This document shows positions 1 through 58,783 of a stretch of 58,783 nucleotides of DNA, in pieces; positions within the stretch are counted from its first letter, which is position 1, and each line of letters opens with the position of its first letter. The translations under genes were made by a program, and so were the position numbers. This DNA comes from Aeromonas media (GTDB lineage Bacteria; Pseudomonadota; Gammaproteobacteria; Enterobacterales; Aeromonadaceae), in contig NZ_CDBZ01000176.1 in the NCBI RefSeq assembly GCF_000819985.1, forward strand, positions 1 to 58,783, read 5' to 3'. The notes below the pieces were generated by a model that was not told the origin of the DNA, ran no database searches, and was given only the letters and a program-made list of their open reading frames with translations.

Positions 1-1
1 T

Positions 2-139
2 ATTCGGAACAGCTATTTAGAACACAGCAACTGCCGCTATACCCTGCGTGACTCCATCGGCCGCTTCCCCGCTTATCCGGACGGGTTGGGATTTGAGTAC
101 AACAGCGTTACCGGGGCCGTGACGCGCAATTTTGATTGA
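2..139 (+). CDS. C-terminal end of an unidentified protein (partial at the window edge)
   Basis: An open frame runs from the first bases to a TGA at 137-139 and encodes about 45 residues with ordinary composition. It contains one Cys (NCRYTLRD) and ends NSVTGAVTRNFD. A lone Cys followed by a beta-rich tail ending in TGAVT recalls type IV pilin-like (MSHA minor pilin) C-termini, but that is a weak resemblance. Its 3' end overlaps the convergent small gene ending at 108 by 32 bases. Function is not assigned. Confidence 0.45.
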   Translation: MRNSYLEHSNCRYTLRDSIGRFPAYPDGLGFEYNSVTGAVTRNFD

Positions 140-290
140 GTGGCGAGGCATCGCCCTCCGACGTCGGCTCCTCCTGCTCGTCTTCGTCATAACGCACCGG
201 CACGCAGCAGCGCCGGTTCTCCGGAGTGAGTCCCCACTCCTGGCACCAGGCATCGTAGCGAGCCAGCCAACGCAGCAAAATCCCCTTCAT
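108..290 (-). CDS. Small hypothetical protein, 60 aa
   Basis: A 60-codon frame begins with ATG at 290 and is preceded by a near-perfect ribosome-binding site (AGGAGGACCC directly before the ATG), which is the main reason to call it real. The N-terminal half is amphipathic and Trp-rich (LLRWLARYDAWCQEWG). It has a Cys pair (RRCC) and then an acidic stretch (YDEDEQEEP). No signal peptide or membrane segment is visible and I do not recognise a family. The last 11 codons overlap the end of the convergent partial gene at 2-139. Confidence 0.6.
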   Translation of the reverse strand: MKGILLRWLARYDAWCQEWGLTPENRRCCVPVRYDEDEQEEPTSEGDASPLNQNCASRPR

Positions 291-372
291 GGGTCCTCCT
301 CGTCTCTATTATCCTCCCGCTACAGCCTGCCCGAATCGTGTGCGCCGGGCCAGCATCACGGGTCCAGCGGCG

Positions 373-882
373 CTATGGTGTAGTGGGCGGCAATAGCAGC
401 CCCATGCTGATCTCGTCGACATAGCCCTCGTCCAGCCGATACGCCTGCCGCCACAGCCCCTCATCCATGAAACCGCACTTGCGATAAAGTGAATGAGCCA
501 CCTCGTTATGAGCCATCACCCCCAGCTCCAGTCTGCTGATGCCGCAATCCGGTGCACTCGCGATCAGGGTACGCAGCAGCCGCTCGCCCCAGCCCTGGCC
601 GCGCGCACTCGACCGCAATCCCATCACCACCTGGGCGCAGTGCCGGTTGCGCGCCAGGCCGCCGCCGATGAGCACGGCAAACCCCTGCACCTCTCCGGCC
701 AGCACCAGCAGCCACATGGCCTGATTGGGGACCGCCGCCATGGCCTCGAGCCGCTGGCGCTGCCCCTCGATATTTGAGGGTCGCTCCCCCACCTCATAGA
801 GCATGAAGCCGGTCTCCCGATCCAGCTGCCCAAAGAAGTGATCCAGCGCAGCTGCATCCTCCACGTCCGCCAAACGAATCAT
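373..882 (-). CDS. GNAT family N-acetyltransferase
   Basis: A 169-residue acetyltransferase of the GNAT fold, expected to transfer acetyl from acetyl-CoA to an amine. The acetyl-CoA pyrophosphate loop is visible as ARGQGWGERLL (the R/Q-x-x-G-x-G/A motif), followed by LELGVMAHNEVAHSLYRKCGF, here cited in parts: LELGVMAHN and AHSLYRKCGF, the usual beta5/alpha4 region. The start MIRLADVEDA at 882 was chosen because GGGAGAG lies just upstream and because GNAT proteins typically open with such an IR-x-A-x-x-x-D strand. A longer frame reaching 942 would run into the terminator at 926-957. The substrate cannot be told. It is transcribed on its own, downstream of the rlmD terminator. Confidence 0.85.
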   Translation of the reverse strand: MIRLADVEDAAALDHFFGQLDRETGFMLYEVGERPSNIEGQRQRLEAMAAVPNQAMWLLVLAGEVQGFAVLIGGGLARNRHCAQVVMGLRSSARGQGWGERLLRTLIASAPDCGISRLELGVMAHNEVAHSLYRKCGFMDEGLWRQAYRLDEGYVDEISMGLLLPPTTP

Positions 883-925
883 CACCCCGCTCTCCCTGAC
901 TGGTTGCCATGCCGGTCCACGGCCA

Positions 926-957
926 TAAAAAAACGACTCCATTTGGAGTCGTTTTTA
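926..957 (-). terminator. Rho-independent terminator of the rlmD transcript
   Basis: Perfect 9-bp stem (ACGACTCCA / TGGAGTCGT) at 933-951 with a short loop. A-rich and T-rich flanks allow termination on both strands. On the minus strand it follows rlmD and its duplicated 3' fragment. Confidence 0.85.
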
Positions 958-1004
958 TCAGAGCCATCTGGCTAATGCCATGCCCTTATGGCGCAGCAGC
1001 CCGA

Positions 1005-1074
1005 TCAGGCTTTCTCTGGCAGGCTCAGACGAGCGACCGCTTCCACGTGCATGGCATGGAGGAGGAACATGTCA
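1005..1074 (-). repeat. Diverged duplicate of the rlmD 3' end (fossil C-terminus)
   Basis: Read on the minus strand this segment encodes IDMFLLHAMHVEAVARLSLP followed by EKA and a stop. The true end of rlmD, 92 bases upstream in transcription, encodes VDMFPHSMHVEAVARLSLP then AKA and a stop. The copy includes the MHVEAVARL motif that carries the family's catalytic-base Glu, and differs by several substitutions and one extra codon. It has no start codon or upstream coding sequence of its own, so it is a fragment and not a gene. Confidence 0.85.
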
Positions 1075-1096
1075 ATCTCTCCACACCAATGCCCGC

Positions 1097-2467
1097 TCAG
1101 GCTTTGGCCGGCAGGCTCAGGCGGGCGACCGCTTCCACGTGCATGGAGTGCGGGAACATGTCCACCGGCTGCACCTCGTCCAGCACGAAGCCCTGCTTGA
1201 CCAGCCAGGCGAGATCCCGGGCCAGGGTCTGGGGGTTGCAGGAGACATAGACCAGCCGGCGCGGCGCCATGCCGACCAGGGTCTGCAGCACCGCCTTGTC
1301 ACAGCCCTTGCGGGGCGGATCCATCACCACCACATCGGCAGTCACGCCCTGGGCGTGCAGCTCGGGCATCAGTTGCTCGGCCTTGCCCACGTGGAATTCG
1401 GTGTGCTCTATGCCGTTGAGATCTGCGTTGCGACGGGCATCGCTGATGGCGCTCTCCACCGACTCGATGCCCACCACCTTGGCGGCCTTGCCAGCCAGGA
1501 ACAGGGAGATGGTGCCGATGCCGCAGTAGATGTCGAACACCGTCTCGTTGCCGGTCAGCTCGCTGTATTCCAGCGCCTTGGAGTAGAGCACATCGGTCTG
1601 GCTCGGGTTGTTCTGGAAGAAGGAGAGCGGCGAGATCTCGAACGCGAGCTCGTGGATCTTGTCGCGGATCACTCCTTCCCCCAGCAGCACGCGGTTGCTC
1701 GTCCCCAGGATGCGGTTGGTGCGCTCGTCATTGATGTTCTGCACCAGGGTAGTGATGGGCAGATCCCTCAGGGCCGCCAGCAGTTCGGCCTCGAAGGGCA
1801 GCTCCTCGCCCAGGGTCACCAGCACCACCATCAGCTCGCCGCTCTTGAAGCCCTTGCGGGTCATCAGGTTGCGCACGCAGCCGGTGTGGGCCACTTCGTC
1901 ATAGGCGGCAATGTCGTGCTCACGCATCCAGCCGCGCACCCGGGCATTGAGCTCCACATGCAGGGAGTCCTGCACCGCGCAGTCGTCGGCGGTGATGAGA
2001 TCATGGGAGTGCTTGCGATAGAAGCCGATCTCGGCGCCGGCCTCACTGCCACGCACGGCGTACTGCGCCTTGTTGCGGTAGGCGAAGGGGCTGTCCATGC
2101 CGAGGATGGGGTTGACCTGGGTCTCACCCAGCCCAACCTGCTCCAGCGCGCTCTGCACCAGAGATTGTTTCAGCTTGAGCTGGGCCGGATAGGCCAGCGG
2201 GCGCACCTGACAGCCGCCGCACTCGGTGTTGGGGCAGAAATCGGGAACCCTGTCGGCGGACGGCTGGGTCAGCTCGACCAGCTTGCCGTGCAGATAGTTC
2301 GGCTTGACCTCGGTCAACTCGACCAGCGCCTGCTCACCGGGCAGCAGACCCTCGACAAACAGGGGGCGATCGAACAGGCGACCCTTGCCATCCCCCTTGT
2401 CGGTCAGTTCCAGAATATCGATCTGATGTTGGTGTCCCACTAACGGCATGAGCGGCTCCGAAGGCAT
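1097..2467 (-). CDS. rlmD: 23S rRNA (uracil-5-)-methyltransferase, TrmA/RumA family
   Basis: 456 residues, the usual length for this family, which methylates C5 of a uridine in 23S rRNA using S-adenosylmethionine. An N-terminal TRAM-like beta domain (about residues 10-70) is followed by the [4Fe-4S] cysteine cluster CPNTECGGC. The SAM-binding motif is FDIYCGIGTISLFLAG and the motif IV loop is VVMDPPRKGCD. The catalytic nucleophile Cys sits in VYVSCNPQTLARD, and the C-terminal catalytic-base Glu in MHVEAVARL. The QNNPSQ and DPPRKGCD versions look more like the Gram-positive RlmCD/YefA branch than E. coli RlmD, so the exact target (U1939 or U747) is not certain. The first ATG at 2467 is used. 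A diverged copy of its 3' end lies just downstream. Confidence 0.85.
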   Translation of the reverse strand: MPSEPLMPLVGHQHQIDILELTDKGDGKGRLFDRPLFVEGLLPGEQALVELTEVKPNYLHGKLVELTQPSADRVPDFCPNTECGGCQVRPLAYPAQLKLKQSLVQSALEQVGLGETQVNPILGMDSPFAYRNKAQYAVRGSEAGAEIGFYRKHSHDLITADDCAVQDSLHVELNARVRGWMREHDIAAYDEVAHTGCVRNLMTRKGFKSGELMVVLVTLGEELPFEAELLAALRDLPITTLVQNINDERTNRILGTSNRVLLGEGVIRDKIHELAFEISPLSFFQNNPSQTDVLYSKALEYSELTGNETVFDIYCGIGTISLFLAGKAAKVVGIESVESAISDARRNADLNGIEHTEFHVGKAEQLMPELHAQGVTADVVVMDPPRKGCDKAVLQTLVGMAPRRLVYVSCNPQTLARDLAWLVKQGFVLDEVQPVDMFPHSMHVEAVARLSLPAKA

Positions 2468-2627
2468 AGAAGAAAGGGTGGAAGCAGGGCTGACCCGGCT
2501 ACCCCAAATAAAGGGTGGCAGAGTTTAGCGGAGATCCGGCCAAATTGCAGGCATAAAACATCCCTTGAAGGAAATAACGGCAGGCTGGATCAGGGGGCTC
2601 TGGATAGGGGGCGCCTCATGGGTCGCC

Positions 2628-2655
2628 ATAAAAAACCGCCGGACAAGGCCGGCGG
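2628..2655 (-). terminator. Rho-independent terminator of amtB
   Basis: Stem CCGCCGG (2636-2642) / CCGGCGG (2649-2655) with a six-base loop. On the minus strand it is followed by a run of T, and it lies 28 bases after the amtB stop. Confidence 0.9.
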
Positions 2656-2682
2656 CAGGTGGTCAACGGGAGCCTGAGGGGA

Positions 2683-4110
2683 TCACAGGCTGTAGGCTTT
2701 CTCCCCATGGCTGGTGACATCCAGCCCTTCCCGCTCGGCATCTTCCTTGACCCGCAGGCCAATCAGCAGATCCACCAGCTTGTAGGCCACGGCAGAGACC
2801 AGGGCAGTCCATGCCACCGTCACCAGCACACCGATGACCTGGATCTTCACCTGGGTCAGGATGGAATAGCCCTCGGCCACCTGGTTGGTCACATAGTCCC
2901 ACACCCCGGTGCCACCCAGATCCGGGCTGGCGAACACACCGGTCAGCACGGCCCCCAGGATACCGCACACCCCGTGCAGGCCGAACACATCCAGGCTGTC
3001 ATCGGCCCCCAGCAGGCGCTTGAGGCCATGCACGCCCCACAGACCGGCCACACCGCTCAGCAGGCCTATGATGAGGGCACCACCGACACCGACGAAACCG
3101 GCGGCAGGAGTGATGGCCACCAGGCCCGCCACCGCACCGGACACGGCGCCCAGCAGGGAGGGACGACCCTTCATCATCCATTCGGCCAAGGTCCAGGAGA
3201 GCGCGGCACCCGCCGGCGCCAACCAGGTGTTGACGAAGGCCAGGGCGGCCGTGCCGTTGGCTTCCAGCGCGGAGCCGGCGTTGAAGCCGAACCAGCCGAA
3301 CCAGAGCAGGGCGGCGCCAATCATGGTCATGGTCAGGCTGTGGGGAGCCATGGGATCACGACCGTAGCCAACCCGCTTGCCGACCATGAAGGCACCGACC
3401 AGACCGGCGACCGCCGCGTTGATGTGCACCACAGTGCCGCCGGCGAAATCGAGGGCGCCGTGCTGGAACAGATAACCTGCGGTGGCACCGGCAGCCTCGG
3501 CGGCGGCGGCATCCGTGTAAGCATCCGGACCGGCCCAGTACCACACCATGTGCGCCATCGGAATGTAGGCGAAGGTGAACCAGATCACGGCGAACAGCAG
3601 CACGGCCGAGAACTTCATCCGCTCGGCGAAAGCACCGACGATGAGCCCGCAGGTAATGGCGGCAAAGGCCCCCTGGAACACCACATAGATGAACTCGCTG
3701 ATCCCCACCCCTTTGCTGAAGGTGGCGGCAATAGACTCGGGGGTCACCCCGACCAGCAGCAGCTTGTCGAACGAACCGTAAAAGGCGTTCCCCTCGGTGA
3801 AGGTCAGTGAATAGCCGTAGATGACCCAGAGCACTGTGATCAGGCAGAACAGGGTGAACACCTGCATCAGCACACTCAGCATGTTCTTGGCGCGTACCAG
3901 GCCACCGTAGAACAGGGCCAGCCCCGGGATGGACATCAGGATCACCAGGGCGGACGCCAGCATCAACCAGGTGTTGTCTCCCTTGTTGATGGTCACGGTC
4001 GCGGCAGCCTGCACCACGTCGGCCTGAGCGGCTACCTCTTCTGCCCAACCTGGGGTGGCCATGGTGGCGCTCAGCGCCAGCAGGCCAGTCACTACGAGTC
4101 TCTTGAACAT
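2683..4110 (-). CDS. amtB: Ammonium transporter AmtB
   Basis: Inner-membrane Amt/Rh channel for ammonium/ammonia uptake, 475 residues. It opens with a cleavable signal peptide (MFKRLVVTGLLALSA, cleavage near GWA-EE) as in E. coli AmtB, and then shows about eleven hydrophobic helices. The twin-histidine pore pair is visible in FAGGTVVHINAAVAG and DVFGLHGVCGILG, and the conserved Asp precedes the first of these (GALDF). The start at 4110 is set by AAGGAGAGGG just upstream and by the signal peptide. The 26 residues before it in the open frame look non-coding. No glnK lies beside it, which is unusual because the PII gene is normally co-transcribed. Candidate NtrC and sigma-54 sites upstream suggest nitrogen control. 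Confidence 0.93.
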   Translation of the reverse strand: MFKRLVVTGLLALSATMATPGWAEEVAAQADVVQAAATVTINKGDNTWLMLASALVILMSIPGLALFYGGLVRAKNMLSVLMQVFTLFCLITVLWVIYGYSLTFTEGNAFYGSFDKLLLVGVTPESIAATFSKGVGISEFIYVVFQGAFAAITCGLIVGAFAERMKFSAVLLFAVIWFTFAYIPMAHMVWYWAGPDAYTDAAAAEAAGATAGYLFQHGALDFAGGTVVHINAAVAGLVGAFMVGKRVGYGRDPMAPHSLTMTMIGAALLWFGWFGFNAGSALEANGTAALAFVNTWLAPAGAALSWTLAEWMMKGRPSLLGAVSGAVAGLVAITPAAGFVGVGGALIIGLLSGVAGLWGVHGLKRLLGADDSLDVFGLHGVCGILGAVLTGVFASPDLGGTGVWDYVTNQVAEGYSILTQVKIQVIGVLVTVAWTALVSAVAYKLVDLLIGLRVKEDAEREGLDVTSHGEKAYSL

Positions 4111-4194
4111 ACAGCCCTCTCCTTGTCGTCCCGGCACCCGGCCGGGTCCATTTCCTGATATGAATGTCAAACTTGGCCACTTGCACACATCGTC

Positions 4195-4276
4195 ACATCC
4201 AGCGTGCCACCCCCTCGGGCATGACTCGGCGGGCTCTTCATGGCGACCTGATTTATCTAAAGCATAAAGCAGGCCA
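4195..4276 (-). promoter_or_regulatory. Candidate sigma-54 promoters of amtB
   Basis: Two candidates on the minus strand. Positions 4260-4276 read TGGCCTGCTTTATGC, with the GG and GC dinucleotides exactly 10 bases apart as sigma-54 requires. Positions 4195-4209 read TGGCACGCTGGATGT, with a perfect -24 box but GT in place of GC at -12. Both face amtB, 85-165 bases before its start codon. Either could be the real one, and this is motif reading only. Confidence 0.5.
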
Positions 4277-4327
4277 GAAAATATAATTCTTTATTTTCAA
4301 TCACTTGAATTTGATTGTGCGATCTGA

Positions 4328-4344
4328 TGCACCATATTGGCGCA
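4328..4344. promoter_or_regulatory. Candidate NtrC binding site upstream of amtB
   Basis: TGCACCATATTGGCGCA matches the NtrC dyad TGCACC-N5-GGTGCA with one mismatch. A second, weaker half-match (TGCACC-N5-GGCACC) lies near 4397-4413. The spacing to the candidate sigma-54 promoters fits an enhancer. Confidence 0.5.
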
Positions 4345-4674
4345 TCCCGCCCACAATCAGGCAGGGAGGCGCACTTCGGCTGTGCAGTGCCGGGCGTTGC
4401 ACCAGGATGGCACCTGGGCATACCAAACGGGAAAAATCCCGGGGCAACGGGGGCCCGGCTGGCCATGGCGCTCATTTATTGAACAAATGGGAAACGCCTT
4501 TGCATGACGAAGTCACATGATGGCGTAGGTTGGGCATCATCCATCTGAGGGAGAGGATGGGAGCGTAGAGGGGGATTCGCCGCCTGATCTGGTCTGAGCC
4601 CGATCTTCCTGACCATAGCGGCGCGACCAGGTTTGCCCTGTCACCCGAACGAGGAGCCTATACCCTGTCTCGCC

Positions 4675-5002
4675 ATGCCCAAAATCAAGGCGTTCGTGCC
4701 TGCCCGCGACATCAGCCTCTCCAGGCAGTGCTATCAGGTTCTCGGCTTCACCCTGGCTTCCGACGGCGAGGGGTGGCCTATTTCCATTTCGGGGCGGTGA
4801 GCTTCCTGCTGCAAGACCATTACCACGAGGCGCTGGCCGAGCACTTCATGATGCTCATCCTGATGAAGGACGTGGCCGCCTGGTGGGCTCACGGGGAGGA
4901 AAGCCAGATCACCCCCGTTACGGCATCAGGGTCACGGAGATCGCCACCAAGCCGTGGCACATGAAGGAGTGCAGTCCCTACGACCTCTCAAACGTGCTGT
5001 GA
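4675..5002 (+). pseudogene. Glyoxalase/bleomycin-resistance (VOC) family gene, broken by frameshifts
   Basis: Three successive frames together give one plausible VOC-family protein of about 110 residues. The first frame begins MPKIKAFVPARDISLSRQCY (ATG at 4675). The second carries VAYFHFGAVSFLLQDHYHEA and AEHFMMLILMKDVAAWWAH. The third ends YGIRVTEIATKPWHMKECSP before YDLSNVL and a stop at 5000-5002. The reading frame shifts near 4770 and again near 4910, so no full-length product can be made. A convincing start site is also missing. A sequencing error could mimic one shift, but two make real decay more likely. Confidence 0.75.
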
Positions 5003-5048
5003 CGGATCGGCCAGAGCATCGATTGAGAGGCCGCGAGTGCTGAAAAAC

Positions 5049-5078
5049 AAAAGGCCATCCGCGAGGATGGCCTTTTAT
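5049..5078. terminator. Bidirectional hairpin terminator after tRNA-Leu
   Basis: GGCCATCC / GGATGGCC stem at 5053-5072 with a four-base loop, flanked by A-rich and T-rich tracts. It lies just beyond the 3' end of the minus-strand tRNA-Leu. Confidence 0.85.
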
Positions 5079-5092
5079 CATGAATTAGTTGA

Positions 5093-5177
5093 TGGTGCCC
5101 GGGGTCGGACTCGAACCGACACGTCTTGCAACGGCGGATTTTGAATCCGCTGCGTCTACCGATTTCGCCACCCGGGC
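5093..5177 (-). tRNA. tRNA-Leu (anticodon CAA)
   Basis: An 85-base class II tRNA. The acceptor stem GCCCGGG pairs with CCCGGGC and the CCA end is encoded (TGGT at 5093-5096 on the plus strand). The D arm, the anticodon loop TTCAAAA with anticodon CAA, a long variable arm and the T loop GGTTCGAGTCC are all visible. It reads UUG codons. Confidence 0.95.
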
Positions 5178-5319
5178 AACTGCGAGGGATTATACGAATG
5201 GCGTTTTGCCATGCAAGGTGTTTTTCTTGCGCGGCCACCGTTTGCTCAATTATTCAACGCCTTGCCGATGTTCGGCCAGTTACATAGAATGCCCGCATCA
5301 TATTAATGGAATAATCATC

Positions 5320-5838
5320 ATGGCCAAGCGCAAGACCCCCTCCTCTCTCCAGCCTCCCCCCCAGCACCAGCACCCTTCGGCCGGCCTGCTGCGGCGCCTG
5401 GGTGCCCTGCTCTATGACTACCTGGTGGTCATCGCCTTGCTGATCATCGCCGGTTTCATCGGCATGGGGGTGGCGCAACTGCTGCTGGCTACCGGGATGG
5501 CGACAGTCCCGGAGGGCAAGGATGCGGCCTGGCTGCTCACCAGCCCTCTCTACAGCGCCTGGCTCGCCCTGGTGATCTGCGGCTTCTACACCTGGTTCTG
5601 GACCCGCGCCGGCCAGACCATCGGCATGCGAGCCTGGCGTCTGCGCATCCAGAATCTGGACGGCAGCAACATTCGTATCACCCAGGCCCTGATCCGGCTC
5701 GCAACCTCGGCCTTCGGTCTCGGCAACCTGATGTGCGTGTTCAATCGTGCACGGCCCCGCGCCTTCCAGGACATCTGGGCCGAATGTGAAGTGGTGGTGC
5801 TGAGCAAGCAGGAGAACCTGGAGCAGCTGAACAAGTGA
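5320..5838 (+). CDS. RDD family membrane protein
   Basis: A 172-residue protein with a Pro/Gln-rich cytoplasmic N-terminus (MAKRKTPSSLQ, QPPPQHQHP) and then an RDD domain. The domain shows an Arg and Asp in the first membrane segment (LLRRLGALLYDYLVVIALL), a second hydrophobic helix (YSAWLALVICGFYTWFW), and the family motif GQTIGMRAWRLRIQ with a third hydrophobic stretch after it. RDD proteins are small inner-membrane proteins of mostly unknown role, with some linked to ion exchange. The start at 5320 is the first ATG after an in-frame region that overlaps the tRNA and cannot be coding. It converges with lptG across a shared terminator. Confidence 0.85.
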   Translation: MAKRKTPSSLQPPPQHQHPSAGLLRRLGALLYDYLVVIALLIIAGFIGMGVAQLLLATGMATVPEGKDAAWLLTSPLYSAWLALVICGFYTWFWTRAGQTIGMRAWRLRIQNLDGSNIRITQALIRLATSAFGLGNLMCVFNRARPRAFQDIWAECEVVVLSKQENLEQLNK

Positions 5839-5861
5839 CCAGCCGAGTACGAGATGAGAAA

Positions 5862-5896
5862 CAAGAAGGGCACCCAGTGGGTGCCCTTCTTGTTTC
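5862..5896. terminator. Bidirectional terminator between the RDD gene and lptG
   Basis: Long perfect stem AAGAAGGGCACCCA / TGGGTGCCCTTCTT with T-rich sequence on the plus strand and A-rich on the other. It serves two convergent genes. Confidence 0.9.
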
Positions 5897-5921
5897 TTGT
5901 CGTCTCACACCACCGCCAGTG

Positions 5922-6992
5922 TCACTGCTTGCGGCTCAGGATATAGAAGGAGATGCCACCAAACAGCAGGCTGGGTGCAATGGCAGCCAGGATGGGCGGT
6001 ACCGCATACACCAGGCTGACCGGGCCGAATACCCGATCGCTCACATAGACAGCGAAGCCGGTCATGATCCCCATCAGCATCCTGGCCCCCATGCTCACCG
6101 AGCGCAGCGGGCCGAAAATGAAGGAAGACGCAAGCAGTATCATGGCCACCACCGACAGCGGCGACAGCAGCTTGCGCCACATCTCCAGCTTGTAGCGTCC
6201 TGCGTCCTGCTTGTTGGCGTCCAGATAGCCGATGTAATCCCGCAGTCCCGAGATGGGCAGGTTTTCGGGATCAATGCTCACCACCCCCAGCTGCTTGGGA
6301 GTCAGCTCGGACTGCCACTGCATCTGGGCATGTTTCTCGTCCAGGATCTGCTTGGGATCGTCGAAGCGGGTGATGTGCACCTGCTTGAGCAGCCAGTGAT
6401 GCTGCTCGAACACCCCTTCCTGCGCCTGGACCACGTCGATCAAGGCTCGGGACGGAGTAAAACGATACAGTGTGATGCCGGTCAGGGCGCCGTCGTTGCG
6501 CACCCCGTTGATATTGACGAAGTTGTTGCCATCCCGTGCCCAGACACCGTAGGCCGAGACGGTGAGTCGCCCTTCCGACATAGCACCCGCCTTGATGTCA
6601 TCCGCCATCCGCTTGGCGGCCGGGGCGACGTACTCGCCCATCAGACCGACCAGCAGCATCAGGGGGATCGCCGTCTTGAGCGCCGCCATCACGATGCTGA
6701 TCTTGGAGCGACCCGATGCCTGCATCACCACCAACTCGGAGCTGGTGGCGAGCTGCCCCAGGCCGATGAGGCCACCCAGCAGGGCCGCCAGGGGGAAGAA
6801 CAGCACCGCCTCCTTGGGCATGGAGAGCAGTACGAAATAGAGGGCGTTGAGCATGTCGTAGTTGCCCTCCCCCACGGCTTTCAACTGCTCCACATATTTG
6901 ATGAGCGCCGCCAGCCCGACCAGGGTCAGTTCACACAGCAGGATCGACATGAAGATGACCCTGCCGATGTATCTATCGAGAATGCCGAACAT
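5922..6992 (-). CDS. lptG: LPS export ABC transporter permease LptG
   Basis: 356 residues. It is one of two related permeases (LptF, LptG) that with the LptB ATPase extract lipopolysaccharide from the inner membrane and pass it to LptC and the periplasmic bridge. It shows the YjgP/YjgQ layout: helices at the N-terminus (DRYIGRVIFMSILLCELT), a beta-jellyroll periplasmic domain in the middle (about residues 130-270) and three C-terminal helices ending SLLFGGISFYILSRK. The ATG at 6992 is preceded by AGGAG, and the extra upstream codon is TTG. It follows lptF by 25 bases in the same operon, the standard order. Confidence 0.93.
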   Translation of the reverse strand: MFGILDRYIGRVIFMSILLCELTLVGLAALIKYVEQLKAVGEGNYDMLNALYFVLLSMPKEAVLFFPLAALLGGLIGLGQLATSSELVVMQASGRSKISIVMAALKTAIPLMLLVGLMGEYVAPAAKRMADDIKAGAMSEGRLTVSAYGVWARDGNNFVNINGVRNDGALTGITLYRFTPSRALIDVVQAQEGVFEQHHWLLKQVHITRFDDPKQILDEKHAQMQWQSELTPKQLGVVSIDPENLPISGLRDYIGYLDANKQDAGRYKLEMWRKLLSPLSVVAMILLASSFIFGPLRSVSMGARMLMGIMTGFAVYVSDRVFGPVSLVYAVPPILAAIAPSLLFGGISFYILSRKQ

Positions 6993-7017
6993 CAACAGAA
7001 ACTCCTATGTTGCAGCA

Positions 7018-8130
7018 TCATGCTGATTTGCCTTTGAAAAAGTGACCCTTGACCCCGTTCCACCAACTGGTGCCCTGCAGGTTGAGCGGCACCCCGATCA
7101 GCAGCAGATAGACCAGCGGCACCAGGAACATGCCTGGCCAGTGAGGCAGACGCCCGCTGTCGATGGCTGAACGGGCGGCACTGAGCAGCAGGAAATAGGA
7201 GAGATAGAGCAGGATGGCCGGCAACAGTTTGGCGTAACGCCCCTGGCGGGGGTTGACCCGGGCCAGAGGCACCACCAGAACAGTGAGCACCAGGATGGAG
7301 AAGGGCAGCGACAGACGCCACTGCAGCTCGGCCATCAGCTGATTGTCCTGGGTACCCAGCAGCGCCATGGTCGGCTTGGCCGCCGCCTTGCGGTTGGAGC
7401 GCTCCATCTCCTGCTGACGGATTACCAGGCTGTATTCGCTGAACTCGGAGACCTGGAACTGCTTGCCGGTGAACTGACCTTCATAGCGGGAACCGTCCTT
7501 CAGAGTCAGCCATTGCAGGCCATTGCTGTCGGCGGTCACCTGTCCCTCGTTAGCCACCACCACGGAAGGGGGCGAACTCCCTTCGGCACGCTGCAGCACG
7601 AAGATCTTCTGCAACTCGGATCCCTTGTCGTTCAGATCCTGGATGTAGGCAACCAGGCGCCCCTTGTCGAGCTCCATGAAACGGCCGGCCTGCAGGAAGG
7701 AGATGCCAGGATCGGCCTTGAACTCGTCGATCACCTGATACTCGCGCTCCTTGGCCTGGGGGGCGATCCAGCCGGTATTGAATGCGGCGACGGCTGCTGT
7801 CAGCAGAGCCAGCAGCAGGGCACTGCCCATCACGAAGCGGTGGCTGAAGCCTACCGCATGCATCACCGTCATCTCGCTTTCCGCATACAAACGACCGTGA
7901 GCAAACAGAATGGCTAAAAACAGACTGATAGGCAGCATCAACAGGGCCATATTCGGCAGGTTGAGCAGCAACAGGGTGGAAACCAGGCGCGTCGGCACCT
8001 CACCATCGGCAGCATCGCCGATGATCTGGATAAATTGCTGGCTGACGAAGATAAGCAGCAGTACGAACAGCACCGCCAGCTGGGTTTTCAGGGTCTCCCT
8101 GAACAAATATCGGAAAACGATCACAGTCAT
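7018..8130 (-). CDS. lptF: LPS export ABC transporter permease LptF
   Basis: 370 residues, partner of LptG in the LptB2FG complex of the inner membrane. It opens MTVIVFRYLFRETLKTQ, typical of LptF, with two N-terminal helix pairs, a periplasmic jellyroll domain (about residues 130-265) and three C-terminal helices (LPAILLYLSYFLLLSAARSA among them). The ATG at 8130 is preferred over a TTG two codons earlier. It is the first gene of the lptF-lptG operon and is divergent from pepA, as in E. coli and relatives. Confidence 0.93.
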   Translation of the reverse strand: MTVIVFRYLFRETLKTQLAVLFVLLLIFVSQQFIQIIGDAADGEVPTRLVSTLLLLNLPNMALLMLPISLFLAILFAHGRLYAESEMTVMHAVGFSHRFVMGSALLLALLTAAVAAFNTGWIAPQAKEREYQVIDEFKADPGISFLQAGRFMELDKGRLVAYIQDLNDKGSELQKIFVLQRAEGSSPPSVVVANEGQVTADSNGLQWLTLKDGSRYEGQFTGKQFQVSEFSEYSLVIRQQEMERSNRKAAAKPTMALLGTQDNQLMAELQWRLSLPFSILVLTVLVVPLARVNPRQGRYAKLLPAILLYLSYFLLLSAARSAIDSGRLPHWPGMFLVPLVYLLLIGVPLNLQGTSWWNGVKGHFFKGKSA

Positions 8131-8302
8131 TCCCAAGTAAACTTGTGTTTTTAGTCGAATGCCTGAAAAATAGGGCCCTATATTGGATTTTTACCAGTTT
8201 GAACTGCGGAGCCTGTGGCTGTTCGCTCCGCCTCTGATACCCCAACAAGCACCGCATTATTCAATAAATGGTGCCTTTTGTCTTTAGGATGTAGGAGATT
8301 CC

Positions 8303-9814
8303 ATGGAGTTCAGTGTAAAGAGTGGCAGTCCTGAGAAGCAACGCAGCGCCTGCGTCGTGGTCGGCGTTTTTGAGCCTCGCCGCCTCTCTCCGGTTGCCGA
8401 ACAGCTGGACAAGATCAGCGACGGCTACCTCAGCTCGCTGCTGCGCCGCGGCGATCTGGAAGGCAAACCAGGCCAGATGCTGTTGCTGCATCAAGTACCG
8501 GGCGTGCTCAGCGAGCGCGTGCTGCTGGTAGGGTGCGGCAAGGAGCGGGAACTCGACGAACGCCAGTACAAGCAGATCATCAACAAGACCATCACCACCC
8601 TGAACGAGACCGGGTCCATGGAAGCGGTCTGCTTCCTGACCGAGCTGCACGTCAAGGGCCGGGATACCTACTGGAAGGTGCGTCAGGCGGTAGAAACCAC
8701 CAAGGCGGGCCTCTACAGCTTCGATCAGTTCAAGACCAACAAGGCCGAACCGCGCCGCCCGTTGCGCAAGCTGGTATTCAACGTGCCGACGCGTCGGGAA
8801 CTGACCATAGGCGAGCGCGCCATCACCCACGGCCTGGCCGTGGCGAAAGGGGTACGCATCTGCCGCGACGTGGCGAACATGCCGCCCAACGTCTGCAACC
8901 CGGCCTACCTCGCCTCCCAGGCCCGCCGTCTGGCGGATGCCTATGACAACATCACCACCAAGGTGATCGGCGAGCAGGAGATGGCAGAACTCGGCATGAA
9001 CTCCTACCTGGCGGTGGCCCGCGGCTCCGAGAACGAAGCCATGATGGCCATCATCGAATACAAGGGCAACGCCGACGCCAAGCCCATCGTACTGGTGGGC
9101 AAGGGACTGACCTTCGATTCGGGCGGCATCTCCATCAAGCCGGCGGACGGCATGGACGAGATGAAGTACGACATGGGCGGCGCCGCCTCCGTGCTCGGCA
9201 CCATGCATGCCCTGGCCCAGTTGCAGCTGCCCATCAACGTCATCGGCGTGCTGGCAGGCTGCGAGAACATGCCGGGTGGCAACGCCTATCGCCCGGGTGA
9301 CATCCTCACCACCATGTCCGGCCAGACCGTCGAGGTGCTCAACACCGACGCCGAGGGTCGCCTGGTGCTGTGCGATGCCCTCACCTATGTGGACCGCTAC
9401 GATCCCGAAACCGTGATCGACGTGGCGACCCTGACCGGCGCCTGCATCATCGCCCTGGGTCACCACACCTCGGGCCTGCTGGCCAACCACAACCCCTTGG
9501 CCCACGAGCTGCTGAACGCCTCCGAGCAGGCCGGCGATCGCGCCTGGCGCCTGCCGCTGTTCGACGAGTATCAGGAGCAGTTGGAGAGTCCGTTCGCGGA
9601 CATGGCCAACATCGGGGGCCGCCCGGCCGGCACCATCACCGCCGCCGCCTTTCTGTCGCGCTTCACCAAGAAGTACAACTGGGCCCACCTGGATATCGCA
9701 GGGACCGCCTGGAAGAGCGGCAAGGATAAAGGTTCCACCGGTCGCCCCGTGCCCCTGCTGACCCAGTTCCTGCTCAATCGAGCCGGCGTGGCAGACGTCG
9801 AAGACAAGGAGTAA
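8303..9814 (+). CDS. pepA: Leucyl aminopeptidase PepA
   Basis: 503-residue M17 metallo-aminopeptidase that removes N-terminal residues from peptides. In enterics it also binds DNA in carAB control and Xer recombination. Two metal-binding and catalytic segments are present: [20 protein letters not shown] and the family signature [14 protein letters not shown], which holds the catalytic Arg. The N-terminal domain of about 170 residues is the DNA-binding or regulatory part. The start has TAGGAG seven bases upstream. It heads the conserved order pepA-holC-valS and is divergent from lptF. A hairpin at 9855-9883 may reduce read-through into holC. Confidence 0.96.
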
Positions 9815-9854
9815 CCCCTCTCTTCGGATGCCCGCATCAGGGGAGTGGTACCAC

Positions 9855-9883
9855 AAGGAAGAGGCTCGCCTCTTCCTTGTTTC
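9855..9883 (+). terminator. Hairpin terminator after pepA
   Basis: AAGGAAGAG / CTCTTCCTT stem with a six-base loop and a short T tract, 40 bases after the pepA stop. Confidence 0.75.
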
Positions 9884-9970
9884 ATTGAGAGAATCCGGGA
9901 AGACCGTGCCTGGCACGGCGCCCCGCAGACGGCCAATCGCTGTCCGTCACAGCCAAACGGGACCCACCTG

Positions 9971-10426
9971 ATGAGCCAAGTGACCTTTTACCTGATGAGT
10001 GAGCCTGACGACGCTCAGGCGTCTGCGGTCGAACGCCTCGCCTGCCAGCTGGCGGCCGATGGCTGGAGTGCCGGCCACCTCTATCTGTTTTGCAACGACG
10101 AGGCCCAGGCCCTGCGCCTGGACGAGCTGCTGTGGCAACTGCCGCCGGATCGTTTCGTGCCGCACCAGTTGCAGGGGGAGAGCGGCCAGGCCCCGGTGGA
10201 GATAGGCCATCAGCCACCGAAGCGGCGCTATGCCCGCCTCATCAACCTGGCCGAGCAGACACCTTTGTTTGCAGGACACTTCGCTCAAGTGGTAGATTTT
10301 GTCCCCACTGACGAAACGCAAAAGCAGCAAGCCCGCGAGCGCTACAAGCACTATCGCCAGGCGGGTCATGCCCTCGAGATGAGGGATCAGCCCGTCCTTG
10401 CCGCACCGGATCCGGCGCAGCCCTGA
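9971..10426 (+). CDS. holC: DNA polymerase III chi subunit HolC
   Basis: 151 residues, the usual size for chi, which links the clamp loader to single-strand-binding protein at the replication fork. It begins MSQVTFYLM, continues with a conserved [10 protein letters not shown] helix and [19 protein letters not shown], and ends with [18 protein letters not shown] and the downstream alpha helix [12 protein letters not shown]. The start at 9971 fits this N-terminus; the longer open frame upstream crosses the pepA terminator. It lies between pepA and valS, its standard position. Confidence 0.93.
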
Positions 10427-10491
10427 CTGCGCCACCCTCGATCCACGACGACTCAACACCAGACTCCATCCATCCAGAATACGGCGAGACC

Positions 10492-13344
10492 ATGGAAAAG
10501 ACTTTTAATCACAACGCCATCGAACAGGCGCTCTATCAGCACTGGGAAGCCCAGGGTTACTTCAAGCCCCACGGCGACACCAGCAAAGACTCCTTCTGCA
10601 TCATGATCCCGCCGCCGAACGTCACCGGCAGCCTACACATGGGTCACGCCTTCCAGCAGACCCTGATGGACACCCTGATCCGCTACAACCGCATGCAGGG
10701 CAAGAACACCCTGTGGCAGGCAGGTACCGACCACGCCGGTATCGCCACCCAGATGGTGGTTGAGCGCAAGATCGCCGCCGAAGAGGGCAAGACCCGCCAC
10801 GATTACGGCCGTGAAGCCTTCATCGACAAGATCTGGCAGTGGAAGGAAGAGTCCGGTGGCACCATCACCCGCCAGATGCGCCGCCTCGGCGACTCCGTTG
10901 ACTGGGAGCGCGAGCGCTTCACCATGGATGAAGGCCTCTCCGCCGCCGTGCAGGAAGTGTTCGTCCGTCTCTACGAAGATGGCCTGATGTACCGCGGCAA
11001 GCGCCTGGTGAACTGGGATCCCAAGCTCAACACCGCCATCTCCGATCTGGAAGTGGAAAACCGCGAGATCAAGGGCCACATGTGGCACCTGCGCTATCCG
11101 CTGGCCAACGGCGCCAAGACAGCCGAGGGCCAGGATCACCTGATCGTCGCCACCACCCGTCCGGAGACCATGCTGGGCGATACCGCCGTCGCCGTGAACC
11201 CGGAAGACCCCCGTTACAAGGCGCTGATCGGCCAGCACATTCTGCTGCCACTGGTGAACCGCCTGATCCCCATCGTCGCCGATGAACACGCCGACATGGA
11301 GAAGGGCACCGGCTGCGTGAAGATCACCCCGGCCCACGACTTCAACGACAACGAAGTGGGCAAGCGCCACAACCTGCCAATGATCAACATCTTCACCCTG
11401 GACGCCCACGTGCGTGCCGAGGCCGAAGTGGTCGACACCAACGGCAACCCCAGCACCGCCTACGATGCCGCCCTGCCGAGCGAGTTTGCAGGCATGGAGC
11501 GCTTCGCCGCCCGCAAGGCCATCGTCGCCAAGCTGGACGAGCTGGGTCTCTTGGCCGAGATCAAGGATCACGTGCTGCAACAGCCTTACGGTGATCGCGG
11601 CGGCGTGCCCATTGAGCCCATGCTGACCGACCAGTGGTACGTGCGCGTGGCCCCCATGGCCAAGACCGCCATCGAAGCGGTGGAAGATGGCCGTATCCAG
11701 TTCGTGCCGAAACAGTACGAAAACATGTACTTCTCCTGGATGCGCGACATTCAGGACTGGTGCGTCTCCCGTCAGCTGTGGTGGGGTCACCGCATCCCGG
11801 CCTGGTATGACGACGCCGGCAACGTCTACGTGGGCCGTGACGAGGCGGAAGTGCGTGCCAAGCACAGCATCCCGTCCGTGACCACCCTGCGTCAGGACGA
11901 AGACGTGCTCGACACCTGGTTCAGCTCCGCCCTGTGGACCTTCTCCACCCTGGGCTGGCCGAACAACACCGAGGCGCTCAAAACCTTCCACCCGACCGAC
12001 GTGCTGATGAGCGGCTTCGACATCATCTTCTTCTGGATTGCCCGGATGATCATGATGACCATGCACTTCATCAAGGACGAAAACGGCCAGCCGCAAGTCC
12101 CGTTCAAGACCGTCTACATCACGGGCCTTATCCGTGACGAAGAAGGCCAGAAGATGTCCAAGTCCAAGGGCAACGTGCTGGACCCGCTCGACATGATCGA
12201 CGGCATCTCCCTGGAAGATCTGCTGGAGAAGCGCACCGGCAACATGATGCAGCCGCAGATGGCCGAGAAGATCGGCAAGCGCACCGCCAAGCAGTTCCCG
12301 GAAGGGATCGAGGCCCATGGTACCGACGCCCTGCGCTTCACCCTGGCGGCGCTGGCCTCTACCGGTCGTGACATCAACTGGGACATGAAGCGCCTGGATG
12401 GCTACAACAACTTCTGCAACAAGCTGTGGAACGCCTCCCGCTATGTGCTGATGAACACCGAGGATCAGGATTGCGGCCTGCACGGCGGCGAGATGCAGTT
12501 CAGCCTGGCGGATCGCTGGATCCAGTCCCAGCTGCAAGTGGCCATCCGTGACTTCCGTACCGCCCTCGATACCTACCGCTTCGATATCGCGGCCGGTGTG
12601 CTGTACGAATTTATCTGGAACCAGTTCTGCGACTGGTATCTGGAGCTGACCAAGCCGGTGCTGGGCAAGGGCTCAGAGGCCGAGCAGCGCGCCACCCGTC
12701 ACACCCTGGTGACTGTGCTGGAGACCCTGCTGTGTCTGGCGCACCCCATCATCCCTTTCATCACCGAGACCATCTGGAAGTCGGTGGCTCCGCTGACCGG
12801 CGTGCACGCCGACACCATCATGATTCAGGCTTTCCCGGAGTTCGATGCCGCCAAGGTAGACGACGCCGCCATGGCGGATCAGGAGTGGGTGAAGGAGTTC
12901 ATCGTCGGCATCCGCAACATCCGCGCCGAGATGAACGTGGCTCCGAGCGTAGCCCTGAACGTGCTGCTCAAGTGTGATGGAAAGGACGCCCAGCGCGCCG
13001 GTGACAACGAGGCCTTCCTCAAGTCCCTGGCTCGTCTGGAATCCATCCGCGTGCTGGCGGACGGTGAAGTCGCCCCCCTGTCGGTGAAGAAGCTGATCGG
13101 TGCTACCGAGCTGATGATCCCGATGGCCGGTCTCATCGACAAGGATGCCGAACTGGCCCGTCTGGCCAAAGAGGTGGCCAGGCTGGTCGGCGAGTGCGGC
13201 CGCATCGAAGGCAAACTCGGCAACGAGGCCTTCGTCGCCAAGGCACCGGATGCCGTCATCGCCAAGGAGCGCGAGAAGCTGGAAGATTACCGTCTCCAGC
13301 TGACCAAGCTGGAAGCCCAGCAGGCCGAGATCGCCGCCCTCTAA
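10492..13344 (+). CDS. valS: Valyl-tRNA synthetase
   Basis: 950-residue class Ia aminoacyl-tRNA synthetase that charges tRNA-Val. The HIGH-type motif appears as [14 protein letters not shown], the editing domain lies at about residues 190-340, and the KMSKS loop appears as [10 protein letters not shown]. The C-terminus is a coiled-coil tRNA-binding arm ([20 protein letters not shown]), as in E. coli ValS (951 residues). It starts 65 bases after holC and is followed by a strong terminator. Several long frames on the opposite strand here are shadows of its codon bias. Confidence 0.97.
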
Positions 13345-13362
13345 GTGCTCCTCGCCAACCCC

Positions 13363-13389
13363 AAAAGCCCCCGTCTATCGGGGGCTTTT
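13363..13389 (+). terminator. Rho-independent terminator of valS
   Basis: AAAAGCCCCC / GGGGGCTTTT stem with a seven-base loop, 20 bases after the stop. Confidence 0.9.
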
Positions 13390-13587
13390 CATTTTCCCCC
13401 CCCGGATGGCAAACCCGCGGCTATCATCCCGATGCCTGGATGACGACGAGTCCGTGATGGACGGATGCCCCGCAGCCCAACGTTGAATTGAAAAATTCAC
13501 GAGCCACATCACCTCCTTTCACAAGCGCATCGCCCGCAAATTCATTACACTGCCAGCGATCTTTTCTACCGGGAGTGCTGCTGCAGT

Positions 13588-14880
13588 ATGGAAATATTGA
13601 TCCTGTTTGGATTGATTTTGCTCAATGGCGTCTTCGCCATGTCGGAAATCGCCATCGTCACCGCACGCAAGGCCCGTCTCAGCAAGATGGCAAGCGAGGG
13701 GAGCCGCTCTGCCGCCATCGCCCTCAAGCTGGGAGAGGATCCGACCCATTTCCTCTCCGCCGTCCAGATCGGCATCACCAGCATAGGCCTGCTCAACGGT
13801 ATCTACGGTGAGTCACTGCTGGCCCAACCCTTCGCCCTCTGGCTGCAGGAGTGGGGTCTCTCCCCCAAGAGCAGCAGCCTGTTCGCCACCGTCATCGTGG
13901 TGGTGCTGGTGACCTACCTCTCCATCGTGGTGGGGGAACTGGTGCCCAAGCGCCTCGGCCAGCTCAATGCCGAACGCATCGCCTGCCTGGTGGCTCGCCC
14001 CATGCTGTGGCTGGCGACCCTGACCCGCCCCTTCGTCTGGCTGCTGTCCGCCTCCACCAACGCCAGCCTGCACCTGCTGCGGGTCGATCAGAGCAGCAGC
14101 AACAACGTCACCCAGGAGGAGATCCACGCCATCCTGGTAGAGGGCTCAGAGGCCGGCATCATCGAGGATCACGAACACACTATGTTGCGGAACGTGTTCC
14201 GCCTCGACGAACGCAGCCTCTCCTCCCTGATGGTGCCCCGCAGCGACATCCGCTATCTGGATCTCTCCCTGCCGCTGGAGACCAACCTGCAGCGACTGGT
14301 GGAGTATCGCCACAGCTTCTTCCCGGTCTGTGACGGCAGCCTCTCTGACCTGGTGGGCATCCTCAACGTCAGCAAGGTGCTACACGCCTACATCAAGGGG
14401 GAGCCCATCGATCTGGCGGCCCTGACCCAGGATGGCAGCCTGCTGCCGGAGACCCTCAACGGCCTGGAGCTGCTCAACCACTTCCGCGCCCACGCCGAAC
14501 ACATGGTGCTGGTGGTGGACGAATATGGCGAGCTGCAGGGGCTGGTCACCCAGCAGGATCTGCTGGAGACCCTGGCGGGCGACTTCCAGCAGGAAGACGG
14601 GGAGAACAACTGGGCCTTCCAGCGTGCCGATGGCAGTTGGCTGCTCGACGGCCTGATCCCGCTGCCGGAATTGAAGGACTGTCTGGAGCTGGTTCGCCTG
14701 CCGGAAGAAGAAAAACATCACTATCACACCCTCGGAGGGCTTATCATGCTGCTCCTTGGCCGCCTTCCCCAGACCGGAGACCTGGTCACCCTGGAACAGT
14801 GGCAACTGGAAATCGTGGATATGGACGGCCTGCGCATCGACAAGGTGCTTGCCATGCCCTTGACCGACCAACCCAGCTAA
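13588..14880 (+). CDS. CNNM/CorC-type membrane protein (DUF21, CBS pair, CorC/HlyC domain)
   Basis: 430 residues. An N-terminal DUF21 transmembrane region (about residues 1-180) includes LLNGVFAMSEIAIVTARKAR and VVGELVPKRLG, the conserved acidic and Lys-Arg positions of CNNM transporters. A CBS pair follows (VPRSDIRYLDLSLPLETN to LVTQQDLLETLAGDF), and then a C-terminal CorC_HlyC domain (WLLDGLIPLPEL to LEIVDMDGLRIDKVL). Relatives export Mg2+/Co2+ or polyamines (for example YtfL/PaeA and CorB). The old label hemolysin is misleading. The substrate cannot be fixed. The downstream DedA gene starts 18 bases later, so the two are probably co-transcribed. Confidence 0.85.
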   Translation: MEILILFGLILLNGVFAMSEIAIVTARKARLSKMASEGSRSAAIALKLGEDPTHFLSAVQIGITSIGLLNGIYGESLLAQPFALWLQEWGLSPKSSSLFATVIVVVLVTYLSIVVGELVPKRLGQLNAERIACLVARPMLWLATLTRPFVWLLSASTNASLHLLRVDQSSSNNVTQEEIHAILVEGSEAGIIEDHEHTMLRNVFRLDERSLSSLMVPRSDIRYLDLSLPLETNLQRLVEYRHSFFPVCDGSLSDLVGILNVSKVLHAYIKGEPIDLAALTQDGSLLPETLNGLELLNHFRAHAEHMVLVVDEYGELQGLVTQQDLLETLAGDFQQEDGENNWAFQRADGSWLLDGLIPLPELKDCLELVRLPEEEKHHYHTLGGLIMLLLGRLPQTGDLVTLEQWQLEIVDMDGLRIDKVLAMPLTDQPS

Positions 14881-14898
14881 CCTGCGGAGTTTGCATGT

Positions 14899-15564
14899 AT
14901 GGAGCAGTTTTACCACCTGGCTAACGCCTTCATTCATCAGGATCTGGCGACCCTGTCCGACCCCAAGATGGTCTTCATGGTCTACATAGTCCTGCTGACC
15001 TTCCTGGTGCTGGAAAATGGCTTCATCCCGACCGCCTTCCTGCCCGGTGACACCCTGCTGATCCTGACCGGCGTGCTCATCTATCAGGGGGTACTGCCGC
15101 TCGCAGTCATCCCGCTGCTGATCCTGGCGACCTTCTTCGGCACCTGGCTCGGTTACATGCAGGGGCGCTTCCTCGGCCACACCCAGATGTACCACAGGCT
15201 GATGTCCCATCTGGACGAGAAGCACAAGGAGAAGGTGCACTACCTGCTCAACAAGTACGGCATCATCACCCTGATCACCGCCCGCTACATCGCCTTCGTG
15301 CGCACCGCCTACCCCTACATCGTCGGCGCCAACGAGATACCCCAGGGTCGCTTCCTGGTGGTGAACCTCATCAGCTCCATCATGTGGATCTGCCCTCTGG
15401 TCGGGCTGGGTTACTACCTGAGTCACACCAAGCTGGCCGCGCAGTATGAGTCCCAGTTCCTCAGTATCATCCTCTGCCTGCCGCTGGTGCTGCTGGTGGG
15501 CGGCTTGATAGCGCTGGTCTGGCGCTGGCTGAGCAAACGCAAGGTCCACGTCTCAAGGGATTGA
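14899..15564 (+). CDS. DedA family membrane protein
   Basis: 221 residues with about five hydrophobic segments. The DedA signature is visible as ENGFIPTAFLPGDTLLILTG (acidic residue then PGD), and the second conserved region as ITARYIAFVRTAYPYIVGAN, with the F/I-x-R-x-x-x-P arginine motif. DedA proteins act as lipid flippases or transporters (undecaprenyl phosphate, phosphatidylethanolamine) and support proton-dependent envelope homeostasis. Among E. coli members it resembles YqjA/YghB, but the paralogue is not certain. It lies 18 bases after the CNNM-type gene and ends in its own terminator. Confidence 0.88.
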   Translation: MEQFYHLANAFIHQDLATLSDPKMVFMVYIVLLTFLVLENGFIPTAFLPGDTLLILTGVLIYQGVLPLAVIPLLILATFFGTWLGYMQGRFLGHTQMYHRLMSHLDEKHKEKVHYLLNKYGIITLITARYIAFVRTAYPYIVGANEIPQGRFLVVNLISSIMWICPLVGLGYYLSHTKLAAQYESQFLSIILCLPLVLLVGGLIALVWRWLSKRKVHVSRD

Positions 15565-15577
15565 GACAAATCACAGG

Positions 15578-15604
15578 GGTCGCCAGCAGGCGGCCCTTTT
15601 TTAT
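15578..15604 (+). terminator. Terminator after the CNNM-DedA operon
   Basis: GGTCGCC / GGCGGCC stem (one G-T pair) with an AGCA loop and a run of six T. Confidence 0.85.
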
Positions 15605-15700
15605 GGAAATAGTGGCGAATTCCGCCCTCCCGCTCTTGTAAAGCGAGGGCAAAAATGAGTGAATCTAGCGCCTTTTTTCGCTGTGGATGGAGTCGGTTGT

Positions 15701-16528
15701 ATGGGGTGTCGGATTCGCGCAATCGCGCTGGTATGTGGATTGATGGGACTGCTCGGATCGCAGGCAGCCCTGGCGGCGCCCAACCCGGCCAAGCTGCAAC
15801 TGAAATCGGGCAGTGCCCTGGTGATGGACATCAACACGGGCAAGACCCTCTACCAGAAGAACCCTGCCCAGGTGCGCCCCATCGCCTCCCTCACCAAGCT
15901 GATGACGGCCCTGGTGGTGCTGGATACCCGCCAGAACCTCAACCAGACCCTGACCATCGATCAGAACGACAGGGACAACCTCAAGCACACCTACTCCCGG
16001 GTACGCATGGGCACCAAGGTGAGCCGCCGTGACGCCCTGCACCTAGCGCTGATGTCCTCCGAGAATCGCATGGCCTCTGCCCTCGGCCGCCACTATCCGG
16101 GTGGCCGCTCGGCCTTCATTCGCGCCATGAACAACAAGGCCAGGCAGCTCGGCATGCGCAACAGCCGTTTCTACGACTCCACCGGCCTGTCGACCCGCAA
16201 CGTCTCCACCGCCCGGGATCTCGCCAAGCTCATCGCCGCCGCCTATCGCCAGCCGCTGATCCGACAGTTCACCCAGGACACCAACAAGGAGATGCGCTTC
16301 AGCACGCCCGCCTACAGCCTGATGTTCAACAACACCAACCCCCTGGTGAAGAACCCGGACTGGGACGTGCGCCTCTCCAAGACCGGCTACACCGACGAGG
16401 CGGGCCGCTGCCTGCTGATGCGCGCCAAGCCGGACCAGCAGGAGCTCGCCATCGTGCTGCTCAACTCCGTGGGCAAACGCACCCCTGTCGGCGATGCGAA
16501 TCGCATTCGCAAGTGGCTGAAAAGCTGA
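15701..16528 (+). CDS. pbpG: D-alanyl-D-alanine endopeptidase (PBP7-like, peptidase S11)
   Basis: 275-residue periplasmic serine peptidase of low-molecular-mass PBP type that cleaves D-Ala-DAP crosslinks in peptidoglycan. A signal peptide (ALVCGLMGLLGSQAALA) precedes the mature protein. The three active-site motifs are SLTK (SxxK), SSENR (SxN) and SKTGYTDEAGRC (KTG). The ATG at 15701 puts the signal peptide at the very N-terminus and has GGAG upstream. A GTG at 15659 would add 14 residues and cannot be excluded. It is monocistronic, with terminators on both sides. Confidence 0.9.
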   Translation: MGCRIRAIALVCGLMGLLGSQAALAAPNPAKLQLKSGSALVMDINTGKTLYQKNPAQVRPIASLTKLMTALVVLDTRQNLNQTLTIDQNDRDNLKHTYSRVRMGTKVSRRDALHLALMSSENRMASALGRHYPGGRSAFIRAMNNKARQLGMRNSRFYDSTGLSTRNVSTARDLAKLIAAAYRQPLIRQFTQDTNKEMRFSTPAYSLMFNNTNPLVKNPDWDVRLSKTGYTDEAGRCLLMRAKPDQQELAIVLLNSVGKRTPVGDANRIRKWLKS

Positions 16529-16547
16529 CTCTCTCCACGAAGACAAG

Positions 16548-16574
16548 AAAGGATGCCGCGGCATCCTTTTTTAT
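16548..16574 (+). terminator. Rho-independent terminator of pbpG
   Basis: AAAGGATGCC / GGCATCCTTT stem with a short loop and T run, 20 bases after the stop. Confidence 0.9.
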
Positions 16575-16862
16575 TGCCCGCCAAAGGCTGCTGTCGGCCA
16601 CCAAGGCGTTCAACGTCCAGAGCCTGGGTTCATGCCGCCCTAGTGGTGCCAACGAGCCTGTAGCAGCGCGGTGAGCAGCTGGAGGTGGCATGGGGCTGGG
16701 ATGACAAGACGCTGAGTGGCAGGGTCTGGTTCCGGATAGAGGGGAAGATAGGACGAAGACAGGGAGTGATGTGGCGGGAATAGCAAGTGTCGTTCAATAC
16801 GGCGGCACATCGATCGCCATCAGGGCCACAGATCTCCAGGACCGGGAGAATGGCGCCCATAA
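16575..16862. other. Non-coding stretch between pbpG and the tRNA cluster
   Basis: No gene with a start site is visible. On the plus strand 16664-16783 is open for 39 codons in a protein-like way (EQLEVAWGWDDKTLSGRVWF and on to a TAG), preceded by a stop and without a start. It may be a decayed fragment of an unidentified gene. Confidence 0.4.
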
Positions 16863-16893
16863 AAAAACAGCCCCGACTAATGTCGAGGCTGTC
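16863..16893 (-). terminator. Terminator of the tRNA-Arg cluster
   Basis: On the minus strand, ACAGCCTCGAC / GTCGGGGCTGT form a stem followed by seven T, immediately after tRNA-Arg copy 1. Confidence 0.9.
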
Positions 16894-16897
16894 TGTA

Positions 16898-16974
16898 TGG
16901 TGCGCCCGAGAGGATTCGAACCTCTGACCACCTGGTTCGTAGCCAGGTACTCTATCCAGCTGAGCTACGGGCGC
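16898..16974 (-). tRNA. tRNA-Arg (anticodon ACG), copy 1
   Basis: 77 bases with encoded CCA. Acceptor GCGCCCG / CGGGCGC, anticodon stem CCTGG with loop CTACGAA, T loop GGTTCGAATCC. The A of ACG is normally edited to inosine, reading CGU/CGC/CGA. By eye it is identical to the other four copies. It is the last gene of the minus-strand cluster. Confidence 0.96.
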
Positions 16975-16999
16975 TCATCAACTTTTGGTACTGCTAAAA

Positions 17000-17076
17000 T
17001 GGTGCGCCCGAGAGGATTCGAACCTCTGACCACCTGGTTCGTAGCCAGGTACTCTATCCAGCTGAGCTACGGGCGC
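17000..17076 (-). tRNA. tRNA-Arg (anticodon ACG), copy 2
   Basis: Same 77-base sequence as copy 1, offset by 102 bases. The 25-base spacer resembles the next one, which points to tandem duplication of the unit. Confidence 0.96.
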
Positions 17077-17101
17077 TCACAAACTTTTGATACTGCTAAA
17101 A

Positions 17102-17178
17102 TGGTGCGCCCGAGAGGATTCGAACCTCTGACCACCTGGTTCGTAGCCAGGTACTCTATCCAGCTGAGCTACGGGCGC
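17102..17178 (-). tRNA. tRNA-Arg (anticodon ACG), copy 3
   Basis: Same 77-base sequence, 102 bases from copy 2. The spacer to copy 2 (TCACAAACTTTTGATACTGC) is nearly the same as that between copies 1 and 2. Confidence 0.96.
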
Positions 17179-17204
17179 TCATAAATCTTTGATTTCACTT
17201 TAAA

Positions 17205-17281
17205 TGGTGCGCCCGAGAGGATTCGAACCTCTGACCACCTGGTTCGTAGCCAGGTACTCTATCCAGCTGAGCTACGGGCGC
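17205..17281 (-). tRNA. tRNA-Arg (anticodon ACG), copy 4
   Basis: Same 77-base sequence, 103 bases from copy 3. It is the first gene after the internal terminator at 17298-17322, which lies only about 17 bases before its 5' end. Confidence 0.96.
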
Positions 17282-17297
17282 TCTGATTTAAAGCGAT

Positions 17298-17322
17298 AAA
17301 AAAAGCTTACTCAACAGTAAGC
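17298..17322 (-). terminator. Terminator inside the tRNA-Arg cluster
   Basis: Perfect 7-bp stem GCTTACT / AGTAAGC with a GTTG loop and seven T on the minus strand. It lies between tRNA-Arg copies 5 and 4. A loose -35/-10 pair (TTGAGT, 17 bases, TTAAAT) overlaps it and could restart transcription for copies 4-1. Confidence 0.8.
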
Positions 17323-17379
17323 CTTTTCTAGCGTACCGACCTGCCGACGGTCGATACATGACTCATCGTGAGTCTAATA

Positions 17380-17456
17380 TGGTGCGCCCGAGAGGATTCG
17401 AACCTCTGACCACCTGGTTCGTAGCCAGGTACTCTATCCAGCTGAGCTACGGGCGC
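17380..17456 (-). tRNA. tRNA-Arg (anticodon ACG), copy 5
   Basis: Same 77-base sequence as copies 1-4. It lies four bases after the tRNA-Ser 3' end, so the two are surely co-transcribed. Confidence 0.96.
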
Positions 17457-17460
17457 AAAA

Positions 17461-17553
17461 TGGCGGAGAAGGGGGGATTCGAACCCCCGATGCGGGTATA
17501 AGCCGCATACTCCCTTAGCAGGGGAGCGCCTTCAGCCTCTCGGCCACCTCTCC
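17461..17553 (-). tRNA. tRNA-Ser (anticodon GCT)
   Basis: 93-base class II tRNA with encoded CCA. Acceptor GGAGAGG / CTTCTCC, anticodon stem CTCCC with loop CTGCTAA, a long variable arm and T loop GGTTCGAATCC. It reads AGU/AGC. Its place between csrA and the tRNA-Arg genes is the same as serV-argVYZQ in E. coli. Confidence 0.95.
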
Positions 17554-17714
17554 GTTTGCGGGGCTGATAATACTTCACAGGGATTTTTAGTCAAACACTT
17601 TTTTGGAGAAAACAGCGAGTTCGCTCAGCATTTGGCCAAAGCGTGGAATATTCAAGCAATATCGACACTTACCCCCTGGTTCCGCGCCTCGCAAGGCGAT
17701 TTGCAGGGCCCGGA

Positions 17715-17748
17715 AAAACAAAAGGCGACACCTGAGATGTCGCCTTGA
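17715..17748 (-). terminator. Rho-independent terminator of csrA
   Basis: AAGGCGACA / TGTCGCCTT stem followed by TTTGTTTT on the minus strand, 19 bases after the csrA stop. Confidence 0.9.
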
Positions 17749-17766
17749 GGCTGCCAATGGAATGGC

Positions 17767-17955
17767 TTAGAAATTCGGTTGGCCCGGTACTTTCTCGGCC
17801 TGTATCCGCATGTAGATCTCTTCGCGGTGCACGGAGACCTCTTTGGGTGCATTCACACCGATACGAACCTGGTTACCCTTAACGCCCAGCACGGTGACAG
17901 TCACTTCGTCACCGATCATCAGGGTTTCCCCTACACGACGAGTCAAAATAAGCAT
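17767..17955 (-). CDS. csrA: Carbon storage regulator CsrA
   Basis: 62 residues, nearly the same length as E. coli CsrA (61). It begins [18 protein letters not shown] and contains the RNA-binding core [19 protein letters not shown] with the conserved Arg and the VHREE strand. The protein is a homodimer that binds GGA motifs in mRNA leaders to control translation and stability, and is itself titrated by small RNAs not seen here. It lies downstream of alaS-lysC with its own leader and terminator. Confidence 0.97.
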
Positions 17956-18048
17956 TCGCTTGCTCCTGTATCCTGTTTTGTATTTATATCGATATGCGCC
18001 ATTATCTTACAAAGATACCGATATGGTAAATGGTTGAAACTAAATCAA

Positions 18049-18558
18049 TCAGGGATTGTTCCCCAAGGGCTGCTCATGAGGCTCATTATCCAGCCCGAAC
18101 GCTGAGTGCAACGAACGCACGGCCAGCTCCAGGTACTTCTCGTCAATCACCACGGATATCTTGATTTCAGAGGTGGAGATCAACTGCATGTTGATCCCCT
18201 CCTCACCCAATACCTTGAACATGGTGCGCGCGACCCCGGGATGATTCCACATGCCGACCCCGACGATGGAGACCTTGGCGATCTCCCCGTTACCCTGCAC
18301 ACAGGCGGCCCCCAACAGGGTGGCGGTCTCCTCCAGCAGGGCGCGAGCCCGGCGATAGTCATCGCGATTCACCGTGAAGGTGAAGTCGGCGGTGCCATCC
18401 CCCATGGTGTTCTGCACTATCATGTCGACATCTATGTTGGCGTCGCTGATCGGATTCAGGATCTGCGCGGCCACCGTCGGCCTGTCCGGCACTCCCAGAA
18501 TGGTTAGGCTGGCCTCGTTGCGATTGAACGCAATGCCGGATACCAGGGGTGCTTCCAT
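18049..18558 (-). CDS. Internal in-frame start: aspartate kinase beta subunit
   Basis: Within lysC, GGAGGTGA (a full match to the 16S rRNA anti-Shine-Dalgarno) ends four bases before an in-frame ATG at 18558. Translation from it gives a 169-residue protein beginning [17 protein letters not shown] that contains only the two ACT domains. This is the same layout as the alpha2beta2 aspartokinases of Bacillus, Corynebacterium and Thermus, where the beta subunit starts at an equivalent Met and stabilises the regulated enzyme. Seeing the signal is direct; production of the protein is inferred. Confidence 0.75.
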   Translation of the reverse strand: MEAPLVSGIAFNRNEASLTILGVPDRPTVAAQILNPISDANIDVDMIVQNTMGDGTADFTFTVNRDDYRRARALLEETATLLGAACVQGNGEIAKVSIVGVGMWNHPGVARTMFKVLGEEGINMQLISTSEIKISVVIDEKYLELAVRSLHSAFGLDNEPHEQPLGNNP

Positions 18559-19296
18559 CCTCTCACCTCCATATGTGATTAAGGTTCCCTCTCCGTCGAC
18601 GAAACTCGACAGCACCCGCAGCGGTACGCGGTACTTGCCCGCGAATTCCACCGAACGGATCTGCAGCACCTTGGCCCCCAGGCTCGCCATCTCCAGCATC
18701 TCCTCGAAGGTGATGGTGGAGAGGCGGCGTGCCTTGGGCTCGATGCGCGGATCCGTGGTATAGACCCCATCCACATCGGTAAAGATCTGGCATTCATCGG
18801 CCTTGATGGCGGCCGCCACGGCAACCGCCGTGGTGTCCGAACCACCTCGCCCCAGGGTGGTGATGGCGTTGTGCTCATCACGGCCCTGGAAGCCGGCGAT
18901 CACCACCACCTTGCCCGCACCCAGCTCGGCCTGAACCTGCTCGGTGTCGATCTGGGTGATGCGCGCCTTGCCATGGGCGGAATCAGTGTGGATACGAACC
19001 TGATCACCGGTCATTGAGACCGCAGGGCAACCCCGTTTGTTCAACGCGATGGCCAGCAGCGCTATGGTGACCTGTTCACCGGTGGAGACCAGCACATCCA
19101 TCTCGCGCCGGTTGGCATCCGGATCCAGCTGCTGGGCCATGCCCAGCAACCGGTTTGTTTCGCCCGACATGGCGGAGACGACCACCACCACATCATGCCC
19201 CTGGGCGCGGCTCAGCTGAACACGATCAGCCACCGCCTCGATCCGCTCCAGCGTGCCGACCGAGGTGCCGCCGTACTTCTGTACATAGAGTGCCAC
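18049..19296 (-). CDS. lysC: Aspartate kinase
   Basis: 415-residue monofunctional aspartokinase, which phosphorylates aspartate in the first step to lysine, threonine, methionine and diaminopimelate. The kinase domain (about residues 1-240) begins [10 protein letters not shown] and includes [15 protein letters not shown] and [15 protein letters not shown]. Two ACT domains follow ([16 protein letters not shown] and [19 protein letters not shown]) and give allosteric control by lysine and/or threonine. The start is GTG at 19296 with GAGGTGATCT upstream. It follows alaS by 16 bases. An internal start at 18558 with a perfect ribosome-binding site suggests a separately made beta subunit, annotated separately. 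Confidence 0.95.
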
Positions 19297-19312
19297 AGAT
19301 CACCTCGCCCGT

Positions 19313-21937
<2,625 letters not shown>

Positions 21938-22029
21938 GGAAAATCCTGCTTGATTCGGATACGGACTTTTAATCGCAATAATGTAAGTTTTCTGCGGGGT
22001 AAAGTAAAACGCGCGGGCCCGTCACGGGT

Positions 22030-22056
22030 GAAAAAGCCCCCAATGGACGGGGCTGC
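22030..22056 (-). terminator. Terminator downstream of recX
   Basis: AGCCCC / GGGGCT stem followed by TTTTTC on the minus strand, about 160 bases after recX and 90 before alaS. The sequence between recX and this hairpin shows nothing else. Confidence 0.75.
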
Positions 22057-22215
22057 AGCAGAACACCTGACAAGCGCAGGCGGAAAGGGGAGTCGGCTGG
22101 GTGGCAGATCATGGCGCCATGGCCCTCAGGGGCAGGATAAAACGAGGGAAATGCCTCCCATCTTACGCGCCGGAGGATCACGCCACCTGGCAGCACCATG
22201 GCCAGAACCAGCCCG

Positions 22216-22716
22216 TTAGTCGTCCCCCTGCTGCATGGCAGAGATGGCGTAACGCGCCTGCTCCTGGGTAAAACCCCGCCCAAGCAAATACTTGAGCCAC
22301 TTCATCTTCAGCTTGAAATCACCGAGATCGGCGACTCTGGCACGCCGCTCGAGCAGGACGAACGCCAGTTCGAACCAGTCCAGCTCGGGCTGGTCAAAGG
22401 CGGCGTCGATCTGCATATCATCCAGCCCCTTGCGGCGCAGATCGAAGCGGATCTTGATGGGACCATGGCCCTTGGCCGCACCGGCCCGCACCGCCATGGC
22501 GCCGTACCGATCGTCATTGACCCAGTTGTAGCCATGGCAATACTCGACAACGGCCTCGATCACCTCTTCATTGAAGCCCTGCAGCCGCAGCCGCTTGGCC
22601 AGCTCCGACTCGGCGCTCTCGCGGCGAGCCAGACTGCGCATGGCAAAGGCGCGGGCGGCAGCAAACCGTTCTTCAAAGGAGAGTTCAACGGATTCGGGGG
22701 AAGATTCATCGACCAT
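22216..22716 (-). CDS. recX: Regulatory protein RecX
   Basis: 166 residues, three tandem three-helix modules that bind in the groove of RecA filaments and inhibit RecA. Typical motifs are AFAMRSLARRESAESELAKRL (in parts SLARRESAESEL and LRLQGF), YCHGYNWVNDDRYGAM and KGHGPIKIRFDLRRKGL. The ATG at 22716 is used because the codon nine bases earlier is TTG and lies in the recA terminator. It follows recA at 41 bases with a hairpin between, as in E. coli, where only a fraction of transcripts read through. Confidence 0.93.
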   Translation of the reverse strand: MVDESSPESVELSFEERFAAARAFAMRSLARRESAESELAKRLRLQGFNEEVIEAVVEYCHGYNWVNDDRYGAMAVRAGAAKGHGPIKIRFDLRRKGLDDMQIDAAFDQPELDWFELAFVLLERRARVADLGDFKLKMKWLKYLLGRGFTQEQARYAISAMQQGDD

Positions 22717-22726
22717 AAATGACAAG

Positions 22727-22752
22727 GCCGGGTATCAACCCGGCCTTCCTTG
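22727..22752 (-). terminator. Terminator between recA and recX
   Basis: AAGGCCGGGT / ACCCGGCCTT stem with a four-base loop immediately after the recA stop. The T tract is weak, which fits partial read-through into recX. Confidence 0.85.
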
Positions 22753-22756
22753 TTCC

Positions 22757-23818
22757 TTATTCGAACTCTTGTTCGCTTTCGTCTTCAAACTCTTCGGCGA
22801 CCGCGGCCACCGGCTTCTCGACCGGTACGGCACCGGAGAGCAGCAGCTCACGCAGGCGGGCTTCCACCTCGGCAGCCATCACCTTGTTCTCGGCGAACAA
22901 CTTCATCACGTTGGCCTTGCCCTGGCCGATCTTCTCGCCGTTGTAGCTGTACCAGGCGCCGGCCTTGTCGATCAGCTTGTGCTTGACGCCCAAGTCCACC
23001 AGTTCGCCCTCTTTGGAGATGCCGGCACCGTAGAAGATCTGGAACTCGGCCTGCTTGAAGGGCGGGGCCACCTTGTTCTTGACCACCTTGACGCGGGTCT
23101 CGTTACCGACCACTTCGTCACCTTCCTTGATGGCACCGATGCGACGGATATCCAGACGCACGGAGGCGTAGAACTTGAGCGCGTTACCACCCGTGGTGGT
23201 CTCGGGGCTGCCGAACATGACGCCGATCTTCATCCGGATCTGGTTGATGAAGATGCACAGGCAGTTGGCGTTCTTGATGTTGGCGGTCAGCTTGCGCAGG
23301 GCCTGGGACATCAGGCGGGCCTGCAGGCCGACGTGGGAATCCCCCATCTCGCCTTCGATTTCCGCTTTCGGCGTCAGGGCTGCCACCGAGTCGACGATGA
23401 TGACGTCAACAGCGTTGGAGCGCACCAGCATGTCGCAGATCTCCAGCGCCTGTTCACCGGTATCCGGCTGGGAGATCAGCAGGTCGTCGACGTTGACCCC
23501 CAGTTTGGCGGCATAGATGGGATCCAGCGCGTGCTCCGCATCGACGAAGGCACAGGTCTTGCCTTTCTTCTGGGCTTCCGCGATCACCTGCAGGGTGAGG
23601 GTGGTTTTGCCTGACGATTCCGGACCGTAGATCTCGACGATGCGACCGCACGGCAGACCACCGATGCCCAGCGCCACGTCCAGGGAAAGGGAGCCGGTGG
23701 AGATGGCTTCGATATCCATGGTCTTGCTGTCGCCCAGACGCATGATGGAGCCTTTGCCAAACTGCTTTTCGATCTGGCCCAGCGCAGCCGCCAGTGCCTT
23801 CTGTTTGTTCTGATCCAT
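22757..23818 (-). CDS. recA: Recombinase RecA
   Basis: 353 residues (E. coli 353). Walker A is [13 protein letters not shown], the Walker B region is [19 protein letters not shown], and the DNA-binding loop region is [20 protein letters not shown] with [20 protein letters not shown]. It ends in an acidic tail ([12 protein letters not shown]). RecA forms ATP-dependent filaments on single-stranded DNA for recombination and triggers LexA self-cleavage. A LexA box lies 50 bases before its start. It is followed by recX and preceded by pncC. Confidence 0.98.
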
Positions 23819-23867
23819 GCCAATCTCCGCTGGGAATCGTGATGTAGAAGTGAAGTTGGGCTAAGTA

Positions 23868-23887
23868 TACTGTTTATGCATACAGTA
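23868..23887. promoter_or_regulatory. LexA (SOS) box of recA
   Basis: TACTGTTTATGCATACAGTA is the CTG-N10-CAG palindrome of proteobacterial LexA sites, with both TA flanks. It lies 50-69 bases upstream of recA. pncC, which ends at 23899, is read towards it. Confidence 0.95.
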
Positions 23888-23898
23888 TCAAGCCCAAT

Positions 23899-24396
23899 TT
23901 ATCTGAGCAGAGCCAGCAGTCCGGACAAGGCCTGCCTGACCGCCTGCTGGCGCACCTGATGGCGGTCGCCATCGAAACGGGCGAGCAGGGAGTGATGACG
24001 GCCTGTGCGATCCGCCCAGGCGAACCAGACGGTGCCGACCGGCTTGTCGTCACTGCCACCACCAGGCCCGGCGATGCCGCTGATGGCGACGCAGATCCCG
24101 GCATCGGAACGGGCGAGGCCCCCTCTGGCCATCTCCAGCACCACGGCCTCGCTGACGGCGCCATGGCGCAGCAGGCTGTCGATGCTCACCCCCAGCATCT
24201 GCTGCTTGGCTTCGTTGGTATAGGTAACAAAGCCGCGATCGAACCAGCCTGAGCTGCCCGCAATATCCGTGATGGCCGTGGCGACCCCGCCCCCGGTACA
24301 GGACTCCGCCGTTGCGGCCAGCCAGCCTCGCGCCAGCAATGCCTCGCCGAGCTCCCGGGATAGACGGTCGATTTCTGCCTCTAGTCCCATCCTCAT
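23899..24396 (-). CDS. pncC: Nicotinamide-nucleotide amidohydrolase PncC (CinA C-terminal family)
   Basis: 165 residues, the short CinA-like enzyme that deamidates nicotinamide mononucleotide in NAD recycling. Its diagnostic stretches are TAESCTGGGVATAITDIAGS, GWFDRGFVTYTNEAKQQMLG and ISGIAGPGGGSDDKPVGTVW. The start at 24396 was chosen because AGAGAGGGC is directly upstream and residues before it do not match the family; an ATG two codons later is equally plausible. It lies directly upstream of recA, as in E. coli. Confidence 0.93.
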   Translation of the reverse strand: MRMGLEAEIDRLSRELGEALLARGWLAATAESCTGGGVATAITDIAGSSGWFDRGFVTYTNEAKQQMLGVSIDSLLRHGAVSEAVVLEMARGGLARSDAGICVAISGIAGPGGGSDDKPVGTVWFAWADRTGRHHSLLARFDGDRHQVRQQAVRQALSGLLALLR

Positions 24397-24635
24397 GCCC
24401 TCTCTGATCCCTTTCGGGGGAAACATGGGGGTCATTATGCAGTTGCCCCGAATCACGAGCAACCTACCCGGGAGCGGCTGCGTCAGCGACCGGCATGGCC
24501 CTGCCGAGCATTTGGCGCAAGCGCGCCACAGTGGCAAGTCACCCACGCTTAAGCTCCAGTACATGGGGGCTTCCTATAATCAGCAGGCACCGCCCTGTAT
24601 GCGGTTTCTATCTTTTTGGATACTGGAGAAAGCAG

Positions 24636-25043
24636 ATGAAGCATCAATTTAAAGTCGCCATGACTGCCCTGGCGATCTGTTTTGCCACCAATACCTTCGC
24701 CGCCGAGAGCGCCCCCGAGCTGCAGAGCGAAACCACCCTGGCGCAAGAGCTGAACCTCTCCAGCGCACAGGTTGAACAGATCAAGAGCCTGCGTGAGCAG
24801 GCGGCCAAAGAGCTCGGCGCGGTCAAGCTCGACGCCATCGGTCAGGACGTCATCATCAACATGATCAAGACCGGCAAGTGGGACGAGGCGGCCGCCAAGA
24901 AGCAGTTGCAGACCATCAGCAACGTGCAGGCCGAGGCCCGCTACTACCGTGCCCATTACCTGTTTGAAGTCAGCAAGGTGCTGACCCCGGAGCAGAAAAC
25001 CAAGCTGCACGAGATGCTCAGTGGCAACGAAGCCATGTATTGA
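24636..25043 (+). CDS. Spy/CpxP-like periplasmic protein
   Basis: 135 residues with a clear signal peptide (MKHQFKVAMTALAICFATNT, cleavage near TFA-AES). The mature part is all-helical and contains two LTxxQ-like motifs (LNLSSAQVEQIKSLR and VLTPEQKTKLHEM), the hallmark of Spy/CpxP proteins. Those act as ATP-independent chaperones or as feedback inhibitors in envelope stress. GGAGAAAGCAG precedes the ATG at 24636. It stands alone, divergent from pncC. No Cpx or Bae regulator is adjacent, so regulation is unknown. Confidence 0.75.
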   Translation: MKHQFKVAMTALAICFATNTFAAESAPELQSETTLAQELNLSSAQVEQIKSLREQAAKELGAVKLDAIGQDVIINMIKTGKWDEAAAKKQLQTISNVQAEARYYRAHYLFEVSKVLTPEQKTKLHEMLSGNEAMY

Positions 25044-25305
25044 GAGACGGCTCCCGTTTCTGTGATGCCAATCCCCGCGCTGATGGCGGGGATCTTGTTT
25101 CCCCTTCCACGCCTTGCGCACAATTCCCCGCTCCCGCCCTCCCGACACGGCTTGCCACTCCCCTCCCACGCCAGTGAAATCCCAGGACAGCCTTCCCCAA
25201 AGCGAGATAACCCCTCACCATCTCGGCCCGACCATGTAGAATGGCACCAGATTCAGACCCATTACGGCAGACGCTTGCCCGCAAGAGCCCCTTCTGGAAT
25301 AGAAC

Positions 25306-27888
<2,583 letters not shown>

Positions 27889-27912
27889 GCACCGACCGCC
27901 GCGCAAGCATGC

Positions 27913-27942
27913 AAAAGGGGAACCGCGAGGTTCCCCTTTTAT
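27913..27942. terminator. Bidirectional terminator between mutS and the BCCT operon
   Basis: AAAAGGGGAACC / GGTTCCCCTTTT stem with a short loop, shared by two convergent transcripts. Confidence 0.9.
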
Positions 27943-27958
27943 TTACCTTAACCTGTCA

Positions 27959-29557
27959 TCAGCCCGGGCCGATGCGATCCAGCAGACTCAGATTGACCGA
28001 GCCGGGATGGCGCTTGAGCTTCTGCCGGTATTCGAACTGGTGCTGACTCTCCTGCTTGAGCCCCTGCATCAGCGAATAGCACATGGCCAGCATGATCAGC
28101 GAGAAGGGCAGCGCGGCTATGATGCTGGCCGCCTGCAAGGCCGCCAGGCCGCCGGAGACCAGCAGGATGGCAGCCACCAGCCCCTGACCCAGTCCCCAGA
28201 TGGCGCGGTGCAATACGGGGGGATCCTGATCGCCGATGGAGAGCAGCGTCGTAATCACGAGCGTCCCCGAGTCGCTGGAGGTGATGAAGTAGGTGCAGAT
28301 AAGCAGGGTCAGCACCCCCTTGGCAATCCAGCCGAAGGTCTCCCAGTGCATCAGTTCCACCGTCTTGTAGAGCGCCAGGGTCACGTCCTGATTGACTGCC
28401 GCCACCACGCCACCGCCGCCGAACAGCTCCAGATGCATGGCGGTACCGCCGAACACGGTGAGCCAGAACATGCCGAGCAGGGAGGGCACCAACAGCACGC
28501 CGAGTACGAACTCGCGAATGGTGCGCCCCTTGGAGATGCGGGCGATGAACATACCGACGAAGGGGGCCCAGGCTATCCACCAACCCCAGTAGAAGGCGGT
28601 CCAGCTCGATTGCCAGGCCGAGGTGCCGTTGGCTTCGGTGTTGGTCCAGAAGCTCAGTTTGACGATGTTTTGCAGGTAGTCGCCGATATTCTGCACATAG
28701 GCGTTGAGGATGTAGGTGGTCGGTCCCAGCACCAGAAAGAGAGCGAGGATGAAGGCGCTGAGCCAGATGTTGAGCTCGGATAGGATCTTCACCCCGCGCC
28801 CCACGCCGGAGATGGCCGACAGGGTGGCGATCAGACTGATGCCGCCGATGAGCCAGAGCTGGCTCTGTTGGGAGACTTCCATGCCGAACATCTGGTTGAG
28901 GCCGGTGTTCATCTGGGAGACGCCAAGCCCTAAGGAAGTCGCTACCCCGAATACGGTACCGAACACCGCCAGCACGTCGGCGGCATGGCCCCAGAAGCCG
29001 TAGATCCGCTCGCCGAGAATGGGGTAGAGCACGGAGCGAATGGCCAGTGGCAACTTGCGGCGGTAGCTGAAGAAAGCCAGCGACAGGCCGACGATTACAT
29101 AGATGGCCCAGGGGTGCAGACCCCAGTGGAAGAAGGTGAGGCGCATGGCCATCTGGGCCGCTTCCGGCGTCATCCCTTCGGTGACGAAGGGGTTGCCCTG
29201 CAGGTGATACATGGGCTCGGCGATGCTCCAGAACACCAGGCCTATGCCCATGCCTGCGCTGAACAGCATGGAGAACCAGGCGAAGTAGCCGAACTCCGGT
29301 ACCTGGTCGTCGTCGCCCAGTCGAATGCTGCCAAAACGGCTGAACATCAGGTAGACGGCGAAGAACAGGAACAGGGCAACCACCAGAATGTAGTACCACT
29401 TGAAGCCAGCAATGATGGTGTCCTTGGCGCCGGTGAACCAGGTTCCCGCGGTATCCGGGTCAAACACCCCGAACAACAGGAACAGGGTCACGACGGTCAG
29501 GGCCGTCATGGCCATGGTGGGATTGAGGCCTTTCAATAGCCCTTTGGTTGCTCTCAT
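27959..29557 (-). CDS. BCCT family betaine/choline/carnitine transporter
   Basis: 532 residues with twelve predicted membrane helices. The Gly-rich substrate/sodium motif is SAGMGIGLVFWSIAEP, and the BCCT signature is WWIAWAPFVGMFIARISKGR followed by TIREF. The protein takes up trimethylammonium compounds such as glycine betaine, choline or carnitine, usually for osmoprotection. The short C-terminus argues against a BetT-type long regulatory tail. AGGAGGCCAG precedes the ATG. It follows an unknown gene by 9 bases, and a MarR regulator is divergent, which suggests osmotic control of the pair. Confidence 0.9.
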   Translation of the reverse strand: MRATKGLLKGLNPTMAMTALTVVTLFLLFGVFDPDTAGTWFTGAKDTIIAGFKWYYILVVALFLFFAVYLMFSRFGSIRLGDDDQVPEFGYFAWFSMLFSAGMGIGLVFWSIAEPMYHLQGNPFVTEGMTPEAAQMAMRLTFFHWGLHPWAIYVIVGLSLAFFSYRRKLPLAIRSVLYPILGERIYGFWGHAADVLAVFGTVFGVATSLGLGVSQMNTGLNQMFGMEVSQQSQLWLIGGISLIATLSAISGVGRGVKILSELNIWLSAFILALFLVLGPTTYILNAYVQNIGDYLQNIVKLSFWTNTEANGTSAWQSSWTAFYWGWWIAWAPFVGMFIARISKGRTIREFVLGVLLVPSLLGMFWLTVFGGTAMHLELFGGGGVVAAVNQDVTLALYKTVELMHWETFGWIAKGVLTLLICTYFITSSDSGTLVITTLLSIGDQDPPVLHRAIWGLGQGLVAAILLVSGGLAALQAASIIAALPFSLIMLAMCYSLMQGLKQESQHQFEYRQKLKRHPGSVNLSLLDRIGPG

Positions 29558-29566
29558 CTGGCCTCC

Positions 29567-30094
29567 TTAGTCATTGTTGAAAAAATCTTCACCCACGTGA
29601 TCCCCCGCACCACCGATGGCGCGATAGACCAGTCGACCCGCCACCCGCTCGCGGTGATCCACCAGGGTGACCGAAGGCTGGCCGTTCACGGCGTGACGCT
29701 TGCCGAGGAAGATGGCCATGGGCACCCCCAGACTGGAGACACCGCTGGTGATCCAGAGCCGGTTGAAGTCATAGGAGCCGCCGATGAACTCAAGCTGGGC
29801 CAGACCATTGTCCAGACCGGCCAGGTAGAAATTCATGGCGCTCTCGTCGGGGAAGAGGTGCACCAGCACATAGGCGTAGCGCAATTCGTTTACCAACTCC
29901 TTTAGACTAAAAGAACCTGTGTCGCTGCAGGAGAGCGGCAGCTCACCATCATAGTGATGCACTTGCAGGTTGTTGGGATCCTCGTCATAGGCGGGCTGAT
30001 AACGCACGAAAGCCGAGGTGTCAGGCAGTTCATAGCGGACCCTGACCACGCGAAGATCGGCAACCAGGGACTTGATATCCAGGTCGTCATTCAT
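29567..30094 (-). CDS. Conserved-looking hypothetical protein upstream of the BCCT transporter
   Basis: 175 residues, soluble, with no signal peptide or membrane helix. It opens MNDDLDIKSLVADLRVVRVR and later has YAYVLVHLFPDESAMNFYLA and RLWITSGVSSLGVPMAIFLG. I do not recognise a domain. The start at 30094 has GGAGTGACATC just before it. The 9-base gap to the BCCT gene implies co-transcription and probably co-regulation with compatible-solute uptake. Confidence 0.7.
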   Translation of the reverse strand: MNDDLDIKSLVADLRVVRVRYELPDTSAFVRYQPAYDEDPNNLQVHHYDGELPLSCSDTGSFSLKELVNELRYAYVLVHLFPDESAMNFYLAGLDNGLAQLEFIGGSYDFNRLWITSGVSSLGVPMAIFLGKRHAVNGQPSVTLVDHRERVAGRLVYRAIGGAGDHVGEDFFNND

Positions 30095-30257
30095 GATGTC
30101 ACTCCTCAAATATCGGGTTTAAATGCGGCAATTGTCCAATAACCTAACATAAAATTCATTAGAGCAGAAATGATTACACCAAAAACCATATTGACCTTGT
30201 TGTGGATTAGGCGGAGAATTTTGCGCCTCTCCACTGCCCTGCGATGACCCCGACTCC

Positions 30258-30737
30258 ATGGAAAAACATGATGAAGTGCTGGTTGCTCTGCGCCAGATCA
30301 TCCGTGCCATCGACATGCACTCCAAGCGCCTGATCAAGGAGGCCGGGCTGACCTCGCCGCAGCTCCTGCTGCTAAAGGGGATCAACGAGCTTGGCCAGAT
30401 CTCCATGCGCCAGCTCGCCGATCACACCAACATGAGCCAGGCCACCGCGACCACCATCATGGACAGGCTCGAGAGCCGCCAGCTGGTGCAGCGCATTCGC
30501 AGTGAGACCGACAAACGCAAGGTGCATGCGACACTGACTGACGCGGGGCGCGCCCTGCTTGCCCAGGCCCCTACCCCGCTGCAGGAGAGCTTCATCCAGC
30601 GCTTCCAGGCCCTGGAGAACTGGGAACAGGGACTGCTACTCTCCTCCCTGCAACGGATCTCGGCCATGATGAATGCCGACGGCATCGACGCGGCGCCCGT
30701 GCTGAGCGTCAGGCCGCTCACCGAGGAGCGGGCATAA
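30258..30737 (+). CDS. MarR family transcriptional regulator (CosR/EctR-like)
   Basis: 159 residues with a winged helix-turn-helix: ISMRQLADHTNMSQATATTI for the recognition region, then MDRLESRQLVQRIRSETDKR for the wing with its DxR turn, and LTDAGRALL. The length and the opening MEKHDEVLVALRQIIRAID recall the CosR/EctR branch of MarR proteins that repress compatible-solute genes in Vibrio and halotolerant bacteria; this is judged from memory. Its divergent position to a BCCT operon supports that reading. It ends in a bidirectional terminator. Confidence 0.8.
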   Translation: MEKHDEVLVALRQIIRAIDMHSKRLIKEAGLTSPQLLLLKGINELGQISMRQLADHTNMSQATATTIMDRLESRQLVQRIRSETDKRKVHATLTDAGRALLAQAPTPLQESFIQRFQALENWEQGLLLSSLQRISAMMNADGIDAAPVLSVRPLTEERA

Positions 30738-30766
30738 AAAAAGCTCCCATTCGGGAGCTTTTTTTA
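30735..30766. terminator. Bidirectional terminator between the MarR gene and yjaG
   Basis: AAAAAAAGCTCCC / GGGAGCTTTTTTT, a near-perfect hairpin with A and T runs on either side. Confidence 0.92.
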
Positions 30767-30784
30767 TGGGCCGGGGAAGTGCGA

Positions 30785-31366
30785 TCACTCTTCCAGGCTG
30801 ATGCCTATGTTGGAGACGCCGTCCTGGGCCGCGAAGGTGCGAATGGCCAAGATGCGATCACTGTCGCGCTCATGAGCGACCCGCTTGAGCAGCTCGACCT
30901 GGAACTCTAGCTCGGCTTCCATGTATTCATGCTCGTAGAGCTCTTCGTCGCTGAGATCCCGCTCTTCCAGCATCTCGATGAAACCGGCCACGGTACCGAC
31001 CGAAGCATGGCTGGCATCATTGGCCTCTTCACCCACCCGGCAGATCACCGAGTTGTAGGCGCAACCCAGCGCCACACAGGCATCCAGCGCCGGATAGGCG
31101 CCGTAAGACTCAAATTTGCCTGGCTCGGGAATATAGACTTCAAACGCCTCCAGGATCGCTCCCAGATTGACGCGGGAACCTTTAACCGTCAGGTAATTCC
31201 ACATCTGATCCAACGCGTGGCGAAATGCCTTCGCATCCCCGAAGCCGGAGGCCTGGGTAAACAGCGCATAGTTGGGATACATGCGCTCTGCCAGCGCCAG
31301 GGTGTAGACGGTCTGCTGCCAAGGCTGTAGCTCGGCCAGTCGCTTATAAAACTTGTCACCAAACAC
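30785..31366 (-). CDS. yjaG: YjaG family protein (DUF416)
   Basis: 193 residues, all-helical and acidic, close to the length of E. coli YjaG (196). Family stretches include LAERMYPNYALF, FRHALDQMWNYLTVKG and DLSDEELYEHEYMEAELEFQ. Its function is unknown. The start at 31366 is a GTG (FGDKFYKRLAELQPWQQ follows). It converges with the MarR gene and is divergent from the dehydrogenase gene. Confidence 0.8.
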   Translation of the reverse strand: MFGDKFYKRLAELQPWQQTVYTLALAERMYPNYALFTQASGFGDAKAFRHALDQMWNYLTVKGSRVNLGAILEAFEVYIPEPGKFESYGAYPALDACVALGCAYNSVICRVGEEANDASHASVGTVAGFIEMLEERDLSDEELYEHEYMEAELEFQVELLKRVAHERDSDRILAIRTFAAQDGVSNIGISLEE

Positions 31367-31527
31367 TGGAGTCGGATCCTTTGCAAAATGTGGGGCAGAT
31401 TGTAGCCCACGAGGGGCGTGGCGAAAACGAAAAAGCGCCCTGGTCGACTATCTTGCCCGATCAACTGGGGTAAGATGAGGACAGACCCCTCCTCCTCCGT
31501 GCCGTAAACATGATAAGGAACAAGAGT

Positions 31528-32472
31528 ATGAGTCAACGTACCCTGCTTCTGCTCAGCCAGGACAACAACCATTATGAACGCCTGCTCAAGGCCGCCCGCC
31601 TTCCTCATTTGCACATACTGCGGGCCGACAACCAGAGCGACGCCGAGAAGCTGATCGGTGATGCCCATATCCTGATGGCTGAGCCGGCACGGGCCAGACC
31701 CCTGCTGGCCAAAGCCGACAGGCTGAGCTGGCTCCAGTCCACCTATGCCGGGGTCGACGTGCTGCTGGATGCCAGCTGCCGCCGTGATTACCTGCTCACC
31801 AATGTGCGCGGCATCTTCGGGCCGCTGATGAGCGAGTATGTGTTCGGCCACCTGCTCAGCCTGTCGCGACAGTTGCCACTCTACCGCGAACAGCAGCAGC
31901 AGCGACTGTGGCAGAGCCATCCCTATCTGGGGCTCAAGGGACGCACCATGTTGATCCTGGGCACCGGCAGCATAGGTCAGCACATCGCACACACCGCCAA
32001 GCACTTCGGCATGCGAGTGCTCGGCATCAGCCACGGTGGCAATGAGCGCGCGGGCTTTGATCAGGTGTATCAGCTGCCGGCGCTGAACAAGATGCTGGCC
32101 CAGGCAGACGTCATCGTCAGCGTACTGCCGGCGACCCGCGAGACCCGCCATCTGTTCACCACCGATCGGTTCAATCACTGCAAACCGGGCGCCATTTTCT
32201 TCAACGTCGGCCGGGGCAATGCCGTCCATGAAGGCGACCTGCTGGCAGCATTGCGCGGCGGCAAGCTTGGTACGGCTGTGCTGGATGTGTTCGAGCAGGA
32301 GCCCCTGCCCGCCGACAGCCCGCTCTGGCATCAGCCCAATCTCATCCTCACTCCCCACAACAGCGCCTACAGCTTCCCGGAAGATGTGGCCCAGATCTTC
32401 ATACGCAACTACATCCGCTTCATCGACGGTCAACAGCTCGATGGCCGCATCGACTTCGACAAGGGCTACTGA
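31528..32472 (+). CDS. D-2-hydroxyacid dehydrogenase, NAD(P)-dependent
   Basis: 314 residues. The nucleotide-binding motif is MLILGTGSIGQHIAHTAKHF. The catalytic Arg lies in FFNVGRGNAVHEGDL, the Glu in VLDVFEQEPLP and the His in LTPHNSAYS. The N-terminal half is the substrate domain. It resembles glyoxylate/hydroxypyruvate reductases of the GhrA type, but the substrate is not fixed by sequence. The ATG at 31528 has AAGGAACAAGAG upstream and is preferred to an ATG six codons earlier. It is monocistronic. Confidence 0.87.
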   Translation: MSQRTLLLLSQDNNHYERLLKAARLPHLHILRADNQSDAEKLIGDAHILMAEPARARPLLAKADRLSWLQSTYAGVDVLLDASCRRDYLLTNVRGIFGPLMSEYVFGHLLSLSRQLPLYREQQQQRLWQSHPYLGLKGRTMLILGTGSIGQHIAHTAKHFGMRVLGISHGGNERAGFDQVYQLPALNKMLAQADVIVSVLPATRETRHLFTTDRFNHCKPGAIFFNVGRGNAVHEGDLLAALRGGKLGTAVLDVFEQEPLPADSPLWHQPNLILTPHNSAYSFPEDVAQIFIRNYIRFIDGQQLDGRIDFDKGY

Positions 32473-32487
32473 GTCCAGGTCTCCAGC

Positions 32488-32520
32488 AAAAAGGCCCCGC
32501 CAGATTGGCAGGGCCTTTTG
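32488..32520 (+). terminator. Terminator between the dehydrogenase gene and mepM
   Basis: AAAAGGCCC / GGGCCTTTT stem with inner mismatches, 15 bases after the stop. Likely works on both strands. Confidence 0.8.
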
Positions 32521-32538
32521 GTATCCGGAGAGAGGGGA

Positions 32539-33876
32539 TTAACCCGCTTCCATCTCCTTGCGATAGCTCTTCACCTTGGCAAGGAACTGGCGCTTGTCTT
32601 TGCCGGAAAGCGGTTCCGCCATCGGCAGCTTGACCTTCATGGCATCCACCGGGCGGTTGTTGAGCCGCACCTCATAGTGCAAATGAGCGCCGGTAGAGCG
32701 GCCCGTATTGCCGGAGAGCGCTATCTTGTCTCCCATCTTCACCTTCTGGCCGGGTTTGACCAGCAGCTTGCTCAGATGCAGATAGCGAGTCATCAGGGTA
32801 CGACCGTGCTTGATCACCACATAGGTTCCCGCGAGGGGGTGACGGGTCGCCTTGAGCACGACACCGTCGCCGGTCGCCATCACGGGCGTCCCCACCGGCA
32901 GGGCGAAGTCAGTCCCCTCATGGGGGCGAACCTGACCGGTAATGGGATGGCGCCGGGCCGGGTTGAAGTTGGAGCTGACCCGATAGCGACTATGGGTCGG
33001 GTAACGGCGGAAACCTCGCTCCAGGCTGTTCGCCTGGCCGTCATAATAGTTGCCATCTTCCGACAGCCAGGCCGATACCGTCTTACCCTGGCTGAACACT
33101 TCCACTCCCAGCAGCTGGGTGTTACCCGTGCTCTTGCCCTCGACCGTCTCCTGTCTCACCAACACCTTGAACTTGTCGCCTCTTTGCAGATCCTTGGCAA
33201 AATTCAGGCGCCACTGGAACAGGTTGGCAATTTTCTGGATGTGGTTGGCCGGGATCCCCGCGTTGCGGGCGCTGACGTAGAAGCTGCCATTGATGACGCC
33301 GTCATAACTCTTCTGCTGCCACTCAACCTCTTCATTGAGCATGTTGGCGCTGTAAGTGTCATCGGTTCGCTCCAGCACCAGGGTTTGCTTGATGTTCAGA
33401 CGGATCTTCAGCTGCTGCAGTATGTTGTCCTGATCGATCAGCAACTCGATGGTCTGACCGGGCTTGAGGCGGGCCAGATTATTCTTGGCATCCGCATCCA
33501 GCACCTTGTAGAGGGTGGTGGTGGAGAGGCCGAGATTGTTGAAGATGGTGGTCAGATTCTCGCCGTTACGTACCCGATAATCCTGCCACTGGGGCGTGCC
33601 GTCGGCCGGAATGTCATCTTCCGGCGCCGCTGCTTCCACCAGTTCGTGGTCGGGGATGTCGTTGAAGTCGGTGTTGTCTTCGTTGGTTGCGGTACCAGTG
33701 GTGGCAATGGGCAACTCCAGACGCAATGGCCGCTCAAGGATGTCACCTGGAGCCGGCAATACGGCTACCGCTGACAGCGTCATGGCCGTGAGCAATAGCA
33801 TGGCATAAAAATGTTTGCGGGGAACCGGGGGTTCCCAGTTGGCAGCCTGCGCTACCAAGGGACGGAGACGTTTCAT
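32539..33876 (-). CDS. mepM: Murein DD-endopeptidase MepM
   Basis: 445 residues (E. coli MepM 440). An N-terminal membrane anchor (FYAMLLLTAMTLSAVAVL) is followed by an OapA/LysM-like domain (WQDYRVRNGENLTTIFNNLG) and a C-terminal M23 metallopeptidase. The zinc ligands are seen in RPHEGTDFALPVGTPV (H-x3-D) and STGAHLHYEVRLNN (HLH). It cleaves D-Ala-DAP crosslinks to let peptidoglycan grow. In E. coli it sits next to znuA; here a LapD-TAXI-LapG block of 3 kb lies between them. Confidence 0.93.
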   Translation of the reverse strand: MKRLRPLVAQAANWEPPVPRKHFYAMLLLTAMTLSAVAVLPAPGDILERPLRLELPIATTGTATNEDNTDFNDIPDHELVEAAAPEDDIPADGTPQWQDYRVRNGENLTTIFNNLGLSTTTLYKVLDADAKNNLARLKPGQTIELLIDQDNILQQLKIRLNIKQTLVLERTDDTYSANMLNEEVEWQQKSYDGVINGSFYVSARNAGIPANHIQKIANLFQWRLNFAKDLQRGDKFKVLVRQETVEGKSTGNTQLLGVEVFSQGKTVSAWLSEDGNYYDGQANSLERGFRRYPTHSRYRVSSNFNPARRHPITGQVRPHEGTDFALPVGTPVMATGDGVVLKATRHPLAGTYVVIKHGRTLMTRYLHLSKLLVKPGQKVKMGDKIALSGNTGRSTGAHLHYEVRLNNRPVDAMKVKLPMAEPLSGKDKRQFLAKVKSYRKEMEAG

Positions 33877-34146
33877 CCGCTATCCTGTTATTAGATCTAA
33901 GGGTGGTAGTTGTGGGTCTGTTTTTATGATTTTTTATTATGAAAACCGAATATCTGGGTTTTAGACCCAAATACTTACAAAAAGTTCATCACGATATGCA
34001 CGAAACTCACATTTTATGCATAACCTTCTCGCATGGGCAGAAATGATCGCCTTTTTCAGCCAATTTTTTCTATTTTTAAGAACCAAGTCCGGTTGCGTTC
34101 ACCCCCGGGCGGCCAGATGTTGCAAAAACATTTCCAGGGAGTGGGT

Positions 34147-35445
34147 ATGTCATTGGCAAGATTGTTAAATGTAATCATTCTAATCCTGTTCGCCATAGGT
34201 GCCATCCTGCTGCTCATGCTGGAGATCACCACGGTACGGCAATCCATCCTCGATCAGATGTCGGCCAACTTGGAGACGGCCATCACGGCACTCGGCCTGG
34301 TGCTGCAAGGTACCCTGCTCAACGACGACAAGGTGCTGGCGGAAACCATCGTCAACGCCATGTTCGATGGCGGTTTCGTCAGCTCGGTCACACTGCTGGA
34401 TCCCGATGGCCAGTTGCTGTTCCAGAAAGTCTTCCACACGGCCCAGCAAAATATTCCCGTCTGGCTGCCGACTGTCGTCCACATGCCACCGGTCAAGGTC
34501 GAGCAGGAACTCACCGATGGCTGGCGCATTCTGGGCACCCTCACCCTCGAAGGACACGAAGGGTATGCCTACCAGCACCTCTGGAACGCCATCAGCCGCA
34601 CCGGGCTGGCACTGCTCGCGGGTCTGCTAGTATTCACTCTGGTCATCACCTGGGTGTGCAACCGCCTGTTGCGCCCTCTCGAACAAGTCAGCCTGCAACT
34701 GGTGCAGATCCGCAAACGCCAGTTCAGCGGTACTCTGCCAACTCCATGGCTTCGTGAGCTGCAGGAGGTCGTGGCTTCCATCAATCAACTGGTCTCCGAG
34801 CGTAAACGAGATCTGCTGCAGCAAAGACTCAAGATCACCCAGCTCGGCAAACATGACAGTCTTCGGGCTCATCAGAAACTCACTGGGTTGACCGACATCG
34901 CCAACGGCATGTATCTGCAACACTTTTTCTCCACTCAAGGACACATCCGACTGTATAGCCGGTTGCTGCCCAAGACCCCCCCCACCACAGACAGCTCGCC
35001 GGATGAAATCCGGACGCTGATCCACGACTGGCTGACCCAGAAGACGGAAGGGATCCAGCTCCCCCTCAGCCTGCTCAATCATACCGACTGGACACAGTTT
35101 TCATCCTCCTTGGCCAGCGCCAGGGGAAAAATTCTGGACTGGCGCGGGGATCTGACAAGCTTCCCTCCCATGGCTGAGGAGCGTCTGGGTGCACTTCAGG
35201 CTCTGGGGATCGAGATGGCATTCAGCAATGTGCCCATGAACAACGACAACCTGACAAAGCTCGACCCCATCAAGCCAGTCTTCATCAGTTGCCAGCTGAC
35301 TCAGGCCCCCCTCTACTGGAACCTGCTTTCCCAGTGCCTGCATGCCTCCGGCTATACCCTGCTGGCAGAAGCCGGTGACATCAACGACGTGGACACCCTG
35401 CGCAGTTGGGGCATCGATGGCTATGCCAGCCAGGAGGCATCATGA
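34147..35445 (+). CDS. LapD-like inside-out c-di-GMP receptor lacking the GGDEF domain
   Basis: 432 residues. It has a first membrane helix (residues 5-25), a LapD_MoxY-type periplasmic domain (about 26-150), a second helix (about 153-171) and a HAMP-like segment (RLLRPLEQVSLQLVQIRKRQ). A short stub, KLTGLTDIANGMYLQHFF, matches only the opening of a GGDEF domain. A strongly degenerate EAL domain then runs to the end (IRLYSRLLP, LPLSLLNH, GYTLLAEAGDINDVDTLRSW). Trp126 in LTDGWRILGTL corresponds to the LapD Trp that grips LapG. True LapD has about 650 residues, so about 140 of GGDEF are missing. The start has AGGGAGTGGGT upstream. Its stop overlaps the next ATG. Confidence 0.8.
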   Translation: MSLARLLNVIILILFAIGAILLLMLEITTVRQSILDQMSANLETAITALGLVLQGTLLNDDKVLAETIVNAMFDGGFVSSVTLLDPDGQLLFQKVFHTAQQNIPVWLPTVVHMPPVKVEQELTDGWRILGTLTLEGHEGYAYQHLWNAISRTGLALLAGLLVFTLVITWVCNRLLRPLEQVSLQLVQIRKRQFSGTLPTPWLRELQEVVASINQLVSERKRDLLQQRLKITQLGKHDSLRAHQKLTGLTDIANGMYLQHFFSTQGHIRLYSRLLPKTPPTTDSSPDEIRTLIHDWLTQKTEGIQLPLSLLNHTDWTQFSSSLASARGKILDWRGDLTSFPPMAEERLGALQALGIEMAFSNVPMNNDNLTKLDPIKPVFISCQLTQAPLYWNLLSQCLHASGYTLLAEAGDINDVDTLRSWGIDGYASQEAS

Positions 35446-36383
35446 AACTCCCCATCCTATTGCTTGCCCTGCTGTGGCAGCCCAGTCTGCACGCAGTATC
35501 CGTGACCATTGGCACGGGAGGAGAACAGGGCATCTATTACCAGGTCATCAAGGAATTCTGCCGGCTGGCTCACAAGAGCGACCCCACAGTGCAGTGCAAA
35601 CCGCAGGCCAGTTCGGGCTCCATCGAAAATCTACGTCTGCTGCAAGCCGGAGAGATCCCCTACGCCCTCGTCCAGTCTGACTGGCTCTATCAGGCCAGTC
35701 AGGGCACGGGGCCATTTGCCAGGCAACCCCAGCCCGAATTGAGAACCCTCTTTGCCACCCATGCCGAGCCTTTCACCATAGTGGTGCGGGCCGATGGCGA
35801 TATCACCACTCTGGAGCAACTCAAGCTGGCCCCCATCGACATGGGGCTGAAGAATTCGGGTACCCGTCAAACAGCATTGGCACTGTTCAGCGTGCTGGGG
35901 GCAAAGGAACAGGATCTCGATCTGAAGAGCGTGGCCAATCTATCCGAAGCCTTGTGCAGCAAACAGATCGATGCCTATGGACTAGTGATGGGTCACCCCA
36001 ACCGGATCGTGCTGGAGACATCCAAGCGCTGTGCCATCCGTTTCATGTCCGTCGAGGGCGCAATCCGGGAGCAATTGTTGCAAGGCGTCAAATATTATCA
36101 GCGCAGTCAGATACCGGCCCGCATCTATCCCGGCAATCTGAAAGCCACCCCCACCTTTGCCATCGCCGCCACTCTGGTGACCAATGCCATCACGCCGGAT
36201 AAGGATGTCTATCGCCTGACCAAGGCGATGCTGAGCCAGCAGACCAGCTTCAACGAGCAGACCTATGGCTATGCCAACCTGTTTCACAAGGCGCGCAACA
36301 AAACAGGCCCGGTGCTCAGCGTCACTCAGCATCCGGGGGCAGCGAGGTATTTCGAGGAGTTGAAAGCCGCAGGCAAGCTATAG
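35442..36383 (+). CDS. TAXI family periplasmic solute-binding protein
   Basis: 313 residues. A signal peptide (MKLPILLLALLWQPSLHA) is followed by VTIGTGGEQGIYYQVIKEFC, the opening typical of TAXI proteins, the binding subunits of TRAP transporters for dicarboxylates or amino acids. Further family features are ASSGSIENLRLLQAGEIPYA and SVANLSEALCSKQIDAYGLV. Its ATG overlaps the TGA of the LapD-like gene (ATGA), with AGGAGG upstream, so translation is coupled. No TRAP membrane subunit is nearby. Its 3' end overlaps the convergent lapG-like gene by 6 bases. The context suggests a sensing role with the LapD-like protein; this is inference. Confidence 0.85.
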   Translation: MKLPILLLALLWQPSLHAVSVTIGTGGEQGIYYQVIKEFCRLAHKSDPTVQCKPQASSGSIENLRLLQAGEIPYALVQSDWLYQASQGTGPFARQPQPELRTLFATHAEPFTIVVRADGDITTLEQLKLAPIDMGLKNSGTRQTALALFSVLGAKEQDLDLKSVANLSEALCSKQIDAYGLVMGHPNRIVLETSKRCAIRFMSVEGAIREQLLQGVKYYQRSQIPARIYPGNLKATPTFAIAATLVTNAITPDKDVYRLTKAMLSQQTSFNEQTYGYANLFHKARNKTGPVLSVTQHPGAARYFEELKAAGKL

Positions 36384-37052
36384 CTGGCGACGGGGAGCAC
36401 GCAGATGCTCGCTGGAGAAGCGGCTCTGCATCGACGTCCACTGGGTCAGGCGATCAGCACTCCCGGCCAGGGTTCCCTCACGACGTGACTTCATGACCCA
36501 GATGCTCTTGGCATCGAAACTGTACACGGGTTGCAGATCGTTGCGCTGGCTGCCGGGCAGGATACGGCCGTTGATGTTGTCCAGCACCAAGGGATCGGAC
36601 TTGGTCGTCGGGAAGTAGAGCGTCACCATGTGAAACTGGTTATAGCGGATCGCCTTCACATAGGCCAGCCGCAGTTTCTTCTCGTCGACGCCGAGTTCCA
36701 TCAGGGTGTAGTACTTGGAAATGCTGTAATCCTCGCAGTCCCCCCCCCTGGCCCCGATAAATTCCAGCGGATTGGCCCAGTAGTCCTCATCTCCCCATAG
36801 CCTGGGATCCTCACTGTAGGTCAGATTGTTGAAGTAGTTGTTGACCAGTTCCAGCTTCTGCTGATCCGTCGTACCCGCTCTGGGTGTGAGCAGGCGTGAA
36901 AAGGCCTCGGCGCGCTGGATGGCCCGGGCACCATACACTTCCTGCATTTTGACCTTCAGCTCAGGGCTGGCAAGGTGCTCGGAGAGGCGGGAGGCCTGCA
37001 CGTTGGCACTCAACACTACCAGCGTGCAGGTGGGGACAAGCAACCATCTCAT
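36378..37052 (-). CDS. lapG: LapG-like periplasmic cysteine protease (transglutaminase-like)
   Basis: 224 residues with a signal peptide (LVPTCTLVVLSANVQA, cleavage after residue 20). The catalytic triad is visible as Cys106 in ARGGDCEDYSISKYYTL, His141 in YNQFHMVTLYF and Asp158 in LVLDNINGRI. The His-Asp spacing is the same as in Pseudomonas LapG. LapG cuts large LapA-type adhesins off the cell surface unless LapD, loaded with c-di-GMP, holds it. The ATG at 37052 has GGAG upstream. It converges with the TAXI gene. No LapA-type adhesin is in the window. Confidence 0.88.
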   Translation of the reverse strand: MRWLLVPTCTLVVLSANVQASRLSEHLASPELKVKMQEVYGARAIQRAEAFSRLLTPRAGTTDQQKLELVNNYFNNLTYSEDPRLWGDEDYWANPLEFIGARGGDCEDYSISKYYTLMELGVDEKKLRLAYVKAIRYNQFHMVTLYFPTTKSDPLVLDNINGRILPGSQRNDLQPVYSFDAKSIWVMKSRREGTLAGSADRLTQWTSMQSRFSSEHLRAPRRQL

Positions 37053-37129
37053 AACTGACACTCCATATCAGACGCTGGAGGTCAGTATAGTTGGCCGCGG
37101 CTACCCCATCGGGCAAGCCTGGGGGTGAC

Positions 37130-38071
37130 TCAACGGCACTGAGCGAAGGCGTCGGCCAGCTGTTGCATGAATTGCAAATAAGAATCAGGACCAAGCGGAA
37201 CTCCCTCGCCCACTTCATCCAGCAACAGCACCTTGGCCCCGGTGTTGCGGGCAACCGACTCGATCACCGCTGGCGAGAATTGCGGCTCGGCATAGATGCA
37301 GCGTGCCTGCTTCTCTTCCAGCGCCTTGCGGATCTCTACCAGCGTCTTGGCGCCGGGACGACGCTCAGGGCTCACAGTGAAGTGTCCCTTGGAACTCATG
37401 CCGTAGTGACGCTCCCAGTAGCCATAGGCCTCGTGGAACACGAAATAGCCTTTCTGGTTCACCGCCTTCATCTGCCCGGCGATCACCTCGTCCCTGGCGT
37501 CCACCTTGGCATCGAATGCGGCGAGGTTGGCGGCATAACGGGCCTGATTGGCCGGATCCTGCTTGCCAAGCTCGGTCGCGATCGCCTTGGCAATCACCTT
37601 AGCCTGGGTCGGACCCAGCCAGAGGTGGGGATCCACCCCCTCATGGTGATGTCCCTCATGCCCTTCATACCCTTCATGCCCTTCATCATGATCACCGTGT
37701 GCGTGGGCCTCGTGTTCATGATCGTGGTCGTTGTGGCTCTCCTGAGTCACGTAGTTGAACAGGGGCATGCCCGGCACCTGAGTCAGGGTCAGCGCATGGG
37801 GGTGCTTTGCAAGAGGCTTTGTCATGAAACCTTCCAGCTCGGGGCCGACCCACACCACCAGATCGGCGTCGTTGATGCTGCGAATATCGGAAGGGCGCAG
37901 GGAAAAATCGTGGGGAGAAGCGCCGGTCGGCAGCAGTACCCTGGGCTCACTCACGCCATCGGTGATGGCGGCCGCGATAAAGCCGAGGGGCTTGATGGTG
38001 GTCAGCACCTCGAGGGCACGGACAGGCAAACTCACTGCCAGCAGGGCAGTGATCAGTGTAAGAATTCGCAT
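37130..38071 (-). CDS. znuA: Zinc ABC transporter substrate-binding protein ZnuA
   Basis: 313 residues. Signal peptide MRILTLITALLAVSLPVRAL. Zinc ligand regions are GASPHDFSLRPSDI, GVDPHLWLGPTQ and FVFHEAYGYWERHYG. Between the first two lies a long His/Asp/Glu-rich loop (DHDHEHEAHAHGDHDEGH and EGHHHEG), typical of ZnuA and absent from manganese-binding relatives. It captures zinc in the periplasm for ZnuBC. The start at 38071 fits the signal peptide. It is divergent from znuCB, with two Zur-like boxes between. Confidence 0.95.
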   Translation of the reverse strand: MRILTLITALLAVSLPVRALEVLTTIKPLGFIAAAITDGVSEPRVLLPTGASPHDFSLRPSDIRSINDADLVVWVGPELEGFMTKPLAKHPHALTLTQVPGMPLFNYVTQESHNDHDHEHEAHAHGDHDEGHEGYEGHEGHHHEGVDPHLWLGPTQAKVIAKAIATELGKQDPANQARYAANLAAFDAKVDARDEVIAGQMKAVNQKGYFVFHEAYGYWERHYGMSSKGHFTVSPERRPGAKTLVEIRKALEEKQARCIYAEPQFSPAVIESVARNTGAKVLLLDEVGEGVPLGPDSYLQFMQQLADAFAQCR

Positions 38072-38096
38072 AGAGGTCTCGTCAGGGAGTGAGTGT

Positions 38097-38136
38097 GTGA
38101 TAATATAACAAACCAATGCTGTTGTTATATTATAAC
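38097..38136. promoter_or_regulatory. Two Zur boxes between znuA and znuC
   Basis: GTTATATTATAAC (38124-38136) is a perfect Zur-type palindrome. GTGATAATATAAC (38097-38109) matches it with one change. Together they would repress both divergent zinc-uptake operons when zinc is sufficient. Confidence 0.85.
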
Positions 38137-38165
38137 TCTCACAGGCTGTAAACCCCGGAGCTGTC

Positions 38166-38930
38166 ATGACCCAACTGGTGGAGCTGAAAGAGGTCTGTCT
38201 GTCATTTGACGGACGGTCCGTGCTCGACAAGGTCTCCTTTACCCTGAACAAAGGCAAAATCACCACCCTGGTCGGCCCCAATGGGGCGGGCAAGAGCACC
38301 CTGAGCAAGCTGGTGCTGGGTTTACTCAACCCAGACTCCGGCAAGATCATTCGCCGTCGCGATCTGCGGGTCGGCTATGTACCGCAACGCCTCTATCTGG
38401 ATCCAACGTTGCCGCTGACGGTGCGCCGCTTCCTGCAACTCGGCAAGAACAGCCGCCTCTCCATCGAGGAAGCGCTGGAACGGGTCGGCGCCCAGGAGCT
38501 CTTGGACAACCGGATGCAGAAGCTTTCCGGCGGCGAGATGCAGCGGGTGCTGCTGGCCCGTGCCCTGCTGGTCAAGCCCGAGCTGCTGGTGCTGGACGAG
38601 CCGGTCCAGGGGGTGGATATCACGGGCCAGATCGAGCTCTACGCCCTCATCAGCCAGCTCGCCGCCGAGTTCAACTGCGCCGTGCTGATGGTCTCCCACG
38701 ATCTGCACCTGGTGATGGCCAGCACCCACGAGGTGATCTGCCTCAATCGCCACGTCTGCTGCCACGGCGAGCCGGAAAGCGTGGCGCGCCACCCCGAGTT
38801 CGCCCGCCTGTTCGGGCGCCCGGAGCGGGAGGTGCTGGCGGTCTACACCCACAATCACCACTGCGACGGTGAACACCATCATCATGAGCCGCAGGCCCCC
38901 GTCATCCGCCTGCCGTCTCGCAATCCATAA
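38166..38930 (+). CDS. znuC: Zinc ABC transporter ATP-binding protein ZnuC
   Basis: 254 residues. Walker [20 protein letters not shown] signature [16 protein letters not shown], Walker [13 protein letters not shown] and the switch His in [10 protein letters not shown] His-rich tail ([14 protein letters not shown]) is characteristic of ZnuC. It drives zinc import through ZnuB. It is followed by znuB after 20 bases and controlled from the Zur region upstream. Confidence 0.95.
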
Positions 38931-38950
38931 GCGCAGTTAAGGACATTCAA

Positions 38951-39730
38951 GTGGACAGCTTTCTGTTATATGCCCTCGCGGCCGGCCTCGGCATCGCCCT
39001 GCTGGCCGGGCCCCTCGGCAGCTTCGTGGTGTGGCGCAAGATGGCCTACTTTGGCGACACCCTCTCCCATGCCTGCCTGTTCGGCATAGCGCTGGGTATT
39101 TTGCTGCAGGTGGATCTCACCCTCGCGGTGGTGGTCTGCTGCCTAGCCATGGCCATGCTGCTGGTGATCATGAGCCGCAACCAGCAGGTGGCGACCGATA
39201 CCCTGCTCGGCATCCTGGCCCATAGCGCCCTGTCGCTCGGCCTGGTCACCTTGAGCTTCATGGACAACGTGCGGGTGGATCTGATGGCCTACCTGTTCGG
39301 CGACCTGCTCTCGGTGCAGCCCATGGATCTGCTCTGGATTTACGGCGGCGGAGCCCTGGTGCTGCTCACCCTGTGGCGGCTGTGGGATCCCCTGCTCTCC
39401 ATGACCATCTCGGAGGAGCTGGCGCGGGTGGAAGGGGTGCGGGTCGACGTGCTGCGCTGCGTGCTGATGCTGTTGATTGGACTGGTGATAGCGGTAGCGA
39501 TGAAGTTCGTCGGGGCGCTCATCATCACATCCTTGCTGATCATCCCCGCCGCCACCGCCCGGCGCTTCAGCCAGACGCCGGAGCAGATGGCCGGCTTTGC
39601 CGCCTTGATCGGCTGTCTGGCGGTGCTGGGTGGGCTGACCCTCTCCTGGTACCAGGACACACCGGCGGGCCCTTCGGTCGTGGTCTGTGCCACCAGCCTC
39701 TTCATCCTGAGCCAGTTCAAACGAGCTTAA
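38951..39730 (+). CDS. znuB: Zinc ABC transporter permease ZnuB
   Basis: 259 residues with seven to eight membrane helices, of the manganese/zinc/iron chelate permease family. Typical stretches are [20 protein letters not shown] and [20 protein letters not shown]. The start is GTG at 38951 with AAGGA nearby. A diverged copy of its last 16 codons lies 121 bases downstream. A long hairpin without a T run (39740-39776) lies between the two copies. Confidence 0.94.
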
Positions 39731-39739
39731 ACACCAAAG

Positions 39740-39776
39740 CTCCTGATAACGGTGGGTTCTCCAACGTTATCAGGAG
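39740..39776. other. Stem-loop after znuB
   Basis: CTCCTGATAACG / CGTTATCAGGAG, a perfect 12-bp stem with a 13-base loop. No T tract follows, so it may stabilise the mRNA end rather than terminate. Confidence 0.6.
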
Positions 39777-39796
39777 ACTCCCAAGTACGGCACCTT

Positions 39797-39851
39797 GATC
39801 CAGGTCTGTACCACCAGCCTCTTTATCCCGAGCCAGGTCAAACACGTCTGA
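39797..39851 (+). repeat. Diverged duplicate of the znuB 3' end (fossil C-terminus)
   Basis: Encodes IQVCTTSLFIPSQVKHV and a TGA, against [17 protein letters not shown] and a TAA at the true end of znuB. The offset is 121 bases with no insertion or deletion. It has no start of its own. It overlaps the 3' end of the convergent LysR gene (stop at 39838), whose last codons are therefore built from the fossil's antisense. Confidence 0.85.
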
Positions 39852-40755
39852 GGGGCTCGCTCTCCCCGGGACGCAGGCTCGCCTGCGCCTCCTGCCAGAG
39901 CCACTGTCGCAGCCGGCTGATGGCGGGTTCATGGGCGCGCGAGCGTTTGCAAACGAAATAGAAGTTGTCGCCGGTTTCGAGGGCGTGCAGCGGCAATCGT
40001 ACCAGACCGGGATCCTCCGGCTGCAACATGTAGTCGTTGATGAGCGCCACCCCCTGATCCCAGCTGGCGGCCTCCAACGCCAGCAGGATGTGGCTAAAGT
40101 GGTGCATCCTCGCCTCGGGGGGGATGGTCAGCCCGCCCACCTCGGCCCAGCGCCGCCAGTCCTCCCCCTTCTCCTTGTAGATCGCCTGGATGGAGAGCAG
40201 CGGTAGTTGCCACAAGGCCGCGGGCCACTCTCCCTCCACCTGTTGCCACAGGCGCCGGCTGCACACCGGCATCAGCCGCTCCCGGTAAAGCAGATCGTGC
40301 AGATAGCCGGGCCCCTCGGGGGAGACGGTGATGAAACCATCCGCCACCCGATCGGAGAGTTCGGGATCCTCCGCCACCATCTCCAGACTGAGATCCAGTT
40401 CTGGATAGAGCTGGCGCAACCCCGCCAGACGCGGGATCAGCCACTTCACCGCAAACGAGCTGTAGACCGCGAGCCGCACCCGCATCTCGCCGCCGCCGCG
40501 CAACTGCTCGCTGCTCTGGGCGATCTGGCCGAGCCCGGCGGAGATCCCCTCGAAATAAATCTCCCCCTGGGGCGTCAGCGACAACAGCCGACCCTGGCGC
40601 AACAGCAGTCGCTCCCCCAGAAAGTCCTCCAGCAGGCGGATCTGGTGGCTGACCGCGCTCTGGCTGACATTCAGCTCCAGGGCCGCGCGGGAGAAGCTGA
40701 GCAGGCGGGCAACCGCCTCGAAGTATTGAACGGCACGCAGGGGGGGCAGCTTCAT
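39838..40755 (-). CDS. LysR family transcriptional regulator (GcvA-like)
   Basis: 305 residues. The N-terminal winged helix is LPPLRAVQYFEAVARLLSFS, AALELNVSQSAVSHQIRLLE and DFLGERLLLRQGRLLSLTPQ, with the SQSAVSHQIRLLE form typical of the GcvA group. The rest is a periplasmic-binding-like effector domain. Its divergent neighbour 91 bases away is a DMT exporter, the probable target. Its last five codons lie in the znuB fossil, so the C-terminus may have been rebuilt at this junction. Confidence 0.88.
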   Translation of the reverse strand: MKLPPLRAVQYFEAVARLLSFSRAALELNVSQSAVSHQIRLLEDFLGERLLLRQGRLLSLTPQGEIYFEGISAGLGQIAQSSEQLRGGGEMRVRLAVYSSFAVKWLIPRLAGLRQLYPELDLSLEMVAEDPELSDRVADGFITVSPEGPGYLHDLLYRERLMPVCSRRLWQQVEGEWPAALWQLPLLSIQAIYKEKGEDWRRWAEVGGLTIPPEARMHHFSHILLALEAASWDQGVALINDYMLQPEDPGLVRLPLHALETGDNFYFVCKRSRAHEPAISRLRQWLWQEAQASLRPGESEPLRRV

Positions 40756-40846
40756 TATCCAAAATTCTCATGCATGGTGATTTTTTATCATTTTACTGGA
40801 TAACTAGGCGCGGGCTACCCTCACCTCATCTGAATCTGGAGGTGGT

Positions 40847-41704
40847 ATGAACGCAGTCGGAATAGGCATCCTCTATCTGGTGCTGGGCAACATGGTGGCG
40901 GTCTTCTCCGATGCGCTGGTCAAGGTGCTGGAGCCGAGCCAGCCGGTGTTCCAGTTCGTCTTCTTCCGCCAGCTCTCCGCCGCCCTCCTGCTGGCGCCCT
41001 GGCTGCTCTGGTCCTGGCGGCGCAACCCACCGGTAGCCATCAAGTGGCACCTGCTGCGGGCCCATATCTGGGCGGTCGGTGTCTGCCTGATGGTGGTCGC
41101 CCTCACCCGCTTGCCACTGGCCACCGCCAACGCCCTCTTCTATGCGGCCCCCCTGCTGATGGTGCCGCTGGCGGTGTGGCTGGCGGGGGAGGCACTGTCG
41201 CGCCAGAAGGTGCTGACGGCGCTGATCGGCTTCATAGGGGTACTGATCGTGTTGCGCCCGACCGAGGTGAACTGGGCCGCCCTGGCAGCGCTCGGGGTGG
41301 CGCTCTCCATGGCGGTCAACAACCTGCTGATCAAGCGGATCCCGCTCAAGCAGCCCATCGCCCAGACCCTGTTCTTCACCAACGTGCTGAGCATGCCTTT
41401 CATACTGGCGCTGGCCTGGTGGGAAGGGGGGAACTGGCAGTGGCAGATGTGGTGGCCCGCCTTCGGCTCCTCGGCGCTGATCATGGTCTATGCGGGGCTG
41501 TGCGTGGTGGCCTATCGCAAGGCGGAGGCGAGCAAGATCGCCTCGGCGGAGTACACGGGTCTGCTGATGGCGGTTGCCATCGGGGTCTGGCTGTTTGACG
41601 AGCAACCGGGTCTGCCGCTGCTGCTGGGGTGCCTGTGCATCATACTGCCGCTGGTCGCCATGGCGCGCGGCAAGTCAAAACCGCTGGCAGAGCCGGCAGT
41701 CTGA
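40847..41704 (+). CDS. DMT superfamily (EamA) transporter
   Basis: 285 residues with ten membrane helices in two EamA repeats (about residues 6-137 and 148-278). Typical elements are PVFQFVFFRQLSAALLLAPW, ATANALFYAAPLLMVPLAVW and ASAEYTGLLMAVAIGVWLFD. Members export amino acids, metabolites or drugs; the substrate is unknown. The ATG at 40847 has GGAGGT seven bases upstream. It is divergent from the LysR gene, which probably regulates it. Confidence 0.88.
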   Translation: MNAVGIGILYLVLGNMVAVFSDALVKVLEPSQPVFQFVFFRQLSAALLLAPWLLWSWRRNPPVAIKWHLLRAHIWAVGVCLMVVALTRLPLATANALFYAAPLLMVPLAVWLAGEALSRQKVLTALIGFIGVLIVLRPTEVNWAALAALGVALSMAVNNLLIKRIPLKQPIAQTLFFTNVLSMPFILALAWWEGGNWQWQMWWPAFGSSALIMVYAGLCVVAYRKAEASKIASAEYTGLLMAVAIGVWLFDEQPGLPLLLGCLCIILPLVAMARGKSKPLAEPAV

Positions 41705-41705
41705 A

Positions 41706-42287
41706 TCAAAGCAGCAAGGGGGCAACCCTCTGCTGCAGATGAGGGATAACCTCCTGCTCGAACCAGGGGTTCTTCTTGAGCCAGAAGGTGTTGCGCGGGG
41801 ACGGATGCGGCAACGGCAACCAGCCGGGACCATACTCCCGCCAGCATTGCACCGTCTCGGTAAGGGACTCCTTGCCCGCCTCCCGCAGATAGTGGCGCTG
41901 GGCGTACTGGCCGATAAGCAGGGTCAGCTCTATGTTGGGCAACAGCATCAGCACCTTGTCGTGCCAGGTGGGCGCACATTCTGGGCGCGGCGGCAGATCC
42001 CCCGACTTGCCCTTGCCGGGGTAGCAGAGCCCCATCGGCATGATGGCGATGCGGGATTCGTCGTAGAAGGTGACCTTGTCGACCCCGAGCCACTGACGCA
42101 GCCGATCGCCGGAGGGGTCATCCCAGGGGATGCCGCTGGCATGGACACGGGTACCGGGCGCCTGCCCGATGATCAGCAGGCGAGCGCGCTCGCTACCGCG
42201 GATCACCGGCCTGGGCCCGAGCGGTAGGTGAGCCTCGCACAGGCGGCAGGCCCGGATCTGTTCAAACAGGATATCGAGTCGGTTCAT
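41706..42287 (-). CDS. Uracil-DNA glycosylase family protein
   Basis: 193 residues. Four family features are visible: an N-terminal Cys pair (IRACRLCEAHLPLG), the active-site loop LLIIGQAPGTRVHASGIPWD, a middle stretch IAIMPMGLCYPGKGKSGDLP, and the DNA-intercalation loop LPHPSPRN. These are the marks of the broad UDG superfamily. It is not the classic UNG, whose first motif is GQDPYH. Its base specificity is unknown. The start at 42287 (MNRLDILFEQIRAC) was chosen for its fit to the family. Confidence 0.85.
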   Translation of the reverse strand: MNRLDILFEQIRACRLCEAHLPLGPRPVIRGSERARLLIIGQAPGTRVHASGIPWDDPSGDRLRQWLGVDKVTFYDESRIAIMPMGLCYPGKGKSGDLPPRPECAPTWHDKVLMLLPNIELTLLIGQYAQRHYLREAGKESLTETVQCWREYGPGWLPLPHPSPRNTFWLKKNPWFEQEVIPHLQQRVAPLLL

Positions 42288-42388
42288 GGCCTGATGGTAA
42301 CAGAGTTTCCGGCAGGATCCCGCTTGTGGAACCGGCGGCAGATACTTATCATGCGGCCACATTTGTTTAATTTAATAAACGGAAAGCG

Positions 42389-43282
42389 ATGAAGAACTGG
42401 CTGGGCCCCGGCAGTGCGGCCCTCTCCTTCGTGCTGTGGGGCATGCTGCCCCTCTATTACCAGTTCATGCCCGAGATCAACATGTGGGAGCTGCTCTCCC
42501 ACCGGGTGCTCTGGTCTGTTGTCCTGCTGGGCGGCCTCTTCCTGCTGCTCGGGGTACGGGTACCCTGGGCACGCCTGCACAGCGAGCCCCGCCAGCTCGG
42601 CCTCATCCTGCTGGCGGGGCCCATCATGTCCATCAGCTGGTGCATGTTCACCTGGTGCCTGACCACGGGCCAGGTGCTGGCCACCAGCCTCGCCTTCTTC
42701 ATGACGCCGCTGTTCAACATCGCCTTCGCCGTGCTCTTCCTCAAGGAGAGGCTCACCCCCCAGAAACATCTGGCGGTCGCCCTGGCCCTGGCGGGGCTGG
42801 CCTACATGCTGTTCTCCTACGGCGAACTGCCCTGGTTCTCCCTGATCATGGGGGCCAACTTCGCCTTCTACGGCCTCATCAAGAAGAAGGTGCGCCACGA
42901 TGCCGGTGTCAGCCTCTATCTCGAGTCCCTGGCCCAGCTTCCCGTCGCCCTCCTCGTTCTCGGCTACCTCGGTGCCCAGGGTTCCAGCCAGTTTATGGCA
43001 GGAGACTGGGCCGACAAGCTGCTGCTGATGGGCAGCGCCCCCGCGACCCTGCTGCCGGTAGGCCTGTTCTGCTACGCCGTGGCACGCACCCGCATGAGCA
43101 CGGTGGGGCTGCTGCAATACATAGAGCCGAGCCTCGCCTTCCTGCTCGCCATCTTCTGGTTTGGGGAGATCCCGGATCCGGTGAAGTCGGTGGGTTTCGC
43201 CTTCGTCTGGGCCGGTCTGCTGGTGAGCCTGCTACCCCTGCACCTGCTCGGGCGCTGCCGGGTCCAGTGGAAAGAGTCATGA
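42389..43282 (+). CDS. rarD: RarD family EamA permease
   Basis: 297 residues with ten membrane helices. RarD features are [40 protein letters not shown] and [20 protein letters not shown], as in E. coli RarD (296). The original link to chloramphenicol sensitivity is not well explained; a transporter role is inferred. The TGA overlaps the ATG of the GIY-YIG gene, so the two are translationally coupled. Confidence 0.92.
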
Positions 43283-43623
43283 CAACGGACGCCTGTACAG
43301 ATAAACCTGCAACTAACTGGTTTATCTATCTGGTGCGTACCGGCGCGGGCTCGCTCTATGCGGGGATCAGCACGGATCCCGAGCGGCGACTGCGCCAGCA
43401 CCAGAGCGGCAAGGGTGCCCGAGCGCTGCGTGGCAAGGGGCCGCTGACCCTGGTCTGGCGCCAAGGGGTGGCGGACAAGGGCGCGGCGCTGCGCCTCGAG
43501 TATCGCCTCAAGCAGCAGACCAAGGCATTCAAGGAGCGCCTGGTGCTCGACCCCGGACTCTGGCACGACTGGAGCCAACCCTGGCTGAGCGCCGATACGG
43601 CCCCCATCGATCCGTCCCCCTGA
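43279..43623 (+). CDS. GIY-YIG nuclease superfamily protein (YhbQ-like)
   Basis: 114 residues. The GIY-YIG core is [20 protein letters not shown] followed by [20 protein letters not shown], with catalytic Tyr and Arg and a Glu in [19 protein letters not shown] (cited in part: [10 protein letters not shown]). This is the short UPF0213/YhbQ form; E. coli YhbQ acts on nucleic acids. It begins inside the rarD stop codon (ATGA) and has a terminator after it. Confidence 0.88.
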
Positions 43624-43643
43624 ACCAGTCGCTCCCGCCATAA

Positions 43644-43668
43644 AAAAGGCCGCTGGGAGCAGCGGCCA
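43644..43668 (-). terminator. Terminator of the psp operon
   Basis: GGCCGCTG / CAGCGGCC stem followed by TTTTTTAT on the minus strand, about 28 bases after pspG. Confidence 0.88.
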
Positions 43669-43693
43669 AGGAAGGATCCGATAGCAGAGAGGC

Positions 43694-43912
43694 TTAACGG
43701 TAGGTGTTCGAGTGCTTGCGCCTGTTGCTGAGCAACCAGCACACCGCCAGCACCAGCAGCAGCCAGGGCGCCAGCTTGATGATGAGGGCAAACATGCCGG
43801 CCAGGGCGCCAAACAGCACGAAGACCCCGCTCACCAGCAGCATGGCCAGCACGGTAAACCCGGTCAGCGCCATGGTCACCAGTACCAGCATCAAGACGAT
43901 AAATTCCAGCAT
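43694..43912 (-). CDS. pspG: Phage shock protein G
   Basis: 72 residues with two hydrophobic helices: MLEFIVLMLVLVTMALTGFT and GALAGMFALIIKLAPWLLLV with a basic tail (SNRRKHSNTYR). This matches the layout and the MLALMIKLLPWLLLAI-type core of E. coli PspG (80 residues), recalled from memory. PspG is an effector of the membrane-stress response. In E. coli it sits far from pspABCDE; here it is the last gene of the psp operon. Confidence 0.8.
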   Translation of the reverse strand: MLEFIVLMLVLVTMALTGFTVLAMLLVSGVFVLFGALAGMFALIIKLAPWLLLVLAVCWLLSNRRKHSNTYR

Positions 43913-43960
43913 GTTGTGCTCCTCACAGGCTTGCAGTGGCCAGCGAGTCTGATCCGGGGA

Positions 43961-44167
43961 TCAGTCCAGCCAGCGTTTCAATTCACGACGGGGCGGCATG
44001 ACCAGCACCGCCAGCAGATAGAGAGCCAGGGCCAGGGGCGGCATCAGGATAAGCGCCAGCAAGGCCAGCACCCGCACCGTCACCCTCGAGATCCCAAGCC
44101 CCCTGGCCAGACCGGCACAGACCCCGGTCAGCTTGCGATGGGCCAGATCTTTGGGCCAGGGGCTCAT
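43961..44167 (-). CDS. pspC: Short PspC-domain protein
   Basis: 68 residues. The PspC motif HRKLTGVCAGLARGLGISRV is followed by one hydrophobic segment (LALLALILMPPLALALYLLA). E. coli PspC has 119 residues with a longer C-terminal region after the membrane segment that contacts PspA/PspB; that region is missing here. The ATG lies two bases after the pspA stop, so coupling is tight. No PspB is encoded nearby. Confidence 0.82.
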   Translation of the reverse strand: MSPWPKDLAHRKLTGVCAGLARGLGISRVTVRVLALLALILMPPLALALYLLAVLVMPPRRELKRWLD

Positions 44168-44169
44168 GG

Positions 44170-44832
44170 TTATGCCTCCGCCTTCCGGCTTTTCAGACGA
44201 GCCAGCTCGCGCTCAATCTCGTCGTTCAACTCCAGCTCGCGGAACTGGGCCTCCAGGGAGGGATTCTGCCCCAGGGTCGCCGCCTCCAGCTGGGCTTCCA
44301 GCTGATCTACCCGGCCCTGAAAGCCGTCGAAGCGGGCCATCAGCTCATGCATGCGCTGGTTGTCCACCTGGGCGCGGGCACGGATCCGGCTGTGGGCTGT
44401 CTGCTCGCGCAGGGTCAGCATCTTCTGCTTCTCGCGGGCCTCGGTCAGCTTGGTCGCCAGCCGCTCGCTGTCGGCGGTGAGCTGGGCCAGCACCTCGGCC
44501 ACCCGGGCCTTGTCCTGCTCCAGTTGATCGCACTTCTTGACCTCGGCCAGCTTCTCCGTGAGGGCGGCACGGGCCAGATCCTCACGTCCCTTCTGGATGG
44601 CGAGCTCGGCCTTGGCAGACCACTCCTGGATCTGGTGGCGCAGCGCCTGCTGATGGCGCTCCAGCTGTTTCTGTTCGGCGATGACGCGGGCGGCCTGGGT
44701 TCTCATCTCGATCTGCACCTGCTCCATCTCTTCGATCATCAGACGCAGCATCTTCTCCGGCTCTTCACTCTTGTCGAGCAGGCTGTGCAGGTTGGCATTG
44801 ATCACGTCGGTCAGGCGGCTGAATACGCTCAT
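44170..44832 (-). CDS. pspA: Phage shock protein A
   Basis: 220 residues, an ESCRT-III-like coiled-coil protein (E. coli 222). It opens MSVFSRLTDVINANLHSLLD, has the amphipathic N-terminal helix, and continues as long heptad helices (VIAEQKQLERHQQALRHQIQ, KLAEVKKCDQLEQDKARVAE). It binds stressed inner membrane and, in enterics, inhibits the activator PspF. AAGGAGCC precedes the ATG at 44832. A sigma-54 promoter lies 47-62 bases upstream. No pspF is adjacent. Confidence 0.94.
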   Translation of the reverse strand: MSVFSRLTDVINANLHSLLDKSEEPEKMLRLMIEEMEQVQIEMRTQAARVIAEQKQLERHQQALRHQIQEWSAKAELAIQKGREDLARAALTEKLAEVKKCDQLEQDKARVAEVLAQLTADSERLATKLTEAREKQKMLTLREQTAHSRIRARAQVDNQRMHELMARFDGFQGRVDQLEAQLEAATLGQNPSLEAQFRELELNDEIERELARLKSRKAEA

Positions 44833-44878
44833 GGTCTGGCTCCTTGTTGATGGGATGTCACTCTCTTCCCATGGCATT

Positions 44879-44894
44879 ACAAGAGCCGTGCCAA
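44879..44894 (-). promoter_or_regulatory. Sigma-54 promoter of the psp operon
   Basis: TTGGCACGGCTCTTGT on the minus strand has the -24 box TGGCACG and the -12 box TTGT with correct spacing. The E. coli pspA promoter, as I recall it, also has TTGT at -12. It implies control by a PspF-like activator encoded elsewhere. Confidence 0.8.
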
Positions 44895-44992
44895 GATAAT
44901 TTATTGTTGTTTTACAGATAGATGGAGACTTGGCATTGCCATCTCAAGGCCATGAGTTGGTGAAAATCGCCAACAGCGTGGTGATTTTAACC

Positions 44993-45021
44993 AATAAAAA
45001 AGGGAGCCAGCGGCTCCCTTC
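44993..45021 (-). terminator. Terminator of plsC
   Basis: AAGGGAGCC / GGCTCCCTT stem followed by TTTTTTATTGG on the minus strand, 19 bases after plsC. Confidence 0.88.
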
Positions 45022-45039
45022 ATGCAGTTGGGTTCAACC

Positions 45040-45768
45040 TCAGGCGGCCGGGCGATGGCCCAGCTTGCCATCCAGCTCCGCCAGCTTGGCTTCCATCCTG
45101 GCCCGGCAGGTATCCGACAGATCGCGGATGCCGGCGGCGCCGTGCTCCTTGCTGCACAGAGGGGGCAGCATCTCCAGCAGCACCTCGCCGTTGTCCCAGC
45201 GGTTCAGGTCAACCTGACCGAAGTAGCTGGAGCAGACGATGGGCACCACGGGCACTTCGGCCTGGACGGCGGTGTGGAAGGCGCCGGCCTTGAACGGCAG
45301 CAGACCGCGGCCCTGGGAGCGGGTCCCTTCCGGGAACATCCAGATGGAGGTGCCGTGGTGCTTGATGCGATCCACCACCTGGCCTATGGTGCCGATGGCG
45401 CGGGAGCGGTTGGATCTGTCGATCAACACGTTGCCGGAGAGCCAGAAGATGAGGCCAAAGAAAGGCAGCCACAGCAGACTCTTCTTGCCCACCGCCACCA
45501 CGCCGGGGCGTACGGCACCGGTCACGGTGAAGATGTCGAAATTGCTCTGGTGATTGCAGACATAGACGGCAGGCCCCACCGACTTGACCTCGTCCGGAAT
45601 GGTGACCCGGACCTTGAGCCCGATGAGCGGGCAGACGGCATGGTACATGCGGGCGAAAACATAGACGTTGTTGGGGTGGCGCGGACGCACCAGACAGAGC
45701 AACAAACCAAACACGAACCAGAAGATGAGCAGCAGGGTAAGCAGCAGCACACGGGCAATTTTGAGCAT
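45040..45768 (-). CDS. plsC: 1-acyl-sn-glycerol-3-phosphate acyltransferase PlsC
   Basis: 242 residues. An N-terminal membrane helix (ARVLLLTLLLIFWFVFGLLL) precedes the acyltransferase motifs: block I CNHQSNFDIF (H-x4-D), block II around FWLSGNVLIDRSNRS, block III WMFPEGTRSQGRG and block IV VPVVPIVCSSY. It makes phosphatidic acid from lysophosphatidic acid at the inner membrane. It is divergent from the scs-like operon across 176 bases that hold a short palindrome. Confidence 0.93.
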   Translation of the reverse strand: MLKIARVLLLTLLLIFWFVFGLLLCLVRPRHPNNVYVFARMYHAVCPLIGLKVRVTIPDEVKSVGPAVYVCNHQSNFDIFTVTGAVRPGVVAVGKKSLLWLPFFGLIFWLSGNVLIDRSNRSRAIGTIGQVVDRIKHHGTSIWMFPEGTRSQGRGLLPFKAGAFHTAVQAEVPVVPIVCSSYFGQVDLNRWDNGEVLLEMLPPLCSKEHGAAGIRDLSDTCRARMEAKLAELDGKLGHRPAA

Positions 45769-45816
45769 CGAACACCTCGGAATTTGACTCGGCGCAGTAT
45801 ACTGGTCCCCCTTTTA

Positions 45817-45832
45817 GCGAACAAGCGTTCGC
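45817..45832. promoter_or_regulatory. Palindrome between plsC and the scs-like operon
   Basis: GCGAACAAGCGTTCGC is a perfect 6-bp inverted repeat around a 4-base centre, 49 bases upstream of plsC and 113 upstream of the scsA-like gene. It could be an operator; the regulator is unknown. Confidence 0.4.
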
Positions 45833-45944
45833 CAGACAGAACCGACCACCCCAGATGGAGCACGTGCTCTCATCGAATCCCGCTGGCTTGCTCACGCCAC
45901 CATTGATCGATAGGATATGCCCCATTCAACAGGGTAGGACGAGC

Positions 45945-46322
45945 ATGATTTTGCGACAACGCGTGGCGACAAGACTCCTGCTGCTGGTCTGCATCCTGGT
46001 GCTCAACTGTGCGGCCCAGCCGCTGGCCAGATTGGCACAGCTCGACCAGGCCCTGAGTTGCCAGGCTCTTCCCCTCCCCTCGTCCAGCGCCGATGCCGAT
46101 GAGGGGCAAACCGTGACACCCCAGCCCAGCAGTTGCCAGCTCAACGGCAAGTGGCTCAGTGCCGCCAACCTGCTCTGCGCCGAGCAGATCTTCTTTGCCA
46201 TCGCCTTCGTGATTGCCCTGCTGGCGCCCCTGTCGCGCCGCGCCCCTGCGCTTCCCCCTCCCATCAATATCTCGCCCCCCGAACGGCGACTGCACCTCAC
46301 CCTCTGCGTCTGGCGGGAATGA
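45945..46322 (+). CDS. Small membrane protein at the head of the scs-like operon (scsA position)
   Basis: 125 residues. A signal or anchor helix (RLLLLVCILVLNCAAQPLARL) and a second hydrophobic helix (LCAEQIFFAIAFVIALLAPL) enclose a Ser/Gln-rich loop with four Cys in all. The start at 45945 has AGGGTAGGACGAGC upstream. Position and size match ScsA of the Salmonella scsABCD operon, but sequence similarity is too low for me to claim it. It precedes scsB by 50 bases and is probably co-transcribed. Confidence 0.6.
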   Translation: MILRQRVATRLLLLVCILVLNCAAQPLARLAQLDQALSCQALPLPSSSADADEGQTVTPQPSSCQLNGKWLSAANLLCAEQIFFAIAFVIALLAPLSRRAPALPPPINISPPERRLHLTLCVWRE

Positions 46323-46372
46323 GTCTGCGGCGGTTTTCTCCACCCTGACTTTCATTTTCAAGAGACAAACAC

Positions 46373-48415
46373 ATGTCAAACATCATCAAGACCGCCCTGT
46401 TGCTGAGCGGTCTGCTGTGGCAATCCTTTGGGTTGGCCAGCGACACTGGCTGGCTCACCAGCCCCCAGAACGATCACGCCAAGGTGCGGCTGCAAGCTGA
46501 CACCCGGGATCCCGCCGCCCCACGGGTGCTGCTCAGCCTGCAGCTTGAATCCGGCTGGAAAACCTATTGGCAGAACCCGGGAGAAGGCGGCATAGCCCCC
46601 GAGATCCTCTGGGATAAGCCCGAGCCGGCGGCGCAGTGGCACTGGCCAGTGCCCAGGCGGTTCGACGTCAGCGGCATCTCGACCCAGGGCTATCAGGGGG
46701 ACGTCAGCCTTCCCATCAGCCTCACCCGCAACGGCGGCGAGGCGCTGACGGGCACCCTGCGCCTCTCGACCTGCAGCAACGTCTGCATCCTGACCGACTA
46801 CCCCTTCACCCTGGCGCTGGACGGCGCTGCCCCTGACGGGTTCGACCTTGCCTATGCGAAGGCGATGAGCACCCTGCCACAGGCCATGCCGGGCACTGTG
46901 ACCCTCGAGGCGGGCTACCGGCAGAACCAGTTGCAACTGACCGCCGACAACCCCCAGGGCTGGCAGGATCCCCAGATTTTCCTCCAACGCCTGGAGGGAG
47001 CCGAATTTGGCGAGCCCAGCCTGGACGTCCAGGGCAACACCCTGATCGCCCGCATTCCGGTCAGCGATGGCTGGCAGGGAGATGCCCCCGACATCCGTCA
47101 TCAGCCACTCGGGTTGGTGCTGGCAAGCGGCGAGCAGGCCTGGCAGAGCGAGGTCCGCATAGGTGAGCCCCTGACCCTGCCGAGCGGCGGCCAGTCGCTG
47201 CTCTGGTTGCTGGGAGCCGCGCTGCTGGGGGGCCTCATCCTCAACCTGATGCCCTGCGTGCTGCCGGTGCTGGCCCTCAAGCTGGGGTCCGTGCTGCAAC
47301 TCGAGAGCCGGGAGCGCCGCCCGGTGCGCCTGCAATTCCTGGCGGCCAGTGCCGGCATTCTGGTCTCCTTCTGGGCGCTGGCGCTGATGAGCACCCTGCT
47401 GCGCGCCACCCAGGGAGCGGTCGGCTGGGGCATACAGTTCCAGAGCGTCTGGTTTATCGGCTTCATGGTGGTGGTGACGGCGCTGTTTTGCGCCAACCTG
47501 CTGGGGCTGTTCGAGCTGCGGCTGCCGAGCAACCTCAATACCCGCCTGGCCACCAGCGGCGGCCAGGGGCTGGGGGGTCACTTCCTGCAGGGCTGCTTTG
47601 CCACCCTGCTGGCCACCCCCTGCTCAGCGCCCTTCCTCGGCACTGCGGTCGCCTTTGCGCTCGGGGCGCCGCTCGGTCAGCTCTGGCTCATCTTTACTGC
47701 GCTCGGTGTGGGCATGAGCCTGCCCTGGCTGCTCATTGCCGCCGTCCCCCGCCTGGCGCTCTGGCTACCGAAGCCGGGCCGCTGGATGGGACGCCTGCGC
47801 ACCCTGCTCGGCCTGATGATGCTGGGCTCCAGCCTCTGGCTACTCAGCCTGCTCGGCAACCACGTCGGCTCCTTCTGGATGCTGATCCTGATGGCGCTGA
47901 TGCTGACGGCCCTGCTGCTGGCCGTCGTCTGGCGCCATGGCATACGCACGCTGACTTTGGGGCTGGCACTGAGTTGCCTGCTGGGTGGGGCCCTGCTGCT
48001 CGGCGGCGCCTTCACCCTGGACAGCAAGCCCCAGCAGGACAGGGTCGACTGGCAGCCGCTCTCGGAGCAGGCCATCGCGCTGGCATTGGCCCAGAACAAG
48101 CGAGTCTTCGTCGATGTGACCGCAGACTGGTGCATCACCTGCAAGGCCAACAAATTCAACGTACTGCTTCGCGATGATGTGCAACAGGCCCTGAGCGCCC
48201 CCGATGTGGTGGCCCTGCGCGGGGACTGGAGCCGCCCCTCCGACACCATCGCCAGCTTTCTGCGCCAGCGCGGCAGCGTGGCCATTCCCTTCAACCAGAT
48301 CTACGGGCCCGGCCTGACGGATGGCGAGATCCTCTCCCCCCTGCTGGACCGATCGACCCTGCTTGCCACCCTGTCGCAAGCCGGTATTGCCCCCTCTCAA
48401 GGAGAAACCAAATGA
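46373..48415 (+). CDS. scsB: ScsB/DsbD-like thiol:disulfide reductase
   Basis: 680 residues. A signal peptide is followed by an N-terminal periplasmic region (about residues 24-250, LSTCSNVCILTDYPF). An eight-helix DsbD-type membrane domain comes next (LMPCVLPVLALKLGSVLQLE and FATLLATPCSAPFLGTAVAF, the two redox Cys). The C-terminal thioredoxin-like domain has ADWCITCKANKFNVLL. It moves electrons from cytoplasmic thioredoxin to the periplasm. The larger N-terminal region and the scsC/scsD neighbours favour ScsB over DsbD. Its stop overlaps the scsC start. Confidence 0.85.
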   Translation: MSNIIKTALLLSGLLWQSFGLASDTGWLTSPQNDHAKVRLQADTRDPAAPRVLLSLQLESGWKTYWQNPGEGGIAPEILWDKPEPAAQWHWPVPRRFDVSGISTQGYQGDVSLPISLTRNGGEALTGTLRLSTCSNVCILTDYPFTLALDGAAPDGFDLAYAKAMSTLPQAMPGTVTLEAGYRQNQLQLTADNPQGWQDPQIFLQRLEGAEFGEPSLDVQGNTLIARIPVSDGWQGDAPDIRHQPLGLVLASGEQAWQSEVRIGEPLTLPSGGQSLLWLLGAALLGGLILNLMPCVLPVLALKLGSVLQLESRERRPVRLQFLAASAGILVSFWALALMSTLLRATQGAVGWGIQFQSVWFIGFMVVVTALFCANLLGLFELRLPSNLNTRLATSGGQGLGGHFLQGCFATLLATPCSAPFLGTAVAFALGAPLGQLWLIFTALGVGMSLPWLLIAAVPRLALWLPKPGRWMGRLRTLLGLMMLGSSLWLLSLLGNHVGSFWMLILMALMLTALLLAVVWRHGIRTLTLGLALSCLLGGALLLGGAFTLDSKPQQDRVDWQPLSEQAIALALAQNKRVFVDVTADWCITCKANKFNVLLRDDVQQALSAPDVVALRGDWSRPSDTIASFLRQRGSVAIPFNQIYGPGLTDGEILSPLLDRSTLLATLSQAGIAPSQGETK

Positions 48416-49143
48416 AACCGACCCTGCTCGCCCTGACCCTGCTGGGCACCTTGTTGACCCCGGCTCTGCACGCCGCCCCCTTCACCCCGGAGCAGGAGGC
48501 CCGCATCAAGGAGCTCATCCGCGAGACCCTGGTCCAGAATCCGAAGATCCTCGATGAAGCGGCCGAATCCTGGGAGAAACAGAACGCCGCGGATCAGGCG
48601 GCCCAGCTCGGCGACTTCATCAAGGGCAACCAGGACGTGCTGTTCAACAGTGCCACCAGCCCGCGCCTGGGGGCCAAGCACCCCAAGCTGACCCTGGTGC
48701 TCTTCACCGACTACAACTGCCCCTACTGCAAGCAGTTCGATCCTGCGGTGGCCAAGCTGCTCAAGGCCTATCCGAACGATCTGGGGCTGGTGATCAAGCT
48801 GCTGCCGTTCAAGGGGCAGACCTCCGCCAAGGCGGCCCAGTACAGCCTGACCCTGTGGCAGCAGGATCCGGCACGCTTCCTCGCTCTGCACGACAAGCTG
48901 ATGAGCAAGCAAGGCATGCTGACCGAGGCGGACATCAACAAGGCGCTGGCAGCCACCGGCAATGTGGCGCTCAAACCCGAGGGCAAGGCCACAGAGGAGC
49001 TGCGCAATAGCCTGCGTATCGGCACCCTCTTGGGCGTGCAGGGCACACCGGCGACCCTGATCGGCAATCAGCTGGTGCCGGGCGCCCTCCCCTACGAGCA
49101 GCTCGAACAGCTCGTGAAAACTGAACTGGCGAAACTGGGGTAA
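48412..49143 (+). CDS. scsC: ScsC-like periplasmic thiol-disulfide isomerase
   Basis: 243 residues. Signal peptide MKPTLLALTLLGTLLTPALH. An N-terminal helical stalk (FTPEQEARIKELIRETLVQN) resembles the trimerisation arm of ScsC/Com1 proteins. The thioredoxin fold follows with FTDYNCPYCKQFDPA (CPYC) and the cis-Pro loop VQGTPATLIGN. It is kept reduced by ScsB and protects periplasmic proteins from copper-induced oxidation in Salmonella and relatives. Its ATG overlaps the scsB TGA, and scsD follows after 3 bases. Confidence 0.85.
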   Translation: MKPTLLALTLLGTLLTPALHAAPFTPEQEARIKELIRETLVQNPKILDEAAESWEKQNAADQAAQLGDFIKGNQDVLFNSATSPRLGAKHPKLTLVLFTDYNCPYCKQFDPAVAKLLKAYPNDLGLVIKLLPFKGQTSAKAAQYSLTLWQQDPARFLALHDKLMSKQGMLTEADINKALAATGNVALKPEGKATEELRNSLRIGTLLGVQGTPATLIGNQLVPGALPYEQLEQLVKTELAKLG

Positions 49144-49146
49144 CGA

Positions 49147-49674
49147 ATGACCGAGACGGCAACCCCCAGACCCCGCTGGCGACGCTGGGGCAAGGAGGCG
49201 CTCTGGCTGCTGCTGTTTGCCCTGATCCTCTCGACCGTGCTGGATCTGTGGCGCAGCCCGGCGCTGCCGGAGGGCAGCCCGCTGCCAGTGCTGACCCTGC
49301 AAGATGGCACCAGGGCCGACCTGCAGGCCATGAGCCGGGAGCGGCCGCTGCTGATCTACTACTGGGCCAGCTGGTGCGCCGTCTGCCGCTTCACGACCCC
49401 GGCAGTGGAGCAGCTCTGGCAAGACGGCGAGAACGTGCTGACGGTGGCGCTGCGCTCCGGTGACAACACCAGACTGCAACAGGGCATGGCCAGAAAGGGG
49501 CTCAGCTTCCCGACTCACAACGATGAGCAGGGGACGCTCGCCGCCCGCTGGCAGGTAAACGTCACCCCCAGCTTCCTCATCCTCAAGGACGGCAAGGTGG
49601 TGAGCAGCACCACGGGCTGGAGCAGTCGCTGGGGCTTGCAGCTACGGCTGCTGTGGGCCAGCTGGCTGGCTTGA
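49147..49674 (+). CDS. scsD: ScsD/TlpA-like membrane-anchored thioredoxin
   Basis: 175 residues. A single N-terminal membrane anchor (LWLLLFALILSTVLDLW) is followed by a TlpA-type domain with YYWASWCAVCRFTTPAVEQL (WCAVC) and the cis-Pro segment VTPSFLILKDGKVV. It faces the periplasm and is probably another partner of ScsB. It is the last gene of the operon, with a strong terminator after it. Confidence 0.83.
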   Translation: MTETATPRPRWRRWGKEALWLLLFALILSTVLDLWRSPALPEGSPLPVLTLQDGTRADLQAMSRERPLLIYYWASWCAVCRFTTPAVEQLWQDGENVLTVALRSGDNTRLQQGMARKGLSFPTHNDEQGTLAARWQVNVTPSFLILKDGKVVSSTTGWSSRWGLQLRLLWASWLA

Positions 49675-49691
49675 GCCCCATCACAATGAGC

Positions 49692-49723
49692 AGAGCCCGG
49701 TATGACTACCGGGCTCTTTTTTC
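49692..49723 (+). terminator. Terminator of the scs-like operon
   Basis: GAGCCCGGTA / TACCGGGCTC stem with a four-base loop and six T. Confidence 0.92.
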
Positions 49724-49759
49724 ATCTTGAAGGTGGTTCCCTTCACTTCAGGCTCAGAC

Positions 49760-50179
49760 CTATTGCGCCGGGGACATCATCCCCTGGCCGAGCCGGGCCT
49801 TGACGTTTGCCCGTTCGGCCTCGTCGATCACGCCGTCACCGTTCTTGTCCAGACGGGTGAAGAGGGTCTCATGGCGTTCCATGAACTGCGCCTTGGTCGT
49901 ATCCTGCATCGGCCTCATGTTGCCCATCTTGCCCGGCATGGCCTTGCCCGATTGCTTCATCGCCTCTTGCATCTTGGCCATGGCGGCCTCTTTCTCGGCA
50001 ACCGACAGGGTGCCATCACCGTTGCTGTCTTGCCGGGCGAAGCGCTGCTCGGCTCTTTCCATGAACTGGGCCTTGGTGATATCCCCCTTGAGCATCACCA
50101 GCGGCTCATCGAGACTCTCATCGGCGGCGATGGCGACACCGCCCAGCAGTACCAGAGGCAGAAGATAACGTTTGAACAT
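49760..50179 (-). CDS. Periplasmic EF-hand protein
   Basis: 139 residues. Signal peptide MFKRYLLPLVLLGGVAIA. Two canonical EF-hand loops are visible, DSNGDGTLSVAE and DKNGDGVIDEAE, each after a KAQFMER helix (TKAQFMERAEQRFARQ and TKAQFMERHETLFTRL), so the protein is an internal duplication. A Met/Lys-rich linker (MKQSGKAMPGKMGNMRPM) joins them. It probably binds calcium in the periplasm; the partner is unknown. It is monocistronic, convergent with the scs-like operon. Confidence 0.85.
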   Translation of the reverse strand: MFKRYLLPLVLLGGVAIAADESLDEPLVMLKGDITKAQFMERAEQRFARQDSNGDGTLSVAEKEAAMAKMQEAMKQSGKAMPGKMGNMRPMQDTTKAQFMERHETLFTRLDKNGDGVIDEAERANVKARLGQGMMSPAQ

Positions 50180-50540
50180 GATGTCTATTCCTTGTGATGG
50201 CCCCGGCCTTGCCGGGTCCTGATGCCTATCCCCAGGGCAGGATCCTTGTCACATGCACGCCCGACGATGTGGTTCCAGCATGAGTACACTGTCGCCCGTC
50301 ACGGATACCCTCTGTCAGTGTAGTCCCCATGCCGGGCCCTCCATGTCTGCAGGGCTGACAAGCCGCTCTGTGACGAGCGGGATCCGTGCCCGTCCCGGGC
50401 TGCCGTCATCTCGTGTCCTATTCATGGCGGTGGCCGGTAGTTTCCGTTAAAATGACGGGTTTTTACCGTGCCTGGTTCCCCCAAGCCCCATCAGGCGCCA
50501 GCATTGTGACTCTGATGATGCCAGTGATGCAGGATCTGCC
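50180..50540. other. Non-coding stretch between the EF-hand gene and the J-domain operon
   Basis: No convincing gene. It must hold the promoters of both divergent units, but I see no clear operator. Confidence 0.5.
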
Positions 50541-50825
50541 ATGAACAACTACTTTCGGGTGCTGGGCGTCAAGTCCAACGCCAGCGAAAACGACATCAAG
50601 AAAGCCTATCGACGGCTCTCGAACCAGTACCACCCCGACAAGTTGCACGGGGCGAGCGAAGAAGAGAAAGAGCAGGCAGCCATCAAGCTGCATCAGGTGA
50701 AGAAGGCCTACGAAGTGCTTTCCGATCCCAAGGCGAGAGCCGCTTTCATCAAGGATTTCAACAACGTCATCGTGACCGATCCCGCTGCTGCCATGCAGGA
50801 GATGTGGGACCAATTCTACCCCTGA
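50541..50825 (+). CDS. Free-standing J-domain (DnaJ-like) protein
   Basis: 94 residues. A complete J domain (about residues 2-70): [36 protein letters not shown] with the HPD motif, and [20 protein letters not shown]. Only about 24 residues follow ([17 protein letters not shown]), with no Gly/Phe, zinc-finger or substrate domain. It should stimulate DnaK or another Hsp70, with specificity from partners. It heads a tight four-gene operon (gaps 7, 12 and 10 bases) of unknown function. Confidence 0.9.
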
Positions 50826-50832
50826 GGGCGCT

Positions 50833-51363
50833 ATGCAAAAAAAATGGGACCAGGCGCGCATCAAAGCGCTGATGAGTGACGCGGGCGAGAACATCGAATC
50901 CTACCGGGATCAGGATCAGCCCAAGGCGCTCGAGCAGTTCACCGGCAAGATGAAGGCCCTGCTGCTGGCCGATATCAGCATGCTGGAGTTCATGCCCGAA
51001 TACCTGCCGCTCGCCCTCTATGGCCGGGTACAGTTCCCGCCCAAGGCGAAACCGGAGTGGGCCAGGTGGCTCGCCGACGGCGTACAACCCTCATGGGACG
51101 CGTTCAAGGTATCGGTGGCGTTCAACAACGCCGATCTGCCGCTGGTCAAGGCGGTGCGGGCCCAGAGCGAAGAACAGTTGATCGAAGCCTGCGCCGTGCT
51201 CTATCTGCTGGACAATCCCCTGCCCCGCGGTGGCCGCCGTGCCGATGACGACTACGAGTTGCGGGACGAAGAAGAGGAAGACGGGGAAGATGCCGACGCC
51301 GACTATCATGGCGGCGAGGGTGAGGAAGACGATCAGGACATGTACGACGAAGTACGTTTCTAA
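50833..51363 (+). CDS. Unknown protein with a highly acidic tail (J-domain operon, gene 2)
   Basis: 176 residues. A soluble helical part ([40 protein letters not shown]) runs to about residue 135. A tail of some 40 residues follows, dominated by Asp and Glu ([20 protein letters not shown] and [15 protein letters not shown]). No known domain is recognised. The acidic tail may bind a basic partner or be recognised by the chaperone. It starts 7 bases after the J-domain gene. Confidence 0.8.
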
Positions 51364-51375
51364 TTGGGGCAAGGC

Positions 51376-52140
51376 ATGAGCAATAGTCTGATAGAAATTA
51401 CCGCCATCGAGATCAAAGAGCTGGCCGTGGTCGAACCGAAACAGGCGAGCGAGAAGTTCGAGCTGATCGCCAAGACCATGTCCGACGAGCAGTTGGCCGA
51501 AGTGATTGAAAACATTGATATCGTCACCCTGACCCAGATCAACGGCCAGCACGACATCTCCTTCCCGTCCATCATCTCCGAGCTGATGACCCCGGAGCGG
51601 ATCCGCGACATCGTCTGCCAGCAGCCGCTCTACTGGGAAGAGGCCATCAAGAACAATGCCGAAGAGCTGCAGCAGCACACCTTCGACTTCCTCAACTACC
51701 TGATCCGCACCCAGGACAGCGAGGCCAAGCAGACCGAGATCCTGGAGTGCATCGCCGACGATCCCGCCGGGCTCTTCTACCTCGCCATCCCCTTCATCGA
51801 GTTCTATCGCGGCGATCGCTACGAGGATGAAGAGGGCTATCGCGACGCCCTGCACGCCGAAGAGGAAGATCTCGAGGAGTCCCTCGCCTACAGCGAGCGC
51901 CAGCAGAGCGAAGATGCCCACGACTACCCGCTGGATGACCCGAGAAGCCTCTTGATGCTCATTCGCGAGCAGGCTCCCGAGGTGGAGAAAGCGATCAAGT
52001 CGCTGCTGCGCAGCGAGAACGCCACCTGGGACGGCATCATCAACAAGTTCGCCAACGAGCTGGTGATGCAGGCCAAGGAGAAGAACCAGGTCAGCGACGA
52101 GTACGACGAAGTGGACGACATGTTCAGCTTCCTGGATTGA
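51376..52140 (+). CDS. Unknown acidic helical protein (J-domain operon, gene 3)
   Basis: 254 residues, very acidic and helical, with no signal peptide. It begins MSNSLIEITAIEIKELAVVE and has ECIADDPAGLFYLAIPFIEF in the middle. A second half is rich in Glu (ALHAEEEDLEESLAYSER), and it ends with an acidic patch (SDEYDEVDDMFSFLD) reminiscent of the end of gene 2. I do not recognise a family. The start at 51376 has GGGGCAAGGC directly upstream. Confidence 0.8.
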   Translation: MSNSLIEITAIEIKELAVVEPKQASEKFELIAKTMSDEQLAEVIENIDIVTLTQINGQHDISFPSIISELMTPERIRDIVCQQPLYWEEAIKNNAEELQQHTFDFLNYLIRTQDSEAKQTEILECIADDPAGLFYLAIPFIEFYRGDRYEDEEGYRDALHAEEEDLEESLAYSERQQSEDAHDYPLDDPRSLLMLIREQAPEVEKAIKSLLRSENATWDGIINKFANELVMQAKEKNQVSDEYDEVDDMFSFLD

Positions 52141-52150
52141 GGAGAGCCCT

Positions 52151-53053
52151 ATGCAGCTAGTCATCCGCGAGGCCAACGAAGGCCCCTTCCTCACCCAGGT
52201 ACTGCGTTTTGGCCGCGACAACGAACGCCTGAGCGACCAGCAGCTTGCCGCCATCAAGGGCAAGGCGGTGCTGATGAGCCTGAAGTTCGCCGACAAGTAC
52301 TACAACAAGTACAAGATGCACCTGCTGGAGCAGGCCGCCCACGACGTCATCGGCGTGGTGAGCCTGGGGTTGCAGGAGCTCTCCGGGCGCGACAATGCCC
52401 GGGCGCTGGCCCTGCTGCAGGCGCCGGAGGGGCCCATCAAACCGTTCCAGAAGGGCTGGTCCATGCTGATCTCCGTCAGCCCCAGGCAGGCTGGCAACAG
52501 CCTCTATGGCGACGTGGATGCCCGCCTGCTGGACAAGATCTCGAGCCCCCCCGACATCGAGGAGTGGCAAGGGTGGCAGGAGTACGAGAAGGCGCTGGCC
52601 GAGCACAACAAGAGCCGCCTGATGGGGCTCATCGATCAGCACTTCTTCGCCAGCGAGAGCGATCACCCCACCATGGAGGACAAGCTGGCCGAGGCCCTGC
52701 TCTACCGCATCCTCTGCGGCAAAGGCAGCGGCGCCGCGCCCTTGAAGGTGAAGCAGGATCTCAAGCGCAAACTGGCGCGGGAGATTGAACTCGATGAGGC
52801 CTGGTACGATACCGACTATCTCGCCGCCCAGCTTGTCCTGATGCTCGCCGAACTGCCCGCCGACATGGCCGCCGCCCTGCGCCAGGAGCTGAGCCCGGGC
52901 TTCGTGCCCAACCTGCTGCACACCCTGGGGTTTGTGCGCCAGTATCAGCAGCAGCAAAGGGACAACGCCTCGCCGGAGAAGCTCGACAACATCGAGATGC
53001 GCGCCGGGCTCCGTCACCCTCTGCTCGGCTGGCCCCTCTACCACGACTTCTAG
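52151..53053 (+). CDS. Unknown protein (J-domain operon, gene 4)
   Basis: 300 residues, soluble and mixed in charge. It begins MQLVIREANEGPFLTQVLRF and includes KFADKYYNKYKMHLLEQAAH and WSMLISVSPRQAGNSLYGDV. It ends LRHPLLGWPLYHDF. No domain is recognised. It starts 10 bases after gene 3. Its last 11 codons, the stop and the following hairpin (53021-53134) are repeated at 56541-56654 on the far side of a 3.4-kb islet. Confidence 0.8.
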   Translation: MQLVIREANEGPFLTQVLRFGRDNERLSDQQLAAIKGKAVLMSLKFADKYYNKYKMHLLEQAAHDVIGVVSLGLQELSGRDNARALALLQAPEGPIKPFQKGWSMLISVSPRQAGNSLYGDVDARLLDKISSPPDIEEWQGWQEYEKALAEHNKSRLMGLIDQHFFASESDHPTMEDKLAEALLYRILCGKGSGAAPLKVKQDLKRKLAREIELDEAWYDTDYLAAQLVLMLAELPADMAAALRQELSPGFVPNLLHTLGFVRQYQQQQRDNASPEKLDNIEMRAGLRHPLLGWPLYHDF

Positions 53054-53134
53054 GGCGCATTTTCAGCGCCCACACCATTGTCCCACAACGCCCGGCTTGC
53101 CGGGCGTTGTGCTATCTGCCTGGCAGTAGGCGCC
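53021..53134 (+). repeat. Direct repeat, left copy (3' end of gene 4 plus hairpin)
   Basis: 114 bases beginning TGCTCGGCTGGCC one base after the start, through CACGACTTCTAG and a perfect hairpin AACGCCCGGC / GCCGGGCGTT (53085-53108), to GGCAGTAGGCGC. The right copy is 3520 bases away without any insertion or deletion between them and is roughly 85 per cent identical by eye. Confidence 0.92.
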
Positions 53135-53314
53135 ACCGAACAAGCACTGCCAATAGAACACGCCCCTATATAAGCACTAACGTACAACCAACCCAATTGT
53201 GAGGCGTCGAGCGCTCCTCTCGGAACGCTCGCAGGTCATTGCAACCATACCCGTATCGGCCCAGTCAGTTTCGAAGGGGATCGCCGATCCCTGTATAACA
53301 GAAGCGTTCACCTC
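53054..53314. other. Left junction of the islet
   Basis: After the repeat (to 53134) about 180 bases of more AT-rich sequence lead to the phosphatase gene stop. No gene, inverted terminal repeat or integrase remnant is seen. Confidence 0.5.
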
Positions 53315-53878
53315 TTAAATACTGTCATTTTGATACACAATCGCACCCCAATATTGGCTGCCGTTACCTGTTTGGCGAGCCCATCCATCTGCCTCCAGTT
53401 GTCTGGCGATCATTCGATTCATAAAGCCATGACCGAGCAGCAGCACCGGTCCTTCGCTGGCAAGGCATTGAAGTCGTTGAGCTGCCGTGCTGGCGCGCCT
53501 CTTCGCAGTGCCGACAGATTCGACTCCGTGTGAGTAACCCCACAACCATAAGATTCGCAGGATAAACGCCCAGACAAACGGCGATAGCCGTGGCAGTCTC
53601 CAGTGGCCATAAGGCAGTGGCGCTTCACGAAATAGCCCGTCGACGAGGGCGGGCTTCAGGCCGAGAGCCTGGACTGAGGTCAGCGCACGAGGCAGGTTGC
53701 TCGAGACTATCACCTTGGCGGTGGCGGCGAGTCGCTTGCTGGCTTCCGGGACGGGGTGCTTGGTAATGTCGGAGCTGTCGTACTGCTCGATCCAATCTTT
53801 CATCTCGAGCGCTGACATTTTGTCGGTTGCGGCCAGCTTGGGCTGGCCGTGACGCATCAGGATTATTTTTCTGCTCAC
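53315..53878 (-). CDS. Histidine phosphatase family protein
   Basis: 187 residues. The phosphohistidine motif is ILMRHGQPKLA, near the N-terminus. A second catalytic His follows in VLLLGHGFMNRMIARQLEAD, and a middle Arg in SSNLPRALTSVQAL. Members range from phosphoglycerate mutases to broad acid phosphatases; the substrate is unknown. It is the last gene of a three-gene minus-strand group in the islet, 12 bases after the epimerase gene. Its codon use and GC look lower than those of core neighbours. Confidence 0.83.
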   Translation of the reverse strand: MSRKIILMRHGQPKLAATDKMSALEMKDWIEQYDSSDITKHPVPEASKRLAATAKVIVSSNLPRALTSVQALGLKPALVDGLFREAPLPYGHWRLPRLSPFVWAFILRILWLWGYSHGVESVGTAKRRASTAAQRLQCLASEGPVLLLGHGFMNRMIARQLEADGWARQTGNGSQYWGAIVYQNDSI

Positions 53879-53890
53879 TGTCTCACTGTC

Positions 53891-54934
53891 TCACTGTCCG
53901 TTTACGCCCTTGTCCTGATGTGTTCCAAACCAACCGTGATCACGGTACCACACCACTGTGTCGGTGATGGTTTGCTCCAACGCCCGGAAACGCAGATCAA
54001 GCTCTCGCTCACTCTTGCCGTGATTGAAACAGGTCCGGTCCTTTTCTCGTATCAACAGGCGCAACGTAGCCATGCTCAGCAGAATGGGCTTGCCAGTAAT
54101 ACGCGCGTAGACCTCCTGCACCGCCGCCAAGGCGTATAAAAAGGGCAGCGGCAGTTGTCGAACGGGTGTCTTGACGCCAGCGATGCGCCCAAGAACAGGT
54201 ATCAGCTCACGCATTGTCATATGCCGGCCCGCCGCGAGATAGCGCTCACCCCGGCGCCCATACCTGGCTGCAGCGATCAGCGCCAATGCCACATCGCGAG
54301 CATCGACAACGGAGAAGCTACCTGGGATAAGTCCGGGCAATTTGCCGCGTACGACATCGTTGACCAACTGTCCCGAGGAGGTCGGGCCAATGTCGGCAGG
54401 ACCCCACATCCAGCCAGGCAGGACCATGCAGGCATGCATCTCGGGATGGGTTTCCAGGAACGACAGGACGACACGGTCGGCGAGGATCTTGCTGCGGTAA
54501 TAGTCATCCGCGTCAGCGTCGGCCCGCAGACAGTTTTCATCAATTGACGTGCCGGGTGCGCCGTCGAGCACGGCAATGGAAGACGTATGGATAAACCGTC
54601 TTATACCAGCGCTATAGGCCTGACCCAGCAGGTTCCGTGTACCGGACACATTAATCTTGTCGAGCTCCTCCCAGTGACGGCCGCCCTTGTAGCTGTCGCG
54701 AAAGTACGCTGCAGTGTGGAACACCGTATCACAGCCCTGTAGCGACGCAGCGAACGCATCGACATCAGCCATGTCGCCCACCACCAGTTCCACACCCGGC
54801 AGATCCTTGAACTGCTGTTCACCTTTGGCTCTTGAACGAACCAGGGCTTTGACTGCGTGACCACGAGCGACCAGTTCACGCACCAGGTTGTTGCCCAGCA
54901 AGCCGGTCGCGCCAGTGACAAATGTGTTATGCAT
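53891..54934 (-). CDS. NAD(P)-dependent SDR family epimerase/dehydratase
   Basis: 347 residues of the extended short-chain dehydrogenase type. The nucleotide-binding motif is FVTGATGLLGNNLVRELVAR, the family stretch is CDTVFHTAAYFRDSY, and the catalytic Tyr-x3-Lys is DDYYRSKILADRVV. The C-terminal substrate region is variable. It resembles dihydroflavonol-reductase-like enzymes. It lies in the islet, 3 bases after the NTF2-like gene, and probably acts in the same small-molecule pathway. Confidence 0.85.
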   Translation of the reverse strand: MHNTFVTGATGLLGNNLVRELVARGHAVKALVRSRAKGEQQFKDLPGVELVVGDMADVDAFAASLQGCDTVFHTAAYFRDSYKGGRHWEELDKINVSGTRNLLGQAYSAGIRRFIHTSSIAVLDGAPGTSIDENCLRADADADDYYRSKILADRVVLSFLETHPEMHACMVLPGWMWGPADIGPTSSGQLVNDVVRGKLPGLIPGSFSVVDARDVALALIAAARYGRRGERYLAAGRHMTMRELIPVLGRIAGVKTPVRQLPLPFLYALAAVQEVYARITGKPILLSMATLRLLIREKDRTCFNHGKSERELDLRFRALEQTITDTVVWYRDHGWFGTHQDKGVNGQ

Positions 54935-54937
54935 GCA

Positions 54938-55366
54938 TCACCCCTCACTCTGATCGGCTAACGGCATCAATACCACACGGTCGAAGAAAACTTCTTCACG
55001 TATGACCAAGCCGTCTCTGAAGGTGAGGTGTGCGGCGTAATACAAGGTAATGTGGCGCCCATGAGGTGGAATCACCCGGTCCGACAGCACTAATGGTGCC
55101 GTGAAGGTGCCGGTCAGGAAGACGATCAGTGCCAAACGATCGTCAGTGACAACAAATGGGCTCAAGATCACTTTGGCATCAGGGAATGCTTCGAGTAGTG
55201 CAAGCTCTCGCTTGTGCATGGCCTCACGACCTGTTTGTATCCCTATGCCATCGAAGTAGCTAACGTCTTCGGAAACCAGTGCAAGCATCGCCTCCAGGTC
55301 TCGGCGATTAAAGGCGCTGGCGGCACGTGCCGCATAGCCATTGGAACCAGTTGTCATACAGTCCAT
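54938..55366 (-). CDS. NTF2-like (SnoaL-type) protein
   Basis: 142 residues of the cone-shaped NTF2-like fold: AASAFNRRDLEAMLALVSED, VSYFDGIGIQTGREAMHKRE and ITLYYAAHLTFRDGLVIREE. Such proteins act as small cyclases, isomerases or hydrolases, or just bind ligands. Two starts are possible (55366 or 55357); neither has a strong ribosome-binding site. It is the first gene of the islet's minus-strand group and is divergent from a LysR gene. Confidence 0.8.
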   Translation of the reverse strand: MDCMTTGSNGYAARAASAFNRRDLEAMLALVSEDVSYFDGIGIQTGREAMHKRELALLEAFPDAKVILSPFVVTDDRLALIVFLTGTFTAPLVLSDRVIPPHGRHITLYYAAHLTFRDGLVIREEVFFDRVVLMPLADQSEG

Positions 55367-55441
55367 TCCATTCTTTTCGAGGGAGTGTAGATATACCGTT
55401 GACGCCGCTATCTAAAAACAGCGACTACTGCATAATGGCTT

Positions 55442-55453
55442 TGCAAATTTGCA
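55442..55453. promoter_or_regulatory. Palindromic operator between the islet's LysR gene and its divergent operon
   Basis: TGCAAATTTGCA is a perfect 12-base palindrome, and the sequence ATGGCTTTGCAA occurs at 55434 and again at 55474. It is well placed to bind the adjacent LysR protein. Confidence 0.5.
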
Positions 55454-55473
55454 GATCAGGCAAGATATGGAGC

Positions 55474-56379
55474 ATGGCTTTGCAAGAAAATTGGGACGAT
55501 CTTCGCCTGTTGTTGGCAGTCTCGCGACGTGGCAGCTTTCTTCAGGCTGGCCAATTGCTGGGGATCGCAGCCTCTACTGTGGCGCGACGGCTGACTCAGC
55601 TTGAAGGCGCACTGGGCGAGCCACTCGTCGAGCGGGGAGTTGAAGGATGCAGGTTGACCCCACGAGGCCAATCCCTCGTGGACGTTGCCCTGGCTGCAGA
55701 AGCAGGCTTGAGACGTCAAACCGTTACGGGCATATCTGATCCGCACACAGAGCTATCTGGCAATATCGTGGTCAGTGCAGGAGAGGGGTTCTCGTCTTGC
55801 GTGCTGGAGGCCGCGAGTCGCTTCACCACTCTGCATCCGCGATGCTCGGTGGAATTGCTGGTCACAGCCGATTTTCACAAGATCGTCCGCGGTGCCGCAG
55901 ACATTGCTGTACGCACGACTCATCTGGGCGAACCTTCGCTTATTTATCGCTTCATAGACAGGCTCGCTTACGGTGTCTTCGCCGATACAGCTTATCTGAA
56001 GCGGTTTCCGGGGCTGACTCCAGCCACTGCGGTCAATATTGGCCTGCTTCCTCCGCTGGACATGTTGCCTCAAATGCGTGCGGCAAAGGCCGCAGGTCTG
56101 GACCACACGCCGATCAGCGTGAACTCGTTCGCGGTTCAACTCGAATCGGTGAGGCGAGGTATGGGCGTGGCGGTGCTGCCCCGTATTCTGGCGAAGGATC
56201 TGATCGAATTGTTCCCGGAACTCCAGCTTCCAGATATGGAGGTCTATCTGGTGACCCGGCCACAGGTATTGAAACAGGCTCACATCAAATGTTTTTTTGT
56301 CATCCTGGAGAAGGTTCTCATTGAAGCCCTGTCCATGAAGAGTGTCGACGATCACCTCTTGGGAGTCGCGCCGAAATGA
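55474..56379 (+). CDS. LysR family transcriptional regulator of the islet
   Basis: 301 residues. The DNA-binding domain is WDDLRLLLAVSRRGSFLQAG, QLLGIAASTVARRLTQLEGA and LVERGVEGCRLTPRG. The VARRLTQLE form is of the type that often controls a divergent SDR or oxidoreductase gene. The effector domain follows. The ATG at 55474 has GGAG directly upstream. An ATG 13 codons earlier (55435) is possible but would overlap the operator. It probably regulates the NTF2-epimerase-phosphatase group. Confidence 0.87.
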   Translation: MALQENWDDLRLLLAVSRRGSFLQAGQLLGIAASTVARRLTQLEGALGEPLVERGVEGCRLTPRGQSLVDVALAAEAGLRRQTVTGISDPHTELSGNIVVSAGEGFSSCVLEAASRFTTLHPRCSVELLVTADFHKIVRGAADIAVRTTHLGEPSLIYRFIDRLAYGVFADTAYLKRFPGLTPATAVNIGLLPPLDMLPQMRAAKAAGLDHTPISVNSFAVQLESVRRGMGVAVLPRILAKDLIELFPELQLPDMEVYLVTRPQVLKQAHIKCFFVILEKVLIEALSMKSVDDHLLGVAPK

Positions 56380-56736
56380 GTGCGTCATATACAGGACCTT
56401 CAGATTCAACCAATTGAAATAGATATAGAAACACTTCGTTTGTGATCTCGTTTATCGCCAAACAAAATCAACACGCGCGAAGCCTATGACCATTATCAAT
56501 GCTGATGACTAACTCCTGGCTCCCGCCGTACTCGAGCACATTGCTCGGCTGGCCGCTCAACCACGACTTCTAGGGCGCATTTTTACCGCCCACACCGTAG
56601 TCCTCCAACGCCCGGCTTGCCGGGCGTTGTGCCATCTGCCAGGCAGTAGGCGCAACAGGACTACCTCCTAAGCGTCATTGGCCCACATTTTGTCAGGGAT
56701 ATAATGACTCCCCTATACGACCGCAGGGGAAGAGCC
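56380..56736. other. Right junction of the islet
   Basis: AT-rich sequence with no gene, then the right-hand direct repeat (56541-56654) and a short spacer to the next gene. No recombinase gene or remnant is visible. Confidence 0.5.
56541..56654 (+). repeat. Direct repeat, right copy (fossil 3' end of gene 4 plus hairpin)
   Basis: Encodes LLGWPLNHDF and a TAG, against LLGWPLYHDF at the true gene end, then the same hairpin (56605-56628) and the same trailing sequence. Coding similarity stops abruptly to the left of 56541. This is a displaced gene end with no start codon. Confidence 0.92.
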
Positions 56737-57018
56737 ATGGGCAGAAAGCCGGACAGGATCACCGCGATGCAGCAGATCATCGACGCCGTGAAGCAAGAAT
56801 TCCCGCTCTATCAGCCGGATACCTTCAAATGTGGACCCGACAACACCTGCATCGGCTGCCCCAAGAAGCTGATGGAGCTGGTGGACACCGACCTCTCCTA
56901 CTGGCAATACCAGATCGATCGCGGCATCCCGCCCAGCTTCGACGAGATCCAGCGCTTCGGCAAGATGTGCAAGAACATCCGCCGGGCCCTGGTGCGCAAC
57001 GGCCGCATCCCCGCCTGA
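56737..57018 (+). CDS. Small unknown protein with a Cys cluster
   Basis: 93 residues. It begins MGRKPDRITAMQQIIDAVKQ and carries CGPDNTCIGCPKKLMELVDT, a C-x5-C-x2-C cluster that could bind zinc or an iron-sulfur cluster. One further Cys follows (FGKMCKNIRRALVRNG), and the C-terminus is basic. AGGGGAAGAGCC precedes the ATG at 56737. I know no function. The next gene follows after 61 bases in the same direction. Confidence 0.8.
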   Translation: MGRKPDRITAMQQIIDAVKQEFPLYQPDTFKCGPDNTCIGCPKKLMELVDTDLSYWQYQIDRGIPPSFDEIQRFGKMCKNIRRALVRNGRIPA

Positions 57019-57079
57019 TTTCGCATACACCTTGATCACCCATAGACGGCCCTCCGACGAAGGGGCCAAGGAGCAGACC

Positions 57080-57454
57080 ATGACTCAGGAAAGGATCCAG
57101 ACCCAATACCGACTCGGTGGCCCCTTCGCCAACCAGGCCGAGCTGGCGCAGGCCATCGCCCTGGCCATAGAGGCCCACAAGCGGGACTTCTTCCCCCTGC
57201 TGGAGCGGCTGGTGGATGAGGGGAACCCCGGTGTCCACCTGAGCCAGGAGCACCCGCCGCGGGTGCTGGGCATCGAACTTGACCAGAGTGGTATCCAGGG
57301 GCTGGCCCAGCTCGGCTACGAGTCCAACTTCTTCGAGGGTTGCCTTATCGTCGACAAATATGATCAGCACCAGATCGACCTGCCCTTTTGCCTCGAAGGG
57401 GATCAGCTGACGTTCGATATCGAGTTGCCCATCGCCTGGAATTTCAATAACTGA
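57080..57454 (+). CDS. Small unknown soluble protein
   Basis: 124 residues with no signal peptide. It begins MTQERIQTQYRLGGPFANQA and later has ALAIEAHKRDFFPLLERLVD, GLAQLGYESNFFEGCLIVDK and DQLTFDIELPIAWNFNN. Not recognised. CCAAGGAGCAGACC precedes the ATG, which sets the start. It probably shares a transcript with the Cys-cluster gene before it. Confidence 0.75.
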   Translation: MTQERIQTQYRLGGPFANQAELAQAIALAIEAHKRDFFPLLERLVDEGNPGVHLSQEHPPRVLGIELDQSGIQGLAQLGYESNFFEGCLIVDKYDQHQIDLPFCLEGDQLTFDIELPIAWNFNN

Positions 57455-57487
57455 GGGGTTCGCGATCTCGCCTGGCATCATCACAAT

Positions 57488-57515
57488 AAAGGAGCCTTGC
57501 CGGCTCCTTTTTCAA
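57488..57515. terminator. Bidirectional terminator
   Basis: AAAGGAGCC / GGCTCCTTT stem with a five-base loop and T tract, between two convergent small genes. Confidence 0.88.
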
Positions 57516-57563
57516 TGCTCCCCGCAGATGGCAGGCGAGGCGGTTGCGACCCCTCTGCCCGCG

Positions 57564-57776
57564 TCAGGTGAGATAGTAACGCCACGACCTGATCGGCTCT
57601 GCGTAGCCGACCCGGATGCAGAAGGGGGCAAGCTCGTGATTGGCCTGCTCCAGGCTGAGGGTCTGGTGGGTATCCTCCCGACACCACTGCACGAACTCGT
57701 CGCTGTTGAAGCTGTAGTGATCCCCGTGAAAGACCCCGTGGGCCTCGATAAGCCCGATGGCTTTCTCCGTTTCCAT
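57564..57776 (-). CDS. Small hypothetical protein, 70 aa
   Basis: METEKAIGLIEAHGVFHGDH opens the protein, FVQWCREDTHQTLSLEQANH follows, and it ends with a Trp/Tyr-rich tail (YAEPIRSWRYYLT). AGGAGGCCAAAC lies directly before the ATG, which makes a real gene likely. No domain is recognised. It converges with the preceding gene across a terminator. Confidence 0.72.
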   Translation of the reverse strand: METEKAIGLIEAHGVFHGDHYSFNSDEFVQWCREDTHQTLSLEQANHELAPFCIRVGYAEPIRSWRYYLT

Positions 57777-58577
57777 GTTTGGCCTCCTGGCACTGTGCTG
57801 TTCCTTTCAAGCTTAGCGAGCAGAGGCAACTTGCGGGACATCACCAACCACACCCTTGATCCATAACAATTGGCAAAGGGGAGAGCAAGCCACTACAGCA
57901 GAAGCCATCGACCAGTAACAGAGCCTTAAATAAAACAGAGGCAAGTAGGGTCGATTAGCGAAGCGTAATCGGCCGCACCGGTTATCCGGTCGCGAGCAGG
58001 CAAAAGAGAAAGGACGTAGGGTGCAATAAGCGAAGCGCATTGCACCGGCAACCTCGCGGGGTCAATAACGGTGCAATGTTACCTCCCCTCACCCTAGCCC
58101 TCTCCCAAGGGGAGAGGGAACAAGTGGCTGCCAACCTTTGCCGTAGCTGTCACGCCATTCCAAAATCGCTGCGATCTGGGCTCCCTTCTCCCCTCGCGGG
58201 AGAAGGGTCGGGGATGAGGGGGATCAAGCCATCACAACAGAAGCCATAGACAAGCTACAGGGCGCTGAATCCAACAGGGGCGGCAGGGTCGATTAGCGAA
58301 GCGTTATCGACCACACTGCAATCTCCGTGGTTATGGACATTTGAGCAGATGGATTACCAGCAGAATGACTACAACCTTTTTCGCGAACGTCTGATTACGC
58401 TTCGCTAATCAGACCTACGGCTCTATCAAGACATAGCCATTGATATTCCAATTAGATTTATGATAATACTGTGTCACATTTTTTTCAGTATAAACACCAA
58501 GCCATCTTCTATTCTAATAATTTTCCTTAACCTGTAGATGTCTACAAGTACTGCGTCTTAAATAAAGGGAAAGAAAA
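57777..58577. other. 800-base gene-free stretch
   Basis: It holds the REP-like block (57884-58419). After about 58430 the sequence turns strongly AT-rich and leads into the partial gene at the window end. No other gene is visible. Confidence 0.6.
57884..58419. repeat. Block of REP-like palindromic repeats
   Basis: Four small hairpin units share GCGAAGCG or its complement in the loop: 57951-57971 (CGATTAGCGAAGCGTAATCG), 58022-58045, 58289-58309 and, inverted, 58391-58411. The first and third sit in a longer direct repeat of about 88 bases (57884-57972 and 58223-58311). Between them lies a CCTCACCCTAGCCCTCTCCC segment (58084-58104) with an inverted counterpart at 58182-58221. The pattern is that of REP/BIME-type intergenic elements. 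Confidence 0.8.
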
Positions 58578-58783
58578 ATGAAAAAAGCAAAAGAAAAAAT
58601 AATCCTAATGTTGCTAAAGCATATTCTAAAAAGAGCTTCATCAGACAAAATACCACGTTCCGGAAATGAAGGTGAGCGAGTTAATTGCTATACAGCAATA
58701 GCATATAAAGATCATGAAGGATTAATAATAAGACACTACTCTGAAGGTTATCTAGTTTGTTTAAACCGACATTCCGCACCTGA
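58578..58783 (+). CDS. N-terminal part of an AT-rich unknown gene (cut by the window end)
   Basis: ATG at 58578 with AAAGGGAAAG upstream opens 68 codons to the end of the window, beginning MKKAKEKIILMLLKHILKRA and continuing SYSEGYLVCLNRHSAP-like sequence (RHYSEGYLVCLNRHSAP at the end). Codons are AT-rich (AAA, ATA, TTA), very unlike the GC-rich codon use before it. This points to recent horizontal acquisition. No family can be assigned from this part. Confidence 0.6.
   Translation, partial: MKKAKEKIILMLLKHILKRASSDKIPRSGNEGERVNCYTAIAYKDHEGLIIRHYSEGYLVCLNRHSAP

Follow-up and report, generated by a model that had tools for sequence, protein, structure and literature searches.

The window, a stretch of 58,783 nucleotides that makes up one entire contig of an Aeromonas media assembly (NZ_CDBZ01000176.1), harbors a LapD-like gene (here called lapDs), a gene for a TAXI-family solute-binding protein, and a LapG-type protease gene (here called lapG2), arranged as follows.

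34147-35445, + strand: lapDs, short LapD-like membrane protein of 432 aa (PF16448); the mechanical open reading frame begins further out, at 34033 (+)
34522-34524, + strand: W126 codon within lapDs; this Trp corresponds to the one that anchors LapG
35442-36383, + strand: TAXI-family periplasmic solute-binding protein of 313 aa (TIGR02122, PF16868)
36378-37052, - strand: lapG2, LapG-type cysteine protease, convergent (PF06035); the start is ATG, with an alternative GTG possible at 37061
Neighbor on one side: Csd3/M23 peptidase with an OapA-type LysM domain (profile search)
Neighbors on the other side: ZnuA (profile search), then ZnuC- and ZnuB-like genes (by eye)

The stop codon of lapDs and the start codon of the TAXI gene share the ATGA at 35442-35445, and the 3' ends of lapG2 and the TAXI gene overlap by 6 bases. 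The earlier note had described this ATGA overlap and the convergent LapG-like protease and had read the three genes as one module, and each of these points was borne out, the layout being kept across Aeromonas, a second genus, and another family. Of 25 Aeromonas loci retrieved by name, 24 have all three genes; in one of these, a stop interrupts lapDs. The lapDs-TAXI pair occurs in 35/37 Aeromonas genomes (G009 and G029 are without the module), in two of three genomes of the sister genus (the lapDs frame being broken in one of them), and in three of four genomes of another family, and the full three-gene set is likewise reported for the sister genus (2/3) and the other family (3/4). G006 has lapDs and TAXI with no lapG adjoining at the locus. 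Where both frames are whole, lapDs and TAXI either overlap (by 1, 4, or 8 bases) or are separated by 2 bases, and the pairing is found in three genera with differing neighbors. The concern that TAXI genes might adjoin lapD in this strain only is thus refuted by the 24/25 loci and by the other genera. Such retention of the gene order and of the overlaps, in Aeromonas and beyond it in another genus and a further family, is more than chance would give, and a chance neighborhood of three genes is rejected on these grounds together with the trees described below.

Alignment A1 uses 21 of the 25 named loci; L018 and L031 were left out, as were two broken loci, L036, with an internal stop in lapDs, and L038, which the contig end interrupts. 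For L062 (in G061), which has a broken lapDs frame, the first open part alone was used, in A4 and in the LapD tree. The wider LapD sample was repeated with a sharper profile, with matches listed only to an E value of 1e-30. Several short LapD frames were considered as further modules and rejected. Those in G239 and G784 belong to canonical loci whose lapD is spread over two frames, that in G648 belongs to a canonical lapG-lapD pair truncated by the contig end, and that in G670 encodes an output domain by itself (220 aa), with neither TAXI nor LapG. The short frames in G180:C257 (341 aa) and two G056 fragments (195 and 193 aa) lie outside the locus reading.

The lapDs product matches PF16448 (LapD_MoxY_N; E value = 1.5e-32, 112.5 bits, cut-off 25). 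By visual inspection of hydrophobic segments and domain limits, it is composed of a first hydrophobic segment, a PAS-like output domain (residues ~28 to 150), a second hydrophobic segment, a weak HAMP, and a C-terminal region. This HAMP scores 16.5 bits, below the cut-off of 25, and HAMP is listed in 11/25 orthologues at E values up to 10. A Pfam search of the 25 aligned orthologues, run to E values of 10 but with filters that remove most matches above 0.1, listed neither GGDEF nor EAL. The C-terminal region is poorly conserved, and the Pfam search of it came back blank; by hhalign only, in a profile-profile comparison, its last ~90 residues could be matched to the terminal part of the EAL domain of canonical LapD, with a score of 50.1 versus at most 23.6 in 30 column shuffles. 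Against the NCBIfam equivalog NF045673, lapDs reaches 93.6 bits, under the cut-off of 1020. In another family (f13), the LapD form is 179 to 180 aa long and consists of the output domain between two hydrophobic segments, with nothing after it and no HAMP-type region of any kind. Because no GGDEF is recognizable, only the end of an EAL is, and the whole cytoplasmic part is absent in one family, the c-di-GMP input of lapDs is probably gone rather than modulated, presumably along with c-di-GMP binding itself. The earlier description of the protein as an inside-out receptor is therefore not supported.

In the periplasmic half of lapDs, W126 is invariant (25/25 rows of A1 and 11/11 of A4), and the PAS-like output domain with its invariant LapG-anchoring Trp is shared with the inside-out system, in which this residue is W125 of Pseudomonas fluorescens LapD and W126 of Legionella pneumophila CdgS9, according to the parts of PMC4359373 used here. 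Within the GWxQ motif, G and W are present in 15/15 module rows and Q is changed to I or M; the missing Q was rejected as a module hallmark, since 7/12 canonical rows are also without it.

The lapG2 product matches PF06035 (Peptidase_C93; E value = 9.2e-14, 52 bits, cut-off 27), and the C-H-D triad, another feature in common with the LapD-LapG system, is intact in 25/25 LapG rows, 14 of them module rows. Its phmmer matches include 4fgo (E value = 8.1e-44) and 4u65_E (E value = 5.3e-40), with the record names "Periplasmic protein" and "Putative cystine protease," which we take to be LapG of L. pneumophila. It scores 190.3 bits against the NCBIfam equivalog NF045674, under the cut-off of 320; of the two LapG proteins of the genome, lapG2 was the one scored. 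A 9-base G run in lapG2 was considered for phase variation; the longest run is 4 to 9 bases across species.

The TAXI gene product, whose signal peptide was read by eye, scores 215.7 bits against TIGR02122 (cut-off 84.35) and 195.4 bits against PF16868 (NMT1_3; E value = 2.1e-57, cut-off 27). Pocket residues Y32, Q78, H107, and E109 are kept in 16/16 module TAXIs examined and correspond to Y45, Q93, H123, and E125 of VcGluP, so that the module shares with this Vibrio cholerae TAXI-TRAP system both the TAXI family and key glutamate-site residues (PMC11574862, in the parts used). Y200 and M201 of VcGluP are not retained. We infer that PDB 8s4j is VcGluP, as a numbering offset of 28 fits every residue named in those parts of PMC11574862. 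The pocket Y, Q, and E are also found in 18/18 other TAXIs and therefore carry little information on the module TAXI, and an equivalent of H107 is found in only 5 of 18.

A DctM profile search found no match on the window contig. A single clear DctM match (249.8 bits) lies on another contig of the genome, where DctQM adjoins its own TAXI gene, and weak DctM matches occur at four further places, with two contigs (C113 and C39) passing the cut-off. The statement in the earlier note that no TRAP permease is encoded here is thus correct for the locus but, because of the clear match elsewhere, not for the genome. BP0403-GltS of Bordetella pertussis likewise involves a TAXI without an adjoining TRAP gene, and the gene overlaps that of its proposed partner (PMC12344293, in part). 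In both VcGluP and BP0403-GltS the partners are transporters, whereas the module partners are a LapD output domain and a protease.

Trees were built from 34 TAXI, 25 LapG, and 27 LapD rows, which were chosen by the author and include fewer than 21 of the 25 named loci. The module TAXIs form one clade (support 100/100) apart from the TRAP-linked TAXI, TAXIs outside family f1 having been sampled solely as module members. The module LapD output domains form their own clade (100/99), at the base of which G006 and G027 are unresolved, and so do the module LapGs (84/100, with a bootstrap value of just 84). The dN/dS ratios (0.047 for the lapDs periplasmic domain, 0.152 for the lapDs C terminus, 0.084 for TAXI, and 0.060 for LapG2) indicate purifying selection that, within lapDs, is strongest on the periplasmic half. 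Since purifying selection persists at the C terminus, this region may do something in the cytoplasm.

The genome also has a complete canonical lapG-lapD operon elsewhere, with lapG directly upstream of lapD on one strand. In contrast to this coexisting pair, the module has no recognizable GGDEF, has the end of an EAL only or no cytoplasmic domain, adds a coupled TAXI gene, and places lapG convergently. Retention-module adhesins of the LapA type, another point in common with the LapD-LapG system, occur in 14/14 genomes searched, among them candidate LapG substrates with xAAG sites; the genome studied here has three retention modules. The Aeromonas module does not adjoin an adhesin gene. A class III adhesin (MAEL... 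start) is present in 7/7 module-bearing Aeromonas genomes searched and was not seen in G009; a tie between the module and one adhesin class was dropped because G029, which is without the module, carries this adhesin too.

The best reading of these sequences, in line with the suggestion of the earlier note, is a periplasmic ligand acting on LapG capture. We lean toward the view that the three-gene set constitutes a second, c-di-GMP-independent, periplasmic Lap switch gated by the TAXI ligand, and we give an even chance to the idea that a LapD output domain freed of c-di-GMP was recruited by a TAXI protein, resulting in a purely periplasmic, ligand-gated protease switch. LapDs would sit in the inner membrane and, like canonical LapD, would capture LapG2 via the conserved Trp of its PAS-like periplasmic domain, and the cotranslated TAXI protein would take the place of the GGDEF-EAL input. 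The TAXI protein would bind a small periplasmic solute, for which the pocket hints at glutamate or a similar amino or carboxylic acid, and in its ligand-bound form could dock on the LapDs output domain, thereby deciding between capture and release of LapG2. Once released, LapG2 would cut the retention module of at least one LapA-type giant adhesin, which would allow the cell to detach.

Parts of this scheme resemble known systems. In LuxP-LuxQ, a solute-binding protein that is not a TAXI docks on a PAS-type periplasmic receptor domain, although the output there is a histidine kinase. In NspS-MbaA of V. cholerae, adjoining genes encode a polyamine-binding protein and a GGDEF-EAL receptor, and the periplasmic solute-binding protein is thought to control attachment by docking on the receptor (PMC8079147, in the parts used). 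MbaA signals inward through GGDEF-EAL, whereas the module has no recognizable c-di-GMP domain and its output would stay in the periplasm. By analogy with NspS-MbaA, our guess is that LapG2 would be held and the adhesin kept when ligand is present and that the adhesin would be released when ligand is gone.

Loss of the cytoplasmic input needs no substitute if capture is constant. LapDs might therefore always hold LapG2, with the TAXI protein as a structural chaperone or stabilizer that no ligand gates and with control exerted by gene expression, and a chimera in P. fluorescens with a hyper-biofilm phenotype was indeed read as having constitutive LapD-LapG interaction (PMC4359373, in part). We consider this rather unlikely, as conservation of the pocket Y, Q, H, and E in all 16 module rows and the purifying selection would be unexpected without a ligand role. 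LapDs might instead tune the canonical system, through mixed dimers with canonical LapD or competition for canonical LapG; LapG2 would then be a partner that can be exchanged. Canonical lapD is present in all seven module-bearing genomes whose canonical locus was read (G000, G006, G027, G063, G086, G110, and G148), and mixed-species complexes of output domain and LapG are reported (PMC4359373, in the parts used). This possibility appears unlikely to us: the module has its own protease, its LapGs and LapD outputs fall into clades separate from their canonical counterparts, and cross talk leaves the TAXI gene unexplained. Two further module-bearing genomes, G030 and G061, show the short LapD alone, but their assemblies are only 80% and 71% complete.

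Little probability attaches to the view that the TAXI protein serves uptake and that its linkage to lapD and lapG is operon coregulation only. The genome does have a DctQM with its own TAXI, and a TAXI can pair with another type of carrier, such as GltS in Bordetella (PMC12344293, in part). However, the pairing with the LapD output domain is kept in forms that have lost the remainder of the LapD protein, it recurs in three genera with different neighbors, and the module TAXIs stand apart from TRAP-linked TAXI. Signaling by the TAXI protein inward through LapDs, to a cytoplasmic partner of the EAL remnant, would fit the purifying selection on the C-terminal region (dN/dS = 0.152), but the f13 forms stop right after the second hydrophobic segment; signaling through the cytoplasmic part therefore cannot be a general function, and we judge this idea highly improbable.

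LapD-LapG is the textbook case of inside-out signaling, in which a cytoplasmic signal, c-di-GMP, determines if the adhesin is cut by a protease in the periplasm. In the module, the conserved core consists of the periplasmic half of LapD and a solute-binding protein, suggesting that a periplasmic molecule can set attachment directly. If our preferred reading of a ligand-gated periplasmic switch is true, an outside signal could keep or release giant adhesins without involving the cytoplasm or a second messenger, and the 179- to 180-aa forms, with an output domain between two membrane segments, would be the minimal version of the switch. Such a switch would assign a function to a TAXI protein without an adjoining transporter, would help explain why Aeromonas, with about three giant adhesins, maintains a pair of LapG and a pair of LapD proteins, and would offer a compact model in which to study the control of protease capture by a binding protein.

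The three genes occupy the following positions in the window:

34147 to 35445, + strand: lapDs, a short LapD-like gene (432 aa) with a LapD_MoxY_N match
35442 to 36383, + strand: TAXI gene, scoring above the TIGR02122 cut-off
36378 to 37052, - strand: lapG2, a LapG-type protease gene with a Peptidase_C93 match

The earlier note had placed all three genes at these positions, and each was confirmed there, with an ATGA common to the lapDs stop and the TAXI start. The genome is that of an Aeromonas; the closest named relative of the LapD-like gene is from A. rivipollensis (94%). The window is one entire contig of a 233-contig assembly, and the module is flanked on one side by a divergent Csd3/M23 peptidase gene with an OapA-type LysM domain and on the other by a ZnuA gene followed by ZnuC- and ZnuB-like genes (the latter two recognized by eye). 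No DctM match was obtained on this contig. Within lapG2, a run of 9 C (36740 to 36748; 9 G in the gene) adjoins the catalytic Cys codon and is a possible slippage site; runs of G in this gene likewise reach 9 at most in A. taiwanensis and A. molluscorum, and 4 to 7 at most in the other loci compared. Elsewhere in the window, five tRNA-Arg genes (anticodon ACG) form an array at 16898 to 17456, followed by a tRNA-Ser gene at 17461 to 17553.

The same genome carries a canonical operon, lapB-lapC-lapE-lapG-lapD, on contig C172 (LapD, 641 aa), and genome-wide domain searches recovered two LapD-domain and two LapG-domain proteins; the window module is therefore a second set rather than the sole Lap system. 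A TAXI gene on contig C182 adjoins a fused DctQM, whose DctM match scores 249.8 bits; contigs C113, C162, and C39 have weaker DctM matches. Contig C117 (locus L014, 2490 to 3866) encodes another orphan TAXI, the second in this genome, which is 458 aa long and has an extended Pro/Thr/Ala-rich tail; its relatives in other Aeromonas (loci L130, L136, and L137) group with it in the tree, outside the module TAXIs.

Within Aeromonas, all three genes were found in identical layout in 24 of 25 loci chosen by name, one of them from an uncultured MAG; the exception is A. piscicola, in which a contig end falls inside lapDs, and the full matches include A. molluscorum, with a stop within lapDs. A short LapD with the module TAXI directly beside it was present in 35 of 37 Aeromonas genomes, and G009 and G029 had neither gene. 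One genome (G020) has lapDs divided between two contigs. Another (G006) has lapDs and TAXI with no adjoining lapG, its contig beginning 451 bases beyond TAXI in a stretch that by eye resembles a transposase piece; a second, divergent TAXI gene lies directly upstream of lapDs there (L063, 2732 to 3643).

In a family sample of 75 genomes, LapD-TAXI adjacency was found in two of three genomes of sister genus g4 (completeness of the third, 65%); genera g2 (1 genome), g3 (23), and g5 (11) showed no such pair. A convergent lapG is present at both g4 loci, 648 bases away in G063. Neither locus has the Aeromonas neighbor genes, and G061 (71% complete) has a broken lapDs frame. By eye, an 855-aa fragment 4 kb upstream in G063 resembles the final part of a large repeat adhesin. 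The module also occurs in three of four genomes of another family, f13. Among the matches listed to E 1e-30 in an order sample of 394 genomes, output domains of the module type scored 245 to 295 bits in 21 Aeromonas and 3 f13 genomes and all others at most 118 bits, in frames of at least 639 aa, a gap that is partly built in because the search profile included Aeromonas and f13 members. In 369 genomes sampled across the class, 47 of which gave a match, the module type appeared only in the window's own genome, the next best match scoring 111.5 bits. Two other forms were also seen. G670, from another family of the class, encodes a lone LapD output-domain protein of 220 aa (L080, 4231 to 4893), with no LapG or TAXI recognized in a 9.5-kb stretch. 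G037 encodes a divergent 650-aa LapD directly after lapB-lapC (L065, 5524 to 7476), with no lapG or lapE recognized among ORFs of at least 100 aa in a 12-kb stretch. In genome G110, the module lapG is intact, and the canonical one next to lapD appears to be truncated (an 86-aa ORF, L084 3893 to 4153; tblastn covers only query residues 103 to 246).

Module members were set apart in all three trees, which were built from rows chosen by hand and contain flagged long branches: 16 module TAXIs from 18 others (support 100/100), 15 module LapD output domains from 12 canonical ones (100/99), and 14 module LapGs from 11 canonical ones (84/100, lower than the value at which the tool counts a branch as sure). 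Every tree also shows the g4 pair and the f13 trio as subgroups. Aeromonas forms a single group with 99/100 support in the LapG tree and, with weaker support of 80/89, in the TAXI tree; the LapD tree does not resolve the placement of G006 and G027. The grouping into one module proposed by the earlier note is upheld, and, to judge from the sequences, lapDs, TAXI, and lapG2 are one evolving unit.

The most telling result concerns LapD itself. In f13, the "LapD" is only 179 to 180 aa long and consists of the output domain flanked by two hydrophobic segments (both assigned by eye), with a short tail containing basic residues after the second. TAXI follows it with a 1-base overlap in two genomes and a 2-base gap in one, and the convergent lapG lies beyond, in G148 after a 305-aa ORF without assigned identity. 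What persists from one family to the other is the LapG-binding half; in f13 no remnant is left to sense the cytoplasm. Among 25 aligned lapDs orthologues (24 from Aeromonas, 1 from g4), no GGDEF or EAL domain was listed at E up to 10, in a search whose filters remove most matches above E 0.1. Profile comparison matched the last ~90 lapDs residues to the end of an EAL domain with a score of 50.1 (probability 86, E 4.8e-6), against 23.6 for the best of 30 column shuffles and 10.6 on reversal, which indicates descent from that end; no more of the C-terminal region was recognizable. The "inside-out" receptor label given earlier to this protein is not supported, as only the EAL end is recognizable, no GGDEF was found, and the f13 forms have no cytoplasmic domain.

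Mean pairwise identity among 22 Aeromonas lapDs rows was 0.91 in the periplasmic domain, against 0.63 in the C-terminal region. Across 8 Aeromonas species (28 pairs), dN/dS in lapDs was 0.047 for the periplasmic domain, 0.116 for the second hydrophobic segment plus HAMP, and 0.152 for the C terminus, compared with 0.084 for TAXI and 0.060 for LapG2. Every module part is constrained, the lapDs periplasmic domain the most.

The C-H-D triad of LapG2 is kept in 14/14 module rows. The GWxQ-loop Trp (W126 of lapDs), described as the main LapG anchor in LapD/CdgS9 (PMC4359373), is invariant in the aligned lapDs rows, and the Q is replaced by I or M in 15/15 module rows and also missing in 7/12 canonical ones. 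Structure 8s4j, the reference for the TAXI comparison, appears from its residue numbering to be the V. cholerae glutamate-binding protein VcGluP, for which Y45 and Q93 are described as decisive (PMC11574862). Equivalent residues (TAXI/VcGluP) are Y32/Y45, S60/S75 (A in 1/16 module rows), Q78/Q93, H107/H123, E109/E125, and G140/G156; VcGluP Y200 and M201 have no correspondence. All 18 other TAXIs also have the Y, Q, and E, and 5 of the 18 have the H. The correspondence supports an intact pocket and not a specific ligand.

As candidate substrates, LapA-type retention modules were found in 14/14 genomes searched, with three or four matches in each of nine Aeromonas genomes (two of those in G009 share one frame) and one in the g4 genome and in each of four f13 genomes. 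The giant adhesins (loci L085 to L124; open frames up to 6110 aa) belong for the most part to three classes that differ in their xAAG sites, one adjoining canonical lapD (C172 in the window's genome) and two located elsewhere. The occurrence of these classes does not strictly match that of the module, as G029 is without the module yet has class III.

Full-text literature searches, which covered few subscription papers, returned no paper on LapD, LapG, and TAXI together, on Aeromonas with the TAXI family TRAP, or on LapD_MoxY. A paper on an A. hydrophila RTX adhesin describes LapD/LapG for P. fluorescens (PMC12077191), and the TAXI protein passages of PMC5812351 contain no mention of LapD. The module is real and conserved, a Lap-system variant without a published description in the literature searched.

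In the simplest account, TAXI would have taken over the input role of LapDs; we infer the TAXI-LapDs contact, the ligand, and the direction of the switch. In LuxP-LuxQ, a solute-binding protein docks on a periplasmic receptor domain. The same is described for NspS-MbaA (PMC8079147). Docking in the module would be alike; unlike in those systems, the output of the receptor, the holding of LapG, would be periplasmic too, so that no cytoplasmic step would be required.
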